58,545 nucleotides of DNA, taken from NCBI GenBank assembly GCA_013002205.1, contig JABDKN010000005.1, positions 1-58,545 of the forward strand, read 5' to 3'. Source of the DNA: Granulosicoccus sp. GTDB lineage: Bacteria; Pseudomonadota; Gammaproteobacteria; Granulosicoccales; Granulosicoccaceae. Positions 1 through 58,545 of this stretch are shown in pieces. The position numbers and the translations under genes are program-made. The notes beneath the pieces are model-generated. The model had not been told where the DNA came from. It made no database searches and saw nothing but the letters and a program-made list of their open reading frames with translations. How positions within the stretch are numbered: the first letter of the stretch is position 1; each line of letters starts with the position of its first letter.

Positions 1-1269
1 GTAAGCAATGTGACACCGGCCATCATCATCGCAGGTGCGGCAGGTTTCGGCTTCGGTTCCCCGGATACGACAGATATGCTGTACCTGATACAGATGTCGA
101 TGCTGTTCGCCGGCGTCGCCACACTGCTGCAGACCATCGGTCTGGGACCGGTCGGCGCTCGTCTTCCCGTGGTGCAGGGCACCAGCTTTGCCTTCATCCC
201 GATCATGATCCCCATCGCCAAACTCTACGGCATGGCCACGCTGATGGGTGGCATCGTGATCGGTGGAATTTTCCACTTCTTCCTGGGTACGGTGATCGGC
301 CGTATTCGTCACTGGCTGCCACCGCTGGTGACTGGACTGATCGTCCTGATGATTGGCCTGGCATTGGTCAAGGTGGGTATCCAGTACGCTGCCGGCGGTG
401 TGCCGTTGATAGGCAAACCTGAATATGGCAGCCTGGCGCAGTGGCAGCTCGCCATCGTCGTGATTCTGGTGACGCTGGCGCTCAAATTCCTGACCCATGG
501 AATGTTGTCGGTTTCGGCCGTGCTGCTGGGACTGCTTGCCGGCTATGGGGTCGCGCTGTTCCAGGGGCAGGTAAGTTTCGCAAGCGTAGCGCAGGCCGCC
601 TGGTTTTCGGTGCCTGACCCGGGGCATTTCGGTGTCGAGATCAACGTCGCTGTCATTATCGCCATGTGCCTCATGAGCGTGGTGTCTGCGGTCGAGACGG
701 TCGGCGACATTTCAGGTATCACCAGGTCTGGCGCGGGACGTCAGGCCAGCGATCGGGAAGTTGCCGGTGGCACCATGGCTGATGGGCTCGGTACTGCGCT
801 TTCCGGGGTTTTTGGTGCGTTGCCCAACACCTCATTCAGCCAGAATGTCGGTCTGATTTCAATGACGGGTGTCATGAGTCGCCATGTGGTGACGCTCGGT
901 GCGGTATTCCTGATCGTCTGCGGCCTGGTTCCCAAGGTGGGGGCGCTCATACAGACCATGCCCATTGCCGTGCTTGGTGGAGGTGTGATCGTCATGTTCG
1001 GTATGGTGGCCGCAGCTGGCATGAACATACTGTCCGGCGTAGTGTGGAACCGTCGTAACATGGTGATTTTCGCCATTGCCCTGTCCGCCGGACTGGGGCT
1101 GCAACTGGAACCCGGTGCCGTCCAGCACCTGCCTGATACGATCAAGGTACTGATGACCTCAGGCCTGTTGCCCGCTGCGTTCATTGCCGTGCTGCTGAAC
1201 CGCTTCATCCCTGAGGAAGCGGATGTGGACGGCGCTGAACCGTCGCCTGAACCGGCTCAGCAGGAGTGA
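1..1269 (+). CDS. NCS2-family nucleobase (xanthine/uracil/urate-type) permease, 5'-truncated
   Basis: Inner-membrane nucleobase:cation symporter of the NCS2 (xanthine/uracil permease) family. The frame is open from base 1 and the family's first membrane helix is missing, so the true start lies upstream of the window. About ten hydrophobic helices are visible. Family landmarks are the VVQGTSFAFIPI segment early on and the QNVGLISMTGVMSR segment about two thirds along, in the region that carries substrate-binding residues in characterised members. The tail is hydrophilic (EPSPEPAQQE). Substrate cannot be assigned by eye: purine (xanthine or uric acid) or uracil are all possible. The gene ends by overlapping the 3' end of the convergent mtaB by 13 bases. 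Confidence 0.88.
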   Translation, partial: VSNVTPAIIIAGAAGFGFGSPDTTDMLYLIQMSMLFAGVATLLQTIGLGPVGARLPVVQGTSFAFIPIMIPIAKLYGMATLMGGIVIGGIFHFFLGTVIGRIRHWLPPLVTGLIVLMIGLALVKVGIQYAAGGVPLIGKPEYGSLAQWQLAIVVILVTLALKFLTHGMLSVSAVLLGLLAGYGVALFQGQVSFASVAQAAWFSVPDPGHFGVEINVAVIIAMCLMSVVSAVETVGDISGITRSGAGRQASDREVAGGTMADGLGTALSGVFGALPNTSFSQNVGLISMTGVMSRHVVTLGAVFLIVCGLVPKVGALIQTMPIAVLGGGVIVMFGMVAAAGMNILSGVVWNRRNMVIFAIALSAGLGLQLEPGAVQHLPDTIKVLMTSGLLPAAFIAVLLNRFIPEEADVDGAEPSPEPAQQE

Positions 1270-2570
1270 GCCCCAGTGCAGGTCTCGTCCAGAACGCCGC
1301 GCAGCTTGCCGCCGTCGATGCCGACGAGGCGTACCGGCAATATGCGGTTGGCAAGATCGACCGGGCTGCGGACACACACGCGCTGATAGCCGGGCGTATA
1401 CCCCTGGTGAGCCCAGATCGTGTTGCCCTCCTCGGACCACTGCCTGCCACGCTCCCAGAGAACGTTGGCAACCGTACCGACGCATCGCGCCAGTTGCGCT
1501 GCCTTCATCCGTTCGCCCAGTTGGTGAAGTTGGCGGCTCCTGGCCTGGCGCGTCGCCATCGGAACCTGATCGGGCAGGGTGGCCGCGCGCGTACCTTCGC
1601 GCTCGGAGTAGGTGAACGCATGGATGTGACCAAATTCCTGGGAGGCAATGAATTCAAGCGACTCTGCCCATTCCTGTTCAGTTTCTCCGGGAAAGCCGGC
1701 AATGACATCGGTGGTGATATTGAATTGCGGGACGGCCTGCCGCAACGCGGCGGTCAGTGCCTGGAAATCGGCCGTTCTGCAGCGGCGAGCCATGCGCCTG
1801 AGAACCGTATCAGAACCACTCTGCAGCGGAAGATGCATATGTGGCTGCACACGCGGGTCGTCGAACAGTTCCAGAAACCCCGGTGACAGGTCCCAGGGCT
1901 CCACTGAGGCGAAGCGAATGCGTGGAATATCGGTGTCATCGAGCAGCGCCTTGACCAGCGCCACCAGATTGGTATCCAGATCCGCCCCGTAGCCACCGAC
2001 GTGCACACCCGTGAGCACGATTTCCTGTACCTCGTCCTGAACCAGCGTCTGCACCTCGCTGACGATGTCACCGAGCGTGCGGCTGCGCTCTGCGCCACGT
2101 GCCACGGTGACGATGCAGAACGTGCAGCGATATCGGCAGCCGTCCTGTATCTTGATGAAAGCGCGATGGCGATTGCGGGTAAACAGCGCGGTGTTTGCGG
2201 GTAAGGTGGCTGTCTGCGGCATCGACACATCGGCAAAGGCGCTTCGCGTCAGGGAAACCAGGTCATCCTTTCGTGTGTTGGGTACGATGAGGTCCACACC
2301 CAGTTCGGCCAGGGCCGTCTCGGAGGCCAGTTCACTGTAACAGCCACTGACCACCAGCTTTGCGCGTGGGTTGGCTCGCTGCAACTTCTGCAGTCGTTGC
2401 CTGGACTTGCGCACCGCCTCGCGGGTGACTGCGCAGGTATTGAGTACCAGGATGTCCGCATCGGCCGGATCTGTGGCAATCTGTTCGCCGGCACCACTGA
2501 ATGCGGTGGCCCACTGTTCCAGCTCTGCTTCATTGAGCCGACAGCCCAGAGCATTGAGATGAATACGCAA
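1257..2570 (-). CDS. mtaB: tRNA t6A37 methylthiotransferase MtaB
   Basis: Radical-SAM enzyme of the MiaB/MtaB family, expected to convert t6A37 to ms2t6A37 in ANN-decoding tRNAs. The N-terminal UPF0004 domain shows its three cluster cysteines at about residues 10 (GCRLNEAE), 46 (NTCAVT) and 77 (SGCYSE). The radical-SAM triad CxxxCxxC appears as CRYRCTFC, followed by ARGAERSR. The GCRLNEAE start and GAERSR loop favour MtaB over MiaB or RimO. At 437 aa it has normal family length, including a C-terminal TRAM-like region. The start codon is TTG, with a GAGG ribosome site about nine bases upstream. Its 3' end overlaps the convergent permease by 13 bases. It complements TsaE (52.8 kb), which helps make the t6A substrate. 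Confidence 0.9.
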   Translation of the reverse strand: MRIHLNALGCRLNEAELEQWATAFSGAGEQIATDPADADILVLNTCAVTREAVRKSRQRLQKLQRANPRAKLVVSGCYSELASETALAELGVDLIVPNTRKDDLVSLTRSAFADVSMPQTATLPANTALFTRNRHRAFIKIQDGCRYRCTFCIVTVARGAERSRTLGDIVSEVQTLVQDEVQEIVLTGVHVGGYGADLDTNLVALVKALLDDTDIPRIRFASVEPWDLSPGFLELFDDPRVQPHMHLPLQSGSDTVLRRMARRCRTADFQALTAALRQAVPQFNITTDVIAGFPGETEQEWAESLEFIASQEFGHIHAFTYSEREGTRAATLPDQVPMATRQARSRQLHQLGERMKAAQLARCVGTVANVLWERGRQWSEEGNTIWAHQGYTPGYQRVCVRSPVDLANRILPVRLVGIDGGKLRGVLDETCTGAHSC

Positions 2571-2816
2571 GATTGACTGCCTCGCTGTGTTAAGGGTGCG
2601 ATACTGCCAACATCGAGTTCATCATGCAGGCGCTGCGGCTGGCCGGCACGACGATGTATCGGTATCTGTGATCGGTTTGCACGTAGTTTACTTAAAACCC
2701 GTGCCTAAATACGGGAAATACTGCAAGGCAAGATTGTGGCGTCAATCTGTTTTCGCTACGATGGTCGCCGCACTACCTACCTTAGTTGTCAGACCCCTGT
2801 CACCGGAAACGATTTC
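2571..2816. promoter_or_regulatory. Divergent intergenic region between mtaB and the giant coiled-coil gene
   Basis: This 246-base gap separates two divergent genes and must carry both promoters. It contains a locally AT-rich stretch around 2685-2735. I see no convincing sigma-70 pair, palindrome or small gene. An in-frame ATG at 2736 would extend the downstream protein by 27 residues, but that extension is hydrophilic and not family-like. Confidence 0.4.
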
Positions 2817-5800
2817 ATGTTCAGAGATTTTGAGAAGACACCCAGCAAGTCTTCATACCAATTGAAATTCATTCTGGCTGCATTGACGCTCGTCGCATTG
2901 CTGGCCGCCTGGATATCCCGGTCCAATGTGGTCAGCGACTTGAAAAGCACCCAGTTCGAGCGTGACCAGGTCAATCTGTTGCTCGATGAACGAAATGAAG
3001 AGCTGGCAACGGCCGAACGCAACATTGGCAATCTGCGTAGTGAGCAGGCAGCTCTGGAAGAGGCCATCGCACAAAGCGAAGCCGAGCTCGAGGCATTGCG
3101 CGGGCAGGTAGCCGAGATGGATAGCGCCCGGGCAGATACTCAGAGTCTCCTGAGCAGTGCCCGGCAAACCCGCTCGGAGCTGGAGGAACAGGTGGCTGCA
3201 CTGACAGCCTCGCTGCAGAACATGCAGTCGCAGATGAACGAACTGGACAGACAGCGACAGGCGGCCGTGGAGGAGCTGCAGGGCGCAGTGGCTGGCTTTG
3301 ATGTGGAAGCCGATGCCAGGGTCACCGAACTCAGGGCACAGATCGAATCGTTCGACCTGCAGGCCGACGAACGGGTTGTACAGCTCCAGGCAGAGATCAG
3401 CTCATTGAAAGAGCAGATCTCGCAGCAGCAGGCGGCACTGGACGAACGGGCGGCGTTGGCAGAAGCAGCCGGTGCCGAGGTCCAGTCGCTGCTGTCGGCG
3501 AGCAGCTCCACCTCCGATGAACTGGTCTATGCGCAGACCAGTTACGATTCGCTACTGGCACTGTACGACACCGACGTCGCCGTCATGAGCGCCGAGATCG
3601 GTGATCTGCAGGCACGCAAGGCAGCTCTTGAACTCGAGATGGATAATCTGCATGGTCGGCTTGCTTCGGTCGAGGCTGAATTCGCCGAGTCGCGCAGCAA
3701 ACTGTCCAGAACTGAAGACACGCTGGCGCAGACAGAGTCGATGCTGAGTGAAACCGAAGACCGTCTTGCCGGCACCATCGATTCGCTGGAGAGCGCGAAG
3801 AAAAACCTGGCGCGTCAGAGCGTCAGCATGGCCACGGTCCAGGCTGACGTGTTCAGCACCCAGGGTGAACTGGAAGCGCAGATCGAACAGAAGAATCTCC
3901 GCCTGGCAGAGTTGCAGAAGGAATACTCGGCACTGGAAGAGCGCTATCAGAGTGCCCGGCAAACCATTGCTCAGAGCGAACACGACCGGGACGAGCTGAC
4001 CAGGCAGGTGCAAACCCTGCTGAGCTCGTCCAGGGACACCGGCAGTGAGCTCGAGGCGACACAGGCTGGCTATCAGACCCTGCGTTCGCAGTTCGACCAC
4101 GAGGTGATAGCACTGAATCTGGAGATCGGCGAGCTCGAGGCGCAGCGTATGGCGCTGCAAAGGGAAGTTGACGACCTGACCGTACAAGGTGAATCACTGC
4201 GCGCCGAAAAGGACCAGCTCACTTTCGCATTGCAGGACATGGAGCAACGACTGGACGAGGTGAAACAAGCCAGCGCAGAAGCGGCGGAGACCAGTACTGC
4301 GGAGATCCAGAGCCTCCAGGCTCAAATCGGTGGGCAACTTGAGAGTATGGAAAGCCAGGTGGTGGAGCTGCAGGCCAGCGTCAGCGGCTTGCAGCAGGAA
4401 AGAGCTGATCTGATTGCAGAACGTGACGCCCTGAGAATTTCGCTGGCTGAGCTGGATGCAGAAAACCAGGCACTGGCAACGGCACAGACGAAGCTGGAAT
4501 CCGAGCGCAATACGGCGGCTGAATCGATCGTCGCGCTCGAGGCTGAAGTGGGCGAATTACATGCCACCGTCGACATTCAGAAATCTGCACTGGATGAGTT
4601 GCGAGTCAGCAGCAACGCGCTTGAGGCCGAACTCACGGCGGCCCGTGCAATTTATGCCGATACACAGGCATCTTACGCCGAACAACTCGCGGAACTCGAA
4701 GCGACCGTCGATCTGCAGAATCCGACCATTACACAATTGCGGCGACGCAGTGCCGAACTGGAGCAGGAATTGGCCATGGCACGCTCCACCGCCGCGCAAG
4801 TCATGGAAAGCCAGGCTGCGGAGCTTGCGCAGGCTCAAGCCGGTGTTGAAGAACTGCAGAGCAATTATGATGCACAGCTGACAGAGCTACAGGCCACCAT
4901 CGACCTGCAGAAGCCTGCGATAGCAGAGCTGCGCAATCGCAACAGCTCCCTGGAAAGTGAACTGGGCACGGCTCGAGCTGAGCTGGTTGCTGCTGCCGGC
5001 ACGCAGAATGAACAGCTGGAAGCGGCCAGGGAGGCTGCCCGGGAGCAGACACTCGCCTATGAGGAACAACTGGCCGAACTGCAGGCGACCATCGACCTGC
5101 AGAAACCTGCATTGCAGGAGCTGCGCACCCGTAGTGCCGACCTGGATGAACAGCGGGCCCGGATGGCTGTCAGGGTGAGTACTCTCGAGGCGCAGCTTGA
5201 CGAAGCCCGGAGTGCGGACACTGCGCTGGCAGCGACCGAAACCGCTGCCGCAGAGCAGAAACTTGCCTACGAACAACAACTCGCCGAGTTGCAGGCGACG
5301 ATCGACCTGCAGAAGCCTGCATTGCAGGAGCTGCGCTCCCGTAGTGCCGACCTGGATGAACAACGGGCCCGGATGGCGGTACAGGTAAGTACACTGGAAG
5401 CTCAGATGAGCCAGATCCAGGGTGCACAGGATGCGCAGATGGCTGAAACCCTGGCTGAGATCGGCGAATTGCAGGCCACGATAGACCTGCAGGTTCCTGT
5501 CATAGCAGAACTGCGTAGCCGCAGCGCCTCCCTGGAAACTGAACTCGAGGCACGACAGCGGGTAATCTCGGGCCTGCAGGCGACCGTCAGTGAACAGGAA
5601 GCTGCCCTGGCGGAATTGCGCACGCGCAACGCCACCCTCGAGGATGAGCTGAGCGCCGCAAATGCCGAAATGGCCGAGCTGCAGGCAATCATCGAGCTGC
5701 AGAATCCGGCCATTGCCGAGCTGCGTGCACGCGCTGATGATCTGGATGGGCAACGCGTGCAACTGACAACGCGTGTTTCCGAACTCGAGATGCAGCTGGC

Positions 5801-7988
5801 AGCGGCCGAATCTGCCTCTGCCGACGCGCAACAACTGGCGACGCTGCAGTCTGAAAAATCCGACCTGCAGATGCAGCTTGATCAGATGCAGTCGCAGCTG
5901 GATTCCACGACAGCGCAATCCGCAGAGGAACTGGAACAATTGCGCGCCTCCATCGAGGAACTGGAGACGGTCAATGCCAGTCTGGGTGCCGCCAATGCGG
6001 AACTGCTGTCCGGCAGCGAGACGCTCGAGGAAGCCAATGTCTATCTTCGGGAGCGGGTCGATGCGCTGCGTGCTGAACGTGATGCGTCGCTGGAGCAATT
6101 AACCAACCTGGAGACCGAGCAGGCATCGCTCAACCGGCAGGTAGCCGAACTGGAGACCGAGAACGCCGATCTCGTTGCCCGGGTGTCCACACTTGACGCA
6201 GAGCGGGCTGCCATGCAGGAACAGCTGGCGACATTGGAGACAGAACGTGCAGAGCTGCAGGGTGAGCTGGACGCCGCGACTGCTGCCCTCGGTGAAGCCA
6301 CAGCTGCGAGTGAGACCCTCCAGGCTGACATGCAGAGCCTTGCAGATGAATTGGCACAGGTGACTGGCGAACGGGATAAGCTGCAGGCCGAGCTGGGCGC
6401 GGCGGGTGCCCGGATCGGCGATCTGGAGAGCCAGGTGGCCGTTTCGGCGGAGACCATGGAGAGTGATGCGAACACCATCGAGTCTCTGCAGAATGAACTG
6501 AATACGGTTCAATCAAGGGTCGCCGAACTGGAAACACAGCTGGCGTCGGCCACCGAGGCCTACGACAGTGCCACGGCAGCGGCAGGTGATGTCCAGCAGT
6601 TGCTGGACACCCGCAACGAGGAAAATAACGCCCTGGAGATGCAACTCGCCGAGTCGCAGACGCAGATGGGCGAGCTGCAGGCCCAGCTCGAGGCCGCAAG
6701 TGCCCGTATTGCTGACCTGGAAACACAGCTGGCCTCGGCCACCGAGGCCTACGACAGCGCCACGGCAGCGGCAGGTGATGTCCAGCAGTTGCTGGATACC
6801 CGTAACGAGGAAAAGAACGCCCTGGAGATGCAACTCGCCGAGTCGCAGACGCAGATGGGCGAGCTGCAGGCCCAGCTCGAGGCCGCAAGCGCCCGTAATG
6901 CTGACCTGGAAACACAGCTCGCGGATGCAGATGCACGACGCGCTGAACTGGAGTCGGAACTGACTGCAGTGCGGGGTGAACTGACTGAAAGTGGCAACCA
7001 GGTGCAGACGCTGCGCTCGACACTGGAAGCTGATACCGGCTCACTGTCTGAGCGCATCGGTGCGCTGGAGGGGGAAAAAGCAGATCTGGAGGCCGAACTG
7101 CAGGCTTCGATGGATGCACGCTCAGCGCTGCAAGGCGAGGTGGATTCGCTGCAGGGCCGGGTTGCAGAGATCGAAGTTGAACTGAATGCACTGGGTGCCG
7201 AAAAACAGGCCGTCGAGGCCAGTGTGGCTGAACTGGATGCTGCCAAGGCTGAGCTTGAATCGCAGCTTGGTGAGCTGGGCTCTGTCAAGGCTGAGCTTGA
7301 GTCGCAGCTTGGTGAGCTGGGTTCTGCCAAGGCTGAGCTTGAGTCGCAACTTGGTGAGCTGGGCTCTGCCAAGGCTGATCTGGAAGCGCGCCTGCTCGAT
7401 GCGGAGACCACGGCTGCCAGCCTGCGCGAGGAGTTGACGGCAAGTCGACGCAATGCCTCCGATCAATTGCTGCTGGCTGAAAACCTGGCAGCCAAACTGG
7501 CCTCGCTGCAGGGTCAGTCTCAAAGCGAACAGGCGAATGCAAATGCACTTCGAGACACCCTGGAGGCGAATCTGCAAGCCAACGGCGTCGAGGGCGTCAC
7601 GGTATCGGTTCGTGATGACGGCTCAATCGTCGTAAACCTGCCCAGCGAAGCGCTGTTCGATTCCGGACGTGCCCGCCTGAATGCTTCGGGTCGAAATCTA
7701 ATGACCCGTGTGGCGGCGGCACTGGCGAATATCGACAACGATATCGTGGCTGAAGGTCACACGGACAGTATTCCCGTGACAGGCGATCTGCTGGCCATCT
7801 ATCCGAGCAACTGGGAGTTGTCAGTGGCACGTGCTGCCAACACGGTCAATTTTCTGCAGAACCAGGGCGGTATCGAGGCCGATCGGCTCACGGCGCTGGG
7901 GTATGGGCAGCGTCGTCCAATCGCCCCCAACAACACGCGGGCGGGTCGTGCACTGAATCGCAGGGTGGAGTTGGTAGTCAAGCCTTGA
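2817..7988 (+). CDS. Giant coiled-coil, inner-membrane-anchored protein with C-terminal OmpA peptidoglycan-binding domain
   Basis: A 1723-residue protein when started at ATG 2817, chosen because a signal-anchor helix follows directly (residues 17-35, FILAALTLVALLAAW). Topology is thus N-in with a periplasmic body. About 1,550 residues are almost continuous heptad-type coiled coil rich in Glu, Gln, Ala and Leu. The last ~130 residues form an OmpA/MotB-type domain: LFDSGRARL, then EGHTDSIPV, then RALNRRVELVV, the expected peptidoglycan contacts. The coil contains three repeat classes: about eight copies of a ~27-residue motif ELQATIDLQxPxIxELR (4554-5710), a 63-residue tandem duplication (6531-6908) and a 14-residue repeat (7242-7390). 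The likely role is a long tether or spacer between inner membrane and cell wall; function is unknown. ubiX follows immediately. MotB itself is excluded by size and by the absence of motA. Confidence 0.85.
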   Translation: MFRDFEKTPSKSSYQLKFILAALTLVALLAAWISRSNVVSDLKSTQFERDQVNLLLDERNEELATAERNIGNLRSEQAALEEAIAQSEAELEALRGQVAEMDSARADTQSLLSSARQTRSELEEQVAALTASLQNMQSQMNELDRQRQAAVEELQGAVAGFDVEADARVTELRAQIESFDLQADERVVQLQAEISSLKEQISQQQAALDERAALAEAAGAEVQSLLSASSSTSDELVYAQTSYDSLLALYDTDVAVMSAEIGDLQARKAALELEMDNLHGRLASVEAEFAESRSKLSRTEDTLAQTESMLSETEDRLAGTIDSLESAKKNLARQSVSMATVQADVFSTQGELEAQIEQKNLRLAELQKEYSALEERYQSARQTIAQSEHDRDELTRQVQTLLSSSRDTGSELEATQAGYQTLRSQFDHEVIALNLEIGELEAQRMALQREVDDLTVQGESLRAEKDQLTFALQDMEQRLDEVKQASAEAAETSTAEIQSLQAQIGGQLESMESQVVELQASVSGLQQERADLIAERDALRISLAELDAENQALATAQTKLESERNTAAESIVALEAEVGELHATVDIQKSALDELRVSSNALEAELTAARAIYADTQASYAEQLAELEATVDLQNPTITQLRRRSAELEQELAMARSTAAQVMESQAAELAQAQAGVEELQSNYDAQLTELQATIDLQKPAIAELRNRNSSLESELGTARAELVAAAGTQNEQLEAAREAAREQTLAYEEQLAELQATIDLQKPALQELRTRSADLDEQRARMAVRVSTLEAQLDEARSADTALAATETAAAEQKLAYEQQLAELQATIDLQKPALQELRSRSADLDEQRARMAVQVSTLEAQMSQIQGAQDAQMAETLAEIGELQATIDLQVPVIAELRSRSASLETELEARQRVISGLQATVSEQEAALAELRTRNATLEDELSAANAEMAELQAIIELQNPAIAELRARADDLDGQRVQLTTRVSELEMQLAAAESASADAQQLATLQSEKSDLQMQLDQMQSQLDSTTAQSAEELEQLRASIEELETVNASLGAANAELLSGSETLEEANVYLRERVDALRAERDASLEQLTNLETEQASLNRQVAELETENADLVARVSTLDAERAAMQEQLATLETERAELQGELDAATAALGEATAASETLQADMQSLADELAQVTGERDKLQAELGAAGARIGDLESQVAVSAETMESDANTIESLQNELNTVQSRVAELETQLASATEAYDSATAAAGDVQQLLDTRNEENNALEMQLAESQTQMGELQAQLEAASARIADLETQLASATEAYDSATAAAGDVQQLLDTRNEEKNALEMQLAESQTQMGELQAQLEAASARNADLETQLADADARRAELESELTAVRGELTESGNQVQTLRSTLEADTGSLSERIGALEGEKADLEAELQASMDARSALQGEVDSLQGRVAEIEVELNALGAEKQAVEASVAELDAAKAELESQLGELGSVKAELESQLGELGSAKAELESQLGELGSAKADLEARLLDAETTAASLREELTASRRNASDQLLLAENLAAKLASLQGQSQSEQANANALRDTLEANLQANGVEGVTVSVRDDGSIVVNLPSEALFDSGRARLNASGRNLMTRVAAALANIDNDIVAEGHTDSIPVTGDLLAIYPSNWELSVARAANTVNFLQNQGGIEADRLTALGYGQRRPIAPNNTRAGRALNRRVELVVKP
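4554..5760 (+). repeat. Eight degenerate copies of a proline-bearing coiled-coil motif (protein-level repeat)
   Basis: Within the giant coiled-coil gene the motif E-L-Q-A-T-I-D-L-Q-x-P-x-I/L-x-E-L-R-x-R recurs, with copies starting near 4554, 4692, 4884, 5076, 5286, 5466, 5571 and 5680. Most copies carry a proline after DLQ (KP, NP or VP); the first and seventh lack it. Spacing is 35-70 residues, so the copies are dispersed rather than strictly tandem. Two copies near 5076 and 5286 share the long continuation LQELR-x-RSADLDEQRARMAV and are close at DNA level, which suggests recent duplication. Confidence 0.8.
6531..6908 (+). repeat. Near-perfect 189-bp tandem duplication inside the coiled-coil gene
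   Basis: Two adjacent 189-bp (63-codon) units begin with GAAACACAGCTGG at 6531 and 6720 and differ at only a few bases. A third partial start occurs at 6909. Each unit encodes ETQLASATEAYDSATAAA followed by GDVQQLLDTRNEE and a heptad-rich tail. The frame and heptad phase are preserved. The low divergence points to a recent slippage or unequal recombination event. Confidence 0.92.
7242..7390 (+). repeat. 42-bp tandem repeat (14-residue unit), about 3.5 copies
   Basis: The unit encodes AKAELESQLGELGS and repeats with a period of exactly 42 bases (unit starts near 7242, 7284, 7326 and 7368). Fourteen residues are two heptads, so each copy extends the coiled coil without breaking register. Copies are almost identical at DNA level, so length polymorphism between strains is plausible. 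Confidence 0.9.
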
Positions 7989-8014
7989 ACAATAAACCGG
8001 ATACCCACAGCGTC

Positions 8015-8671
8015 ATGGATCCAGACGCGATGCAGGTATCCGACGCAGAGCACCCGGCAGCATTTGACAAGACTGTTTGTGTCGCCATGACCGGAGCATC
8101 GGGCATTCAGTATGCGTTGCGGCTGATTGAATGCCTGATCAAGGCTGATTGCCGGGTCTATCTGCTTATCTCTAAACCGGCCCGCATCGTCATGGGGATG
8201 GATACCGATATCCCTGTTCCAGCACGAACCGCCCAGACGCAAAGCCAGTTTGCACAGATGTACAATGCGCGGACAGGGCAGTTGCGGGCGTTTGGCCAGG
8301 AAGAGTGGACAGCACCGGTAGCCAGTGGCTCAGGGGCGCCGGATGCCATGGTCATCTGTCCTTGTACCACGGGTACGCTGGCTTCCGTGGCCGCAGGTTC
8401 GTGTAACAACTTGCTGGAACGTGCGGCTGATGTGGTCATCAAAGAGGGCCGTAAACTGATCGTGATGCCACGGGAGATGCCGTTTTCACTGATTCATCTG
8501 GAGAATATGGCAAGACTGGCGCGGGCCGGCGTGGTGATCATGCCGCCTAATCCGGCCTTCTACCATCTTCCGGACACCATCGATGAACTGGTCGATTTCG
8601 TGGTGGCTCGGGTGCTGGATCAACTGGGTGTGAAGCAAAGTCTGATGACCCCCTGGGGCACGGAGAGCTAG
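8015..8671 (+). CDS. ubiX: Flavin prenyltransferase UbiX
   Basis: UbiX makes prenylated FMN from FMN and dimethylallyl phosphate, the cofactor for the UbiD decarboxylase in ubiquinone synthesis. Visible motifs are the N-terminal VAMTGASGIQYALRL nucleotide-binding loop, CPCTTGTLASVAAGSCNNLLERAADV and the PREMPFSLIHLENM segment, all typical of the family. The start is uncertain. The frame opens with TTG at 7985, overlapping the preceding stop; I chose ATG 8015 (218 aa), with ATG 8030 as an alternative. All leave a 15-35-residue N-terminal extension compared with typical UbiX. No clear ribosome site precedes any of them, so translation may be coupled to the upstream coiled-coil gene. Confidence 0.92.
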   Translation: MDPDAMQVSDAEHPAAFDKTVCVAMTGASGIQYALRLIECLIKADCRVYLLISKPARIVMGMDTDIPVPARTAQTQSQFAQMYNARTGQLRAFGQEEWTAPVASGSGAPDAMVICPCTTGTLASVAAGSCNNLLERAADVVIKEGRKLIVMPREMPFSLIHLENMARLARAGVVIMPPNPAFYHLPDTIDELVDFVVARVLDQLGVKQSLMTPWGTES

Positions 8672-8674
8672 CTG

Positions 8675-9253
8675 ATGCAACTTCCCCTGTTTCCGCTGAC
8701 CAGTATCGTCCTGCCCGGTGGTTTGATGCCACTGCGCCTGTTCGAGCGTCGTTACATCGACATGGTCAAGGACTGTTTCAAGAATGAGACCGGATTCGGC
8801 ATCTGCCTGATAAAGCGCGGCAGGGAGTCCGGAGAGGTATCCGAACCCTATCCACGAGGCACACGCGTCTCCATCGTCGATTTTGACCAGGGCAGCGACG
8901 GCCTGTTGCACATCACCGCTCGCGGTGAGGAGGAGTTTCGCCTGTTGACCTACGCCTCCACCGATGCCGGGCTGTTGATAGGCGAGGTCGAGCCTTTGCC
9001 ACGCAGGCCAGCAACGACGATGGAGCCGGAGTACGAACTGCTGTCGCAGAAGCTCGACCTGATTCTCAGCTATCTGGAGACTGACATCCGTTTCGAGGAA
9101 AAGCACCTGGATGATGCCGACTGGATCTGTCATCGCCTGCTCGAGGTTCTGCCGTTGACCGCCGAAGCGAAATTCGAACTGTTGCAGATGGACAGTAACC
9201 GCGAACGTCTGGCTGCGCTCAGCGCCTTGCAGATCGAAATCGCCGAACGTTGA
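8675..9253 (+). CDS. Stand-alone Lon N-terminal (substrate-binding) domain protein
   Basis: A 192-residue protein matching the LON substrate-binding domain found at the front of Lon proteases, with no ATPase or peptidase part. The beginning (LPLFPLTSIVLPGGLMPLRLFERRYIDMV) is the family signature, and the FGICLIKRG strand follows. Stand-alone versions are widespread in proteobacteria; no biochemical role is firmly known, though binding of unfolded segments is presumed. ATG 8675 follows the ubiX stop by three bases, with GGAGAG about eight bases before it, so the two are probably co-transcribed. It ends 23 bases before the convergent argA stop. Confidence 0.88.
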   Translation: MQLPLFPLTSIVLPGGLMPLRLFERRYIDMVKDCFKNETGFGICLIKRGRESGEVSEPYPRGTRVSIVDFDQGSDGLLHITARGEEEFRLLTYASTDAGLLIGEVEPLPRRPATTMEPEYELLSQKLDLILSYLETDIRFEEKHLDDADWICHRLLEVLPLTAEAKFELLQMDSNRERLAALSALQIEIAER

Positions 9254-9276
9254 CGGGCGATGCGGCTAGCTGCTGC

Positions 9277-10650
9277 TTACAAACCCTTCTGGTAGATCTT
9301 GGAATTGCGCTGCTGGTTGTAACTGGCGCGGCGTCTGGCGGGCAGATCATCCAGTGAGACCTCCGTATAGCCGCGAGCGACGAACCAGTGCCCGGTGTGG
9401 GTGCTCAGGATACGCGCCTGCCTGTACGATTGCTGGCGGGCAATGTCCTCAAGATGTGTGAGCAGCTGATCCGCCCGTCCCTGGCCTCGGTAGTCCGGGT
9501 GAGTGGCCATGCAGGCTATCTCTGCGGTCTGGCAATCCTCATCCAGGAACAGGGCGGCACAGGATACGATGGTGCCGTCGCGCTCACTGACCACGAAGCG
9601 GTTGATATCCAGTTCCAGCTCTTCCCGTGACCGGCTGACCAGCGTTCCCGACGCCTGCAGGGGAGCAATCAGCTCGATGATGCCGCCGACGTCGGAAATC
9701 GTGGCGGGTCGGATGTGTTCCCAGCGTTCTGCCGTGATCAGTGTGCCACTGCCATCACGGGTAAACAGTTCGCGAAGCAGCGCATTGGGGTCATCGCTGC
9801 GCAACAGATGGACACGCCCGACACCCTGTTTGCAGGCCTTGATGGCATTGGGCACTATCTGCATCATGCTCTGTTCTGCTGACCAGGCATGGCTGTTCGA
9901 TTGGCCGTCACGGTATTGCTCATCCTGCGACGATCGGGACGCAATAAAGGTACGTTCCAGTCGATCGGCACTGGCCTGGCGCATGATCGAACCATCCGGC
10001 TCACTCGGCAGCTGAGGGACCAGAAACACCAGCTTGTCCGCGCCCAGGGCAATGGCCGTCGCCGTCGCCACATCGGTCACCGTGACGTTGAAGACTTCAC
10101 CGGTCAGCGAGTAACCCAGAGGCGGCAGCAGTACCAGCTGTCCTGCGTCGAGCATCGTGCGAATGACCGCGTGATGGATTTCCCTGACCGCTCCGGTGTG
10201 CTGGAAGTCCACGCCATCATGCACGCCAAATGGTTGTGCAGTAACAAAATTGCCGGAGGTGACCGCCAGACGGGCACCGGCCATGGGTGTATTGGGAAGT
10301 CCCATGGACAGGCGTGCTTCCAGGTCGTTGCGTGCCAGGCCAGCCTCTGCGATCATCGCGTTCAGTGCTTGTCGATCCGTCACCCTGCGACCGGCGACGA
10401 TGTGGCTGGCTGCCCTGGCCTGCGCAAGCTGGTCATCGACCTGATCGCGTAGACCGAAACACAGCACCAGACGTAAACCTAAATGACTTAACAGGGTCAG
10501 ATCGTGTGTCAGGGTAGGTAACAGATCGCTTTTGAGTGCGCTGCCCGGCACGGCCAGAACCAGAGTCTTGCCGCGATGTGCGTTGATGTAGGGCGTGGCG
10601 GCTCTAAACCAGTTGATGGCTTCATCGGCACCGTGTGTCTGATTCGTCAT
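9277..10650 (-). CDS. argA: N-acetylglutamate synthase (amino-acid kinase plus GNAT domains)
   Basis: Catalyses acetyl-CoA + L-glutamate to N-acetylglutamate, the first step of arginine synthesis. At 457 aa it has the classical two-domain form. The N-terminal amino-acid-kinase-fold arginine sensor (residues ~20-290) includes VLAVPGSALKS and the GVDFQHTGAVREI stretch. The C-terminal GNAT acetyltransferase (~310-445) has the acetyl-CoA-binding loop in HPDYRGQGRADQLL. Length and the HTGAVREI motif match gammaproteobacterial ArgA rather than ArgB. The start is ATG at 10650 with only a weak ribosome site. It is monocistronic and divergent from the Nma111-like protease; feedback inhibition by arginine is expected from the family. 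Confidence 0.93.
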   Translation of the reverse strand: MTNQTHGADEAINWFRAATPYINAHRGKTLVLAVPGSALKSDLLPTLTHDLTLLSHLGLRLVLCFGLRDQVDDQLAQARAASHIVAGRRVTDRQALNAMIAEAGLARNDLEARLSMGLPNTPMAGARLAVTSGNFVTAQPFGVHDGVDFQHTGAVREIHHAVIRTMLDAGQLVLLPPLGYSLTGEVFNVTVTDVATATAIALGADKLVFLVPQLPSEPDGSIMRQASADRLERTFIASRSSQDEQYRDGQSNSHAWSAEQSMMQIVPNAIKACKQGVGRVHLLRSDDPNALLRELFTRDGSGTLITAERWEHIRPATISDVGGIIELIAPLQASGTLVSRSREELELDINRFVVSERDGTIVSCAALFLDEDCQTAEIACMATHPDYRGQGRADQLLTHLEDIARQQSYRQARILSTHTGHWFVARGYTEVSLDDLPARRRASYNQQRNSKIYQKGL

Positions 10651-10794
10651 GAAATTCAGTGGTAGCTGTTTCGGTCACTGTGCGCGGTGCGGTATTTCTC
10701 AACGCAGCCTATAGTAATTGTAGTGGACGTGGTACTGCGGGGGATCTGGAACACTTGTTGCGCAACATTGGGCAGTAATCGGGAGAGAGTAGTC

Positions 10795-13671
10795 GTGACA
10801 TTTATCGTGCCAGAGTGCCGTTTGCGGCCAAGTGCCCGTCAGCAGGTTCAGCAGGTATTGCCGTCGCTGATAATCTGCGCCTTGCTGTCCTGGGTAGCGC
10901 TGAGCCTCTGGCCTGATACGGCAGTTGCCAATTCTACGGAGGAAGACGGCTGGGCGCGGACGGTTTCGCGGGCCGCCGACTCGGTGGTTTCCCTGCAATT
11001 GTCCCAGTTACGAACCTTTGACGACTCCCTGCAGGGGGGCAGCAATGCCACGGGATTTGTCGTCGATGCTGAAAGGGGAATCGTGCTGACCAACAGACAT
11101 GTGGTCGGGTCCGGACCAATACGGCTCTCGGCCACTTTTCAGAACCAGGAACGGGTCGATGCAGTGCCCCTGTACCGTGATCCCATTCACGATTTTGCCT
11201 TTCTGCGCTACAACCCTGAGGATCTGCAATACGCTCGTCCCGCCTCGCTGCAGTTGCGTCCTGACAAGGTCAGCACCGGGATGAACATCCGCGTCATCGG
11301 CAGTGATGGTGGTGAGCAGTTGTCCATCCTGCCGGGCACCATTGCCCGGCTGGACCGGGAGGTACCCTCGTACGGACGCTATGGCTACAACGATTTCAAT
11401 ACCTTTTACCTGCAGGCTGCCTCGGGTACCTCAGGTGGGAGTTCCGGCTCTCCGGTGATCGATTTCGATGGCGACGTCGTCGCCCTGAACGCGGCTGCCA
11501 ATGTCAAGACCGCCAGCAGTTTTTTCCTGCCCCTGCCGCGTATTGCCCATGCCCTGGCGCAGTTACAGTCGGGCAAGGCCATCGAGCGTGGTGGATTCCA
11601 GACGCTGTTCGTGCACCAGCCATTCCGTGAGCTCAGGCGACTCGGGCTGGATCAGGCTACGGAGGATAGCGTCCGCGTGAACAATTATTCCACAACCGGC
11701 ATGCTGACCGTCGGGCAGGTCATTCCCGGCGGAGTTGCCGAGACGATACTGGAACCGGGGGATATCCTGATGTCGATTGCCGGCAGTCTGGTCACTGATT
11801 TCGTCAGCCTGGAGGCCCTGCTGGATGCCTCTATCGGCAAGACGCTCAGCGTGGACTTCATCCGCCAGGGAGTGGTGTCCACCGCTGGTATCAGGGTAGC
11901 CGATCTCAACGCACTGGCGCCGGACGAATTTCTGGAACTGGGTGACGCCATCCTGCAGGATATGTCGATTCAGCACGCCCGTGCGATGCATCGTGCTCAG
12001 CAAGGTGTGGTCGTGATGAATCCGGGCTACGTGTTCACCCGGGCCAATGTACCGAAGGGCGCGCTGATCATCGAGCTCGAAGGCCGTCCAGTTCACGATA
12101 TCGAGCAGTTCATGGAAGCTCTGGGCGAAACCGCCGGCGTGCTCAAGAAGCGCGTGCGATACATCGTCCCGGGCCGCGAGTTCAGCTCCGAGCTTGCGCA
12201 GATCCAGATCGATGATCGCTGGTTCAGGAACCGGGCCTGCGTACGCGTGGACGATGCCCGTTTCTGGGAATGCAGGGAGGTGAAACTACCGGTCGCCGAT
12301 GCGCGAAAGCCAGCCGATCTGGTCAGTGTGCCGACCTACAGGGATAAGCTGCTGGACCAGGTGGCGCCTGCCATGACACGCGTCGATTTCAGTATTCCGT
12401 ACGCTGCTGACAACGTCTATGCCCGGCATTTCAAGGGCGTAGGCATCGTGGTCGACAAGGAAGCCGGATTGATTGCAGTCGATCGCAACACGGTACCCAT
12501 CGGTCTGGGGGACGTGGAGATCACGTTCTTCGGCTCGCTGGTCATTCCCGGTGAGGTGGTATTCCTGCATCCTCGCCACAACCTGGCGCTGGTCAGATAC
12601 GATACCGCACAGCTGCAGGGAGCCCGCTTCCAGGCCGTCACACTCAGTGAGTCGAATACAGCGTTGCCTGCGGAACTGACCATGATCGGCTACCGTGCCG
12701 ACGGCACCTTCCGGCGTCATCCCATCGACGACATCAGTCGCCTGACCATCGGGTTCAATGCACCCGGATTACCGCGATTTCAGCAGTCGGCAATCGATGT
12801 GTATGGATTGCCCAACGTGCCGCCTTCGCTCGGCGGTCCTCTGGTCGATGAACGGGGTGTGGTGCACGCCGTGTACATGAGTTTCGCCTATGAGGAGGAC
12901 CGCGAGATACGTCAGCGTGAATGGGCCATGCCCGCGGCACTGATTCGGGAATCTCTGCGCATCTACCGCTCCGGGGTGCCGTATTATTCCCTGGATGCCC
13001 GTCTGTCCTACCAGCCACTGTCCGTGGCGCGCCAGTATGGACTGCCGGATGACTGGTTACTTCGTTACAACGAGCTGCCGGCCGACATACGGCGTGTGCT
13101 GTATGTAACCCAGCTGGTGCCCGGTACGGACGCTGCCGGCAAGCTGGTCTCAGGTGACATGATCCTGGCCATCGATGATCAGCTGGTTTCCGAGCTGTTT
13201 ACCGCAGAGACTCTGGCCCAGCGCCCTGCCATCGAGCTGACCCTGCTGCGAGGCGGTAAACTCATGAGTGTGGAAATTGCACCGTCGGAACTGGATACGC
13301 TGGGTACCCGACGAATCGTCAGTTGGTCCGGAGCGACTTTCCAGAGCCCCTTTACTGACATCAGCTACCAGAAAGCCGTGAATTTTCCTGGCGTCTACAT
13401 CGCAGACACCGAGGATGGATCGCCGGCAATCTGGGATGGCTTGTATCGCAACCGATTCGTGGTTGCCGTCGACGGTCAGCCGGTCGAGGACCTGGACGGT
13501 TTCGTCGATCTGGTCAGTGAACTCGAGCAGGATCAGATAACCCGTCTGACGGTCATGTCCATGAGTGGGCGAAAGCAGATTATCACCGTGCAGCCCGAGT
13601 ATAATTTCTGGCCTACGTTCGAGCTCAGGCGAGGTCCGGATGGCTGGGCGCGCTTCAGCCATCTGCACTGA
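10795..13671 (+). CDS. Large periplasmic double trypsin-like/PDZ serine protease with Nma111-like architecture
   Basis: A 958-residue exported protein when started at GTG 10795, chosen for its GGGAGAG ribosome site and the signal peptide that follows (hydrophobic core LIICALLSWVALSLW, likely cut after AVA). The first HtrA-like domain has an intact triad: His102 in LTNRHVV, Asp133 in IHDFAFLRY, Ser217 in TSGGSSGSPV. PDZ-like segments follow. A second trypsin-like domain (12.4-12.9 kb) is degenerate: AVDRNTV in place of the His motif, RHNLALVRY in place of the Asp motif and PSLGGPLV at the Ser position. Two further PDZ-like regions end the protein. An active first domain, an inactive second one and multiple PDZs recall eukaryotic Nma111, whose active site is similar. 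A role in envelope protein quality control is inferred. Confidence 0.87.
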   Translation: MTFIVPECRLRPSARQQVQQVLPSLIICALLSWVALSLWPDTAVANSTEEDGWARTVSRAADSVVSLQLSQLRTFDDSLQGGSNATGFVVDAERGIVLTNRHVVGSGPIRLSATFQNQERVDAVPLYRDPIHDFAFLRYNPEDLQYARPASLQLRPDKVSTGMNIRVIGSDGGEQLSILPGTIARLDREVPSYGRYGYNDFNTFYLQAASGTSGGSSGSPVIDFDGDVVALNAAANVKTASSFFLPLPRIAHALAQLQSGKAIERGGFQTLFVHQPFRELRRLGLDQATEDSVRVNNYSTTGMLTVGQVIPGGVAETILEPGDILMSIAGSLVTDFVSLEALLDASIGKTLSVDFIRQGVVSTAGIRVADLNALAPDEFLELGDAILQDMSIQHARAMHRAQQGVVVMNPGYVFTRANVPKGALIIELEGRPVHDIEQFMEALGETAGVLKKRVRYIVPGREFSSELAQIQIDDRWFRNRACVRVDDARFWECREVKLPVADARKPADLVSVPTYRDKLLDQVAPAMTRVDFSIPYAADNVYARHFKGVGIVVDKEAGLIAVDRNTVPIGLGDVEITFFGSLVIPGEVVFLHPRHNLALVRYDTAQLQGARFQAVTLSESNTALPAELTMIGYRADGTFRRHPIDDISRLTIGFNAPGLPRFQQSAIDVYGLPNVPPSLGGPLVDERGVVHAVYMSFAYEEDREIRQREWAMPAALIRESLRIYRSGVPYYSLDARLSYQPLSVARQYGLPDDWLLRYNELPADIRRVLYVTQLVPGTDAAGKLVSGDMILAIDDQLVSELFTAETLAQRPAIELTLLRGGKLMSVEIAPSELDTLGTRRIVSWSGATFQSPFTDISYQKAVNFPGVYIADTEDGSPAIWDGLYRNRFVVAVDGQPVEDLDGFVDLVSELEQDQITRLTVMSMSGRKQIITVQPEYNFWPTFELRRGPDGWARFSHLH

Positions 13672-13730
13672 AGTAACTCGTCAGCCCGTGGCTCCTCGCG
13701 CTCACTTTCACTGTCTTCGAGATTTTCATC

Positions 13731-14966
13731 ATGACTGATCTTTCCGTGTCGACGACGGAGTACGACGTGGTGATCGCGGGTGGCGGCATGGTGGGCAGTA
13801 TGCTGGCGGCGGCGCTGTCGGCCAGCAGCCTCCGTGTGGCAATTCTCGAACCTGTGGCGCCGGAACCTTTCGCGCCGGGTTCGTCACCGCAACTGGACAT
13901 CCGGGTGTCCGCACTGAGCATTGCCACCCAGCGAATGCTGCAGAAAGTGGGGGCCTGGCAGGGCATCATCGACAGGCGTGCCTGCCCCTACCGGCAGATG
14001 CTGGTCTGGGACGGCGAGGCGGAGGGGCGCACCCATTTCCGGGCCAGTGATATTGGTGCGCCTGAACTGGGTCATATCGTCGAGAACCGGGTTCTGCAGC
14101 TGGCCCTGCTGGAGACGATAAAGAGTGCCGGACGCGTGGACTACCTGTGTCCCGCCAGACTGCTTGCCTTCACCCGACTGGCTGACGATCGTATCCGCTG
14201 CGAGCTCAGCGATGGGCATGGGTCCGTCACCACCAGGCTACTGGTGGGTGCAGACGGCGCAAGATCCACTGTGCGTGAACTTGCCGGCATCGCTATCGAA
14301 TTGACAGCTTATCCGCATCATGCACTGGTCGCTACGGTGGAAACGGAGTTGCCTCAGCAGGACATTACCTGGCAGCGGTTTCAACCCACCGGACCCGAAG
14401 CGATGCTTCCCTTGCCAGGCCACCATGCCTCGCTGGTCTGGTATCACGACGCGGATCAGGTGCAGCGTCTCCGGCAAATGAACGATGAGGACTTTGTGAC
14501 GTGCGTGCAGGCGTCATTCCCGACCGAGCTTGGTGGCATTCGGTGCGTGATCGAGCGTGGCAGTTTCCCGATCGCGAAGGCTCATGCCCGGCATTACGTA
14601 GCCGATCGAATTGCCTTGATCGGTGATGCCGCACACACGGTCCATCCACTCGCAGGCCAGGGTGTAAACCTCGGCATGCTGGATGCAGCAGTGCTGGCCG
14701 AGGTGCTGCTGGAGGCTCTTGCAGCAGGCCGGGACCCCGGCAGTCGGCGCGTATTGCGTCGATACGAGCGCTGGCGTCGAGGCGAGAATGCGCTGATGAT
14801 ATCCATTCTGGACGGCTTCTACCACGCCTTCAAGCCGCAACCCGTTGCCGTGCGTACCGCCCGCTCCGCCGCATTGAACATGGCCGATCACGCAGGACCG
14901 CTGAAAAGCCTGATCATGCGTTATGCAATGGGTACAGCCGGTGATCTTCCGGCACTGGCTCGCTGA
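13731..14966 (+). CDS. UbiH/UbiF/VisC/Coq6-family FAD monooxygenase
   Basis: Flavoprotein hydroxylase of the ubiquinone-biosynthesis family, adding hydroxyls to the quinone ring. Motifs are the FAD Rossmann loop VIAGGGMVGSMLAAAL (residues ~13-28), the mid-protein GADGARSTVRELAGI (DG motif) and the C-terminal IGDAAHTVHPLAGQGVNLGMLD that contacts FAD. Length (411 aa) is typical. Which ring position it modifies (UbiF, UbiH or UbiI role) cannot be settled by motif reading, so no symbol is given. It is transcribed away from the preceding protease gene and convergent with ypeA. Together with ubiX it indicates aerobic ubiquinone synthesis. Confidence 0.9.
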   Translation: MTDLSVSTTEYDVVIAGGGMVGSMLAAALSASSLRVAILEPVAPEPFAPGSSPQLDIRVSALSIATQRMLQKVGAWQGIIDRRACPYRQMLVWDGEAEGRTHFRASDIGAPELGHIVENRVLQLALLETIKSAGRVDYLCPARLLAFTRLADDRIRCELSDGHGSVTTRLLVGADGARSTVRELAGIAIELTAYPHHALVATVETELPQQDITWQRFQPTGPEAMLPLPGHHASLVWYHDADQVQRLRQMNDEDFVTCVQASFPTELGGIRCVIERGSFPIAKAHARHYVADRIALIGDAAHTVHPLAGQGVNLGMLDAAVLAEVLLEALAAGRDPGSRRVLRRYERWRRGENALMISILDGFYHAFKPQPVAVRTARSAALNMADHAGPLKSLIMRYAMGTAGDLPALAR

Positions 14967-14994
14967 GGAAGTGCTGGCCCTGATCGGCTCCTGC

Positions 14995-15414
14995 TCACTC
15001 GTCCGGAATCAATCGCTTGCCGAGACTGATGCAATGGTCATCGGAGAAACCGATGGACTGATAGAAGCGGATGACCTCATCGTTACCGTGTCGCACCTGG
15101 AGATTGATTTTCGGGCAACCCAGCGACAGCAGGCGGGATTCCACGTCCTCCATCAACCGTCTACCCAGACCTGTCCTGCGACAGGACGGGGCAACTGCCA
15201 GGTAGTTTACCCATCCACGATGGCCTTCATAGCCTCCCATGACCGATCCGTTGAGGACACCTGCCGATTCGCTGACCAGGAACAGATCATCCTGTACGGC
15301 GCATTTTCGACGAATATCCAGAAGCGGATCGTTCCACGGCCGGGTCAGTCCGCAGTCTACCCACAAGGCAATGACGCGCTCGGTATCGCGGGGCTCGAAA
15401 GGTCGAATGTTCAT
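14995..15414 (-). CDS. ypeA: GNAT N-acetyltransferase, YpeA type
   Basis: A 139-residue single-domain acetyltransferase closely resembling E. coli YpeA: IRPFEPRDTERVIALW, the LTRPWNDP loop, VMGGYEGHRGWVNYLAV, the acetyl-CoA loop RRTGLGRRL, and the ending SLGKRLIPDE. The substrate is unknown. The frame stays open another 35 codons upstream, but ATG 15414 gives the family's normal length (about 141) and N-terminus, so I chose it. No strong ribosome site is visible. It is divergent from the HugZ-like gene 66 bases away and convergent with the UbiH-family gene. Confidence 0.9.
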   Translation of the reverse strand: MNIRPFEPRDTERVIALWVDCGLTRPWNDPLLDIRRKCAVQDDLFLVSESAGVLNGSVMGGYEGHRGWVNYLAVAPSCRRTGLGRRLMEDVESRLLSLGCPKINLQVRHGNDEVIRFYQSIGFSDDHCISLGKRLIPDE

Positions 15415-15480
15415 GGGCTGTGGTTTATCATGCATGGCTTGTGGAAACATCCGATTATATCCTGACGCTGCCTGCCACCC

Positions 15481-15969
15481 ATGAGTGAAGAGCACCAACC
15501 CGCCGAAGTGCTGGCGCAATTGAAATCAGCGATGAACAGTGTGCTGCTGGCGACTGTCGGTGAAAACGGCGATCCGCACAATGGTTACACGCCCTTCATT
15601 TTCGATGATGCCAACCTGATCATTTTTGTCAGCCAGCTCTCCCTGCATACCCGTGATCTGCTGGCCAACGGCCGGGTGTCGGCAATGCTGATCAGTGACG
15701 AGGCAGATTCGTCGCAGATTTTCGCGCGTACCCGCGTCAGCTATCAATGCCGGGCAGAACCGATAAGCCGCGACGATGAACGCTTTGACGCTTATCTGGA
15801 TCGACTTGAACAGCGTCACGGAAAGATGATCGGTCTGTTGAGGCAATTGCCGGACTTCGTGCTGTTCAGACTTGTGCCCCGTCATGGCCAGTTTGTCATG
15901 GGTTTTGGTAAAGCCTACAAGCTGACCGGTGAAAAACTGGATCAGTTCGAGCTTGCCACCTCGGCCTGA
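15481..15969 (+). CDS. HugZ-like pyridoxamine-5'-phosphate-oxidase-fold protein
   Basis: A 162-residue protein with the split-barrel flavin/haem-binding fold of the PNPOx superfamily. The N-terminal part (SVLLATVGENGDPHNGYTPF) and the FVSQLSLHTRDLLANGRVS segment are characteristic. The VMGFGKAYKL ending resembles HugZ/HutZ haem-utilisation proteins, which bind or degrade haem. It is shorter than full-length HugZ (about 250 aa), lacking the C-terminal DUF2470-like part. A general flavin reductase or haem-storage role is equally possible. No TonB receptor or haem transporter is nearby. ATG 15481 is the first start. Confidence 0.8.
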   Translation: MSEEHQPAEVLAQLKSAMNSVLLATVGENGDPHNGYTPFIFDDANLIIFVSQLSLHTRDLLANGRVSAMLISDEADSSQIFARTRVSYQCRAEPISRDDERFDAYLDRLEQRHGKMIGLLRQLPDFVLFRLVPRHGQFVMGFGKAYKLTGEKLDQFELATSA

Positions 15970-16080
15970 GGACCTTTGCCCTTCCTCGAATCAGGCGCAG
16001 CCTGACGCCGAAGCGGTCCGGGGTGTCAAGATGGAGACTTATCCGTCGATACCTGTACCAGGGAATCACGGAGTCCAGCC

Positions 16081-16671
16081 ATGAGCACAGGTATGCTCTT
16101 TCTTGTCGTTGCGGGTGTCATCGCGATCGCCGCAATCGTCATCTACAATCGCCTGATTACGTTGAGAAACCGCTTTCTCAACGGATTTTCCCAGATAGAG
16201 GTTCAGTTGCAGCGTCGTTACGAACTGATTCCCAATCTGGTGGAAACAGCCAAGGCGTACCTGAAACACGAAAACGAGACGCTGCTGGCGGTGACGGAAG
16301 CTCGCAATACAGCATCGCAGCGATGTGCGGCGGCCGCGCGCAATCCGCAGGATGCTTCTCTGGTGGGTGAACTCGCTTCTGCAGAAGGCGTCCTGAGCGG
16401 CGCGATGGGCCGGCTCAACGTGGTCATGGAAAGCTATCCCGATCTCAAGGCGGATGCGCAGATGCAGCAGTTACAGGAAGAGTTGACCTCGACGGAGAAT
16501 CGTGTGGCATTCGCACGCCAGGCTTACAGTGATGCCGTCATGCAATACAACATTGCACGTGAACAGTTTCCAGCGGTCATCATAGCCAGTGCGTGTTCTT
16601 TCAGGGAGGCGGATCTGTTCGAGGTGTCCGAACCCGGGATGAAGCAGGCGGTACGCGTGTCGTTTGCCTGA
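16081..16671 (+). CDS. lemA: LemA family membrane protein
   Basis: A 196-residue LemA protein: an N-terminal signal-anchor helix (residues ~4-22) and then the helical bundle hallmark around NRLITLRNRFLNGFSQIEVQ, RRYELIPNLVETAKAYLKHE and EARNTA. The NIAREQFPAVIIASACSFRE ending is also typical. LemA function is not well defined; it is repeatedly found next to membrane metalloproteases, as here, where the M48 gene starts 46 bases downstream. Co-transcription is likely. The start at ATG 16081 places the membrane helix at the expected position. Confidence 0.9.
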   Translation: MSTGMLFLVVAGVIAIAAIVIYNRLITLRNRFLNGFSQIEVQLQRRYELIPNLVETAKAYLKHENETLLAVTEARNTASQRCAAAARNPQDASLVGELASAEGVLSGAMGRLNVVMESYPDLKADAQMQQLQEELTSTENRVAFARQAYSDAVMQYNIAREQFPAVIIASACSFREADLFEVSEPGMKQAVRVSFA

Positions 16672-16717
16672 GCGTGTTGGATAACGGTTTTCCGGACCAG
16701 TCTGACCCGGACTATCC

Positions 16718-18616
16718 ATGAATTTTTTCGATCAACAGGCGGTGAAAAGGCGGCAGTCACTGATACTGCTGGCCTGTTTCATATTGGCCATGCTTGGTAT
16801 GGCCGTGATCATCCATGTCGTGATCGCCGGTCTGTCCAGCTTGCTGGAGCGTGGTAGCAGCTTTTCCGAGCCATCGCGACCGGCACTGGCCCTGATCGGC
16901 CTCGTCTGGCTGACCATCATCGCCGGTGGCTTTTTCCGTTACCTGGACGTGAAAGGTGGTGGTGCTGTACTGGCACGGCGTTTCGGTGCAGTCAGGGCAT
17001 CGGACCGTTCACGCTTCGACCGGGAAAAACTGCTGCTCAATGTCGTGGCCGAAGTGGCCATTGCCTCCAGCACGCCGCAGCCCGATGTCTATGTCCTGCG
17101 CAACGAGAGCAGTATCAATGCATTCGTGCTGGGTGCTGAAGATTCCCGTCATGTCGTGGTGGTGACCCAGGGTGCGCTGGATGCATTCGATCGGGATGAG
17201 CTGCAGGCCGTCATCGCTCACGAGTTCGGTCACATCAGGAATGGTGACCTGCCGCTGAATATGCGCCTGCTCATTGCCATGGGTGGATTGATGGCCATCG
17301 ATGAAGTGGGTCGGCTGCTGGTCGGCGATCCGCCTGCTGATCAGGAGGACCGTGTGCTGCTGCATCCCGGTGTGATGGTTGGCTATCTGCTTCGCGCCAT
17401 TGGTAGTATCGGTGTGTTAGCCGGACAGTTGATACGCTCGGCGTTCTCCAGGCAGCGCGAGTACCTGGCGGATGCGGTGGCTGCCCAGTTCACCCGTCAT
17501 CCGTTTGCGCTGGCTGCAGCGCTGGACATCATCCGACAGCATCACGATGAGCCTGCATTGCACACGCCGCATGTGCAGGAGCTTGCTCACCTGTGTTTCC
17601 AGTCGGGCCCGACACTGAAATGGTACCGGCGCCTGTTGTCCAGTCATCCCTCTATCCAGTCACGGATCGATGCGATCGATCCGCACTTCGCTGTCAAGCT
17701 GCGCAAACTCAGGCAGTCACAGGCGAAAACCGATGACAGTTCAGCACGGGAGCAGGGCGGTGGCAGGTCGCCATCCGTCGTCTCTGCAGGCTCGTTTGAG
17801 ACCGAAGCTGCGTCACCTGAGCGGATCATTGCCCGGGATGTCAATGCCACTGAATTGTCCGACCGTGTGCTGTTGCTGCTGCCCGATGAAGGCAGTTGCC
17901 TGGCGATACTGTTCGCCCTGTTCGTCAGCGACGATGCGTTCAAGCGACGTGAATATTACAGTGCCCTGTCGTTCGGCTTCAATGAGCGGTTCGCCGAGAG
18001 TGTCAGGGAGGTGGTCAAGCTGATACCCGATGAACTGCGCAAGGACCAGCTCAGTATCATCGAGCATGCGACCGGTGTGCTGCGCGACTCGCTCCAGCAT
18101 GAGAATCGTCAGCGCATTCTGCTTAAACTTGAAGGCCTGCTGGGCGTGCGTGGTGACTATGATCTGATGACCTATGCAACGCTGCAGTTGATCCGTCGAA
18201 AGCTGGGCGTGGAATTTCCACTGATCGAATCGGTCGTCGATGAACGGTCGCCACAGGTGCACGCACGAAGAGCCAAGGCGTTTGATTCGATGGGCAGCGA
18301 GTTTGCATTGCTCCTGTCCCTGATGGTCGAATCATCCGGCGCATCCCCGGCCATCATGGATGCGGAATTCGAACGTGTACTGAAGTGTTACACACAGACA
18401 CGTTATCCACGTCGTACGGCAAACGAGACGGGAATCATACGCGAGCTCGAGGCGGCTTTCCAGACACTGTATGTTCAGCCCAAGCCGATCCGGCTCGCCT
18501 TTGTCCAGCATTGTCTCGAGATCGTACAGCACGACGGATACGTGGCACGGGCAGAGCGTGCATTGCTGGATCTGTTTGCCGCCAGCCTCGGTTGCGAGGA
18601 ACTGGCGGCGGCATGA
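16718..18616 (+). CDS. M48 family membrane metalloprotease with TerB-like C-terminal domain
   Basis: Zinc metalloprotease, 632 aa. Two N-terminal membrane helices (~14-37 and ~56-72) precede an M48 peptidase domain with the zinc site HEFGH at residues 168-172 and the third ligand Glu248 in QREYLADAV. A hydrophobic stretch at ~183-240 may add further membrane segments. Unlike HtpX (about 290 aa) it continues for some 300 residues. The last ~130, ending in FVQHCLEIVQHDGYVARAER and LLDLFAASLG, resemble the acidic TerB/DjlA-type helical domain; that is my reading of the pattern. The pairing with lemA is a recurrent arrangement and suggests joint membrane-protein quality control. The substrate is unknown. 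Confidence 0.88.
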   Translation: MNFFDQQAVKRRQSLILLACFILAMLGMAVIIHVVIAGLSSLLERGSSFSEPSRPALALIGLVWLTIIAGGFFRYLDVKGGGAVLARRFGAVRASDRSRFDREKLLLNVVAEVAIASSTPQPDVYVLRNESSINAFVLGAEDSRHVVVVTQGALDAFDRDELQAVIAHEFGHIRNGDLPLNMRLLIAMGGLMAIDEVGRLLVGDPPADQEDRVLLHPGVMVGYLLRAIGSIGVLAGQLIRSAFSRQREYLADAVAAQFTRHPFALAAALDIIRQHHDEPALHTPHVQELAHLCFQSGPTLKWYRRLLSSHPSIQSRIDAIDPHFAVKLRKLRQSQAKTDDSSAREQGGGRSPSVVSAGSFETEAASPERIIARDVNATELSDRVLLLLPDEGSCLAILFALFVSDDAFKRREYYSALSFGFNERFAESVREVVKLIPDELRKDQLSIIEHATGVLRDSLQHENRQRILLKLEGLLGVRGDYDLMTYATLQLIRRKLGVEFPLIESVVDERSPQVHARRAKAFDSMGSEFALLLSLMVESSGASPAIMDAEFERVLKCYTQTRYPRRTANETGIIRELEAAFQTLYVQPKPIRLAFVQHCLEIVQHDGYVARAERALLDLFAASLGCEELAAA

Positions 18617-18623
18617 CCCGGTA

Positions 18624-18651
18624 GCGGGATCCGGTATCAGTCCGGTCCCGC
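18624..18651. terminator. Possible bidirectional hairpin between M48 and GDPD genes
   Basis: GCGGGATCCGG and CCGGTCCCGC form a ten-base stem with one bulged T and a short loop. It lies between two convergent genes and overlaps the GDPD stop codon. There is no clean T-tract, so an intrinsic terminator is only a suggestion. Confidence 0.4.
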
Positions 18652-19482
18652 CCCCTGTTTCCCGAAGTCCCGGGATTGCCTGGATCTGCCGAGTAATCTG
18701 CAAGCCAGGTCGACTCGATCGGTCACGAGTCCATGCACACCGCGATCGATCAGGCTCTGCATGCTGCTCGTCGAATTGATGGTCCAGTACACGACGTTGA
18801 TGCCGCGCGACTGCGCCAGTTGCAGGAATCGTCTGCCTGCCAGCGGGATACCGTAATAGCTGACGGGTATCTGCAGGTACTCGAATGGCAGCGTGCGTAT
18901 ACGCCGTCTCGCAAAATACAAGTGCGCTACCTCCCGTTGCGTGGCGGCCGTGCTCACGTCGGGGGCGGTGAGACGGAAGTGGTGCAGCACCGGAGCATGA
19001 AAACTACCCACGTTGACCTGTGTACGGCGACCGCCGCGCTCGATACACGCGGCTACCGCCTGCGCGGCGATCGCTGAGTTGTCCTTGATGTCGATATTGA
19101 TTCGGGTATCGGGAAACCGTGCAAACAATTCGTCCAGTGTCAACAGCCGGACAGACTGGCCGCGCGAAGGCACTCCATGCAGGTCTGTGAAATAAAAGCC
19201 GGCATCCAGACGCTTCAGCTGGGCCAGATTCAGGTCGGCCACTTTGCCCTGCCCGTTGCAGGTGCGATCCACCCGGGCATCATGAATGACCACGACCTGC
19301 CCGTCGCGGCTCAAGCGAACATCGATCTCCAGCACATCGGCACCGTAGTCCAGAGCGAGTTCGAAGGCCTCGGCCGTGTTCTCCGGTGCCAGAATCGTGC
19401 TCCCCCGGTGCGCATACACATCCACCCGCCCACCACCATAAGGCCTGTTGGGGTCTGACCCTCGCAAGTTGTTGATTTTCAT
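18637..19482 (-). CDS. Glycerophosphodiester phosphodiesterase (GDPD) family protein
   Basis: Hydrolyses glycerophosphodiesters to glycerol-3-phosphate and an alcohol. GDPD signatures are AHRGSTILAPENT near the N-terminus with catalytic His-Arg and Glu, LEIDVRLSRDGQVVVIHD with the metal Glu/Asp and second His, then INIDIKD. ATG 19482 gives 281 aa and no signal peptide, pointing to a cytoplasmic enzyme. The same frame is open much further upstream, but that part lies antisense to the PDZ gene and has no family similarity. It is divergent from the PDZ gene 97 bases away and convergent with the M48 gene. Confidence 0.9.
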   Translation of the reverse strand: MKINNLRGSDPNRPYGGGRVDVYAHRGSTILAPENTAEAFELALDYGADVLEIDVRLSRDGQVVVIHDARVDRTCNGQGKVADLNLAQLKRLDAGFYFTDLHGVPSRGQSVRLLTLDELFARFPDTRINIDIKDNSAIAAQAVAACIERGGRRTQVNVGSFHAPVLHHFRLTAPDVSTAATQREVAHLYFARRRIRTLPFEYLQIPVSYYGIPLAGRRFLQLAQSRGINVVYWTINSTSSMQSLIDRGVHGLVTDRVDLACRLLGRSRQSRDFGKQGAGPD

Positions 19483-19579
19483 GAGTTCAGGGGCGAAAAA
19501 AGGCTGTGGATACTGCTTACTCCGGACGCGGACAGGGTTATCATGACAGATCACAGTGTAGCGGCGACGGCCGGAAACG

Positions 19580-20569
19580 ATGATGACTGAACAACCGGGA
19601 GCGATACGGCTGTCCACCGTGGGGACAGCGCTGTTTGCAGGCGTACTGGGCAGTGTGCTGACACTGGCCGCAACCGGGAATCTCACGTTGGGGGATGCAA
19701 CGCCAGCGGCTGCTATCGAATCCGTTGATCTCTCGCCCGGTGAAATCACGGCTGCAGCTGAGTTTGAAGCCGGTTCCAAGGCCCCAGAATCCGGTGCAGT
19801 GCCCATCGAGGCTACGGTAACTCCAGCATCCGGCGATGGGGTCGGTTCATGGCAGCAGGCGATGGATGAAGCCGAGGCAGAGCGGGCGCAGCTGGCCGCA
19901 AGTGTCCTGAGCCTGACCCGGCAGATCAGTGTACTGGAGGCAGATGTAATCAACCTTGCGGCGCTGAGCGCACTTGACGGAGCAGATGCGAACCTGGCTG
20001 AGTTGCGCGATAACCGGCAGGGATTCGGCGAGGCCGGAACTGCCAGGGGCCGCCGTAACGGTGAGCTGAGCGACCAGAGTGTCGACAAGCTGATTGCAGC
20101 CGGCCTGGATGCACAAAGCGCACGTGAACTGCAAACGCGCAACGATCAATACCAGCTCGCGCGGCTCGAGTTGTTCGATCAGGCAGCCCGCGAAGGCTGG
20201 TCGGATTCTGATCAGTTTGCCGATCGACTGGCTGAACTGGAGGACAGCAGGGTAAACCTGCGAGACGAATTGGGCGACACCGCCTATGATCGCTTTCTGT
20301 ATGAATCCGGCCGGCCGAATCGAATCGCCATTGCCTCGATTATCAGCGGCTCTTCCGCCGACCTGGCCGGACTCAGGGTCGAAGACCTGCTGTCCGCTTA
20401 TGCCGGAAGTCGTCTGTTCCAGGTGTCCGATTTACAGGCAGCGACACGTGAAGGTGTGCGCGGCGAGTATGTGCAACTGGAGATCGAGCGTGGCGGACAG
20501 GCCATGAATGTGCAAATACCACGCGGGCCGCTGGGCGTAACGCTGCAGGCCACGCGCGTACAACCGTAG
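19580..20569 (+). CDS. Membrane-anchored coiled-coil protein with C-terminal PDZ domain
   Basis: A 329-residue protein with an N-terminal hydrophobic anchor (residues ~14-32), an Ala/Pro/Glu-rich linker, a helical coiled-coil region (~95-250) and a C-terminal PDZ-like domain (~255-325) recognisable by IASIISGSSADLAGLRVEDLL and the GEYVQLEIERGGQ strand. No protease domain is present. It is likely a periplasmic scaffold or adaptor; the function is unknown. Two adjacent ATG codons (19580 and 19583) are possible starts. It ends 66 bases from the convergent epimerase gene. Confidence 0.78.
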   Translation: MMTEQPGAIRLSTVGTALFAGVLGSVLTLAATGNLTLGDATPAAAIESVDLSPGEITAAAEFEAGSKAPESGAVPIEATVTPASGDGVGSWQQAMDEAEAERAQLAASVLSLTRQISVLEADVINLAALSALDGADANLAELRDNRQGFGEAGTARGRRNGELSDQSVDKLIAAGLDAQSARELQTRNDQYQLARLELFDQAAREGWSDSDQFADRLAELEDSRVNLRDELGDTAYDRFLYESGRPNRIAIASIISGSSADLAGLRVEDLLSAYAGSRLFQVSDLQAATREGVRGEYVQLEIERGGQAMNVQIPRGPLGVTLQATRVQP

Positions 20570-20582
20570 CTGCATCGCGTTT

Positions 20583-20606
20583 GCGTCCATCACCATCCGT
20601 GGACGC
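20583..20606. terminator. Hairpin in convergent intergenic region
   Basis: GCGTCCA and TGGACGC form a perfect seven-base stem with a ten-base loop between the PDZ gene and the convergent epimerase. There is no T-tract. It could terminate either transcript. Confidence 0.35.
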
Positions 20607-20635
20607 GCGGACTGTCGCTCCGTCCGGCTGCTTGG

Positions 20636-21571
20636 CTAACAGGTGACCACGCGAAGTTGCAGGGTGGCTTGCATGGACTCGTCAGGCCCCAGTACCTGCA
20701 TACCGGCATCGATACCGCGTGATTCCAGGTTGAAGGCATCGTTGGCATTGGAGACAGGTTCGACGGCAAAGTGCGGCATCGCCGGGTTGTACAGTACGAG
20801 GTAGCGACAGATATCACTGGCCGTCATGATCAGCTTGATGCCGCCTTCCTGCCAGTCAATGACACAGGCGCCGGAAAGTCCTTCCAGGCAGCAGTCGATA
20901 CGTTGATTCTCGTCGAGTTTGCGAGGTTTGCGGAAATCCAGCTCATCGGGTAACGGCACGGCGGCACCATCGGGCAGGCAATCACTGTTTTCATCCGGGA
21001 AAACCTTGTCTACCGGCAATGTCAGGTTCGGGGAGGCGCCATTGACCTGACGAACGAAATAGGGGTGCCAGCCAAAGCCTGCCGGCATGTCGGTGGCCCC
21101 GCGATTGGTCAGGATCAGTGTGCTGGACAGGCAATCACCCTGCACATCATGCCTGATCATGGCCTCGACAGGCCAGGGCCAGTTCACCGACGGATGATCG
21201 ACAGACCGGATGCGGCAGGTCAGCGAGCTGTCCTCCTGGGTATCGATTTGCCACGGCAGCATGCTCAGTGCACCATGAATGGCGTGGTCTTGAGCATTTG
21301 CCAGCTGGATCTGCTTTCCCTGAAATTCAAAGCGTCCATCGCGGATGCGATTGCTGTAGGGCAGCATGTGGAAACTGGCAGCCTGCAGTGGTGCGTCCAT
21401 TGTCTGGCCCGCCCGCAGGGCGGTGCTGGTGCTTGCTCCAGCTGCCAGTGGTCGACAATCCGGTACCACGTGATGCCAGCGCCCGGCTCGGCAAATCTCG
21501 GCAGCCATCCACTGGACTCCCGTGTCAGGATCACACCACAGGCGCCAATGGTCGGATTCGATGCAGATCAT
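20636..21571 (-). CDS. Aldose 1-epimerase family protein
   Basis: Galactose-mutarotase-fold protein (311 aa from ATG 21571) expected to interconvert alpha and beta anomers of aldoses. Family residues are the His in DHAIHGALSMLPW, the His in GFGWHPYFV and the catalytic Glu in FAVEPVSNANDAFN. The frame also opens at a TTG at 21631, adding 20 residues; I prefer the ATG because sequence resembling the first family strand (RLWCDPDTG) follows it directly. The substrate is unknown. It is divergent from the IalB-like gene. Sugar genes are not clustered here, although an SMP-30-like lactonase lies 5 kb away. Confidence 0.82.
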   Translation of the reverse strand: MICIESDHWRLWCDPDTGVQWMAAEICRAGRWHHVVPDCRPLAAGASTSTALRAGQTMDAPLQAASFHMLPYSNRIRDGRFEFQGKQIQLANAQDHAIHGALSMLPWQIDTQEDSSLTCRIRSVDHPSVNWPWPVEAMIRHDVQGDCLSSTLILTNRGATDMPAGFGWHPYFVRQVNGASPNLTLPVDKVFPDENSDCLPDGAAVPLPDELDFRKPRKLDENQRIDCCLEGLSGACVIDWQEGGIKLIMTASDICRYLVLYNPAMPHFAVEPVSNANDAFNLESRGIDAGMQVLGPDESMQATLQLRVVTC

Positions 21572-21737
21572 GTGGTTGGGACTCTGGCAAGTGTCGGCAC
21601 GCACCTTGGCAGAAGCGAGAAGCGGATTCAAGCGCAGATCTCAATCCGGTTTGTCGCCACTCGGTATCTTGCAGCGCATCGGAAGGGTACCTACACTAGT
21701 GATTCATGATGCTTAGACAAACCTGCAGGGAAATACT

Positions 21738-22391
21738 GTGAAACTCCGATTGGCCCTTCTACTAGTAGCGACATTGCCAATTCTGCCTGGTCTGTTGCCA
21801 GGTACGGCATCAGCGCAGTCAGGAGGCGGCTTGAAGCTCGGCCCCTCCGAAGAGCCCGCGGGCAAGCTGGATCTGGGGGCTGCCCCCGCTGCCGATCAGG
21901 AAGCGCCACCCGCGCCGCCACCGACGGACGTGACTCCGGCTGCCTCTGATGCCACCAGAACCGGTGAGCGGGTCAGGAACGGTGCCTGGGAGGTTGCCTG
22001 CGGCAGCGAGGGAGTGAACTGTGCAATGGCACAGATTGGTAACGACAAGAGCGGCACACCGGTGCTGGAGATGGTCATTCGCAAGCTGGAAGAGCCACTG
22101 GAGGTTGGGGAACGGACGGCCATCGCCGTTCTGGACGTGATCACGCCGCTCGGAGTGGTATTGACGGAAGGCCTGTCGGTGACGATTGACAACGGCCGCG
22201 TGGAATCAGCGCCCTTCCAGATCTGCACCGAACAGGGATGCCTGGTACGTGAGCCGATCGACAGTGATCTCGTGTCGCGTTTCAAGCGGGGTAACAACGC
22301 GGTGATTTCTGTGGTGGCTGCCAACCAGGGCGAAGTCAGTGCCAGTCTGTCACTGAGTGGTTTCACCAAGTCCTACGACATGCTGAAGTAG
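21738..22391 (+). CDS. Invasion-associated locus B (IalB)-like exported protein
   Basis: A 217-residue secreted protein. A signal peptide (hydrophobic core LALLLVATLPILPGLLPG, cut likely after ASA) is followed by a Pro/Ala-rich linker (~30-75) and a C-terminal domain matching IalB proteins: RNGAWEVACGSEGVNCAMAQ, then ESAPFQICTEQGCLVREPI and the GNNAVISVVAANQG ending. Two cysteine pairs could form disulfides. IalB was named for Bartonella erythrocyte invasion, but homologues are common in free-living proteobacteria with unknown roles. The start is GTG 21738, with GCAGGGA about eight bases upstream. Confidence 0.85.
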   Translation: MKLRLALLLVATLPILPGLLPGTASAQSGGGLKLGPSEEPAGKLDLGAAPAADQEAPPAPPPTDVTPAASDATRTGERVRNGAWEVACGSEGVNCAMAQIGNDKSGTPVLEMVIRKLEEPLEVGERTAIAVLDVITPLGVVLTEGLSVTIDNGRVESAPFQICTEQGCLVREPIDSDLVSRFKRGNNAVISVVAANQGEVSASLSLSGFTKSYDMLK

Positions 22392-22416
22392 CTCGGCACC
22401 ATCGGTCACAGCGCTC

Positions 22417-23163
22417 ATGACATTCAAAACCATAGCCGTGCTGGGAGCTGGTGGCGGCATCGGTGCAGCGCTGGTTGAACAACTGACACTCAGGCCTGAT
22501 GTACAGCTGATACATGCAAGTCGTCATGCAGAACCGACGGTCCTGGCCGCCGGGAACGGCACGGATGAACGCGCCGACGCTGCGCCGATCCGGTGGTCGG
22601 TGCTGGAGGCTAGCGACGAGGCTGCCGTGCGCAACTGGGTGGAATCACTGCCCGCCATCGACTGGATGATCAACTGCATCGGCATGTTGCATGACCAGGC
22701 GCACGGGCCGGAGAAATCCATACGGCAACTGGATCCGGATCACTTTATCAGCAGCATGACGATCAATTGCCTGCCTACTCTGCTGCTGGGCAAATATGCC
22801 TTGCCGGTGCTCAGGAAATCCCCTGCCGGGGTGTTCGCCACCGTTTCAGCCAGAGTTGGCAGCATCAGCGACAATCATCTCGGAGGGTGGTACAGCTACC
22901 GTGCATCCAAGGCCGCCCTGAACATGTCGTTGAAGTGTCTGGCGATAGAGTGGGCGCGAGTAACGCGAAACATCCGTGTCGCAGCATTGCATCCGGGCAC
23001 CACTGACACACCTTTGTCCAGGCCTTTTCAGGGCAATGTGCCGCATGGCAAGCTGTTTTCGCCGCAGAAAACCGCCAGGCTTCTACTTGAGCAGATCGAC
23101 GCGCTGCACGATCACCCCAGCGGACGTTTCATTGCATACGATGGAGAGGAAATTCCGTGGTAG
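22417..23163 (+). CDS. Short-chain dehydrogenase/reductase
   Basis: A 248-residue SDR with the cofactor loop [15 protein letters not shown] at residues 8-22, an INCIG segment in place of the usual NNAG, the serine of TVSARVGS and the YRASK catalytic Tyr/Lys. The alternative NCIGMLH and [13 protein letters not shown] motifs resemble CsgA-type (C-factor) SDRs; the substrate is unknown. It follows the IalB-like gene by 25 bases, so may share its transcript. Its last 35 bases overlap the 3' end of the convergent ttcA. Confidence 0.87.
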
Positions 23164-24007
23164 CCGGCACTGGAAACTCCTGCACTGGCTGATTGCCATC
23201 GAAGTCGTAGAGATTCCTGTCGAGCAGGTGTGACGGTGCGACGTTCCCTAACGCGCTCAGCATGGAGGCAATACGTCCCGGGTCTTCCCTTTCCCAGCCA
23301 GCCAGCAGCGTTTTCATTGCCTGACGCTGCAAATTGGGTTGTGAACCGCACAGGTTGCACGGAATGAGCGGATAAGCCTGGCGCTCGCTGAATTCTGCCA
23401 GATCGCGTTCACGGCAATACACGAGCGGGCGTATCACGACATTGTTGCCATTATCGGCATGCAGTTTGGGCGGCATCGTCTTGAGGACACCGCCATGAAA
23501 CAGGTTGAGCAGCAATGTTTCGAGGAGATCGTCGGCGTGATGTCCAAGTGCGATCTTGCTGGCACCCAGTTCGTCTGCCACACGATACAGTATTCCACGG
23601 CGTAGTCGTGAGCACAGTCCGCAGGTTGTCTTGCCCTCCGGTATCTTGTCTTTCACGATGCTGTAGGTGTCCTCCTCGACGATGCGGTATTCGACGCCCA
23701 GGGCGGTGAGATAGTCGGGCAGCACATGCTCGGGAAACCCGGGCTGCTTCTGGTTCAGATTGACGGCAACCAGGGAAAAATCTATCGGTGCGACGCGCTG
23801 CAGGTGCAGCAGCAGATCCAGCATCGTGTAGCTGTCCTTGCCACCTGACAGGCAAACCATGATCCGGTCACCGGCTTCGATGAGGTTGAAGTCTGTCACG
23901 GCACGGGCGCAGTGGTGCCGCAGCCTTTTGGTCAATGGAGGTAATCTGGACAAGTTGGAAATGGCTGGCTGTGTGGATGGGAGGTCAGCGTGCGGTATTG
24001 ATGGCAC
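23129..24007 (-). CDS. ttcA: tRNA 2-thiocytidine(32) synthetase TtcA
   Basis: ATP-dependent thiolase modifying C32 of some tRNAs to s2C. The PP-loop ATP site appears as [16 protein letters not shown], and the Fe-S/catalytic cysteines in [12 protein letters not shown] and [13 protein letters not shown], all as in TtcA. At 292 aa it is of normal length. The start used is GTG 24007; no good ribosome site is seen, so the exact start is uncertain, but the core begins well inside. Upstream lies a long inverted repeat (24024-24075). The 3' end overlaps the convergent SDR by 35 bases. Confidence 0.92.
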
Positions 24008-24023
24008 CCGTGACCGAAGGCCA

Positions 24024-24075
24024 GTGTAGTGTAACCATCAATCGAGTGAATCTGCGATTGACCGTTACACTACAC
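24024..24075. promoter_or_regulatory. Long inverted repeat between ttcA and the response-regulator gene
   Basis: GTGTAGTGTAAC (24024-24035) is exactly mirrored by GTTACACTACAC (24064-24075). Inside, TCAATCG and CGATTGA add seven pairs after a two-base mismatch, leaving a ten-base loop. It lies 17 bases upstream of ttcA and 101 bases upstream of the regulator. It could be an operator for a dimeric regulator, or a leader hairpin in either transcript. Confidence 0.6.
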
Positions 24076-24176
24076 CAGGTTTGACAGGATTCCCCTGATC
24101 AGTAGAATCTGGGAGGATTGCGGGAACTCGGTCAAGAGTGGTGTAAACAGGTGGTTGTGGTGGAGTTGTGCATGAC

Positions 24177-24818
24177 ATGAAGATCTTGATAGTGGATGAT
24201 CACGCCCTCTTCAGAAGTGGCATGGTCCACCTGCTGCAAAGCCTGTCCCCCTCGCCAACGGTGGTCGAATCAGAAGACTTGTGCAGCGCCCGGCGCCTGC
24301 TGGCCAACCATGATGATATCGACCTGGTGCTGCTGGATCTCAAACTCGATGATGCGGTGGGTGTCGATTCCCTGCTGACGCTGCGTAAACAAGCCCCCGA
24401 GGCCACGATAGTCGTGCTCTCAGGCGAACAGGACCCGGCGGTCATACGGCGCTGCATCGATAACGGTGCGATGGGCTTCATCACGAAGTCTGCCACGCAT
24501 GACGAGCTGCTCGGCGCGATACGCCTGATCGTTGCCGGGGGTGTCTACCTGCCCAGGAATGTGATGAACGGCAGTGTACATGCGCGTCAGGCGGGTGAGG
24601 GAAGTGACGTGGCACTACTCGCTTCATTGTCCGAACGGCAGCGTGAGGTCCTCGCCTATCTCCTGCAGGGAAAACCCAACAAGACCATTTCCACGAACAT
24701 GGACATCTCGCAGAACACGGTCAAGGCACACCTGTCCGCGATATTCAGGACTCTGGGGGCGCGTAACCGTACCGAGGCTGTCTACTTTGCCGCACGTGCA
24801 GGTGTGCCATTGGAATAA
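24177..24818 (+). CDS. NarL/FixJ-type response regulator (orphan)
   Basis: A 213-residue two-domain regulator. The receiver has the acidic pair in LIVDDHALFRSGM, the phospho-acceptor Asp in LVLLDLKLDD and the Lys in FITKSA. The C-terminal LuxR-type helix-turn-helix reads LSERQREVLAYLLQGKPNK and then DISQNTVKAHLSAIFRTL. All phosphorylation residues are intact, yet no histidine kinase is in the window. I chose ATG 24177 because GTGGTGGAG lies about 11 bases upstream; the GTG at 24168 would be too close to that site. The inverted repeat upstream could be its target. Confidence 0.9.
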   Translation: MKILIVDDHALFRSGMVHLLQSLSPSPTVVESEDLCSARRLLANHDDIDLVLLDLKLDDAVGVDSLLTLRKQAPEATIVVLSGEQDPAVIRRCIDNGAMGFITKSATHDELLGAIRLIVAGGVYLPRNVMNGSVHARQAGEGSDVALLASLSERQREVLAYLLQGKPNKTISTNMDISQNTVKAHLSAIFRTLGARNRTEAVYFAARAGVPLE

Positions 24819-24847
24819 GCAGCCTTATTGAGGCTGGATACTCACTC

Positions 24848-24872
24848 CGACCCGACCCGACCCGACCCGACT
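24848..24872. repeat. Short pentanucleotide repeat (GACCC)4
   Basis: Four consecutive GACCC units lie in the gap between the convergent regulator and dehydrogenase genes. Just before, AATAAG-CAGC-CTTATT (24814-24829) makes a weak hairpin over the regulator's stop codon. No function is claimed. Confidence 0.6.
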
Positions 24873-24888
24873 TGCCTGCCCGCCAGGT

Positions 24889-26046
24889 TTACACCGCCAG
24901 GGTTGCCACCTGCTGTTCTACCGCTTTTGCCACGTCGTCCAGCGTCGAGTCGCCGCCCAGTTCCACTGTCCTGAGGCGTCCCTTGGCAAAGGCTTCATCA
25001 ACGGCACGGACAATCAAACGACCGGCTTTGCCGAGAGCCTCGCAGTCATTTCGCTCAGCCAGCCATTCGAGCATCATGGCAGCGGACAGAAACATCGCGG
25101 TCGGATTGGCCACGCCCTGTCCGGCGATATCCGGTGCACTGCCATGGCAGGGTTGGAACACAGCATGCTCGTCGCCGATATCGGCCGATGGCGCGTAACC
25201 CATTCCGCCGATCAGGGCCGCTCCCAGATCTGACAGAATATCCCCGAACATGTTTTCCGTGACCATCACATCATATTCCCAGGGGCGGGTAACGAGATTG
25301 TGCGCCATGATGTCAACATACGCGTGATCGGACACCATGGCCCTGCAACCTTCATCATCCTTTGGGTTGTTACGCAGGTCGGCTTCGTTGAACAGTTTGC
25401 GGAAAAAGGCAAATGCCGGGAACACATTGGCCTTGTCGATACAGGTCACCCGTACCGCGCCTGGCATGCCATCGGCGAGCCTGATGCCGAGTCGACGCCG
25501 CGCCAACGCAAAGGTTGCGTCAAATAGCTTTTCGCTGATGGCCCGGGTGATGACCAGTGTCTCTTCGGCCTGCTCGTCACCGATCAGTCGCGCTGGTGCC
25601 TGCCTGGCAAACAAGCCTTCTATGGATTCACGGACCAGCACGAAGTCGATCGATGCTGCACGTGAGTCCGAAAGAGGTCCGGGTACGCCCGGTATGCTGC
25701 GTACTGGCCGCAGTCCAGCATAGAGTTCCAGCTCGAAACGCAGATCGATTTGCGGCGTTATTTCGGTACCGTCTGGATAACGAACCGCCGGGTCACCCAT
25801 GGCAGACAGCAATATGGCATCGGCCTGTCTGGCAGCCTGGATGGAGGCCCGGGGCAATGCATCTCCCGTGGCCTGGTAGGTTGCGGCACCCGCCGAGAGA
25901 GGTTGCAGCAACAAGCTGACGGTTTCACTTCCACTGGAGACGCGATGGCAGGCCTGCTGCAGCAACTCGCAGCACGGCGCGGTTATCTCCGGGCCGATCC
26001 CGTCACCTTCGAATACAGCGATTGTGAATATCCTGTCTGTGCTCAT
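24889..26046 (-). CDS. Isocitrate/isopropylmalate-dehydrogenase family oxidoreductase
   Basis: A beta-decarboxylating NAD(P)-dependent dehydrogenase, 385 aa. Visible are the GDGIGPEI start, the substrate segment LRPVRSIPGVPGPL, LVRESIEGLFA (family RExxEG), the catalytic region with Lys and Asp in VTCIDKANVF, and metal Asp residues in ENMFGDILSDLGA. RESIEG in place of the LeuB RELTGG argues against plain 3-isopropylmalate dehydrogenase; a tartrate, malate or other 2-hydroxy-acid substrate is more likely. ATG 26046 overlaps the stop of the upstream SMP-30 gene by four bases (ATGA type), so both are translated as a unit. Confidence 0.85.
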   Translation of the reverse strand: MSTDRIFTIAVFEGDGIGPEITAPCCELLQQACHRVSSGSETVSLLLQPLSAGAATYQATGDALPRASIQAARQADAILLSAMGDPAVRYPDGTEITPQIDLRFELELYAGLRPVRSIPGVPGPLSDSRAASIDFVLVRESIEGLFARQAPARLIGDEQAEETLVITRAISEKLFDATFALARRRLGIRLADGMPGAVRVTCIDKANVFPAFAFFRKLFNEADLRNNPKDDEGCRAMVSDHAYVDIMAHNLVTRPWEYDVMVTENMFGDILSDLGAALIGGMGYAPSADIGDEHAVFQPCHGSAPDIAGQGVANPTAMFLSAAMMLEWLAERNDCEALGKAGRLIVRAVDEAFAKGRLRTVELGGDSTLDDVAKAVEQQVATLAV

Positions 26047-27071
26047 TGAACAGTCCCCTGTATCAGTGCTTGCAGATCGCCCAGGCTGGCGGTCCAGTGC
26101 GGCATGGCGACACCCGTGTATTCACTGTCTATATACGGCAGAGTGTCGCCGAGCAGGTTGCCCAGAAAAAGACGCTGCCGCGCAGGACCGCCAAAGGCCA
26201 GGTTGGACAGATTCTTCACCCACCGGCTTCTGGCAATATCAAGATGTTCCCGACCAAGCGCATTGGCAGCAAAGGCTTCTTCTGTCCAGGCCAGGTGCGA
26301 GGGGTCAGAGTCCTCGAACATCAAGTGTGCTTCTCCGTGTGGGGATATGCGCACGATTCGATTGCTGACGATGCTGCTTACCCACAGATGCCCCTGTTCA
26401 TCGAGCGCAAGTCCATCCGGATAGGTTCCGGCTCCGAATGTGCACATGCAGACCCCCTTACCCAGCTTGACCGGGTGCATGTTCCTGAGCTCGAATCGGG
26501 TCAGCCGGCGAGCAAAGGTCTCGTTTACCCAGACATGGCCGCGTTGTTCGTCAATGACGCATTCATTGGTGTAGCCAAGCCCATCTGCCACGATTCGTGC
26601 ATCTGTCGATCCGGCCGTCGCCACTGCAATGAATCCGCTTTGCGCACTGGCTCTGTAATCGGCTGCCCGCGGCGTCAGGCGTGTACTGACCGTTACCCAG
26701 ATTCTACCGTCGCTGTCCTGCACGACGTAATTGGCAGGCGGCATGGGAATTCCTTCGACTGTGTGCACAACCGGCTCCACCTCACCATGGGGATAAAGCC
26801 GGTAGATCCCACCCCGTTGGTCTCCCAGGTGGGCCAGAAGTACAGTGCCGCCGCCTTCCAGGGCTATTCCATTAGGGCGCAACGGGGTGTGCCAGCGACT
26901 CTGTATCGAATGTGTAGTGCCGCCCGGATCGATGACACTGATACCCCCGTTTCCAGACCAGTCTGGCGTCAGCAGCAGGCCGGAGCGATGGGCCACCACA
27001 CATTCCGGACGGCATAACTGTCGGCCGACAGTGCCATCGATCTGCCTCAACGGAATGCTTTCTGGTATCAC
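26043..27071 (-). CDS. SMP-30/gluconolactonase-family beta-propeller protein
   Basis: A 342-residue six-bladed-propeller protein of the SMP-30/gluconolactonase/LRE family. Evidence is the RPECVVAHRSGLLLTPD start (metal Glu in PEC), a mid-protein Asn in GYTNECVIDE and GTYPDGLALDEQGHLWVS with the metal Asp. Such enzymes hydrolyse sugar lactones. The start is GTG 27071, without a clear ribosome site. It is co-transcribed with the dehydrogenase through a four-base overlap, which suggests a lactone-to-hydroxyacid oxidation step. It is divergent from the taurine aminotransferase gene. Confidence 0.84.
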   Translation of the reverse strand: MIPESIPLRQIDGTVGRQLCRPECVVAHRSGLLLTPDWSGNGGISVIDPGGTTHSIQSRWHTPLRPNGIALEGGGTVLLAHLGDQRGGIYRLYPHGEVEPVVHTVEGIPMPPANYVVQDSDGRIWVTVSTRLTPRAADYRASAQSGFIAVATAGSTDARIVADGLGYTNECVIDEQRGHVWVNETFARRLTRFELRNMHPVKLGKGVCMCTFGAGTYPDGLALDEQGHLWVSSIVSNRIVRISPHGEAHLMFEDSDPSHLAWTEEAFAANALGREHLDIARSRWVKNLSNLAFGGPARQRLFLGNLLGDTLPYIDSEYTGVAMPHWTASLGDLQALIQGTVQ

Positions 27072-27161
27072 TTCGGTGTAATTGCTGGCACTGTTTGCTC
27101 AGGAGTTGCTGTTCCATAGTCTGACATCATTTTCCGATAACCTGGAGTGCGGGTTGGAGGG

Positions 27162-27178
27162 ATACTGTTGGACAGTAT
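27162..27178. promoter_or_regulatory. Perfect palindrome upstream of tpa: candidate operator
   Basis: ATACTGT-TGG-ACAGTAT has seven-base arms and a three-base centre, 76 bases before the tpa ATG and 91 bases before the SMP-30 start. A half-site-like TACTGTC follows at about 27184. It is well placed for a repressor of either divergent gene. The spacing is too short for a LexA box. Confidence 0.5.
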
Positions 27179-27253
27179 TGTTCTACTGTCGTCTGCGTCG
27201 GTTAATCTGCAGGGCAGGCGTCTGCGGTCACAGGCTACTTGGAGTCAAACTAG

Positions 27254-28636
27254 ATGAACAAACCTTCTGAAAATATTGATATTGCCGATCTGGTAGAACT
27301 GGATCGCGCCCGTGTCTGGCATCACCTGACACCGCACAAGCCTCTGGAAACCAGGGATCCCCTGGTCGTCGTGAAAGGCGAAGGTATGCGAATATGGGAT
27401 CAGCATGGCAAGGAGCATCTGGATGCCGTCTCAGGAGCCGTCTGGACGGTCAATCTCGGCTATGGGCGCGAGGATATTGCCAATGCGGTGCGAGATCAGC
27501 TGGTCGAAATGTGCTACTTCGCAGGCTCTGCAGGTAATGTTCCCGGGATCAGGTACGCAGAGCGCCTGATTTCGAAGATGCCAGGTATGAGCCGCGTTTA
27601 CTATTCCAACTCCGGCTCCGAAGCCAATGAAAAAGGCTACAAGATCGTCAGGCAGATTTCGGCGATGAAACATCAGGGCAGAAAGCACAAGATCCTCTAC
27701 CGAGACCGTGATTACCACGGCACAACCATCACCGCACTGTCATCGTGTGGGCAGAATGAACGCAAGGACCAGTATGGTCCGTTTACGCCAGGTTTCGTCG
27801 AAGTACCTCACTGCTGTGAGTATCGCAGCCAGTTTCCTGATGAATCCAACTACGGTGTCCGAATTGCCCGGGAAATCGAGAAGATCCTGCAGCGGGAAGA
27901 CCCGGACACCGTGGGTTCCATCGTGCTGGAACCGGTCACTGCCGGCGGTGGAGTCATCACTCCGCCGGAGGGCTACTGGGAAACAGTGCAGGAAATCTGT
28001 ACGAAGTACGGTGTGTTGTTGCATATCGATGAAGTGGTCTGCGGGCTTGGTCGTACAGGCAAATGGTTCGGTTACCAGCATTACGGCATCAAGCCGGATA
28101 TCGTCACCATGGCCAAAGGTGTTGCCAGTGGTTACGCTGCCATAGCCTGCACGGTGACAACTGAAGAGGTGTTCAATCAATTCAAGGAAAGTGATGACAC
28201 CATGGGCTATTTCAGAGATATCAGTACATTCGGTGGTTGTGCAGCTGGTCCTGCTGCTGCACTTGAGACCATGCGTATCATCGAGGATGAAAACCTGCTG
28301 GAGAATACGACCCGCATGGGCGAGTACCTGATGGAAAAAATGCGCGGTCTGCAGAACAAGTACAAGGTGATTGGCGATGTACGCGGCAAGGGACTGTTCT
28401 GTGGGATGGAACTGGTAAAGGACAGGCAGAGTAAAGAACCTGTAGACGAAAAGATGCTGGTAGCGATTGCGGCGGATTGCATGGAGCAGGGCGTAGTCAT
28501 CGGCCGCACCAATCGCAGTATCACGGGGCTGAACAATACGGTGTGCCTGAGTCCTGCGCTGATTTGTACTGAAGCGGATATTGACACGATCATTGGCGCC
28601 ATCGACGGCGCAATGAGTCGACACGCCATGCTCTGA
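27254..28636 (+). CDS. tpa: Taurine-pyruvate aminotransferase
   Basis: Class III PLP aminotransferase converting taurine and pyruvate to sulfoacetaldehyde and alanine. Similarity to the characterised Bilophila-type Tpa is obvious along the chain: VWHHLTPHKP, LDAVSGAVWTVNLGYG, SNSGSEANEKGYKIVRQI, RDYHGTTITALS, IDEVVCGLGRTGKWFGYQH and the PLP lysine Lys288 in TMAKGVASGYA. At 460 aa the length matches. The partner genes sulfoacetaldehyde acetyltransferase (xsc), alanine dehydrogenase and taurine transporters are not in the window, so taurine use is an inference from this gene alone. A terminator hairpin lies about 90 bases downstream. Confidence 0.9.
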   Translation: MNKPSENIDIADLVELDRARVWHHLTPHKPLETRDPLVVVKGEGMRIWDQHGKEHLDAVSGAVWTVNLGYGREDIANAVRDQLVEMCYFAGSAGNVPGIRYAERLISKMPGMSRVYYSNSGSEANEKGYKIVRQISAMKHQGRKHKILYRDRDYHGTTITALSSCGQNERKDQYGPFTPGFVEVPHCCEYRSQFPDESNYGVRIAREIEKILQREDPDTVGSIVLEPVTAGGGVITPPEGYWETVQEICTKYGVLLHIDEVVCGLGRTGKWFGYQHYGIKPDIVTMAKGVASGYAAIACTVTTEEVFNQFKESDDTMGYFRDISTFGGCAAGPAAALETMRIIEDENLLENTTRMGEYLMEKMRGLQNKYKVIGDVRGKGLFCGMELVKDRQSKEPVDEKMLVAIAADCMEQGVVIGRTNRSITGLNNTVCLSPALICTEADIDTIIGAIDGAMSRHAML

Positions 28637-28723
28637 AGAGTCAGTTCGAGTCGCCTGCGAGTAATCAATACGGCAGTCGTGCGGTGCGGGCTGTGGCCGG
28701 TGCGGGGTAATCCTGACACAGCG

Positions 28724-28750
28724 AGAATGGCGCCACGCGGGCGCCTTTCT
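28724..28750. terminator. Rho-independent-type terminator after tpa
   Basis: AGAA-t-GGCGCC, loop ACGCG, GGCGCC-t-TTCT. The stem has 10 pairs with one mismatch and ends in a T-rich tail on the plus strand and an A-rich lead. It can act in both directions between tpa and the convergent repeat-protein gene. Confidence 0.7.
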
Positions 28751-28893
28751 TCACAGCAGTTTTCGGTCTCCAGCAAGCCACGCTAAAGCGGGCCGTGCAG
28801 ATCCTGGTCTAATCCGGCAGTCCGGATTGTCTGCCGATCACCTCCGGCACCCCGTGACACCGGCTCACGGTTACTGCCAGCCAGGATCCTCGA

Positions 28894-30342
28894 TCAGTCT
28901 ACAAGTCCCTGCAGCCGGTCCATCATCGGACCGACGACCGGTGTAAGTACAGTTCCTACTCCTTCTTTGGTCAGAACCGTATCGACCACCGGCTTCATAC
29001 GTGAAAGGCCGCTGCGGATGACTTTCTGTAGAGGGCCGTGCGCGGCCTTCGGAATATCTGCAAACGTATCCGCCAGCTCGTTCAGTTCATTGCTCGCACT
29101 TTCCAGTCTGGGTAGTGCCATCTGCGCAGAGGCTTCATCGGTGACGCCGGACAGAACGGCCGTGGTGGTCCCGAACACGCCTCCAAGCTTGCGGCTGACG
29201 CCTGCGAGGCTGAAAGATCCTCTTTCAGTCGTTGTCATGGGACGGGTCATTGCAGTCGATATCCCGGCTTCCGGCTCAGTCTGCGCAGAGGTGTCCGGAG
29301 TTTCTGCCAGTGCAACCGCCGTCAGGTCTGCATCATCGCTGGACTCACTCGCCATGTCGCCAGCGGTATCAGCGGTGTCAGCGGCTACATCAGTACCGTC
29401 GGCAGTGGTATCTGTTGAGTCCGCTGTGGTTACGGCAACTGCGTCCGCTGCTACAGCAGCCGACTCGGCCACCGCGTCAGTGGCTTCATCGGCCGTATCG
29501 GCCGTGGCATCCATGACCTCGGTGGCCGTCTCTTCCACTGCGTCGGCGGCATCTAGAGTCGCCTCAGTAGCCTCCGCCGTTGCATCTGTCACCGCGTCAG
29601 TGGCTTCATCGGCCGTATCGGCTGCGGCATCCATGACCTCGGTGGCCGTCTCTTCCACTGCGTCGGCGCCATCTACAGCGACCTCGGTGGCCTCTGCCGT
29701 TGCATCTGTCACCGCGTCAGTGGCTTCATCGGCCGTATCAGCGGTGGCATCCATGACCTCGGTGGCCGTCTCTTCCACTGCGTCGGCGGCATCTGCAGCC
29801 GCGTCAGTGGCCTCTGCCGTTGCGTCTGTGACCGCGTCAGTGGCTTCCGCCGTTGCATCTGTCACCGCATCAGCGGCTTCATCGGCTGTATCGGCCGCGG
29901 CATCCATGACCTCATTGGCCGTCTCTTCCACTGCGTCGGCGGCATCTGCAGCGGTGTCCGAAGACGCGTCCGTTATCTCGTCCGTTACCGCGTCAGTGGC
30001 TGCCGCTGTGGTATCAGCCACAGAACCTGTTGCCGTGACGGCAGATACTTCCTCGGACGTCGCATCTGCGGTTATGGCTACCGACTCATCGTCTTGTTCA
30101 TTGCTGAACAAATTGAGGCCGATCCAGCCCAGAATCAGCACGGCTGCGATCGGGAGTACCTTTTTCCACATCGGGGACTGACCTCCATTTTGACCTGTAT
30201 TGCCACCCGAGCCGCCAAAATTACCAACAGCCTGTGTGGAATTGGATGAATCAACAGACGTGTCCGCTGCCGACTTCTCGGCACTGGCTGATGATGGGGT
30301 ACCGGCCTTCTTGCTCGGCTCTGACTTGTTGGTATTAACCAT
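28894..30342 (-). CDS. Membrane-anchored Ala/Thr/Asp-rich repeat protein
   Basis: A 482-residue protein of unknown function (ATG 30342; a GTG 11 codons upstream is less likely). A low-complexity N-terminus (Lys/Ser/Gly/Gln-rich, ~1-55) is followed by one membrane helix (~60-78, KVLPIAAVLILGWIGLNLF). Next comes about 280 residues of acidic Ala-Thr-Asp-Glu repeats, with a 40-residue unit around VEETATEVMDATADTADEAT in three to four copies. The C-terminal ~120 residues are ordered-looking, with LPRLESASNELNELADTFAD and a hydrophobic VGTVLTPVVGPMMDRL. The repeats should form amphipathic helices like LEA or apolipoprotein segments; that is inference. It is monocistronic and faces away from the next gene. 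Confidence 0.78.
   Translation of the reverse strand: MVNTNKSEPSKKAGTPSSASAEKSAADTSVDSSNSTQAVGNFGGSGGNTGQNGGQSPMWKKVLPIAAVLILGWIGLNLFSNEQDDESVAITADATSEEVSAVTATGSVADTTAAATDAVTDEITDASSDTAADAADAVEETANEVMDAAADTADEAADAVTDATAEATDAVTDATAEATDAAADAADAVEETATEVMDATADTADEATDAVTDATAEATEVAVDGADAVEETATEVMDAAADTADEATDAVTDATAEATEATLDAADAVEETATEVMDATADTADEATDAVAESAAVAADAVAVTTADSTDTTADGTDVAADTADTAGDMASESSDDADLTAVALAETPDTSAQTEPEAGISTAMTRPMTTTERGSFSLAGVSRKLGGVFGTTTAVLSGVTDEASAQMALPRLESASNELNELADTFADIPKAAHGPLQKVIRSGLSRMKPVVDTVLTKEGVGTVLTPVVGPMMDRLQGLVD
29470..29955 (-). repeat. 120-bp tandem repeats in the Ala/Thr/Asp-rich gene
   Basis: The block CATCCATGACCTCGGTGGCC recurs with a period of exactly 120 bases at about 29508, 29628 and 29748, with a fourth, slightly diverged copy near 29901, offset by an extra 33 bases. 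Each unit encodes 40 residues; the 33-base insert encodes an 11-residue sub-unit. The codon pattern also keeps the opposite strand open, creating a spurious antisense frame. Confidence 0.9.
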
Positions 30343-30882
30343 GGCGTCTTGCTCTGTTTGACTTGCACGTTGCACGAGTACATTGTGCCTGCTTCATTGC
30401 TGTGTGCATGCGGTGTATAAAAAAACGCTGTTTCGAAACTATCGATGCAAAATGCTGATTGGTGAAGTGCTGGTGATGCCGTGCACCATCAGTGTCCTTG
30501 TTTTCACAGGCCGCTGTGGCCGTTCACCGTCGGTCCATGGTTCTGCAAACGAATCGAAATCACAACGCGTTGGTGAGTACCTGCTGGCGCCGCATTCTAG
30601 CGAATAGCGTCGAGCCTGTGTCGAAACCTGATTCCAGGCACATGGAAATCGGCACGCTGGTAACTGCCAGGCAGGTGAGGACAGGGGCATAGGGCTGAAC
30701 TGTACTTTTAGATATGACGAACAGGAGAAATAGCTGCTGATCGGAGGATAGACCTTGGTATGATAGCGAGAGGCGTCAAAATATTGTGAGTTACTTCCGG
30801 TTTTTCGGCAATATATTGACGTGTCATGGACTGCTGAGTAACCTGCTCAGTAATGTAACAACAAACTTGTGGTATCACTCTC
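30343..30882. other. 540-base intergenic region without a recognisable gene
   Basis: It separates two divergent genes. Short frames on both strands have no family resemblance. The part from 30700 onward is clearly more AT-rich than the surroundings and holds the inverted repeat at 30775-30821. The rest shows nothing I can identify. Confidence 0.5.
30775..30821. promoter_or_regulatory. AT-rich inverted repeat upstream of the HsdR_N-like membrane protein
   Basis: CGTCAAATATTG (30775-30786) is mirrored by CAATATATTGACG (30809-30821), perfect apart from one extra base, with a 22-base spacer. It lies 61 bases upstream of the TTG start. An operator with two half-sites or a leader hairpin are both possible. 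Confidence 0.5.
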
Positions 30883-31545
30883 TTGGACGACCTCATCTAC
30901 AGTTTCCTGCTTCAATCCGGCTATCCCAGGGCGTCCATTATTTTCGATACCGACTTGCTCGGACCGGTTGGCCGGGTTGATTCCGGCATGAAAGCTCCCT
31001 CATTCGTCATTGTAGATCCGGTCAATGCTGATCTGCTGGCGGTTATCGAAGTTGTGGATGCCATTGACGGTGACACCCTGCGACAGGTTGCCATAGAAAC
31101 CGGAGCCTATGCGTCGCGGTTGGCAGGCAAGTCCATACAGGGCTTTGTCATTCGCGTCGATGTTCGTGGCAGAACTGAAGCTGAGCAGGTGCAGTTCTAT
31201 CGCATTTGGCCCAACAGCACCCTCCAGCAGCTTTCGAGCAAGACGTTTCCGGATCTGGAAACCCTGCGGGTAGCGAAACTGCTCAGTGAGGCCAGCATCG
31301 CAGCCGCAGTGAAATCATTGCCGGATTCAGAGCAGTCGCACAAACCTGAAGACGACAGGGCCGAACGCAGACCGGGTGCAGGAATGTATTTTCCCGCGTT
31401 CGTTCTCCTGATGCTGGTCATTGCAGACAGTTTCGTGACGTCAACCGGGGACGCACCCTTGCTTAGTGTCTCTCAGAGTGTGCTGGCATTTGGTGCTGCA
31501 CTGCTGTTGACATTGCCGGCTGCCATTCGTTTTCTGCGACGGTAG
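30883..31545 (+). CDS. Membrane-anchored protein with HsdR_N-like (PD-(D/E)XK-type) domain
   Basis: A 220-residue protein of unknown function starting at TTG 30883. The N-terminal ~135 residues follow the pattern of the HsdR N-terminal nuclease domain: SGYPRASIIFD, then RVDSGMKAPSFVIVDP, then LLAVIEVV, a QVAIETGAYAS helix and FVIRVDVRG. Asp45 and Glu56 fit the PD-(D/E)XK metal ligands, but the usual Lys of EVK is Val58, so cleavage is doubtful. A charged linker (~145-166) leads to two C-terminal membrane helices (~169-185 and 197-215). The assignment rests on motif order only. An unrelated membrane regulator cannot be ruled out. No restriction or modification genes are nearby. Confidence 0.6.
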   Translation: MDDLIYSFLLQSGYPRASIIFDTDLLGPVGRVDSGMKAPSFVIVDPVNADLLAVIEVVDAIDGDTLRQVAIETGAYASRLAGKSIQGFVIRVDVRGRTEAEQVQFYRIWPNSTLQQLSSKTFPDLETLRVAKLLSEASIAAAVKSLPDSEQSHKPEDDRAERRPGAGMYFPAFVLLMLVIADSFVTSTGDAPLLSVSQSVLAFGAALLLTLPAAIRFLRR

Positions 31546-31622
31546 CGCAGCACGCAGCCGGGCCCTTCGGCTGGCCCACTGGTGCATACTGTTGACTGGT
31601 ATTGACGGGTGTCCTCAACGTA

Positions 31623-32552
31623 ATGGAATCATTGCTGGCAGGCCTGCGGGCGGCAGGTGAACCTACCAGATTGCGACTCCTGGCCCTGTGCGCTCACGGT
31701 GAGCTGAGTGTTACGGAATTGACGCAGATTCTCGGCCAGAGCCAGCCCCGTGTTTCCCGACATCTCAAACTTCTGGTGGAAGCTGGCCTGCTGACCAGGT
31801 TTCGTGAAGGATCACTGGTGTTTTATCGCATTGCTGATTCAGGCGAATCCGCGCATCTGGCGCGGACGCTGGTTGATCTTCTACCCGACGATGACAATGA
31901 GCTGAGTCGTGATCTGGTCAGGCTGGACAGGATACGTCAGAAACGTGCTGAGATCGCCGAGAGCTATTTCCAGGAAAATGCCGGGCAGTGGAACAAGATT
32001 CGCGCCCTGCACGTACCGGAAGCGGATGTGGAAGCCAGGTTGCGCGAGCTGGTCGGTTCCGCACGAATTGGCAGTTTCCTGGATATCGGTACCGGTACCG
32101 GGCGCATGCTGGAGCTGTTCGCCGGGCAGATGGATCGCGGTGTCGGACTCGATCTCAGTGGCGAGATGCTGGCCGTTGCGCGAACACAGCTGGAGAAAGA
32201 TGAGTACCGTCATTTGCAGGTGCGCAAGGGTGACATGTACAACATGCCCATTGATGATCAATCCGTGGATGTGGCTACACTACATCTTGTACTGCACTAC
32301 AGCCTGGAACCTGCCAGTGTGATCATCGAGGCGGCGCGTACTCTGGCACCGGGAGGGCGGTTGTTCATAGTCGATTTTGCCGCCCATCAGGAAGAACGAT
32401 TGAGAGCTGAACACAAGCATCAGCGTCTGGGATTCAGTGATCGGGAAATTCACCAGGCAATGGTGTCGGCCGGTCTTGAGCCGGGCCCCGTGGATTCACT
32501 GTCAGGCGATCCATTGACCGTCAAGTTCTGGCAGGGTAGTCGCCTGCACTGA
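31623..32552 (+). CDS. ArsR-type regulator fused to SAM-dependent methyltransferase
   Basis: A 309-residue fusion. The N-terminal winged helix (~1-95) is ArsR-like: AAGEPTRLRLLALCAHGELS, then ILGQSQPRVSRHLKLLVEAGLL. The C-terminal class I methyltransferase (~110-300) shows the SAM loop FLDIGTGTGRMLELF, the acidic GVGLDLSGEML strand end and LAPGGRLFIVDFA. This fusion type is common in proteobacteria and often sits near methionine-cycle genes, which are absent here. No metal-binding cysteine motif (ELCVCDL type) is present, so arsenic sensing is unlikely. ATG 31623 was chosen over a TTG seven codons upstream; neither has a clear ribosome site. Confidence 0.88.
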   Translation: MESLLAGLRAAGEPTRLRLLALCAHGELSVTELTQILGQSQPRVSRHLKLLVEAGLLTRFREGSLVFYRIADSGESAHLARTLVDLLPDDDNELSRDLVRLDRIRQKRAEIAESYFQENAGQWNKIRALHVPEADVEARLRELVGSARIGSFLDIGTGTGRMLELFAGQMDRGVGLDLSGEMLAVARTQLEKDEYRHLQVRKGDMYNMPIDDQSVDVATLHLVLHYSLEPASVIIEAARTLAPGGRLFIVDFAAHQEERLRAEHKHQRLGFSDREIHQAMVSAGLEPGPVDSLSGDPLTVKFWQGSRLH

Positions 32553-32676
32553 TTTCCCCCGACTGTTAGCCTCATTGAGGTTAGTACCCAGGGGGGCTCC
32601 CCAACTGCGCTGAGAAGCGATCCCGTCTTTCTCGATTATCCGCCAGTAGCGGGGAATGGATGCATGTTGGAAGTTC

Positions 32677-33900
32677 TCAATCGATGGACTGTTCGACCTG
32701 CGTCACAATCGTTCCGATAAGCTCACAGTCCTCCACGGAAAATGTCAGTGGCAGGCGACAGTCATACAGTCGCCGCAGAATATTGTCAGTGTTGGGCAAT
32801 GGGCTCGTTTCCAGATAATGCCAGCTGTCGTAGCGACTGGTATACGCATTCGGATCGGCAGCACCGAACCATTTCAACTCGACACCGCGCCGGGCACACT
32901 CGTCAAGGAACCGCCGGTTCTGCTGTTCATTGAAGCGCGGAATACGAAACTGGATGGAGCTGGGAATTTCGTAGGCGGCCGGATGTCGGGCAGGTAATTG
33001 AAAGGTATTCGCCTGCTTGTGCAAGACGTTGGCGAACGCATCATAGCGCTGGTTCCAGCGACGGCCATTGTCATCGAGTCCGGCCAGTTGTGGTCGCAAT
33101 ATGGCTGCCCGCAGATTGTCCATGCGACCACTCAAATTGGGTGTATCAAGCCTGATCTGCTCGAAGACCTCTTTGGGTGGCGCTGCCAGGTGCCGCTCGA
33201 AGAGCATGTAGGAGCCCGATAGCAGAATGGCTCTGGCAATCAGTACGTCGTCGTCACAACTGATCAGTCCGCCCTCTCCAGAGTTGATGTGCTTGTAAGT
33301 CTGTGTACTGAAACAGGCCATGATGCCATGCACGCCACTTTTACGGCCCTGAAACGTGGCGCCCATGGTGTGTGCACAGTCCTCGATCAACGAAATCCCG
33401 TGGTTTTCCAGCAGTTCACACAGCGCCTCCATGTCAACCAGGTGCCCGCGCATGTGGGAGAGCAGCAGCAGTCGGGCACCGGTTTGCACGATCAGGCTTT
33501 CCAGGTGTGCCAGATCGATGACGAGATCCGATGTGGTTTCCACCAGAATGGCCTTGCCGCCTACTGCCTGTATGGCCCCCGGAACCGGAGACAAGGTAAA
33601 CCCGTTGGTGAGAACGGGGTCGCCGGATTTCACGCCCCAGGCACGCATGGCCAGTTGCAGGGCATAGCCGCCGGAGGCACACGCCAGGCAATAGCGTTGC
33701 TTCTGGTACTTGGCGAACTCCAGTTCGAGCAACGCGGTTTCAGTCGACTCTTCTGCAAAAGCGACGTTGTATCGATGCAGCCGCCCGCTGTGCATGACCG
33801 CCAGGGCCGCATCTATCGATCTCTGCGGCAGGGGCTCCTGCTGCGTAAAGTTTCCGTTGAATCGCAGGGGCGCCAAATCACCATTCCTGTCAAGCGTCAT
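32677..33900 (-). CDS. DegT/DnrJ/EryC1/StrS-family PLP aminotransferase
   Basis: A 407-residue sugar-aminotransferase-fold protein. The PLP lysine is Lys203 in STQTYKHINSGEGGLI, and the cofactor Asp174 lies in SLIEDCAHTMGA. CLACASGGYALQLAMRAWG supplies the phosphate-binding region. Members usually aminate keto sugars of nucleotide-activated sugars, but no nucleotide-sugar genes are adjacent, so the substrate is open. ATG 33900 has a GGGAG site seven bases upstream and overlaps the 3' end of the rhomboid gene by 11 bases, implying one transcript. Confidence 0.88.
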   Translation of the reverse strand: MTLDRNGDLAPLRFNGNFTQQEPLPQRSIDAALAVMHSGRLHRYNVAFAEESTETALLELEFAKYQKQRYCLACASGGYALQLAMRAWGVKSGDPVLTNGFTLSPVPGAIQAVGGKAILVETTSDLVIDLAHLESLIVQTGARLLLLSHMRGHLVDMEALCELLENHGISLIEDCAHTMGATFQGRKSGVHGIMACFSTQTYKHINSGEGGLISCDDDVLIARAILLSGSYMLFERHLAAPPKEVFEQIRLDTPNLSGRMDNLRAAILRPQLAGLDDNGRRWNQRYDAFANVLHKQANTFQLPARHPAAYEIPSSIQFRIPRFNEQQNRRFLDECARRGVELKWFGAADPNAYTSRYDSWHYLETSPLPNTDNILRRLYDCRLPLTFSVEDCELIGTIVTQVEQSID

Positions 33901-34492
33901 CTGTGGCTCCCGGACTGATCGAACGTTGCAAGGTACGCGAGACCATCAATGCCACCACTGCTCCGGCGATGGCGCCGATCAGATGACCTTCCCAGGAAAC
34001 ACCTTTCTGGAACGGTACGACACCCTGCAGTAGCGTGGAGGTATACAGGAGACCGACGATGATCGATATGATCACCGACTGCAGGCGTTTTTCGAAGATG
34101 CCGGCAAACACATGAAACGCGATCAGTCCGAACACCAGACCACTGGCCCCTATGTGCAGCGCCGTACGACCGAAAAGCCACAGCCCGAGACCCCCGAGCA
34201 AGGCGATGAACACGACGATGGCACCAGTGTTGGCTCTTGATCCGGCTAACAGCATCAGCGTAACACCCAGCGGCACCGTATTACCCACAAGGTGCTTGAA
34301 ATCCCCGTGCAGAAACGGCATCGCCACTATACCGGTAAGCCCGTGAACGGTACGCGGAACCAGGCCCAGTGTTTCCAGCGGCAGGACTCGATCGAGCAGG
34401 TACACGAACCAGATGATCCCGATGAAAATGGCCACCCCCGTCAGGTTGCGCCTGATGGAATGCACATTCCGGGTATCGACCAGATGATGCAT
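33890..34492 (-). CDS. Rhomboid-family intramembrane serine protease
   Basis: A 200-residue membrane protein with six hydrophobic segments. The catalytic dyad is Ser117 in IGASGLVFG and His170 in WEGHLIGAIAGA. The HGDFKHLVGN segment (His62, His67, Asn71) matches the oxyanion-supporting helix of rhomboids. It is expected to cleave membrane-helix substrates. It lies 9 bases after the small membrane protein and overlaps the DegT gene by 11 bases, so the three minus-strand genes form a probable operon. Substrates are unknown; the single-pass partner encoded next to it is a reasonable guess. Confidence 0.9.
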   Translation of the reverse strand: MHHLVDTRNVHSIRRNLTGVAIFIGIIWFVYLLDRVLPLETLGLVPRTVHGLTGIVAMPFLHGDFKHLVGNTVPLGVTLMLLAGSRANTGAIVVFIALLGGLGLWLFGRTALHIGASGLVFGLIAFHVFAGIFEKRLQSVIISIIVGLLYTSTLLQGVVPFQKGVSWEGHLIGAIAGAVVALMVSRTLQRSISPGATDDA

Positions 34493-34501
34493 GAGCGCTA
34501 C

Positions 34502-34978
34502 TCAGGCGAGCATGCGTTTCAGCTTCCCCGCAATTTCTTTCTGTGCGTCACTGGACGGTAGCGCCGAGCTGTATTCCTCAGCATCATGGTCCGATTTCAG
34601 TGCATTGAACTGCTCCCGGCTGATACCCAGTTGCTCGGCACCTGACTCTGTCAAATTGAGTGTCTCCAGCATCTCGCGAATATCACTCAACCGATTCCCT
34701 TCATCCTGCCCGCTTTCCGTGTTGTCAGTGGACTCATCGACATCTGTGCCAGCCTGTGTCCCGGAGTCTTTGGGGACAGCGGTTGCAGCCCTTTCGTCGC
34801 CACTGTTTTCCTGAGCCGGGGACTGCGTGGCCATGGAATCATGCTGCAAACTGCCTGTGAGTCCCGAATTCTCGGCTCCCTGTGCCTCATCCAGGGCTTT
34901 GCGGGTTGCCTGTGCCTTGACCGCCTTGATGATGAGATAAGCTGCCAGAGCCAGAATCAGTAAGGTAATGAACCACAT
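34502..34978 (-). CDS. Small single-pass membrane protein of unknown function
   Basis: A 158-residue protein started at ATG 34978, which follows a GGAGAG site eight bases upstream and places a membrane helix at residues 2-17 (WFITLLILALAAYLII). A Ser/Thr/Glu/Asp-rich disordered middle (~30-105) is followed by a helical C-terminus with REMLETLNLTESGAEQLGIS and KEIAGKLKRML. I do not recognise a family. Its position upstream of rhomboid suggests a linked membrane role or a substrate; this is inference. An inverted repeat (TACATGTGT/ACACATATA, 34995-35024) lies in its leader. Confidence 0.75.
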   Translation of the reverse strand: MWFITLLILALAAYLIIKAVKAQATRKALDEAQGAENSGLTGSLQHDSMATQSPAQENSGDERAATAVPKDSGTQAGTDVDESTDNTESGQDEGNRLSDIREMLETLNLTESGAEQLGISREQFNALKSDHDAEEYSSALPSSDAQKEIAGKLKRMLA

Positions 34979-34994
34979 AGTGTTTTCTCTCCGG

Positions 34995-35024
34995 TACATG
35001 TGTGCATTTTGATCAACACATATA
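34995..35024. promoter_or_regulatory. Inverted repeat in the leader of the small membrane protein
   Basis: TACATGTGT (34995-35003) and ACACATATA (35016-35024) pair at eight of nine positions, with TTGATCA inside the spacer. It sits 17 bases before the ATG at 34978 on the minus strand and partly between divergent promoters. It is a possible operator. Confidence 0.35.
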
Positions 35025-35178
35025 ACCACAGGTCAATGGCCGAGTGACAGGCTGCGGCTGATAGAATCCGGTTTACAGGCGATTCGCAAGGCCTTATCCC
35101 TGAACCCACCGCAGGCAAGGTCGCTATTCATTCATTCACTGTCTTTTCGACTATCCCGCTCCGGAGCTCTGAACCCTG

Positions 35179-36621
35179 ATGGTCCGACCCGACAAATCAA
35201 TTGTCAAACGTTTCGCCAGCCTGAAAATGCATCTCGAGCGCGAAAACCCGGTATTGATCGACGCCATAGGTGGCTTTCGCAAGCTTGATAGCATTGGCTA
35301 TAAAACCGGTCTGATCGCCACTGACGATTCGTATGCAATGCAGATTTCCTGGTGGCCACTGATCTCCATTCTTGGCGTCTTCTCAGCGGGAAAATCTTCT
35401 TTCATCAACAGCTATCTCGGGCAGAAACTGCAGAAGACGGGAAATCAGGCGGTCGATGACAAGTTTACGGTTATCTGTTATGGCGAAGAGAATGCCGGGC
35501 GAGTATTACCCGGGCTGGCACTGGATGCTGATATGCGATTCCCGTTTTACCGCATCAGCGATGAAATCGAAAAAGTCACTGAGGGTGAAGGTCGTCGCAT
35601 CGATGCGTATCTGCAGTTGAAGGTGACGGATTCAGAGGTCGTGAGAGGCAAGATTCTGATTGACTCACCCGGTTTCGATGCAGATGCACAGCGTACCTCG
35701 ACCCTGAAGCTGACCAATCACATCATGGATATCTCGGATCTGGTGCTGGTCTTCTTCGATGCACGTCACCCGGAACCAGGGGCGATGCAGGACACGCTGA
35801 CTCATCTGGTGGAAAATACCATTGCCCGCAATGACAGCAGCAAATTCCTGTTCATACTGAATCAGATCGATACGGCAGCACGCGAAGACAATACCGAGGA
35901 AATTGTCGGTGCCTGGCAGAGAGCCCTGTCCCAAAAGGGATTGACGGCCGGCAGGTTCTATACGATCTATAACAAGGAAGTGGCCCTGAGCATCGAGAAC
36001 GAAGGTCTGCGTCGTCGATTCGAGGAGAAGCGGGATGCGGACATGGCCGAAATCGAGGAACGCATCAGGCAGGTCGAAGTCGAGCGAGCCTATCGTATCG
36101 TCGGCGCGATGGAGAGGGAGGCGTACACGATTCGAGACAGGGCAATTCCGGCGATCGCGCGACTCAAGGCTACCTGGTCACGACGGGTACTGCGGTTCGA
36201 TGCATTGTTGCTGGCACTTGTCGTTGTCATCGTGCTGGCAGGCGCCGCGATGAGCAGCAGCATTGGCGCATTGATGGGGTTCATCCTGAGCCTGTTTGCC
36301 GACCCGGTTTCGATGTTCAGTGTGATTCTCGGACTGGTGCTGATATCGCTCGTGGTGCATTTCCTGATACGCAATCTGGTAGCGCAGTTCATGGCTTCAC
36401 GGCTCCGTAAAACCGATGATGAGCAGTTCGCCAGGGCTTTTCGTTTCAATACACGCTTTTATCGCTCGGTTTTCAGCAAACATCCCGTCGGCTGGAGCAG
36501 CCGATCCAGAAAGACCATCGACGAGGTTATCGAACAGGCATCTGATTTCGTCGAATCGCTCAACGATCAATTCACCAATCCATCGGGCAAAGTGCGCTCT
36601 CAGGACACGGCTCCAGGCTAG
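35179..36621 (+). CDS. Dynamin-like membrane GTPase
   Basis: A 480-residue GTPase with a dynamin-type architecture. The P-loop is at residues 66-74 (GVFSAGKSS), G3 is DSPGF at 162-166 and G4 is NQID at 228-231. A helical, charged region (~260-325) follows, then two to three membrane helices (~343-365, 380-410) and an amphipathic tail. The N-terminal stretch before the P-loop resembles EHD/dynamin-like bacterial proteins. It probably acts in membrane remodelling at the inner membrane; the role is unknown. It is divergent from the rhomboid operon by about 200 bases and its stop overlaps the rne stop by four bases. Confidence 0.85.
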
Positions 36622-39600
36622 TCGCTGATCTTTTCTGCCGGTGCCCCGTTCGTGGCATCGGACCTTGCTTCCACCTCCGCACCGCTGTCCGTAGCCGCAG
36701 CGGAAACCGCCGCAGCCTGTCCGGATTTCCCCTCGTCAGAGTTTGGTCCGGTTGCTCTCGTCTGCGGCGAAATATCCGGCACTTTCCTGGATGCCAGTGA
36801 CGACCGGCCGGATGAGTTCTCTTCCTTGATGGCCAGTGATCGCACAGTGCCTTTGAGCTGACTGGGCTGCCGTTGTGAAACTCGTGCATCCGCTGTATTT
36901 GCTGGATCCGCTGCACCCGCTGGATCCGCTGCACCCGCTGCATCACCAGCACCCGCTGCATCACCAGCACCCGCGGCACTATCAGCCTGGTCGGATTCGG
37001 TTGAACTGTCGTCAATGGTGGAATCAGCGCCGGTATCCGCCTTGGCAGCTGCCTCTTTCTTGCTGTTTACCCGCTCACGGCGACGTCCACCACCGCGCCG
37101 CTTGGGTTTTGCCGATTCCCTGGTATCCGCCGCTGTCGAACTGGTGCCGGAGCTGGCAGAGCTGACTGTTGATGAGCCATCGTCCATATTGACGGTTGCC
37201 GGCGGCGAACCGCTCGTTACTTCGGCACTTCCTGGTGATGCACCGGAGGTCTCACTGTCGGCCTGTGCCGGCGAGTCTTCGGCTCTACTGGTCGATGCGC
37301 TGTCGGTTTCCATCCCTTGCACTTCAGGTGTGACAGGGTCCGCGCCAACGTCATTTGTAAAATCACCAGTTGCAGTGACTGACTCCTCGGCAGGTTTGAC
37401 TGGATCAGAGGATACGGCAGAGACCGTGGCAAGCGCTGTGGCCGTTGCGACAACGTCATCGCCGACCGGGCGCTCTCCGCCTGCGTCACGATTTCCCGGC
37501 ACATTCTCGTCAGAGGCTTGTTCGCTGCTGCTTTCCTTTTTCTCGCCATTGCGACCACGTCCTCGTCCTCCTCGCCGGCGTCCGCCGCGCCGACCACGGG
37601 ATCGTCCTGTACCTTCCGACTTGTCTGCGTCCGGTGATTGACTGTCCGCAATCGCCGCGTCAACGGTTTCGTCGTTGAGCTCTTGTGTATCCGGACTCTG
37701 CTCCCTGGCTGGCCCGCCTCCCCGCCGGGATCGCGCTCCTCCCGATCGTACGGCTGCCGAGTCACGCATCCCCTCAGCCGCCACGTCACTCTCACTGCCG
37801 GCCTCCGCGGAGCGCGGGTTCTCGTCACTTGCAGCGTCACGCTCCTGCTTGCGGCCACGCCCACGGCCACTCTTTCGCTCTCCGTCGGCAGAGTCGGCAA
37901 TTCTTCCACGGCGTTTGTTGCGACCGGCGCGTGTTTCGCCTGTATTTGCAGTTCTGTCCTCACCTTCGCCACGTGAACGGTCCCGTCCATTGCGCCCGGC
38001 GCTTCTCTTGTTACGTTTCTGCCCTCGGGAGCCGTCCTCTTGCTGACTGCCCGCCGAACGGCCCCTTGCGGCCGGTCTGTCGCTGGTGGATTTGACACTT
38101 TCTTCCGGGGGGCTCACGGCGGTGGTGCCGGAACCGAACAGCGACGTCACCGCTCCCAGGATACGCCGGAAACCTCCGGGCCCCTGCACAGTAGCAGGTA
38201 CCACTGTCGCCGGTGTCTCGCTCTGGAGCATGCGGTGAGCCGGAGTGGGGGCTGGTGCCAGCGGGACTACCGTACTGACAGCGGCCGTCTCGGGTAATTT
38301 TTCATCGCGAGAATCCGGGGGCGAATAGTGTTCACTGTTATCAGACGCCAGCTCGTAGCTCTTCCTGGTCATCATGGCGTGATCCGCTTCTGTCATTCGG
38401 AGCCTTTCGATGGCATAGTTCGGCGTCTCCAGCGTCGGGTTGGCCACGATCAACAGGGAGACCTTGTTTCGGGCTTCGATTTCGGTGATGTTCTGGCGCT
38501 TTTCGTTGAGCAGGTAAGTGGCCACTTCCACGGGGACGTCCGCCAGAACTCGACCGGTATTGTCTTTCATGGCTTCTTCCTCCATCAGTCTGAGGATGGA
38601 TAAAGCGGTGGATTCGACGCCACGAATGGTGCCATGGCCCTGGCAACGCGGGCACACGTTTTCCGACGATTCACCCAGTGACGGGCGCAGACGTTGCCGG
38701 GACATCTCGAGTAAGCCGAATTTGGAGATACGCCCGATTTGCACGCGCGCGCGGTCCTGCTTCAAGGCTTCGCGCAATCGGTTTTCCACAGCCCGCTGGT
38801 GCTTCGATGCCATCATGTCGATGAAATCGATGACCACCAGGCCACCCAGATCACGCAACCTCAGTTGACGTGCGACTTCATCGGCCGCTTCCAGGTTGGT
38901 GTTGGTAGCGGTATCTTCAATATCCGCACCCTTGGTTGCCCGCGCCGAGTTGATGTCGATGGACACCAGTGCTTCGGTATGGTCGATCACCAGCGCACCA
39001 CCGGAAGGCAGGCGAACTTCGCGCCGGAAGGCAGATTCGATCTGCGATTCCACCTGGTAGCGATTGAACAGCGGGACATCATCCTGATACAACTTGAGCT
39101 TGCGCTCGTTCTGTGGCATGTACAGGCGAATGAAATCTGCCGCCTGTTCGAACGTGGCCGGTTCATCCGCAATGATTTCACCGATATCACCGCGGAAGTA
39201 GTCGCGCAGACCGCGCACGATGATGTTGCTTTCCTGGTAGATGAGAAAAGGTGCCTTCTTTTCTCCGGCAGCTTCCTGTATGGCATTCCAGATGGCGCTC
39301 TGGTAGTCCACATCCCACTGCAGTTCCTCGGTCGTGCGTCCGATGCCTGCGGTGCGAACGATGGTGCCCATACCGTCAGCCACATCAACCTCGGCCATGG
39401 CTGCCTTCAATTCCGAGCGGTCATCACCCTCGATTCGCCGTGATACGCCGCCTGCCCGAGGGTTGTTGGGCATGAGAACCAGGAATCTGCCAGCCAGGCT
39501 GATGAACGTCGTCAGAGCTGCACCTTTGTTACTGCGCTCTTCCTTTTCTATCTGGACAACGATTTCCTGCCCTTCCTTGATGCACTCCCGGATATTGGGC

Positions 39601-39866
39601 CGTCCACCTTCGGTTTTCTTGCCGTTTCCGTTGAGAAACTCCCTGGCGATTTCCTTAAAGGGCAGAAATCCGTGCCGATCGGCACCATAATCGACGAATA
39701 CGGCTTCCAGGCTTGGTTCTACCCGTGTGATCTTTGCCTTGTATATATTTGATTTACGTTGTTCGCGAGACTTGTGTTCTATGTCCAGATCAACCAGTCG
39801 TTGTCCATCGACGATGGCAACTCGCAACTCCTCTGGATGGGTTGCGTTGATCAGCATTCTTTTCAT
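36618..39866 (-). CDS. rne: Ribonuclease E
   Basis: Essential endoribonuclease and degradosome scaffold, 1082 aa. The N-terminal catalytic half has the [18 protein letters not shown] start, the S1 region [19 protein letters not shown], and the DNase I-like core [13 protein letters not shown] and VVIDFIDMM with its catalytic Asp residues. The zinc-link CPRC lies at about residues 405-408. After about residue 500 the protein becomes Arg/Gly/Glu-rich, typical of the disordered scaffold half, and ends in Ala/Gly/Asp repeats. This is RNase E, not RNase G, by length. It is convergent with the GTPase gene (four-base overlap). The long upstream region with a strong hairpin is consistent with the family's autoregulated leader. 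Confidence 0.95.
36901..36972 (-). repeat. 18-bp tandem repeats in the rne 3' region
   Basis: Four consecutive 18-bp units: two identical GCTGGATCCGCTGCACCC, then two identical GCTGCATCACCAGCACCC. They encode the six-residue units GAADPA and GAGDAA of the disordered tail. Copies within each pair are identical, so recent slippage is likely. Confidence 0.92.
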
Positions 39867-40422
39867 TATGGGTGTGGTCCATTGCGAACCCTGCCAGGGC
39901 CTTTAACGCGGGGCTAGGTGCGCACGACGACTCGATCCAGCTGGTGAAGAACCAGGGAAGGATGGTCAGATAAAATTTGATCGTTGCGCTCAGCATGTGC
40001 TTGGCCGAGTAGGCGGAATCCGGGTTTATTGTGGTCGATGAAGCACGCTGATTGGCGTGCTTCGCAATTCTGCGATCATGGTTGGCATCCGAAACCGATG
40101 ATCGAGCGTGTAAGGCTGTCGTGTGTTCTGTCCAGTCTGGCATTCAGGATGCGGAAGCGACCGTTGTACGGTCATGATCCGATACAGTCAGAGTTTGCCC
40201 GATGAAACGATGGCAACCGCCCGCGGTATGAACGATACTGTCAGAATTGTCGGCCAATGGAGTCCATTCATACGCCGACTCTTTAATATAGCAGTGCCGG
40301 CAGTTTTGGGCAATCACCTGTTTTCCCGAGGTTGGCGTCAGCTACCTCTATCTGCTCCTGGATGACCGCCGACTGATCTGATTGCCAGCAATAAGCATGC
40401 AAACCATCGTGAAATCAACATT
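39867..40422. promoter_or_regulatory. Long rne/rluC divergent region (rne leader)
   Basis: 556 bases with no recognisable gene. Frames such as 39984-40205 have no family resemblance. It must hold promoters of both rne and rluC. Near rne, CCCTG-C-CAGGG (39893-39905) and CTGGT/ACCAG add small hairpins. The most striking element is the nine-base hairpin at 40040-40063. A long structured rne leader is known in enterobacteria, where it mediates autoregulation; the same is inferred here. Confidence 0.55.
40040..40063. promoter_or_regulatory. Perfect hairpin in the putative rne 5' leader
   Basis: GAAGCACGC (40040-40048), loop TGATTG, GCGTGCTTC (40055-40063) is a perfect nine-base stem, 174 bases upstream of the rne ATG. 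No T-tract follows on either strand, so it is not an intrinsic terminator. It may serve as an RNase E sensing element like hp2 in E. coli. Confidence 0.5.
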
Positions 40423-41394
40423 GTGACGTCGGAAAAAGCCGGTGAAACCGGTTCAGCCTTGTCAAAAACCCGGCACGAGCGCGTGAGCGAGGATGAAGAA
40501 GGTCAAAGAATCGACAATTTTCTGATTCGTCGTTGTCCCGGAGTACCTCGCAGCCATATCTATCGGCTCATACGCAAGGGTGATGTGCGGGTGGATGGCA
40601 AGCGCATCAAGCAGACGCGCAAGCTGGCAACTGGCGAACAGGTACGGATACCGGCGCTGCGTGTCCAGGTAAGTGACGCCGTTCATGTGCCAGACAGGCT
40701 GGCCCGTACGGCGGGTCGAGCCGTACTGCTCGATCATGAAGATTTTCTGGTGGTAGATAAACCGGCCGGAATTGCCGTGCATGGTGGCAGTGGACTGGCA
40801 TTCGGATTCATCGATGCCCTGCGGCAACAACTGGACGAGCCAGGACTTGACCTGGCCCATCGACTCGACCGGGCGACCAGTGGTTGCCTGCTGATCGGTC
40901 GCTCTCTGAAAGCCAACCGTGCCCTGCAGAACCTGTTTCGTCGACGACAGATCACCAAGCGTTACATCGCGCTGGTGGACGGTCAATGGCCTGCCGACCT
41001 TGAATCCGTTCAGGTACCGTTGAAAAAGAATGTCGAGCACGCTGGCGAACGACGGGTGAGGGTGGATACCGATGGCCGGCCTGCACTGACGCACTTCAGG
41101 ATTCAGCGTCGTTTCGGCGCAGCGACCATGATGGAGGTTTTACTTGAAACGGGTAGAACCCATCAGATAAGGGTACACGCCAGGCACGTTGGTCACGGCG
41201 TGGTAGGGGATACACGGTACGGCGACAATGCACGCAACGCATGGTTTCGCCAGAAGGGACTGAATCGCCTGTATCTGCATTCGAGCGCACTGGAGTTCAC
41301 CTGGCATGGTGAGCGAATCGCTGTACAGGCGCCCCTGGATGAGGCATGGCAGGCGTCACTTGTCGCACTGTGTGCCGCGTCAGAACCGGATTGA
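40423..41394 (+). CDS. rluC: 23S rRNA pseudouridine synthase RluC type
   Basis: Isomerises uridines 955/2504/2580-type positions in 23S rRNA. It has an N-terminal S4 RNA-binding domain (~28-85, GQRIDNFLIRRCPGVPRSHIY) and a RluA-family catalytic domain with the Asp-containing AHRLDRATSGCLLIG motif and LLETGRTHQIRVHARHVGH. At 323 aa and divergent from rne, it matches the conserved rne-rluC arrangement of gammaproteobacteria, which supports RluC over RluD or RluA. The start is GTG 40423, with no strong ribosome site; the first 20 residues are variable. Confidence 0.92.
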   Translation: MTSEKAGETGSALSKTRHERVSEDEEGQRIDNFLIRRCPGVPRSHIYRLIRKGDVRVDGKRIKQTRKLATGEQVRIPALRVQVSDAVHVPDRLARTAGRAVLLDHEDFLVVDKPAGIAVHGGSGLAFGFIDALRQQLDEPGLDLAHRLDRATSGCLLIGRSLKANRALQNLFRRRQITKRYIALVDGQWPADLESVQVPLKKNVEHAGERRVRVDTDGRPALTHFRIQRRFGAATMMEVLLETGRTHQIRVHARHVGHGVVGDTRYGDNARNAWFRQKGLNRLYLHSSALEFTWHGERIAVQAPLDEAWQASLVALCAASEPD

Positions 41395-41423
41395 TCGTGC
41401 CCCGACAGTTTTACGGTAAAGGC

Positions 41424-41543
41424 GTGAAGAACAAAGTCTGATGCGTGGGGAGTCATGTATGGAGCGTGATGCATGGAGCGAGATGCACGGAGCGTGAGGT
41501 ACGGAGCGTGATGCGGTGGGTGTGAAGCACAAAGCTCAATGCG
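41424..41543. repeat. 14-bp tandem array flanked by 22-bp direct repeats
   Basis: Four 14-bp units of the form A-C/T-GGAGCG-x-GA-x-G-x run from 41459 to 41514. On either side lies an imperfect 22-bp direct repeat, GTGAAGAACAAAGTCTGATGCG (given here as 41424-41445) and its relative at 41522-41543, identical at about 17 of 22 positions. The second copy covers the stop codon of the MFS gene. It lies between two convergent genes, and I know of no family for it. Confidence 0.75.
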
Positions 41544-43209
41544 TTTCATCGTAGCCCTTGATCGGTGGATCCGGTTGCTTGGGCACCGTCTGCCGTTCGA
41601 TCATGCGCCTCACCCTTGGCGGGTGTGCTCCGCGATGCAGCGCGTGCAGGGCCTCGGAGATGCCGGAATCGGACATGGTCCGGCGCTGGTTGTGGCGGAT
41701 GTATTCGATCCAGGTGGCCACGTAGTATTTCTCGGTCCAGATATCGGGCTGTTCGAGATCCCGTAACAGCGACCACCGGCGGGCGCCATCGCGTATGCGG
41801 ATACGTCGTCGTGCAGCCATCGCCTCCAGAAACGCCGGGATATCCGGTTCGGCGATATTAAAATCCACGGTTACCATGATCGGCCCGGTGCGAGGCGTGA
41901 GCTGCAAGGCAAGCGCCGGTTCGATAAACCGGTTTAAAGGATCCAGATTGAGTTTGTCGAACTCAGGCATGGGCAACCGCAAGCCGATCACTGCTCCGGC
42001 GATCAGGGTCACGGCAGACAGCATCAACGCATTTTGCAGGCCATGCGTTTCAGCCGTGAGCCCCCACAGCCAGCTACCCGCAACCATGCCGCAGGCATTT
42101 GCTGTCATGTAGAAGGACAATGCCCGGCCGACAACCCAGCGCGGTGTGGAGAGTTGCAGGGATACATTGAGCAGGGCATTGGTGGTCACCCAGCAGGCAC
42201 CACACAGAAGCAGTGCGAAGGCTGCCAGCAGTAAAGTATCGCCCAGTGCCAGCAACAGCACGCCCAGGGCCATGCCGACGAACGCGGTGCGGACGATCGT
42301 TTCGTTGTTGAAGGCTGCTCTAGTTCGCGAGTTCGTCAATGCGCCGCCAACGGCGCCCAGGCCAAACAGCCCCAGCAGAAATCCATAGGTCGATGCACCG
42401 CCTCCCAGCAGGTCCCTGGCAATCAAGGGCAACAGAGCGAGGACGGCCACACCCGTCAGGCCGAATAAAAAACCCCGAAGTATTATTCGCAGCAGATTGG
42501 GTGATAGGCTGACATAGCGTATGCCGGCAGTCGTGGCTTGACGGAATCGTTCTCGTGGCAGAGTGCGCACGATGCCTGGTGTGCGCCACATGGCCAGGGC
42601 AATAATGAGTGCCAGATAGCTCACGGCGTTCAGTGCAAAGGCTGCCGCTGCCCCGGCGATCACGATGATGATACCGCCCAGTGCCGGTCCTATGCTGCGC
42701 ATCAGGTTGAACGACATGCCGTTGGCCATCACTGCCGCAGGTACCTGATCGCGTGGAACGATGTCCCCGACCGATGCCTGCCAGGACGGGTTGTGCAGCG
42801 CACCGCCACAACCGATGAGGAAAGTGAAGCTCAACAACAGCCAGGGTGTCAGCAGATCCAGATACGCTGTCACGGCCAGGGCGGTTGACACTACCAGCAT
42901 CAGTATCTGTGCAACCAGCATGATACGCCGGCGGTCGTAGTTGTCGGCGAGAACGCCCGCCAGAAGTGCCAGGGTCATGATCGGCAGGCTCGTCGACGCA
43001 GTGACCAGCGCCACCATATGCTCTGAATCGGTCAGCGTCGTCATCGTCCAGCCTGCGGCCACTGCCTGCACCAGGCCACCAAGATTGGATACCAGTGTTG
43101 CCAGCCAGAGCGAACGGAATACGGGATTGCTGAACGGCGCCATGGGCCCCGGCTGCGGGCCGGTTGCGCCGGCCGGGGTGGAAGAAACTGACTCAGGTGT
43201 GTCGGACAC
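41536..43209 (-). CDS. MFS transporter (enterobactin-exporter-like, MFS_3) with C-terminal ABM-like domain
   Basis: A 557-residue transporter of the MFS_3 group. Twelve hydrophobic segments span about residues 30-420, with the loop-2/3 signature LAGVLADNYDRRRIML and PRDQVPAAVMANGMSFNLMRSIGPALGG. The last ~110 residues form a soluble domain (TGPIMVTVDFNIAEPDIPAF, then WSLLRDLEQPDIWTEKYYV) like antibiotic-biosynthesis-monooxygenase dimeric barrels, a recurrent fusion in this group. It probably exports a small molecule; the substrate is unknown. ATG 43209 is used. The stop lies inside the repeat cluster next to rluC. Confidence 0.87.
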   Translation of the reverse strand: MSDTPESVSSTPAGATGPQPGPMAPFSNPVFRSLWLATLVSNLGGLVQAVAAGWTMTTLTDSEHMVALVTASTSLPIMTLALLAGVLADNYDRRRIMLVAQILMLVVSTALAVTAYLDLLTPWLLLSFTFLIGCGGALHNPSWQASVGDIVPRDQVPAAVMANGMSFNLMRSIGPALGGIIIVIAGAAAAFALNAVSYLALIIALAMWRTPGIVRTLPRERFRQATTAGIRYVSLSPNLLRIILRGFLFGLTGVAVLALLPLIARDLLGGGASTYGFLLGLFGLGAVGGALTNSRTRAAFNNETIVRTAFVGMALGVLLLALGDTLLLAAFALLLCGACWVTTNALLNVSLQLSTPRWVVGRALSFYMTANACGMVAGSWLWGLTAETHGLQNALMLSAVTLIAGAVIGLRLPMPEFDKLNLDPLNRFIEPALALQLTPRTGPIMVTVDFNIAEPDIPAFLEAMAARRRIRIRDGARRWSLLRDLEQPDIWTEKYYVATWIEYIRHNQRRTMSDSGISEALHALHRGAHPPRVRRMIERQTVPKQPDPPIKGYDETH

Positions 43210-43635
43210 GTTTGTTTGATGGTTCAGATGAAAACGTCAAGCATGGCGATCTGTACGAGAGGCAGGGATGTTCTCACGTCTTCGGTCTTTCTGCCGAGCG
43301 GATGACGTCTTACTCCTGCACGGTGAGAAACAGGCTGGTCGCTTTTGCCAGGTGCACGCAAGCCGGCGCAATGATGGTCGGTATTCCTGCTACCCGTTCT
43401 GCATGCGCCGGTTCCCTCGATGCATCTGCTTGCAGTGTTTGCACCCGGTCTACCGCAGTCGATGAGTGAGGCGACTGCTGGTATTCCAGATGCCAGTTAT
43501 GACTTGCGAGTGTGCGTGCGCGGCAGCGAAGTGCATCGTGTCAAATGCTCTGGCGTTTTCAATTCACTCGCTGGTACCATTGGCCCACCGGTGGCCCGGC
43601 TGCCACTTTTCGAACAACGACCAGAGGTACATTGG
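43210..43635. promoter_or_regulatory. Divergent region upstream of aceE
   Basis: 426 bases between the MFS gene and aceE. The aceE frame is open from 43420, but this extension has no AceE similarity. No pdhR-type regulator gene is present. Close to aceE, GGCCCACCGGTGGCCC (43582-43597) is a near-perfect palindrome with CACCGGTG at its centre, 39 bases before the ATG. Beyond that I see nothing identifiable. Confidence 0.45.
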
Positions 43636-46293
43636 ATGAACGCCCCGATACATGATATCGATCCGGTAGAAACGGCTGAATGGCGAGATGCAGTCGTGGA
43701 TGTCATCGAAAGGGACGGTGCAGAACGTGCGCACTATCTGTTGGATCGAACGGTGCAGGAGGCCCGTGAACAGGGGAGCAATCTGCCGTTTTCCTCAACC
43801 ACCAGCTATCAGAATTCGATCCCGGCAGATATGCAGGAACCTTATCCGGGTGACCTGGAAATGGAGTGGCGAATCCGCACCATCAATCGCTGGAACGCGA
43901 TGGCAACGGTCGTACGACGTAACAAGGTCAGTTCGGAATACGGTGGGCACATTGCCTCGTTCGCCTCCTCTGCTGTCATGTACGACATTGGATTCAACCA
44001 TTTCTGGCGTGCCCAGAGTGATACGCATGGCGGTGACCTGGTGTTCTTCCAGGGCCATGTCATACCGGGAATCTACGCCCGTAGTTTCATGGAAGGTCGT
44101 CTGACTGAAGAGCAGTTACTGAACTTCCGTTCGGAAGTCGATGGCAAGGGCTTGTCCTCCTACCCGCATCCGTGGCTCATGCCCGACTACTGGCAATTTC
44201 CCACTGTGTCGATGGGACTCGGCCCCCTGTGTGCGATCTACCAGGCAAGATTCATGAAGTACATGCACAACCGGGGACACATAGATATGGCAGATCGCAA
44301 GGTCTGGTGTTTCCTGGGCGACGGGGAGATGGATGAGCCGGAGTCACTCGGGGCGATATCCCTGGCAGCACGGGAAGGTCTGGATAACCTGATCTTCGTC
44401 ATCAATTGCAATTTGCAGAGGCTTGATGGGCCGGTTCGCGGTAATGGCAAGATAGTCCAGGAACTCGAGGGCGAATTCCGGGGCTCCGGATGGAATGTCA
44501 TCAAGCTGCTGTGGGGACAGGGCTGGGACGAACTGCTGGAACAGGACACCAGTGGCATGCTGCGTCGCCTGATGCAGGAGACCGTCGACGGTGACTACCA
44601 GACCTTCAAGGCGAAAGACGGCGCTTATGTGCGCAAGCATTTCTTCGGTAAATACGCCGAGACTGCGGCTCTGGTCAAGGATTGGAGCGATGAGCAGATC
44701 TGGGCACTGCGGCGTGGCGGGCACGATCCAGAGAAGGTGTACACGGCGTTCAAGCGTGCCACTGATACGGTAGGCCAACCGAGCTGCCTGCTGATCAAGA
44801 CGGTCAAGGGCTATGGTATGGGTAATGCCGGTGAAGGACAGAACATAACCCATCAGCAGAAGAAAATGGCCGAGGACCAGTTGCTGGCATTTCGTGACCG
44901 GTTCAAGATTCCGGTTTCCGATGAAGACCTGCACTCCGCACCCTTCGTCACGCTCGACGCAGAGCAGTTGGCCTATTTGAAGGCAAGGCGTACAGCCCTG
45001 GGCGGTGAGTTTCCCAAGCGTAACTGGCGTGATTCACCTGCGCTTGACATTCCTGAACTCTCCGACTTCGGTGCACAGCTCAAAGGCAGCGGGCAGCGGG
45101 AGATTTCCACCACTATGGCGTTCGTACGGGTGCTGACTACCTTGCTGCGTGACAAGAAGATCGGCAAGCGGGTAGTCCCGATCGTGCCGGACGAGTCACG
45201 AACGTTCGGTATGGAAGGGCTGTTCCGCTCCGTGGGCATCTTCAATCCGAAAGGGCAGAATTACACGCCCGAAGATGCCGAACAGATGATGTTCTACAAG
45301 GAAAGCAAGAACGGGCAGATCCTGCAGGAAGGTATCAACGAAGCCGGGGGCATGGCGGACTGGATTGCCGCGGCGACAGCCTACAGTGTTCATGGCGTGC
45401 CCATGATTCCTTTCTATATCTACTACTCGATGTTCGGTTTCCAGCGCATAGGTGATCTGGCCTGGGCTGCCGGAGACAGTCGGGCCCGGGGATTCATGCT
45501 TGGCGGTACGGCCGGTCGTACTACCCTGAACGGCGAGGGACTGCAGCATGAAGATGGTCACTCACATATCCTGGCCGGGACTGTTCCGAACTGCATTAGC
45601 TACGATCCGACTTTCAGCTACGAGGTTGCGGTGATTATCCGGCATGGACTGCAACGTATGTACGTGGATCAGGAAGATGTCTTCTTCTATCTGACGCTGA
45701 TGAATGAGAACTATGTGCACCCGGATATGCCTGAAGGCGTCGAGGAGGGCATCATCAAGGGCCTGTACAGGTTCAGAAACGATTCGCCTGCCGGCAAGAA
45801 GCACGTCAATCTCATGGGTTCGGGCACCATCCTGATGCAGGCCATCAAGGCAGCTGACATGCTGCGCGAGGACTTCGGTGTCAGCGCCGATATCTGGTCG
45901 GCACCCTCCCTGAACGAGCTGGCTCGTGACGGTCAGGACGCTGCGCGCTGGAATCGGTTGAATCCGTTGGAAGCACCGCGTGTGCCTTACCTCACTGCAG
46001 CATTGTCCGATGTATCAGGTCCGGTTATCGCCGCCACTGACTACATGAAAAATTACGCCGAGCAGGTACGCGCCTATGTGCCTCAGCCTTTCACCGTGCT
46101 GGGTACCGACGGTTTCGGACGTTCCGACAGCCGGGTGAACCTGCGTCGCTTCTTCGAAGTGGATGCCAACCACATCGCCGCAGCCGCTATGGTCGAGCTG
46201 TATAAGCTGAAGGCTGTGCCAAAGAAAGAACTGGTGTCTGCTCTGTCCAGATACTCCATTGACGGTAATAAACCCAACCCAAGGCTGGCATGA
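43636..46293 (+). CDS. aceE: Pyruvate dehydrogenase E1 component, homodimeric type
   Basis: Thiamine-diphosphate enzyme decarboxylating pyruvate and acetylating the lipoyl groups of AceF. It is 885 aa from ATG 43636, preceded by AGAGGT eight bases upstream; this length and the N-terminus around DIDPVETAEWRDAVVDVIER match gammaproteobacterial AceE. The ThDP site appears as GDGEMDEPESLGAI with INCNLQRLDGPVRGNG, and the SYPHPWLMPDYWQFPTVSMG segment is diagnostic. It heads an operon with aceF (45 bases on) and the lipoyl-bearing lpd. No frameshift is seen. The product feeds acetyl-CoA to the neighbouring phaAB. Confidence 0.96.
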   Translation: MNAPIHDIDPVETAEWRDAVVDVIERDGAERAHYLLDRTVQEAREQGSNLPFSSTTSYQNSIPADMQEPYPGDLEMEWRIRTINRWNAMATVVRRNKVSSEYGGHIASFASSAVMYDIGFNHFWRAQSDTHGGDLVFFQGHVIPGIYARSFMEGRLTEEQLLNFRSEVDGKGLSSYPHPWLMPDYWQFPTVSMGLGPLCAIYQARFMKYMHNRGHIDMADRKVWCFLGDGEMDEPESLGAISLAAREGLDNLIFVINCNLQRLDGPVRGNGKIVQELEGEFRGSGWNVIKLLWGQGWDELLEQDTSGMLRRLMQETVDGDYQTFKAKDGAYVRKHFFGKYAETAALVKDWSDEQIWALRRGGHDPEKVYTAFKRATDTVGQPSCLLIKTVKGYGMGNAGEGQNITHQQKKMAEDQLLAFRDRFKIPVSDEDLHSAPFVTLDAEQLAYLKARRTALGGEFPKRNWRDSPALDIPELSDFGAQLKGSGQREISTTMAFVRVLTTLLRDKKIGKRVVPIVPDESRTFGMEGLFRSVGIFNPKGQNYTPEDAEQMMFYKESKNGQILQEGINEAGGMADWIAAATAYSVHGVPMIPFYIYYSMFGFQRIGDLAWAAGDSRARGFMLGGTAGRTTLNGEGLQHEDGHSHILAGTVPNCISYDPTFSYEVAVIIRHGLQRMYVDQEDVFFYLTLMNENYVHPDMPEGVEEGIIKGLYRFRNDSPAGKKHVNLMGSGTILMQAIKAADMLREDFGVSADIWSAPSLNELARDGQDAARWNRLNPLEAPRVPYLTAALSDVSGPVIAATDYMKNYAEQVRAYVPQPFTVLGTDGFGRSDSRVNLRRFFEVDANHIAAAAMVELYKLKAVPKKELVSALSRYSIDGNKPNPRLA

Positions 46294-46338
46294 TCATGTC
46301 AACGCATCGTCCAACCAACAGACATTCAGGAGAGCAGC

Positions 46339-47649
46339 ATGTCAGCGCTTGATGTAACCGTTCCGGATATCGGGGATTTCACGGATGTTCCTGTCATCAG
46401 CATACTGGTCGGCGTGGGCGATTCGGTTGCGGCGGAGGATCCGTTGATCGAACTTGAAAGTGACAAGGCCACGATGGAGGTCCCAAGTCCGGCTGCCGGC
46501 GTCGTCCGGGAAATTCGCGTCAGCGAAGGTGACCTGGTATCGATGGGGTCCATGGTGCTGGTACTGGAGTCCGCCGAATCAGACGCTCCGACAGCAGCAG
46601 CTGGTGCAGACAGTGCCTCTGGATCTGCCACGCAACCAGCCAGCATCCCCAAGGAGCAGATTGGTAATGCACCACCGGCACCTGCCATGGCAAGCGCTTC
46701 AGGCGTTGCGGCTGTGAATGAAGCGGGTTTCAAGAAAGCACATGCGTCCCCGTCGATTCGCGCCTTTGCCCGACAGCTGGGTGCAGACCTGTCACAGATC
46801 AAGGGCAGTGGCCGCAACGGACGAATCCTGCGTGAGGATGTGACCGCATGGTTCAAGGGCTCCGGGCAGGGGGCAGGGGCAGCTGCGAATGCCGCGGCTC
46901 CCGCTACGGGGATGGGGATTCCGCCGATCCCGGCTGTGGATTTTTCAAAATTTGGTGATACCGACGATGTGGAGATGTCCCGCATCAAGAAACTCTCCGG
47001 GCCTGCGCTGCACCGATCCTGGCTCAATATCCCGCACGTGACCCATCAGGAAGAGGCTGACATCACGGAGCTGGACAAGTACCGCAAGGAGATGGACACG
47101 CAGGCAAAAACTGAAGGCTACCGGGTCACTCTGCTCAGTTTTATCGTCAAGGCCAGCGTATCTGCCCTCAAGTCGCACTGGGAGTTCAATTCCTCATTGC
47201 ACCCCGATGGCGATAAACTGATCAGAAAACACTATTACAACATCGGGTTTGCCGCCGATACGCCCAACGGCCTGATGGTGCCGGTGATCAAGGACGCCGA
47301 TCGCAAGGGCATAATCGAAATATCCCGTGAGCTTGCAGACCTCTCGGCTCAGGCCCGTGATGGAAAACTCAAGTCGCAGGATATGCAGGGAGCCACGTTT
47401 ACGATCTCTTCACTGGGCGGTATCGGTGGCATTGCGTTCACGCCAATCGTCAACGCACCGGAGGTTGCAATTCTCGGTCTGACCCGTTCGAAGATGTCTC
47501 CCGTCTGGGATGGTGAGCAGTTTGTTCCGCGCAATATGCTCCCCATGTCGCTGAGCTACGATCATCGTGCGATCGATGGTGCATTGGCTGCCCGGTTCGC
47601 AGCTACCCTCAAACATCTGCTGGGCGACGTTCGTCGTCTGATGCACTAG
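46339..47649 (+). CDS. aceF: Dihydrolipoamide acetyltransferase (PDH E2)
   Basis: Core E2 of the pyruvate dehydrogenase complex, 436 aa. It has one N-terminal lipoyl domain with Lys43 in ELESDKATMEV, a flexible Ala/Pro/Ser linker, the E1/E3-binding domain (~132-170, ASPSIRAFARQLGADLSQI) and the catalytic domain ending with the active site SYDHRAIDGALAARF. Only one lipoyl domain is present, against three in E. coli AceF; two further ones lie on the downstream lpd product. It starts 45 bases after aceE and ends 11 bases before lpd, so all three are probably one transcript. Confidence 0.95.
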   Translation: MSALDVTVPDIGDFTDVPVISILVGVGDSVAAEDPLIELESDKATMEVPSPAAGVVREIRVSEGDLVSMGSMVLVLESAESDAPTAAAGADSASGSATQPASIPKEQIGNAPPAPAMASASGVAAVNEAGFKKAHASPSIRAFARQLGADLSQIKGSGRNGRILREDVTAWFKGSGQGAGAAANAAAPATGMGIPPIPAVDFSKFGDTDDVEMSRIKKLSGPALHRSWLNIPHVTHQEEADITELDKYRKEMDTQAKTEGYRVTLLSFIVKASVSALKSHWEFNSSLHPDGDKLIRKHYYNIGFAADTPNGLMVPVIKDADRKGIIEISRELADLSAQARDGKLKSQDMQGATFTISSLGGIGGIAFTPIVNAPEVAILGLTRSKMSPVWDGEQFVPRNMLPMSLSYDHRAIDGALAARFAATLKHLLGDVRRLMH

Positions 47650-47660
47650 GGGATAGGTTC

Positions 47661-49706
47661 ATGGATATCAAGGTTCCCGATATTGGTGACTTCAAGGACG
47701 TGCCGGTGGTCTCCGTGCTGGTGTCCGTCGGCGACACGGTCGCTGCAGAAGATCCGTTGATCGAACTGGAGAGTGACAAGGCCACGATGGAAGTACCTTC
47801 GCCAGTGTCCGGCAAGATAAGCCGAATCGATGTCAAGGAGGGAGATCTGTGTTCCGAAGGCACCAGCATCATGGTGATCGACAGTGCGGACGAATCCTCG
47901 GTATCCGCACCGCCTGCCGTTTCCGAAACGGGATCCACGACGGCTACGGAACCAGCTGGTTATGGATCCGCTGCCGGTGTTCATGAGGTTCTGACTGTCA
48001 CGGTGCCGGATATCGGAGAGTTCTCGAATGTCCCCGTGATATCGATACTGGTAAAGCCTGGTGACAAGGTCGCGGCCGAAGACCCACTGATCGAGCTTGA
48101 AAGTGACAAAGCCACCATGGAAGTGCCATCCCCGGCGGAAGGCACGGTGTCCGAAGTGCTGGTCAAGGAAGGCGACCAGGTCTCGCAAGGCTCAACGATT
48201 CTGACCTTGTCCACTGGCCAGGGTGCGGCTGCACCGGCGGTAGCGCCGGTAGAGGCGTTACCCGCGAGTCGGCCAACTGCCCCGATGGTGGGCGACATCC
48301 ATGCTGAAGTCCTGGTACTCGGGTCCGGTCCGGGGGGCTATACGGCTGCTTTCAGGGCAGCCGACCTGGGGCTGCGCACGGTACTGGTGGAAAAGGACAG
48401 TACGTTGGGCGGTGTCTGCCTGAATGTCGGCTGCATTCCGTCCAAGGCCATGCTGCATGCCGCAAAGGTCATAACGGAATATGAGGAAATGGGCGAACAT
48501 GGATTTACTTTCGTGCGTCCGGACGTGGATATCGATGCTCTGCGTGGCTGGAAAGACAGTGTGGTTGGCAAGCTCACCGGAGGCCTGCAGGGTCTGGCCA
48601 AGGCCAGGAAGGTCAATGTGGTGAATGGTGTCGGGCAGTTTGCCGGTCCCAATACCCTGCGCGTGACCAGCGATGGCCAGGAAACGCTGATCAGCTTTGA
48701 TCAGTGTATCGTCGCGGCCGGGTCTGAACCTGTGACCCTGCCGTTCGTTCCGCATGATGATCCGCGTGTCATCGACTCAACCGGTGCACTTGAGCTGCAG
48801 GACGTGCCCGAACGCCTGTTGATTCTGGGTGGAGGAATCATCGGACTGGAAATGGCGACCGTGTATGATGCACTGGGGTCGAAGGTGAGCGTTGTCGAAC
48901 TCATGGACCAGATCATTCCCGGGGCAGACAAGGACATCGTGAAGCCGCTTCACAACCGCATCAAGGGCCGCTACGAAAACATCTACCTGAAGACCAAGGT
49001 GACCGCAGTCACGGCAAAAAGCGATGGGCTGCACGTGGTCTTCAACGGACCGGATGGTGAACATCAGGAGCGGTTCGATCGAGTACTGGTGGCCGTCGGT
49101 CGCCGTCCCAACGGTGCGCTACTCGGCCTGGACAACGCCGGTGTGCAGGTGGACGAGCGAGGTTTTATCGCCGTCGACAATCAGCAGAGGACGAATGTGG
49201 CGCACATTTTCGCCATTGGCGATGTCGTGGGGCAGCCGATGCTGGCCCACAAGGCTGTCCATGAGGGAAAAGTCGCCGCAGAAGTCTGTGCAGGCATGAA
49301 GCGTGTTTTCGATGCGCGGGTGATTCCATCGGTGGCGTACACGGATCCTGAAGTGGCGTGGGTTGGCATGACCGAGCTGGAAGCCAGGGCCCAGGGTGTC
49401 AACGTGGCGAAGGGCGTATTCCCATGGGCAGCTTCTGGTCGGTCATTGAGCCTCGGGCGTTCGGAAGGCTTGACCAAGTTACTGTTCGATCCCACCGATG
49501 ATCGGGTAATCGGCGCCGGTATTGTCGGGCCGAACGCCGGCGACCTTATTGCCGAGGTGGCCCTGGCCATCGAGATGGGTGCCGATGCGGTGGATATCGG
49601 GCAGACGATTCATCCACATCCGACCCTTTCGGAGACGGTAAACTTTGCAGCAGAGATGTTCGAAGGCACCATAACCGATCTGATTCCGCCGAAGAAAAAA
49701 CACTGA
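47661..49706 (+). CDS. lpd: Dihydrolipoyl dehydrogenase (PDH E3) with two N-terminal lipoyl domains
   Basis: A 681-residue E3 that re-oxidises dihydrolipoyl groups with NAD. Two lipoyl domains precede the flavoprotein: Lys40 and Lys150, each in ELESDKATMEVPSP. The E3 core follows from about residue 214: FAD loop VLGSGPGGYTAAF (~221-226), redox disulfide Cys253/Cys258 in GGVCLNVGCIPSK, NAD loop LLILGGGIIGLEMATV, and the catalytic HPHPTLSET near the C-terminus. Lipoylated E3 with one domain is known (for example in Neisseria); two is less usual. The three lipoyl domains in the operon share long identical stretches, indicating duplication. A hairpin after the stop may end the operon. Confidence 0.95.
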   Translation: MDIKVPDIGDFKDVPVVSVLVSVGDTVAAEDPLIELESDKATMEVPSPVSGKISRIDVKEGDLCSEGTSIMVIDSADESSVSAPPAVSETGSTTATEPAGYGSAAGVHEVLTVTVPDIGEFSNVPVISILVKPGDKVAAEDPLIELESDKATMEVPSPAEGTVSEVLVKEGDQVSQGSTILTLSTGQGAAAPAVAPVEALPASRPTAPMVGDIHAEVLVLGSGPGGYTAAFRAADLGLRTVLVEKDSTLGGVCLNVGCIPSKAMLHAAKVITEYEEMGEHGFTFVRPDVDIDALRGWKDSVVGKLTGGLQGLAKARKVNVVNGVGQFAGPNTLRVTSDGQETLISFDQCIVAAGSEPVTLPFVPHDDPRVIDSTGALELQDVPERLLILGGGIIGLEMATVYDALGSKVSVVELMDQIIPGADKDIVKPLHNRIKGRYENIYLKTKVTAVTAKSDGLHVVFNGPDGEHQERFDRVLVAVGRRPNGALLGLDNAGVQVDERGFIAVDNQQRTNVAHIFAIGDVVGQPMLAHKAVHEGKVAAEVCAGMKRVFDARVIPSVAYTDPEVAWVGMTELEARAQGVNVAKGVFPWAASGRSLSLGRSEGLTKLLFDPTDDRVIGAGIVGPNAGDLIAEVALAIEMGADAVDIGQTIHPHPTLSETVNFAAEMFEGTITDLIPPKKKH

Positions 49707-49709
49707 TCG

Positions 49710-49733
49710 TCGGTCACTGACTTCCAGTGCCGA
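49710..49733. terminator. Hairpin downstream of lpd
   Basis: TCGG-t-CACTG, loop ACTTC, CAGTGCCGA gives a nine-pair stem with one bulge, three bases after the lpd stop, and outer TGATCG/CGATCA can extend it. No T-tract. It may separate the aceEF-lpd transcript from phaAB. Confidence 0.45.
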
Positions 49734-49775
49734 TCAATCCGCAACTCATCACGTCAGCAGAGGTATTCACGCAAT

Positions 49776-50951
49776 ATGAACGATATAGTCATTACTGGCG
49801 CTGCCAGGACTCCCATCGGCTCCTTCAACGGCGCCTTATCCAGTGTATCGGCTGTTGATCTCGGTGCGATTGCCATTACCGAGGCACTGCAGCGTAGCGG
49901 CGTACCCGGCGCAGATGTATCCGAGGTGATTTTCGGCCAGGTACTGACGGCGGGCAGCGGGCAGAATCCGGCACGGCAGGCCGCCATGAAAGCCGGTATT
50001 CCTGCAGAACGAACTGCTGTCACCATCAATCAGGTTTGCGGTTCGGGGCTACGCACGATTGCCATGGGTTTTCAGGCGATCAAATCCGGAGACAGCGATG
50101 TGGTGGTGGCTGGCGGGCAGGAGAGCATGAGCCTGTCGACACATTGTGCGCACCTGCGAAATGGCTACAAGATGGGCAATGCCGAATTTGTCGATACGAT
50201 GATCAAGGACGGCCTGTGGGATGCCTTCCATGGCTACCATATGGGTACAACGGCTGAGAATGTCGCCCAGAAATGGCAGATTACGCGCGACACTCAGGAT
50301 GCGTTCGCAGCGGCCTCGCAGCAGAAGGCCGAAGCTGCACAGGCGGCTGGAAAGTTCAAGGACGAGATCGTTCCGGTGACAGTCAAGAATCGTCGAGGCG
50401 ATATCACTGTCGATGCGGATGAATACATAAAGCCTGGAACCACTACCGAGACGCTCGCCAAGTTGCGCCCTGCGTTCTCCAAAGAGGGTACCGTCACGGC
50501 AGGTAATGCATCCGGCCTGAATGACGGCGCAGCGGCGGTCGTGTTGATGAGTTCCGATGAGGCAAAGAAACGCGGCGTCGCACCGCTTGCGCGGATCGTA
50601 AGCTGGGCCACCGCCGGTGTGGAGCCCGAGATCATGGGTTCCGGACCCATACCAGCCAGTCGCGCAGCGTTGAAAAAAGCAGGATGGGAGATCGGCGACC
50701 TGGACCTGATCGAAGCAAACGAAGCCTTCGCGGCACAGGCCTGCGCGGTCAACAACGATCTGGGCTGGGATACCGATAAGGTCAATGTCAATGGTGGTGC
50801 CATTGCTCTGGGCCATCCCATCGGGGCTTCCGGAACACGTGTACTCATCACCTTGCTGCATGAGATGCAGAAACGTGATGCCAAGAAGGGCCTGGCCACC
50901 CTATGCATTGGTGGTGGTATGGGAATCGCCATGTGCATAGAACGCACATAA
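49776..50951 (+). CDS. phaA: Acetyl-CoA C-acetyltransferase (beta-ketothiolase)
   Basis: Condenses two acetyl-CoA to acetoacetyl-CoA. 391 aa with the acylated cysteine in [16 protein letters not shown], the NEAFAAQA segment, the His motif [17 protein letters not shown] and the second Cys in [10 protein letters not shown]. The start [16 protein letters not shown] is typical of PhaA/AtoB. Its immediate neighbour is acetoacetyl-CoA reductase, which supports the PHB role (PhaA) over fatty-acid degradation. PHB synthase phaC is not in the window. It lies 70 bases after lpd, separated by a hairpin. Confidence 0.93.
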
Positions 50952-51025
50952 TCATCAGCACATTGTCGATGCAATCGCATGGGCAGAGGGTGTCTGGATA
51001 ACAATCGACTGGAGATGTAGAGGAT

Positions 51026-51751
51026 ATGGCAAAGATCGCAATAGTCACTGGTGGAACCCGCGGGATCGGTGCTGCCATTTCACAGGGGCTCAAGAATGAA
51101 GGCTACAGTGTCGCTGCAAATTATGCGGGCAACGACGAACGCGCCCGTGAGTTCTCTGAGAGCAGCGGTATTCCTGTGTACAAGTTCGACGTATCGGATT
51201 TCGAAGCGTGCAAGGCCGGTGTCAAGAAAATTGAAGAGGATCTGGGCGGCACTGTCGATATTCTGGTCAACAATGCAGGGATAACGCGCGACGGTACCCT
51301 GCATCGCATGGACCATGAAAGCTGGCAGGCAGTCATCGATACGAACCTGGGCTCCTGCTTCAACATGTCTCGATGTGTCATCGATGGCATGCGGGACAAA
51401 AACTTCGGCCGTATCGTGAACATTGGCTCGATCAATGGTCAGGCTGGTCAGTACGGCCAGGTGAACTATGCGGCGGCCAAGTCAGGTATCCACGGATTTA
51501 CCAAGGCTCTGGCCCAGGAAGGCGCCGGAAAAGGTATTACCGTCAATGCGATCGCACCCGGCTATGTCGATACCGACATGGTGCGCGCGGTGCCCGAAGC
51601 GGTACTGGAAAAAATCATTGCGAGAATTCCGGTAGGTCGACTGGGTCGTGCCGAAGATATTGCTCGTTCGGTTGCGTTTCTGGTTGCCGACGATGCCGGG
51701 TTTATCACCGGTTCGACACTGTCGGTCAACGGTGGCCAGCATATGTATTGA
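51026..51751 (+). CDS. phaB: Acetoacetyl-CoA reductase
   Basis: NADPH-dependent SDR reducing acetoacetyl-CoA to (R)-3-hydroxybutyryl-CoA for PHB synthesis. 241 aa with the cofactor loop VTGGTRGIGAAISQGL, NNAG in LVNNAGITRDGTLHRM, the Ser in NIGSINGQAGQYGQVNYA and the Tyr/Lys pair in YAAAKSG. The DGTLHRM and QAGQYGQVNYAAAK segments are typical of PhaB and distinguish it from FabG. It follows phaA by 74 bases, with a ribosome site (GGAGATG) before ATG 51026. Two stem-loops lie just downstream. Confidence 0.92.
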   Translation: MAKIAIVTGGTRGIGAAISQGLKNEGYSVAANYAGNDERAREFSESSGIPVYKFDVSDFEACKAGVKKIEEDLGGTVDILVNNAGITRDGTLHRMDHESWQAVIDTNLGSCFNMSRCVIDGMRDKNFGRIVNIGSINGQAGQYGQVNYAAAKSGIHGFTKALAQEGAGKGITVNAIAPGYVDTDMVRAVPEAVLEKIIARIPVGRLGRAEDIARSVAFLVADDAGFITGSTLSVNGGQHMY

Positions 51752-51759
51752 GGTTCTTA

Positions 51760-51868
51760 CCGACGCGGCTCCAGGCTGGGTAAGGAGCCATCGGATGGTG
51801 TCGTGCAGGATGACCCCTGCTCGGTGACATGCACTCCTGCGCATCGCCTTGCCGAATCCGGCAAGGCG
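51760..51868. terminator. Two stem-loops downstream of phaB
   Basis: First, GGCTCC (51767-51772) pairs with GGAGCC (51784-51789), and outer CCG/CGG may extend it. Second, CGCCTTGCCG, loop AATC, CGGCAAGGCG (51845-51868) is a perfect ten-base stem extended by CCTGC/GCAGG. Neither has a T-tract. They probably mark the end of the phaAB transcript. Confidence 0.5.
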
Positions 51869-51962
51869 TGCAGGCGTGTAAGTCCAGGTGCGCCTGTCGG
51901 GCCTGCATCACGGCAAGATGCCAGTCACTCGGGAAACCGTCGTCATGATCATTGCCAGCGAC

Positions 51963-51976
51963 TTGATGGATATCAA
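51963..51976. promoter_or_regulatory. Perfect FNR/Anr/Dnr box upstream of the Crp/Fnr-family gene
   Basis: TTGAT-GGAT-ATCAA matches the consensus TTGAT-N4-ATCAA exactly and is extended by AC/GT to an 18-base palindrome. A -10-like TATATT lies at 52001-52006. If transcription starts near 52011-52013, the box centre sits near -42, the classical class II activator position. The gene starts at 52041. Confidence 0.8.
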
Positions 51977-52040
51977 GTGATTCAGCTGAAACAGTGACAG
52001 TATATTCAACTCCAGTGTTGCGAATTTCGGGAGTTGCACG

Positions 52041-52772
52041 ATGACTGCCACCGATCCGCTGTCAGGCCCGGATAAGGAACAGGCTCTAAAAGAGCTTGCA
52101 GGCACGACCCTGTTCGGCAGTCTTCCGGCAGGCATCTTAGAGACGTTGTTACCGCACGTTGCGTTGATTACCCTCTCTGAAGGGGGTACGCTGTTCAGCC
52201 AGGGTGAGCGGGCCAGGAATGTCTATGTGCTCTCCTCGGGAATCATCGCCCTGTCCAGGGCATCCGGGGATGCCGAACGCGTCGTGGCGTTGATAGAACC
52301 CGGCGAGACGTTCGCCGAAGCCGTCATGTTCCTGCGTTCCCAGCAGTATCCGGTCAGTGCCAAGGCGCTGGAAGCCAGTCGGCTCTGGGCCATCGATGCG
52401 GAGCATTTCACGCAGATGCTCAGCCTTTCCACCGATGCCTGCCTATCCCTGATCCAGTGCATGACCGGCCATCTGATCGAACAACTGGTCGATATCGAGC
52501 GACTTACCCTGCACACGGCGACGTCCAGGTTCATTGCCTATCTTCTGGCGCACACGGAGCGGGAAGCCGGAGGTAGTTCAATCGTGCACCTCAAGGTGCC
52601 TAAAAGCGTCATTGCCTCACGTCTGTCGATCGTGCCGGCAACCCTGTCACGAACACTGGCCAAACTCAGCAGGGAAGGTCTGCTGGAGGTATACGATTCT
52701 GACATTCTGATCACGGATATCGAGGGATTACAGGCACGTGCCTCAGAGGTTTCCCCGCAGAAGGTCGTATGA
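52041..52772 (+). CDS. Crp/Fnr-family regulator, Dnr-like
   Basis: A 243-residue regulator with an N-terminal cyclic-nucleotide-binding-fold domain (~25-140, LSEGGTLFSQGERARNVYVL), a long dimerisation helix and a C-terminal winged helix with recognition segment SRLSIVPATLSRTLAKLSREG. The PxTLSR core resembles Dnr/Anr recognition helices that read TTGAT half-sites. There is no N-terminal cysteine cluster, so it is not an Fe-S FNR; a haem/NO-type (Dnr) or redox-independent mode is more likely. Its own promoter carries a perfect FNR-type box, so control by itself or by an Anr/Fnr paralogue is likely. GGGAG precedes ATG 52041. Confidence 0.88.
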   Translation: MTATDPLSGPDKEQALKELAGTTLFGSLPAGILETLLPHVALITLSEGGTLFSQGERARNVYVLSSGIIALSRASGDAERVVALIEPGETFAEAVMFLRSQQYPVSAKALEASRLWAIDAEHFTQMLSLSTDACLSLIQCMTGHLIEQLVDIERLTLHTATSRFIAYLLAHTEREAGGSSIVHLKVPKSVIASRLSIVPATLSRTLAKLSREGLLEVYDSDILITDIEGLQARASEVSPQKVV

Positions 52773-52808
52773 TGTGATTGCGGGCAGATCTACACTGGTC
52801 TCGTTCAC

Positions 52809-53288
52809 ATGAACACCCAATCATGGAAGCCTGTGCTGGATCGTCTGCTCGTGAATCCTGCACACGACGATGTAGATGAGCCGGCTATGCACAGGCTTGG
52901 AATCCTGCTGGCTGACGTGCTGCCACGCCCATCTCTGGTAACCCTGTCCGGCGAGCTGGGTGCCGGAAAAAGCGTGCTGGCCAGATCCATCATTCACGCG
53001 CTGGGATACACGGGTCGGGTCAAGAGCCCCACCTATACCTTGTTGGAAAGCTACGATACCGTTGATGCAAAGGGCAATTCCTGGCAGATAGCCCATATGG
53101 ACCTGTTTCGCCTGACGGATCCGGAAGAGCTGGACTATCTCGGATTCGACGATGTCATACGGGATCATGACCTGGTGCTGGTCGAATGGCCGGACAAAGG
53201 TGGTGACAGAATTCCCGCAGCGCATCTGCATATCGAGATCCGTTACGCAGGTGAGGATTCCCGGCGCGTGGTTTTCACGGTACCCTGA
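52809..53288 (+). CDS. tsaE: tRNA threonylcarbamoyladenosine biosynthesis ATPase TsaE
   Basis: P-loop ATPase of the t6A37 machinery (TsaB-TsaD-TsaE), 159 aa. Walker A is GELGAGKSVLAR at about residues 56-67, and SPTYTLLESY, HMDLFRLTDPEEL and LVEWPDKG are the family motifs. It works with TsaBCD to make t6A, the substrate of MtaB found at 1.3-2.6 kb. It heads the conserved tsaE-amiB-mutL-miaA order, here interrupted by an SDR gene. ATG 52809 gives a slightly extended N-terminus, but the motifs are in place. Confidence 0.93.
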   Translation: MNTQSWKPVLDRLLVNPAHDDVDEPAMHRLGILLADVLPRPSLVTLSGELGAGKSVLARSIIHALGYTGRVKSPTYTLLESYDTVDAKGNSWQIAHMDLFRLTDPEELDYLGFDDVIRDHDLVLVEWPDKGGDRIPAAHLHIEIRYAGEDSRRVVFTVP

Positions 53289-53432
53289 TCCGGCCTGTCC
53301 TGTCACCGGATCGACACGGAGCTTCGGCGGCCTGGCCTGACTGATTCAGCCGACTGCAAGCGTTATGGTGCACAGAGCCTGGTGTGGATTGCCCTGCGCT
53401 CAATTGGATAGTTGTCAACTACAGGAACGATC

Positions 53433-54305
53433 ATGTCATTAGCGGGAAAAACTCTGTTCATGTCCGGTGGAAGTCGTGGAATCGGGTTGGCGATCGCGAA
53501 AGCAGCCGCAGCAGAGGGCGCCAATGTCGCTATCGCGGCGAAGACCGCCGAGCCACATCCGCGCCTGCGCGGTACGGTCTTTACGGCTGCAGATGAAATC
53601 AACGATGCCGGTGGCGGCAGAGCGTTGGCTCACGTATGTGACATCAGAAGCGAGGAGCAGGTGGATGCGGCCATTGCCGCGACGGTTGCGGCCTTCGGTG
53701 GTATCGATATCTGCATCAACAATGCCAGCGCCATCTCGCTGGGCGACACCGCCAGCACACCGATGAAGCGTTACGATCTGATGCAGGAGGTCAACACCCG
53801 CGGTACCTTCATGGTCTCGAAAAAAGCATTGCCGCACCTTCAGGCTGCCGCCGCCCCGCACATTCTGAACCTGTCTCCACCACTGGACCTGGACCCGAAG
53901 TGGTTCAAGAATCACGTAGCCTATTCCATTGCGAAATACGGAATGTCGTTATGTGTTCTGGGAATGGCCGCAGAGTTTCGCGAACAGGGAATCGGGGTGA
54001 ATGCGCTGTGGCCGCTAACCGCGATAGACACGGCCGCGGTACGCAACGTCATTGGCGATGACGAGATGGCGATGATGTGCAGAAAGACGTCCATCGTGGC
54101 GGATGCAGCCGTTGCCATTCTCAAGCGTGATCCACGCGAATGCACCGGCAATTTCTTTATCGATGAGGAAGTACTGCGGGCCGAGGGCGTTACTGATTTT
54201 TCGCTCTACCAGGAAGACGGAGTCACCGAACTGCTGGCGGACCTCTTCATACCCGATGACGTGTTGGAACGCTCACCCGGCAGGATCGTCCAGGGCCTCG
54301 CCTGA
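53433..54305 (+). CDS. Short-chain dehydrogenase/reductase (HSDL2-like) inserted between tsaE and amiB
   Basis: A 290-residue SDR from ATG 53433 (AGGA eight bases upstream; a TTG seven codons earlier is weaker). Motifs are the cofactor loop MSGGSRGIGLAIAKAA, the INNASAISL segment, serine in NLSPPLDLD and Tyr/Lys in YSIAKYG. The NLSPPL and FFIDEEVLRAEGV segments resemble the HSDL2 group of SDRs, which act on lipid-like substrates; the substrate here is unknown. The usual arrangement has amiB directly after tsaE, so this gene is an insertion in the cluster. Composition looks like the neighbours, without signs of recent transfer. Confidence 0.85.
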   Translation: MSLAGKTLFMSGGSRGIGLAIAKAAAAEGANVAIAAKTAEPHPRLRGTVFTAADEINDAGGGRALAHVCDIRSEEQVDAAIAATVAAFGGIDICINNASAISLGDTASTPMKRYDLMQEVNTRGTFMVSKKALPHLQAAAAPHILNLSPPLDLDPKWFKNHVAYSIAKYGMSLCVLGMAAEFREQGIGVNALWPLTAIDTAAVRNVIGDDEMAMMCRKTSIVADAAVAILKRDPRECTGNFFIDEEVLRAEGVTDFSLYQEDGVTELLADLFIPDDVLERSPGRIVQGLA

Positions 54306-54554
54306 GCACGATCGTTCACACCAGTGTAACCATGCGGTCAGCGGCAGCCGGGCGCTCGAATTCCGCGACTTGATCTGTCTGCAGAACATTCCGGGGAGTT
54401 ACCGCTGGACATATCCCATTCCTCTTCTATGCTTGATTCTGCGGAGCGTGACTTTGAGGCCGATGTCTGCAAGTGTGCAGCCTGCCCCTGGTTAGCTGAT
54501 GATGCAGGCATCGGAGAGTGCCCGTCTGATTGAAGCCGATGTGTTGGGGGGAGA

Positions 54555-55778
54555 ATGCCGAGAGTCCTGAAGGCAATGGTGGCCCGGGTCGCGATTTTGT
54601 CAGTGCTTCAGTTGGCAACGTTGGCCATTGCAACCGTTTTAGGCGGTATCACCGTCCCGCTGTTGGCTGGTGATGCAAAACTCTACGGGTTTCGGCTGGT
54701 GCAGCAAGAGAACGTGATGTTGCATTTCGATCTGGATTCGGCAACCGCGACGGCAGAATTGTTTTCGCTGGCAGATCCGGATCGCCTGGTAATCGACTTG
54801 CCCGGTGCCACGCTGGCAACGCAAATGCCCACGGAATCCTTTCCTCAGGGGGTGATACGGAGCATTCGCTACGCGCAGCATGGTGAACAATTTCTCAGGG
54901 TCGTGCTCGATCTTCGCCAGTCTGTGGACCCCAGTTACCGCATCGTCCCTCGCCAGGGTGGACAACGCCTGGTCGTGGATCTTGGCGTCAAGGGCAGCCC
55001 CGGCCTGGTAAGGACTGAATCCCGGGCGGTGGACACTGTGCCATTGCGCGATGCGGTCGTTGCCATCGATGCGGGTCACGGTGGTCGCGATCCGGGTGCA
55101 GTGGGGCAACGCAAGACACTGGAGAAGGACATTACGCTGGCAGTGGCCAGACGACTCTACGAACGTCTCCGGGATCAACCGGGTATCACACCTGTACTGA
55201 TTCGCGACAGTGACGTTTACGTGGATTTACGCGAACGTATGAACATTGCCAGAGAGCATGGCGCGGATCTGTTCGTCTCCATCCATGCAGATGCGATCAA
55301 CCGGAGAGAGGCCAAGGGAAGCTCGGTTTATACGCTGTCGCTGGACGGGGCCAGTTCTGAGGCCGCTGCCTGGCTGGCCAGAAGCGAGAATGAGTCAGCC
55401 GCCCTGTACGGTGACGTGGCACTGGATGAGCTGGAAGGCAATTTGCGACAGACGATTCTGAGCCTGGCACAAAGCGCCACCATGGAGTTGAGCATGGAGG
55501 CAGGTGCCGATGTCCTGGGGGAATTGAAAGGTGTCGGGGCAGTTCACAAGGCATCGGTGGAGCAGGCTGCCTTCGCGGTACTGAAGTCACCGGACATCCC
55601 CTCGATACTCATCGAAACAGCATTCATTTCCAATCTGCAGGAGGAGAAAAAGCTCAGGAGCGCACGCTATCAGGAGGAACTCGCCAGAGCCATCGAGCTG
55701 GGGGTAGTGCGCTATCTGGCCAGACGTGCGCCGGCAGGCACGCATCTGGCGGCGGCGCGTCGCAGGCAGGGTTCCTGA
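54555..55778 (+). CDS. amiB: N-acetylmuramoyl-L-alanine amidase (AmiB/AmiC type)
   Basis: Periplasmic zinc amidase cutting septal peptidoglycan, 407 aa. A signal peptide (to about residue 39) precedes an AMIN domain (~40-150, septal-ring targeting: LVQQENVMLHFDLD and RSIRYAQHGEQFLRVVLDL) and an amidase_3 domain with zinc His in AIDAGHGGRDPGAVG, Glu in TLEKDITLA and the later HADAINRREAKG and LIETAFISN. No LysM domain follows, unlike E. coli AmiB. A GGGGGGAGA ribosome site lies just upstream of ATG 54555. The cluster order with mutL and miaA supports the AmiB position. Confidence 0.92.
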   Translation: MPRVLKAMVARVAILSVLQLATLAIATVLGGITVPLLAGDAKLYGFRLVQQENVMLHFDLDSATATAELFSLADPDRLVIDLPGATLATQMPTESFPQGVIRSIRYAQHGEQFLRVVLDLRQSVDPSYRIVPRQGGQRLVVDLGVKGSPGLVRTESRAVDTVPLRDAVVAIDAGHGGRDPGAVGQRKTLEKDITLAVARRLYERLRDQPGITPVLIRDSDVYVDLRERMNIAREHGADLFVSIHADAINRREAKGSSVYTLSLDGASSEAAAWLARSENESAALYGDVALDELEGNLRQTILSLAQSATMELSMEAGADVLGELKGVGAVHKASVEQAAFAVLKSPDIPSILIETAFISNLQEEKKLRSARYQEELARAIELGVVRYLARRAPAGTHLAAARRRQGS

Positions 55779-55957
55779 CGTGCTATAACCGGCGTGCGCG
55801 TCGCTGTCGGTTTCTGCAGATGGCAACCTGTCCGGTGTTCGCTGGTGCTGCTTCCGAGCAGCCCTGCACCTGCAGTGTTCGGGCAACAGGGGCATAATAG
55901 CAGGCTCAGGATACACACCAGAGAAGCCACTACGGCTCCAGCAAGCCTTCCGCATCC

Positions 55958-57784
55958 ATGCCCAGAATCCATCAGCTGCCTGACCACCTGATCAACCAGA
56001 TCGCCGCGGGTGAAGTCGTGGAAAGACCTGCCTCGATTGTCAAGGAACTGGTTGAGAATTCGCTGGATGCGGGTGCCACGAGAATCGTGGTGGATCTGGA
56101 ACAGGGGGGGCTTGAGCGCATTCGCGTCCGCGACAATGGCTGCGGCATAGAAGCCGAGGATCTGCCCAGTGCCCTGAGTCGCCATGCCACGAGCAAAATT
56201 GGTTCCATGGACGACCTGCAGCGGGTTGCGACGCTTGGATTTCGCGGCGAGGCGCTGCCCAGTATTGCCTCCGTGTCAAGACTGGCTCTGACTTCGCGAA
56301 CCGAGTCCGCGGAATACGGTGCCCACATCGATTACCAGCCGGATGTCCCGTTGCGGCAGCAACCGGCAGCTCACCCGATGGGTACCACGGTTGATGTCGG
56401 CAGCCTGTTCTACAATGTGCCCGCGCGTCGCAAGTTCATGCGGACACCGCGTACAGAGTTCGCACGTTGCGAGACTATCGTCAAGACGCTGGCCATGGCG
56501 CAGCCTGACTGTGCCTTCGTTCTGACCCACAATGGCAAGAGCGTTTTTGAGTGCAAGGCTGCTGCCGATTCCCCGGCAAGAGATGCGCGCATCACCCGCA
56601 TCCTTGGTAAGGGTTTCGGCGAGGCAGCCCGGGCAGTCAGCATCGACGCAGTCGGCCAGCTGTTGACCGGCTGGATCGCAGACCCGTCGTTCTCGCGCTC
56701 GCAGGCCGATATGCAATACTTCTATGTAAATCATCGCATGGTGCGCGACAAGGTCATCACCCATGCAGTCAGGCAGGCATACAGCGATCTGATCTACCAT
56801 CAGCGACATCCCGCCTTCGTGCTGTTTCTGCAGACCGACCCGGCCACGGTGGATGTCAATGTTCACCCTGGCAAACAGGAGGTGCGCTTCCGTGACAGTC
56901 AGCTCGTACACGGTTTCATCAGGCGATCGATCCGGGAATTTCTTGCCGCGGTGAACCCGGCCAGCATTCTGTCCTCGGGTGAGGCACAAGTTACCGCCGA
57001 CACGCATCCCGCCAGCGGTACTGTCAGCGAACGGCACCCGTTCCAGCGCCCGATGCCCTTGCAGGTCCGTGAGCAGTTCGACGCCATGGCCCGACTCGGT
57101 GCAGCTGGCACACGTGCGCCAGATCCCCTCAGTCCTTATGCCAGGCAGGGCAATGCCCTGCAGCAACGCTCTGCCAGCGATGACGAGGGGCAGTCGGTCA
57201 TACCGCCGCTGGGATTCGCCCGCGCTCATCTGCACGGTGTATACATCCTGGCGGAAAATCGCGATGGCTTGATCATCGTCGATGCGCATGCGGCACATGA
57301 GCGCATCACTTACGAAAGACTCAAGGCCTCGTATCATGAGGGAGAGCTGAAACGACAGGCACTGCTGGTACCGCTGACCGTCGATGTCAGTGAGGCGGAG
57401 GCTGATCGCTGTGAAGCGGAAAGCGAGTGGTTGCAGGGACTTGGGCTCGTGGTCGACAGGATGGCACCCGAACGGCTATGCATTCGCGAAGTGCCGGTGA
57501 TTCTCGGACAGGCAGATGTCAGCGCCTTGTTGCGTGATGTCCTGTCAGACCTCATGAATCATGACAGCAGTGAACGCCTGCGTGCGGCAGTTGACCAGGT
57601 ATTGTCGTCGATGGCCTGTCACGGCTCGGTACGAGCCAATCGCGACCTGAGCCTGTCGGAAATGAACGCCCTGCTCAGGCAGATAGAAGGCACGCCGAAC
57701 AGCGGCCAGTGCAACCACGGCAGGCCGACCTGGACCTCTCTGGACATGCAGTCGCTGGACAAGCTTTTTCTGCGTGGGCGCTGA
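55958..57784 (+). CDS. mutL: DNA mismatch repair protein MutL, endonuclease-type
   Basis: A 608-residue MutL. The GHKL ATPase has VKELVENSLDAGAT, IRVRDNGCGI and LGFRGEALPSIASVS. The C-terminal domain contains DAHAAHERITYE at about residue 442, matching the metal-dependent endonuclease motif DxHA(x)2E(x)4E, plus MACHGSVRANR and CNHGRPTW, the other metal-site motifs. Thus it should nick DNA itself, as in bacteria without MutH, rather than act through MutH as in E. coli. A variable linker spans about residues 335-415. It follows amiB by 179 bases, without a clear hairpin, and precedes miaA by 21 bases. Confidence 0.95.
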   Translation: MPRIHQLPDHLINQIAAGEVVERPASIVKELVENSLDAGATRIVVDLEQGGLERIRVRDNGCGIEAEDLPSALSRHATSKIGSMDDLQRVATLGFRGEALPSIASVSRLALTSRTESAEYGAHIDYQPDVPLRQQPAAHPMGTTVDVGSLFYNVPARRKFMRTPRTEFARCETIVKTLAMAQPDCAFVLTHNGKSVFECKAAADSPARDARITRILGKGFGEAARAVSIDAVGQLLTGWIADPSFSRSQADMQYFYVNHRMVRDKVITHAVRQAYSDLIYHQRHPAFVLFLQTDPATVDVNVHPGKQEVRFRDSQLVHGFIRRSIREFLAAVNPASILSSGEAQVTADTHPASGTVSERHPFQRPMPLQVREQFDAMARLGAAGTRAPDPLSPYARQGNALQQRSASDDEGQSVIPPLGFARAHLHGVYILAENRDGLIIVDAHAAHERITYERLKASYHEGELKRQALLVPLTVDVSEAEADRCEAESEWLQGLGLVVDRMAPERLCIREVPVILGQADVSALLRDVLSDLMNHDSSERLRAAVDQVLSSMACHGSVRANRDLSLSEMNALLRQIEGTPNSGQCNHGRPTWTSLDMQSLDKLFLRGR

Positions 57785-57805
57785 ACCATCGATGGCGGTG
57801 CATTG

Positions 57806-58545
57806 ATGGCACACTCTGCCCGGGCATCCAGTGAGCCGGTCATCTTTCTGATGGGACCTACCGCTGCTGGCAAGACGGCGCTTTCACTGTCGCTTGCACA
57901 GCAACTGGACGCCGAGATCGTCAGTGTGGATTCTGCGCTGGTGTATCGTGGCATGGACATCGGGACGGCCAAGCCTTCGGCATCGGAACTGGCGCTTGTT
58001 CCTCATCATCTGATCGATATCTGTGAGCCCTGGGAGGCATATTCCGCTGCGCGATTCTGCCAGGATGCGCTGGCGGCTATCGATGCGATTCGTTGCCGAG
58101 GCAGACGGGTTCTGCTGGTGGGTGGGACCATGCTGTATTTCAAGGCACTTGACGAAGGGCTCGCACGATTACCTGAAGGCAATGACGAAATTCGCAAGGC
58201 ACTGATCAGCGAGGCTGCGTCGTTGGGCTGGGCTGCACTGCACCAGCAACTATGCCGGGTCGATCCGCTGGCCGGGTTGCGGATACACCCGAACGATCCG
58301 CAACGCATACAACGTGCGCTTGAAGTCTACCGGATCAGCGGCGTTCCCATGAGCCAGCTGCAGGCGGCCACGCGCTCACCGCTGGATCATGCGCCGCTGA
58401 AATTCGCGCTGGTGCCGGAGGATCGTGGCTGGCTGCATCGTCGGATTGAACGGCGCTTGCACCACATGGTCGAACAAGGGTTCATCGGGGAGATGCAACA
58501 GTTGCGGCGAAACCCACTGACCCACAGTCAATTGCCTGCCATGCG
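57806..58545 (+). CDS. miaA: tRNA dimethylallyltransferase MiaA, 3'-truncated by the window edge
   Basis: Transfers a dimethylallyl group to A37 of tRNAs reading UNN codons, the step before MiaB. The first 246 codons are visible and open to the window end. The P-loop is at residues ~18-24 (MGPTAAGKTALSLSL); then DSALVYRGMDIGTAKP, DICEPWEAYSAARF, GGTMLYFKALDEGL and HPNDPQRIQRALEVY, all conserved. ATG 57806 sits 21 bases after the mutL stop, so mutL and miaA are probably co-transcribed. hfq usually follows and may lie beyond the edge. Confidence 0.93.
   Translation, partial: MAHSARASSEPVIFLMGPTAAGKTALSLSLAQQLDAEIVSVDSALVYRGMDIGTAKPSASELALVPHHLIDICEPWEAYSAARFCQDALAAIDAIRCRGRRVLLVGGTMLYFKALDEGLARLPEGNDEIRKALISEAASLGWAALHQQLCRVDPLAGLRIHPNDPQRIQRALEVYRISGVPMSQLQAATRSPLDHAPLKFALVPEDRGWLHRRIERRLHHMVEQGFIGEMQQLRRNPLTHSQLPAM

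What the first reader, a model, noticed from the sequence alone, without database searches (positions are those of the whole stretch)
10795..13671. Bacterial protein with Nma111-like double HtrA architecture
The first protease domain keeps the His-Asp-Ser triad with a GTSGGSSGSPV active site, the second has lost all three, and PDZ-like domains are interspersed. That plan is best known from fungal/plant Nma111-type proteases, not DegP/DegS. A bacterial secreted version may illuminate the origin of that family.
Basis: partly seen in the sequence, partly recalled or inferred. Interest (0 to 1): 0.6.

Follow-up and report, generated by a model that had tools for sequence, protein, structure and literature searches.

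The report
Bacterial double HtrA protease (Deg7/Nma111 family)
A gammaproteobacterium and many of its relatives export a large protein-quality-control protease made of a working half and a dead copy of that half, the same layout as yeast Nma111 and plant Deg7, which suggests that the eukaryotic enzymes were inherited from bacteria already in this doubled form.

Summary
ORF 10795-13671 (+) encodes 958 aa: signal peptide, active HtrA protease domain PD1 (H102/D133/S217, GGSSGSPV), PDZ, PDZ_1, pseudo-protease PD2, PDZ, PDZ_1. The triad is intact in 81/81 aligned homologues; PD2 has Asn/Asn/bulky-hydrophobic in 81/81. The order equals published plant Deg7. AlphaFold2 gives pLDDT 88, pTM 0.85. It is not an oddity: it is a single-copy core gene of its order (46/48 genomes) and occurs in 22/321 sampled Gammaproteobacteria. 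PD1 and PD2 each form a clade outside ordinary DegP/DegQ proteins (100/100). Their long Asp-Ser spacing (84, 83) matches a published fungal Nma111 orthologue (83), not ordinary Deg (73-74). With Deg7 and Nma111 sequences recalled from memory (a lead, not a test), both halves match end to end; eukaryotic PD1 joins bacterial PD1 and PD2 joins PD2, so the duplication would predate the split. Apparently undescribed: the bacterial branch is exported and has an invariant cysteine pair, probably a periplasmic disulfide. Likely function: periplasmic ATP-independent quality-control protease, trimerised by PD2 (inferred). No conserved partner gene was found. A bacterial link for yeast Nma111 was already published.

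The parts
10795..13671 (+). double HtrA protease gene, 958 aa (GTG start; alternative GTG at 10687 gives 994 aa)
   Evidence: full-length homologues
10795..10932 (+). N-terminal signal region (hydrophobic LPSLIICALLSWVALSL then AVA), residues 1-46
   Evidence: hydrophobic stretch in 77 of 79 homologues that reach this region
10951..11568 (+). PD1, active trypsin-like domain, residues 53-258; H102 at 11098-11100, D133 at 11191-11193, S217 at 11443-11445
11596..11904 (+). PDZ1, residues 268-370
   Evidence: PDZ_6 E 1.9e-5 on the fragment; model secondary structure
11905..12174 (+). PDZ2 (Pfam PDZ_1 type), residues 371-460
   Evidence: PDZ_1 E 4.8e-10
12238..12273 (+). hairpin between the halves with invariant cysteines C482 and C493, predicted disulfide
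   Evidence: C in 81/81 at both positions; the only two Cys after residue 50 in 62/81
12346..12975 (+). PD2, pseudo-protease domain, residues 518-727; N565 at 12487-12489, N596 at 12580-12582, L679 at 12829-12831
   Evidence: Trypsin_2 E 6.5e-6 on the fragment; N/N/hydrophobic; second half alone folds and hits DegP, prob 1.00
12997..13290 (+). PDZ3, residues 735-832
   Evidence: PDZ E 0.0056 on the fragment, below the curated cut-off; model
13291..13629 (+). PDZ4 (PDZ_1 type), residues 833-945
   Evidence: PDZ_1 E 1.6e-8

Best explanation
The gene encodes an exported, most likely periplasmic, ATP-independent serine protease of the double-HtrA (Deg7/Nma111) family. A PD-PDZ-PDZ_1 unit was duplicated head to tail once, long ago. 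The first copy stayed an active protease; the second lost its whole triad but stayed under constraint (Asn/Asn in all 81 nearest members). By analogy with plant Deg7, the dead domain holds the protein together as a trimer, while the PDZ domains recognise misfolded or exposed segments of envelope proteins and pass them to PD1 for cleavage; it may also act as a holdase chaperone. A conserved cysteine pair between the halves would form a disulfide in the oxidising periplasm. Shown: domain order, triad and pseudo-triad, export-type N-terminus, clades separate from ordinary Deg proteins, conservation across lineages. Inferred: periplasmic location, proteolysis of misfolded envelope proteins, trimerisation by PD2, the disulfide. 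Supported only by recalled sequences: common ancestry of both halves with Deg7 and Nma111.
For: Domain order and confident model (pLDDT 88, pTM 0.85). The second half alone also models well (pLDDT 87.5) and matches DegP over 439 columns. Triad 81/81, pseudo-triad N/N 81/81. PD1, PD2 and ordinary Deg each form a clade in a careful ML tree (100/99, 99/91, 100/100). Asp-Ser spacing 84 (PD1) and 83 (PD2) against 73-74 in ordinary Deg; a published N. crassa Nma111 orthologue has H120/D151/S234, i.e. 31 and 83 (PMC3434108). Same order as Deg7, whose inactive domain mediates trimerisation (PMC3473262, PMC4754418). Hydrophobic signal-type N-terminus in 77/79 and invariant Cys pair in 81/81. Core gene in 46/48 genomes of the order. 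Lead from memory: a recalled Arabidopsis DEG7 of exactly the published length, 1097 aa, gives blastp E 4e-101 (40%) for the first half and 2e-49 (29%) for the second; a recalled yeast Nma111 gives 32% over 929 aa, E 4e-143, and the tree puts eukaryotic PD1 with bacterial PD1 (100/99) and eukaryotic PD2 with bacterial PD2 (99/96).
Against: No protein was assayed. Trimerisation by the dead domain rests on one plant protein. Neighbouring genes differ between lineages (argA and ubiH-like in Granulosicoccaceae, gcvPA/gcvPB and an M23 peptidase in Woeseiaceae) and give no functional partner. The ordinary Deg set in the tree is 15 proteins from Pseudomonadota, without animal, cyanobacterial or actinobacterial HtrA.
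Confidence: 0.75

Rival explanations
1. An independent bacterial duplication of an ordinary DegP/DegQ-type gene that only looks like Nma111/Deg7 (convergent architecture).
For: Tandem duplication of an HtrA gene is easy in principle; the solved-structure matches are ordinary single-unit HtrA proteins; no eukaryotic sequence could be fetched.
Against: Both domains lie outside ordinary Deg (100/100). NCBIfam's Do-family model scores 114.5 bits against a cut-off of 416. The long Asp-Ser spacing is shared with the published N. crassa Nma111 orthologue. With recalled sequences, grouping plant PD2 with the PD1 clade is rejected (p-AU 7e-8).
Confidence: 0.08
2. A gammaproteobacterial ancestor took the gene from a eukaryote, so the bacterial copies are secondary.
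For: Double forms were found only in Gammaproteobacteria here; direction cannot be read firmly without real eukaryotic diversity and other phyla.
Against: The bacterial family is diverse, spans at least 13 families of the class and is near-universal in the window's order. Single-unit relatives with the same GGSSGSPV site exist in another class of Pseudomonadota. With recalled sequences, eukaryotic PD2 sits inside bacterial diversity (96/85).
Confidence: 0.12
3. Same protein and family, but PD2 is not a trimerisation module: it is a substrate- or regulator-binding pseudoprotease, or the whole protein is chiefly a chaperone.
For: PD2 changes faster than PD1 (mean pairwise identity 0.49 against 0.72); yeast Nma111/Ynm3 has chaperone activity (PMC4877387).
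Against: The invariant triad in PD1 argues for retained proteolysis; Deg7's inactive domain mediates trimerisation (PMC3473262).
Confidence: 0.35

Closest known systems
Plant Deg7 (AtDeg7, At3g03380)
   Same: PD-PDZ-PDZ-PDia-PDZ-PDZ, about 1,000 aa, active first and dead second protease domain (PMC3473262, PMC4754418); a sequence recalled from memory aligns over both halves
   Different: Deg7 is a chloroplast stromal enzyme; the bacterial form has a signal peptide and an invariant Cys pair that the recalled Deg7 sequence lacks
Fungal Nma111/Ynm3
   Same: PDZ_1 domains (PMC5982838); triad spacing 31/83 in the N. crassa orthologue (PMC3434108) against 31/84 here; a recalled yeast sequence aligns over 929 aa
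   Different: Nuclear in fungi (PMC11596484); the bacterial form is exported
DegP/DegQ (Do family)
   Same: HtrA fold and PD-PDZ-PDZ unit
   Different: Single unit, GNSGGP active site, Asp-Ser spacing 73-74; the window protein is far below the family cut-off
Single-unit GGSSGSPV HtrA of small-genome Pseudomonadota (L114-L125)
   Same: Same active-site motif, PD plus two PDZ-like regions, on the PD1/PD2 side of the tree against ordinary Deg
   Different: One unit only, Asp-Ser spacing 75

Membership tests
Double HtrA (Deg7/Nma111) | PD-PDZ-PDZ-inactive PD-PDZ-PDZ order | tested here: met
   definition from PMC3473262
Double HtrA (Deg7/Nma111) | First domain with complete His-Asp-Ser triad | tested here: met
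   81/81
Double HtrA (Deg7/Nma111) | Second domain with mutated triad | tested here: met
   N/N/hydrophobic
Double HtrA (Deg7/Nma111) | Triad spacing of the fungal orthologue (31/83) | tested here: met
   31/84 in 80 of 81 and 31/83 in one; N. crassa 31/83; ordinary Deg 30/73-74
Double HtrA (Deg7/Nma111) | Sequence homology of both halves to the eukaryotic members | tested here: inconclusive
   Strong with sequences recalled from memory, but these are leads; no database copy could be fetched
Double HtrA (Deg7/Nma111) | Trimerisation through the inactive domain (shown for Deg7) | not testable with these tools
   needs purified protein
Do family (DegP/DegQ) | Score above NCBIfam TIGR02037 cut-off | tested here: not met
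   114.5 bits against 416.2
Do family (DegP/DegQ) | Protease domain inside the ordinary Deg clade | tested here: not met
   100/100 separation

The most novel reading that the evidence does not exclude
The eukaryotic Nma111/Deg7 proteases descend from a gammaproteobacterial double HtrA that had already duplicated and lost its second active site in the periplasm; moving it into the nucleus and chloroplast cost it the signal peptide and the cysteine pair.
Probability: 0.5. Interest if true: 0.6.

Novelty: new member of a known kind. Interest (0 to 1): 0.42.

Why it matters
The double HtrA plan was explained in plants as a gene duplication and fusion followed by decay of the second domain, and in fungi it is known as a nuclear apoptosis protease. 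A widespread bacterial branch with the same plan and the same dead second domain would move the duplication back before these eukaryotic lineages, give the family an original job in envelope quality control, and offer a bacterial protein for solving the first structure of a double HtrA. No solved structure of one was found among the matches seen.

Tried and rejected
A viral-contig scan with the family profile found no relatives. Plasmids hold only partial, ordinary DegP/DegQ-type matches. No Nma111 or Deg7 is among the listed PDB matches. Paper searches for active-site peptides found nothing. Schuhmann 2011 (Deg7 trimer) and Padmanabhan 2009 (Ynm3) are not held. Gene neighbourhood gave no partner. 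Other phyla could not be sampled with the genome search because the centre must be a genome handle. PDZ_1 (PF12812) alone does not mark the family: ordinary DegP-like proteins match it weakly. Whether PD1 and PD2 are sisters, or PD1 is nearer the single-unit proteins, is not resolved by the trees (p-AU 0.478; support 55/0); the shared long Asp-Ser spacing favours PD1 plus PD2.

Full report
OBSERVATION. The ORF at 10795-13671 (+) is real and intact. Pfam finds two Trypsin_2 stretches, two PDZ_1 stretches and two further PDZ domains. Cut into pieces the order is PD1, PDZ, PDZ_1, PD2, PDZ, PDZ_1. The N-terminus is a basic stretch, a hydrophobic core and AVA, a Sec-type signal as read from the sequence; a comparable hydrophobic stretch is present in 77 of 79 homologues that reach that far.

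CATALYTIC RESIDUES. In 81 aligned homologues PD1 keeps His, Asp and Ser without exception; S217 sits in GGSSGSPV. PD2 has Asn for His and Asn for Asp in 81/81, and Leu, Phe, Val, Tyr, Ile or Met for Ser. In the window PD2 reads PSLGGPL, close to the ordinary NSGGPL loop but with Leu for the nucleophile. A wider set shows a few other states, including one S-N-S, still without a triad.

FAMILY. A genome-collection scan found 507 related stretches; the 80 best are full-length doubles whose titles name Gammaproteobacteria or unspecified Proteobacteria. It is present in 46 of 48 genomes of the window's order, in one copy or in contig-split pieces (the other two may be assembly gaps). It occurs in 22 of 321 genomes sampled across the class, in at least 13 family codes. 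In 190 genomes of one other class of Pseudomonadota no double was found, but single-unit proteins with the same active site occur there in small genomes.

STRUCTURE. AlphaFold2 on 65 family sequences gives mean pLDDT 88.3 and pTM 0.85 for residues 47-958. The second half alone gives 87.5 and 0.86. Foldseek matches both to DegP, DegQ and plant Deg2/Deg9. No solved double HtrA was seen.

PHYLOGENY. A careful ML tree of 65 protease domains separates ordinary Deg, PD1, PD2 and the single-unit group, each with strong support. The Asp-Ser spacing is 84 in most PD1, 83 in most PD2, 75 in single units and 73-74 in ordinary Deg. A published N. crassa Nma111 orthologue has 83 (PMC3434108).

EUKARYOTIC LINK. 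No eukaryotic sequence could be fetched. I therefore typed Arabidopsis DEG7 and yeast Nma111 from memory. The DEG7 string has exactly the published length of 1097 aa (PMC4754418). The Nma111 string has 996 aa, one short of the length I remember, so it holds at least one error. Both align to the window over both halves. In the tree eukaryotic PD1 joins bacterial PD1 and eukaryotic PD2 joins bacterial PD2. This survives removal of long branches, and placing plant PD2 with the PD1 clade, as an independent duplication would have it, is rejected. In the literature, yeast Nma111 groups with plant chloroplast proteases, and some bacterial proteins are nearer to it than to human HTRA (PMC5982838).

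BACTERIAL SPECIALITIES. Two cysteines, C482 and C493, on a hairpin between the halves are invariant in 81/81 and are the only cysteines after residue 50 in 62/81. With the signal peptide this suggests a periplasmic disulfide. The recalled eukaryotic sequences lack the pair at that place.

FUNCTION. Inferred: envelope quality control. PD1 cuts, PDZ domains deliver substrate, PD2 holds the trimer as in Deg7 (PMC3473262; PMC4754418). Neighbouring genes are mostly housekeeping and change between lineages, which fits a stand-alone protease.

VERDICT. A sound observation with a sound interpretation. The architecture is known; the bacterial branch is widespread and apparently undescribed in detail in the papers I could search. 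Interest is moderate, and rises if database eukaryotic sequences confirm that both halves are shared.

Noticed in passing
2736-7988 (+): 1750-aa ORF with long coiled-coil regions and a C-terminal OmpA domain, with matches upstream of the protease in most Granulosicoccaceae loci; possibly a peptidoglycan-anchored envelope filament.
   Followed up: partly
L114-L125: Single-unit HtrA proteins with a GGSSGSPV-type site in small genomes of another class of Pseudomonadota, the nearest non-double relatives found.
   Followed up: partly
L041-L088: In Woeseiaceae-type genomes the double HtrA follows the split glycine dehydrogenase genes gcvPA-gcvPB and often precedes an M23 peptidase with DUF4124.
   Followed up: partly
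L112, L113: Very diverged doubles in two genomes: PD2 is much degraded and lacks the DRNTVP motif.
   Followed up: no
7985-10650: UbiX-like flavoprotein, LON substrate-binding-domain protein and ArgA-like gene form a conserved block beside the protease in Granulosicoccaceae.
   Followed up: partly
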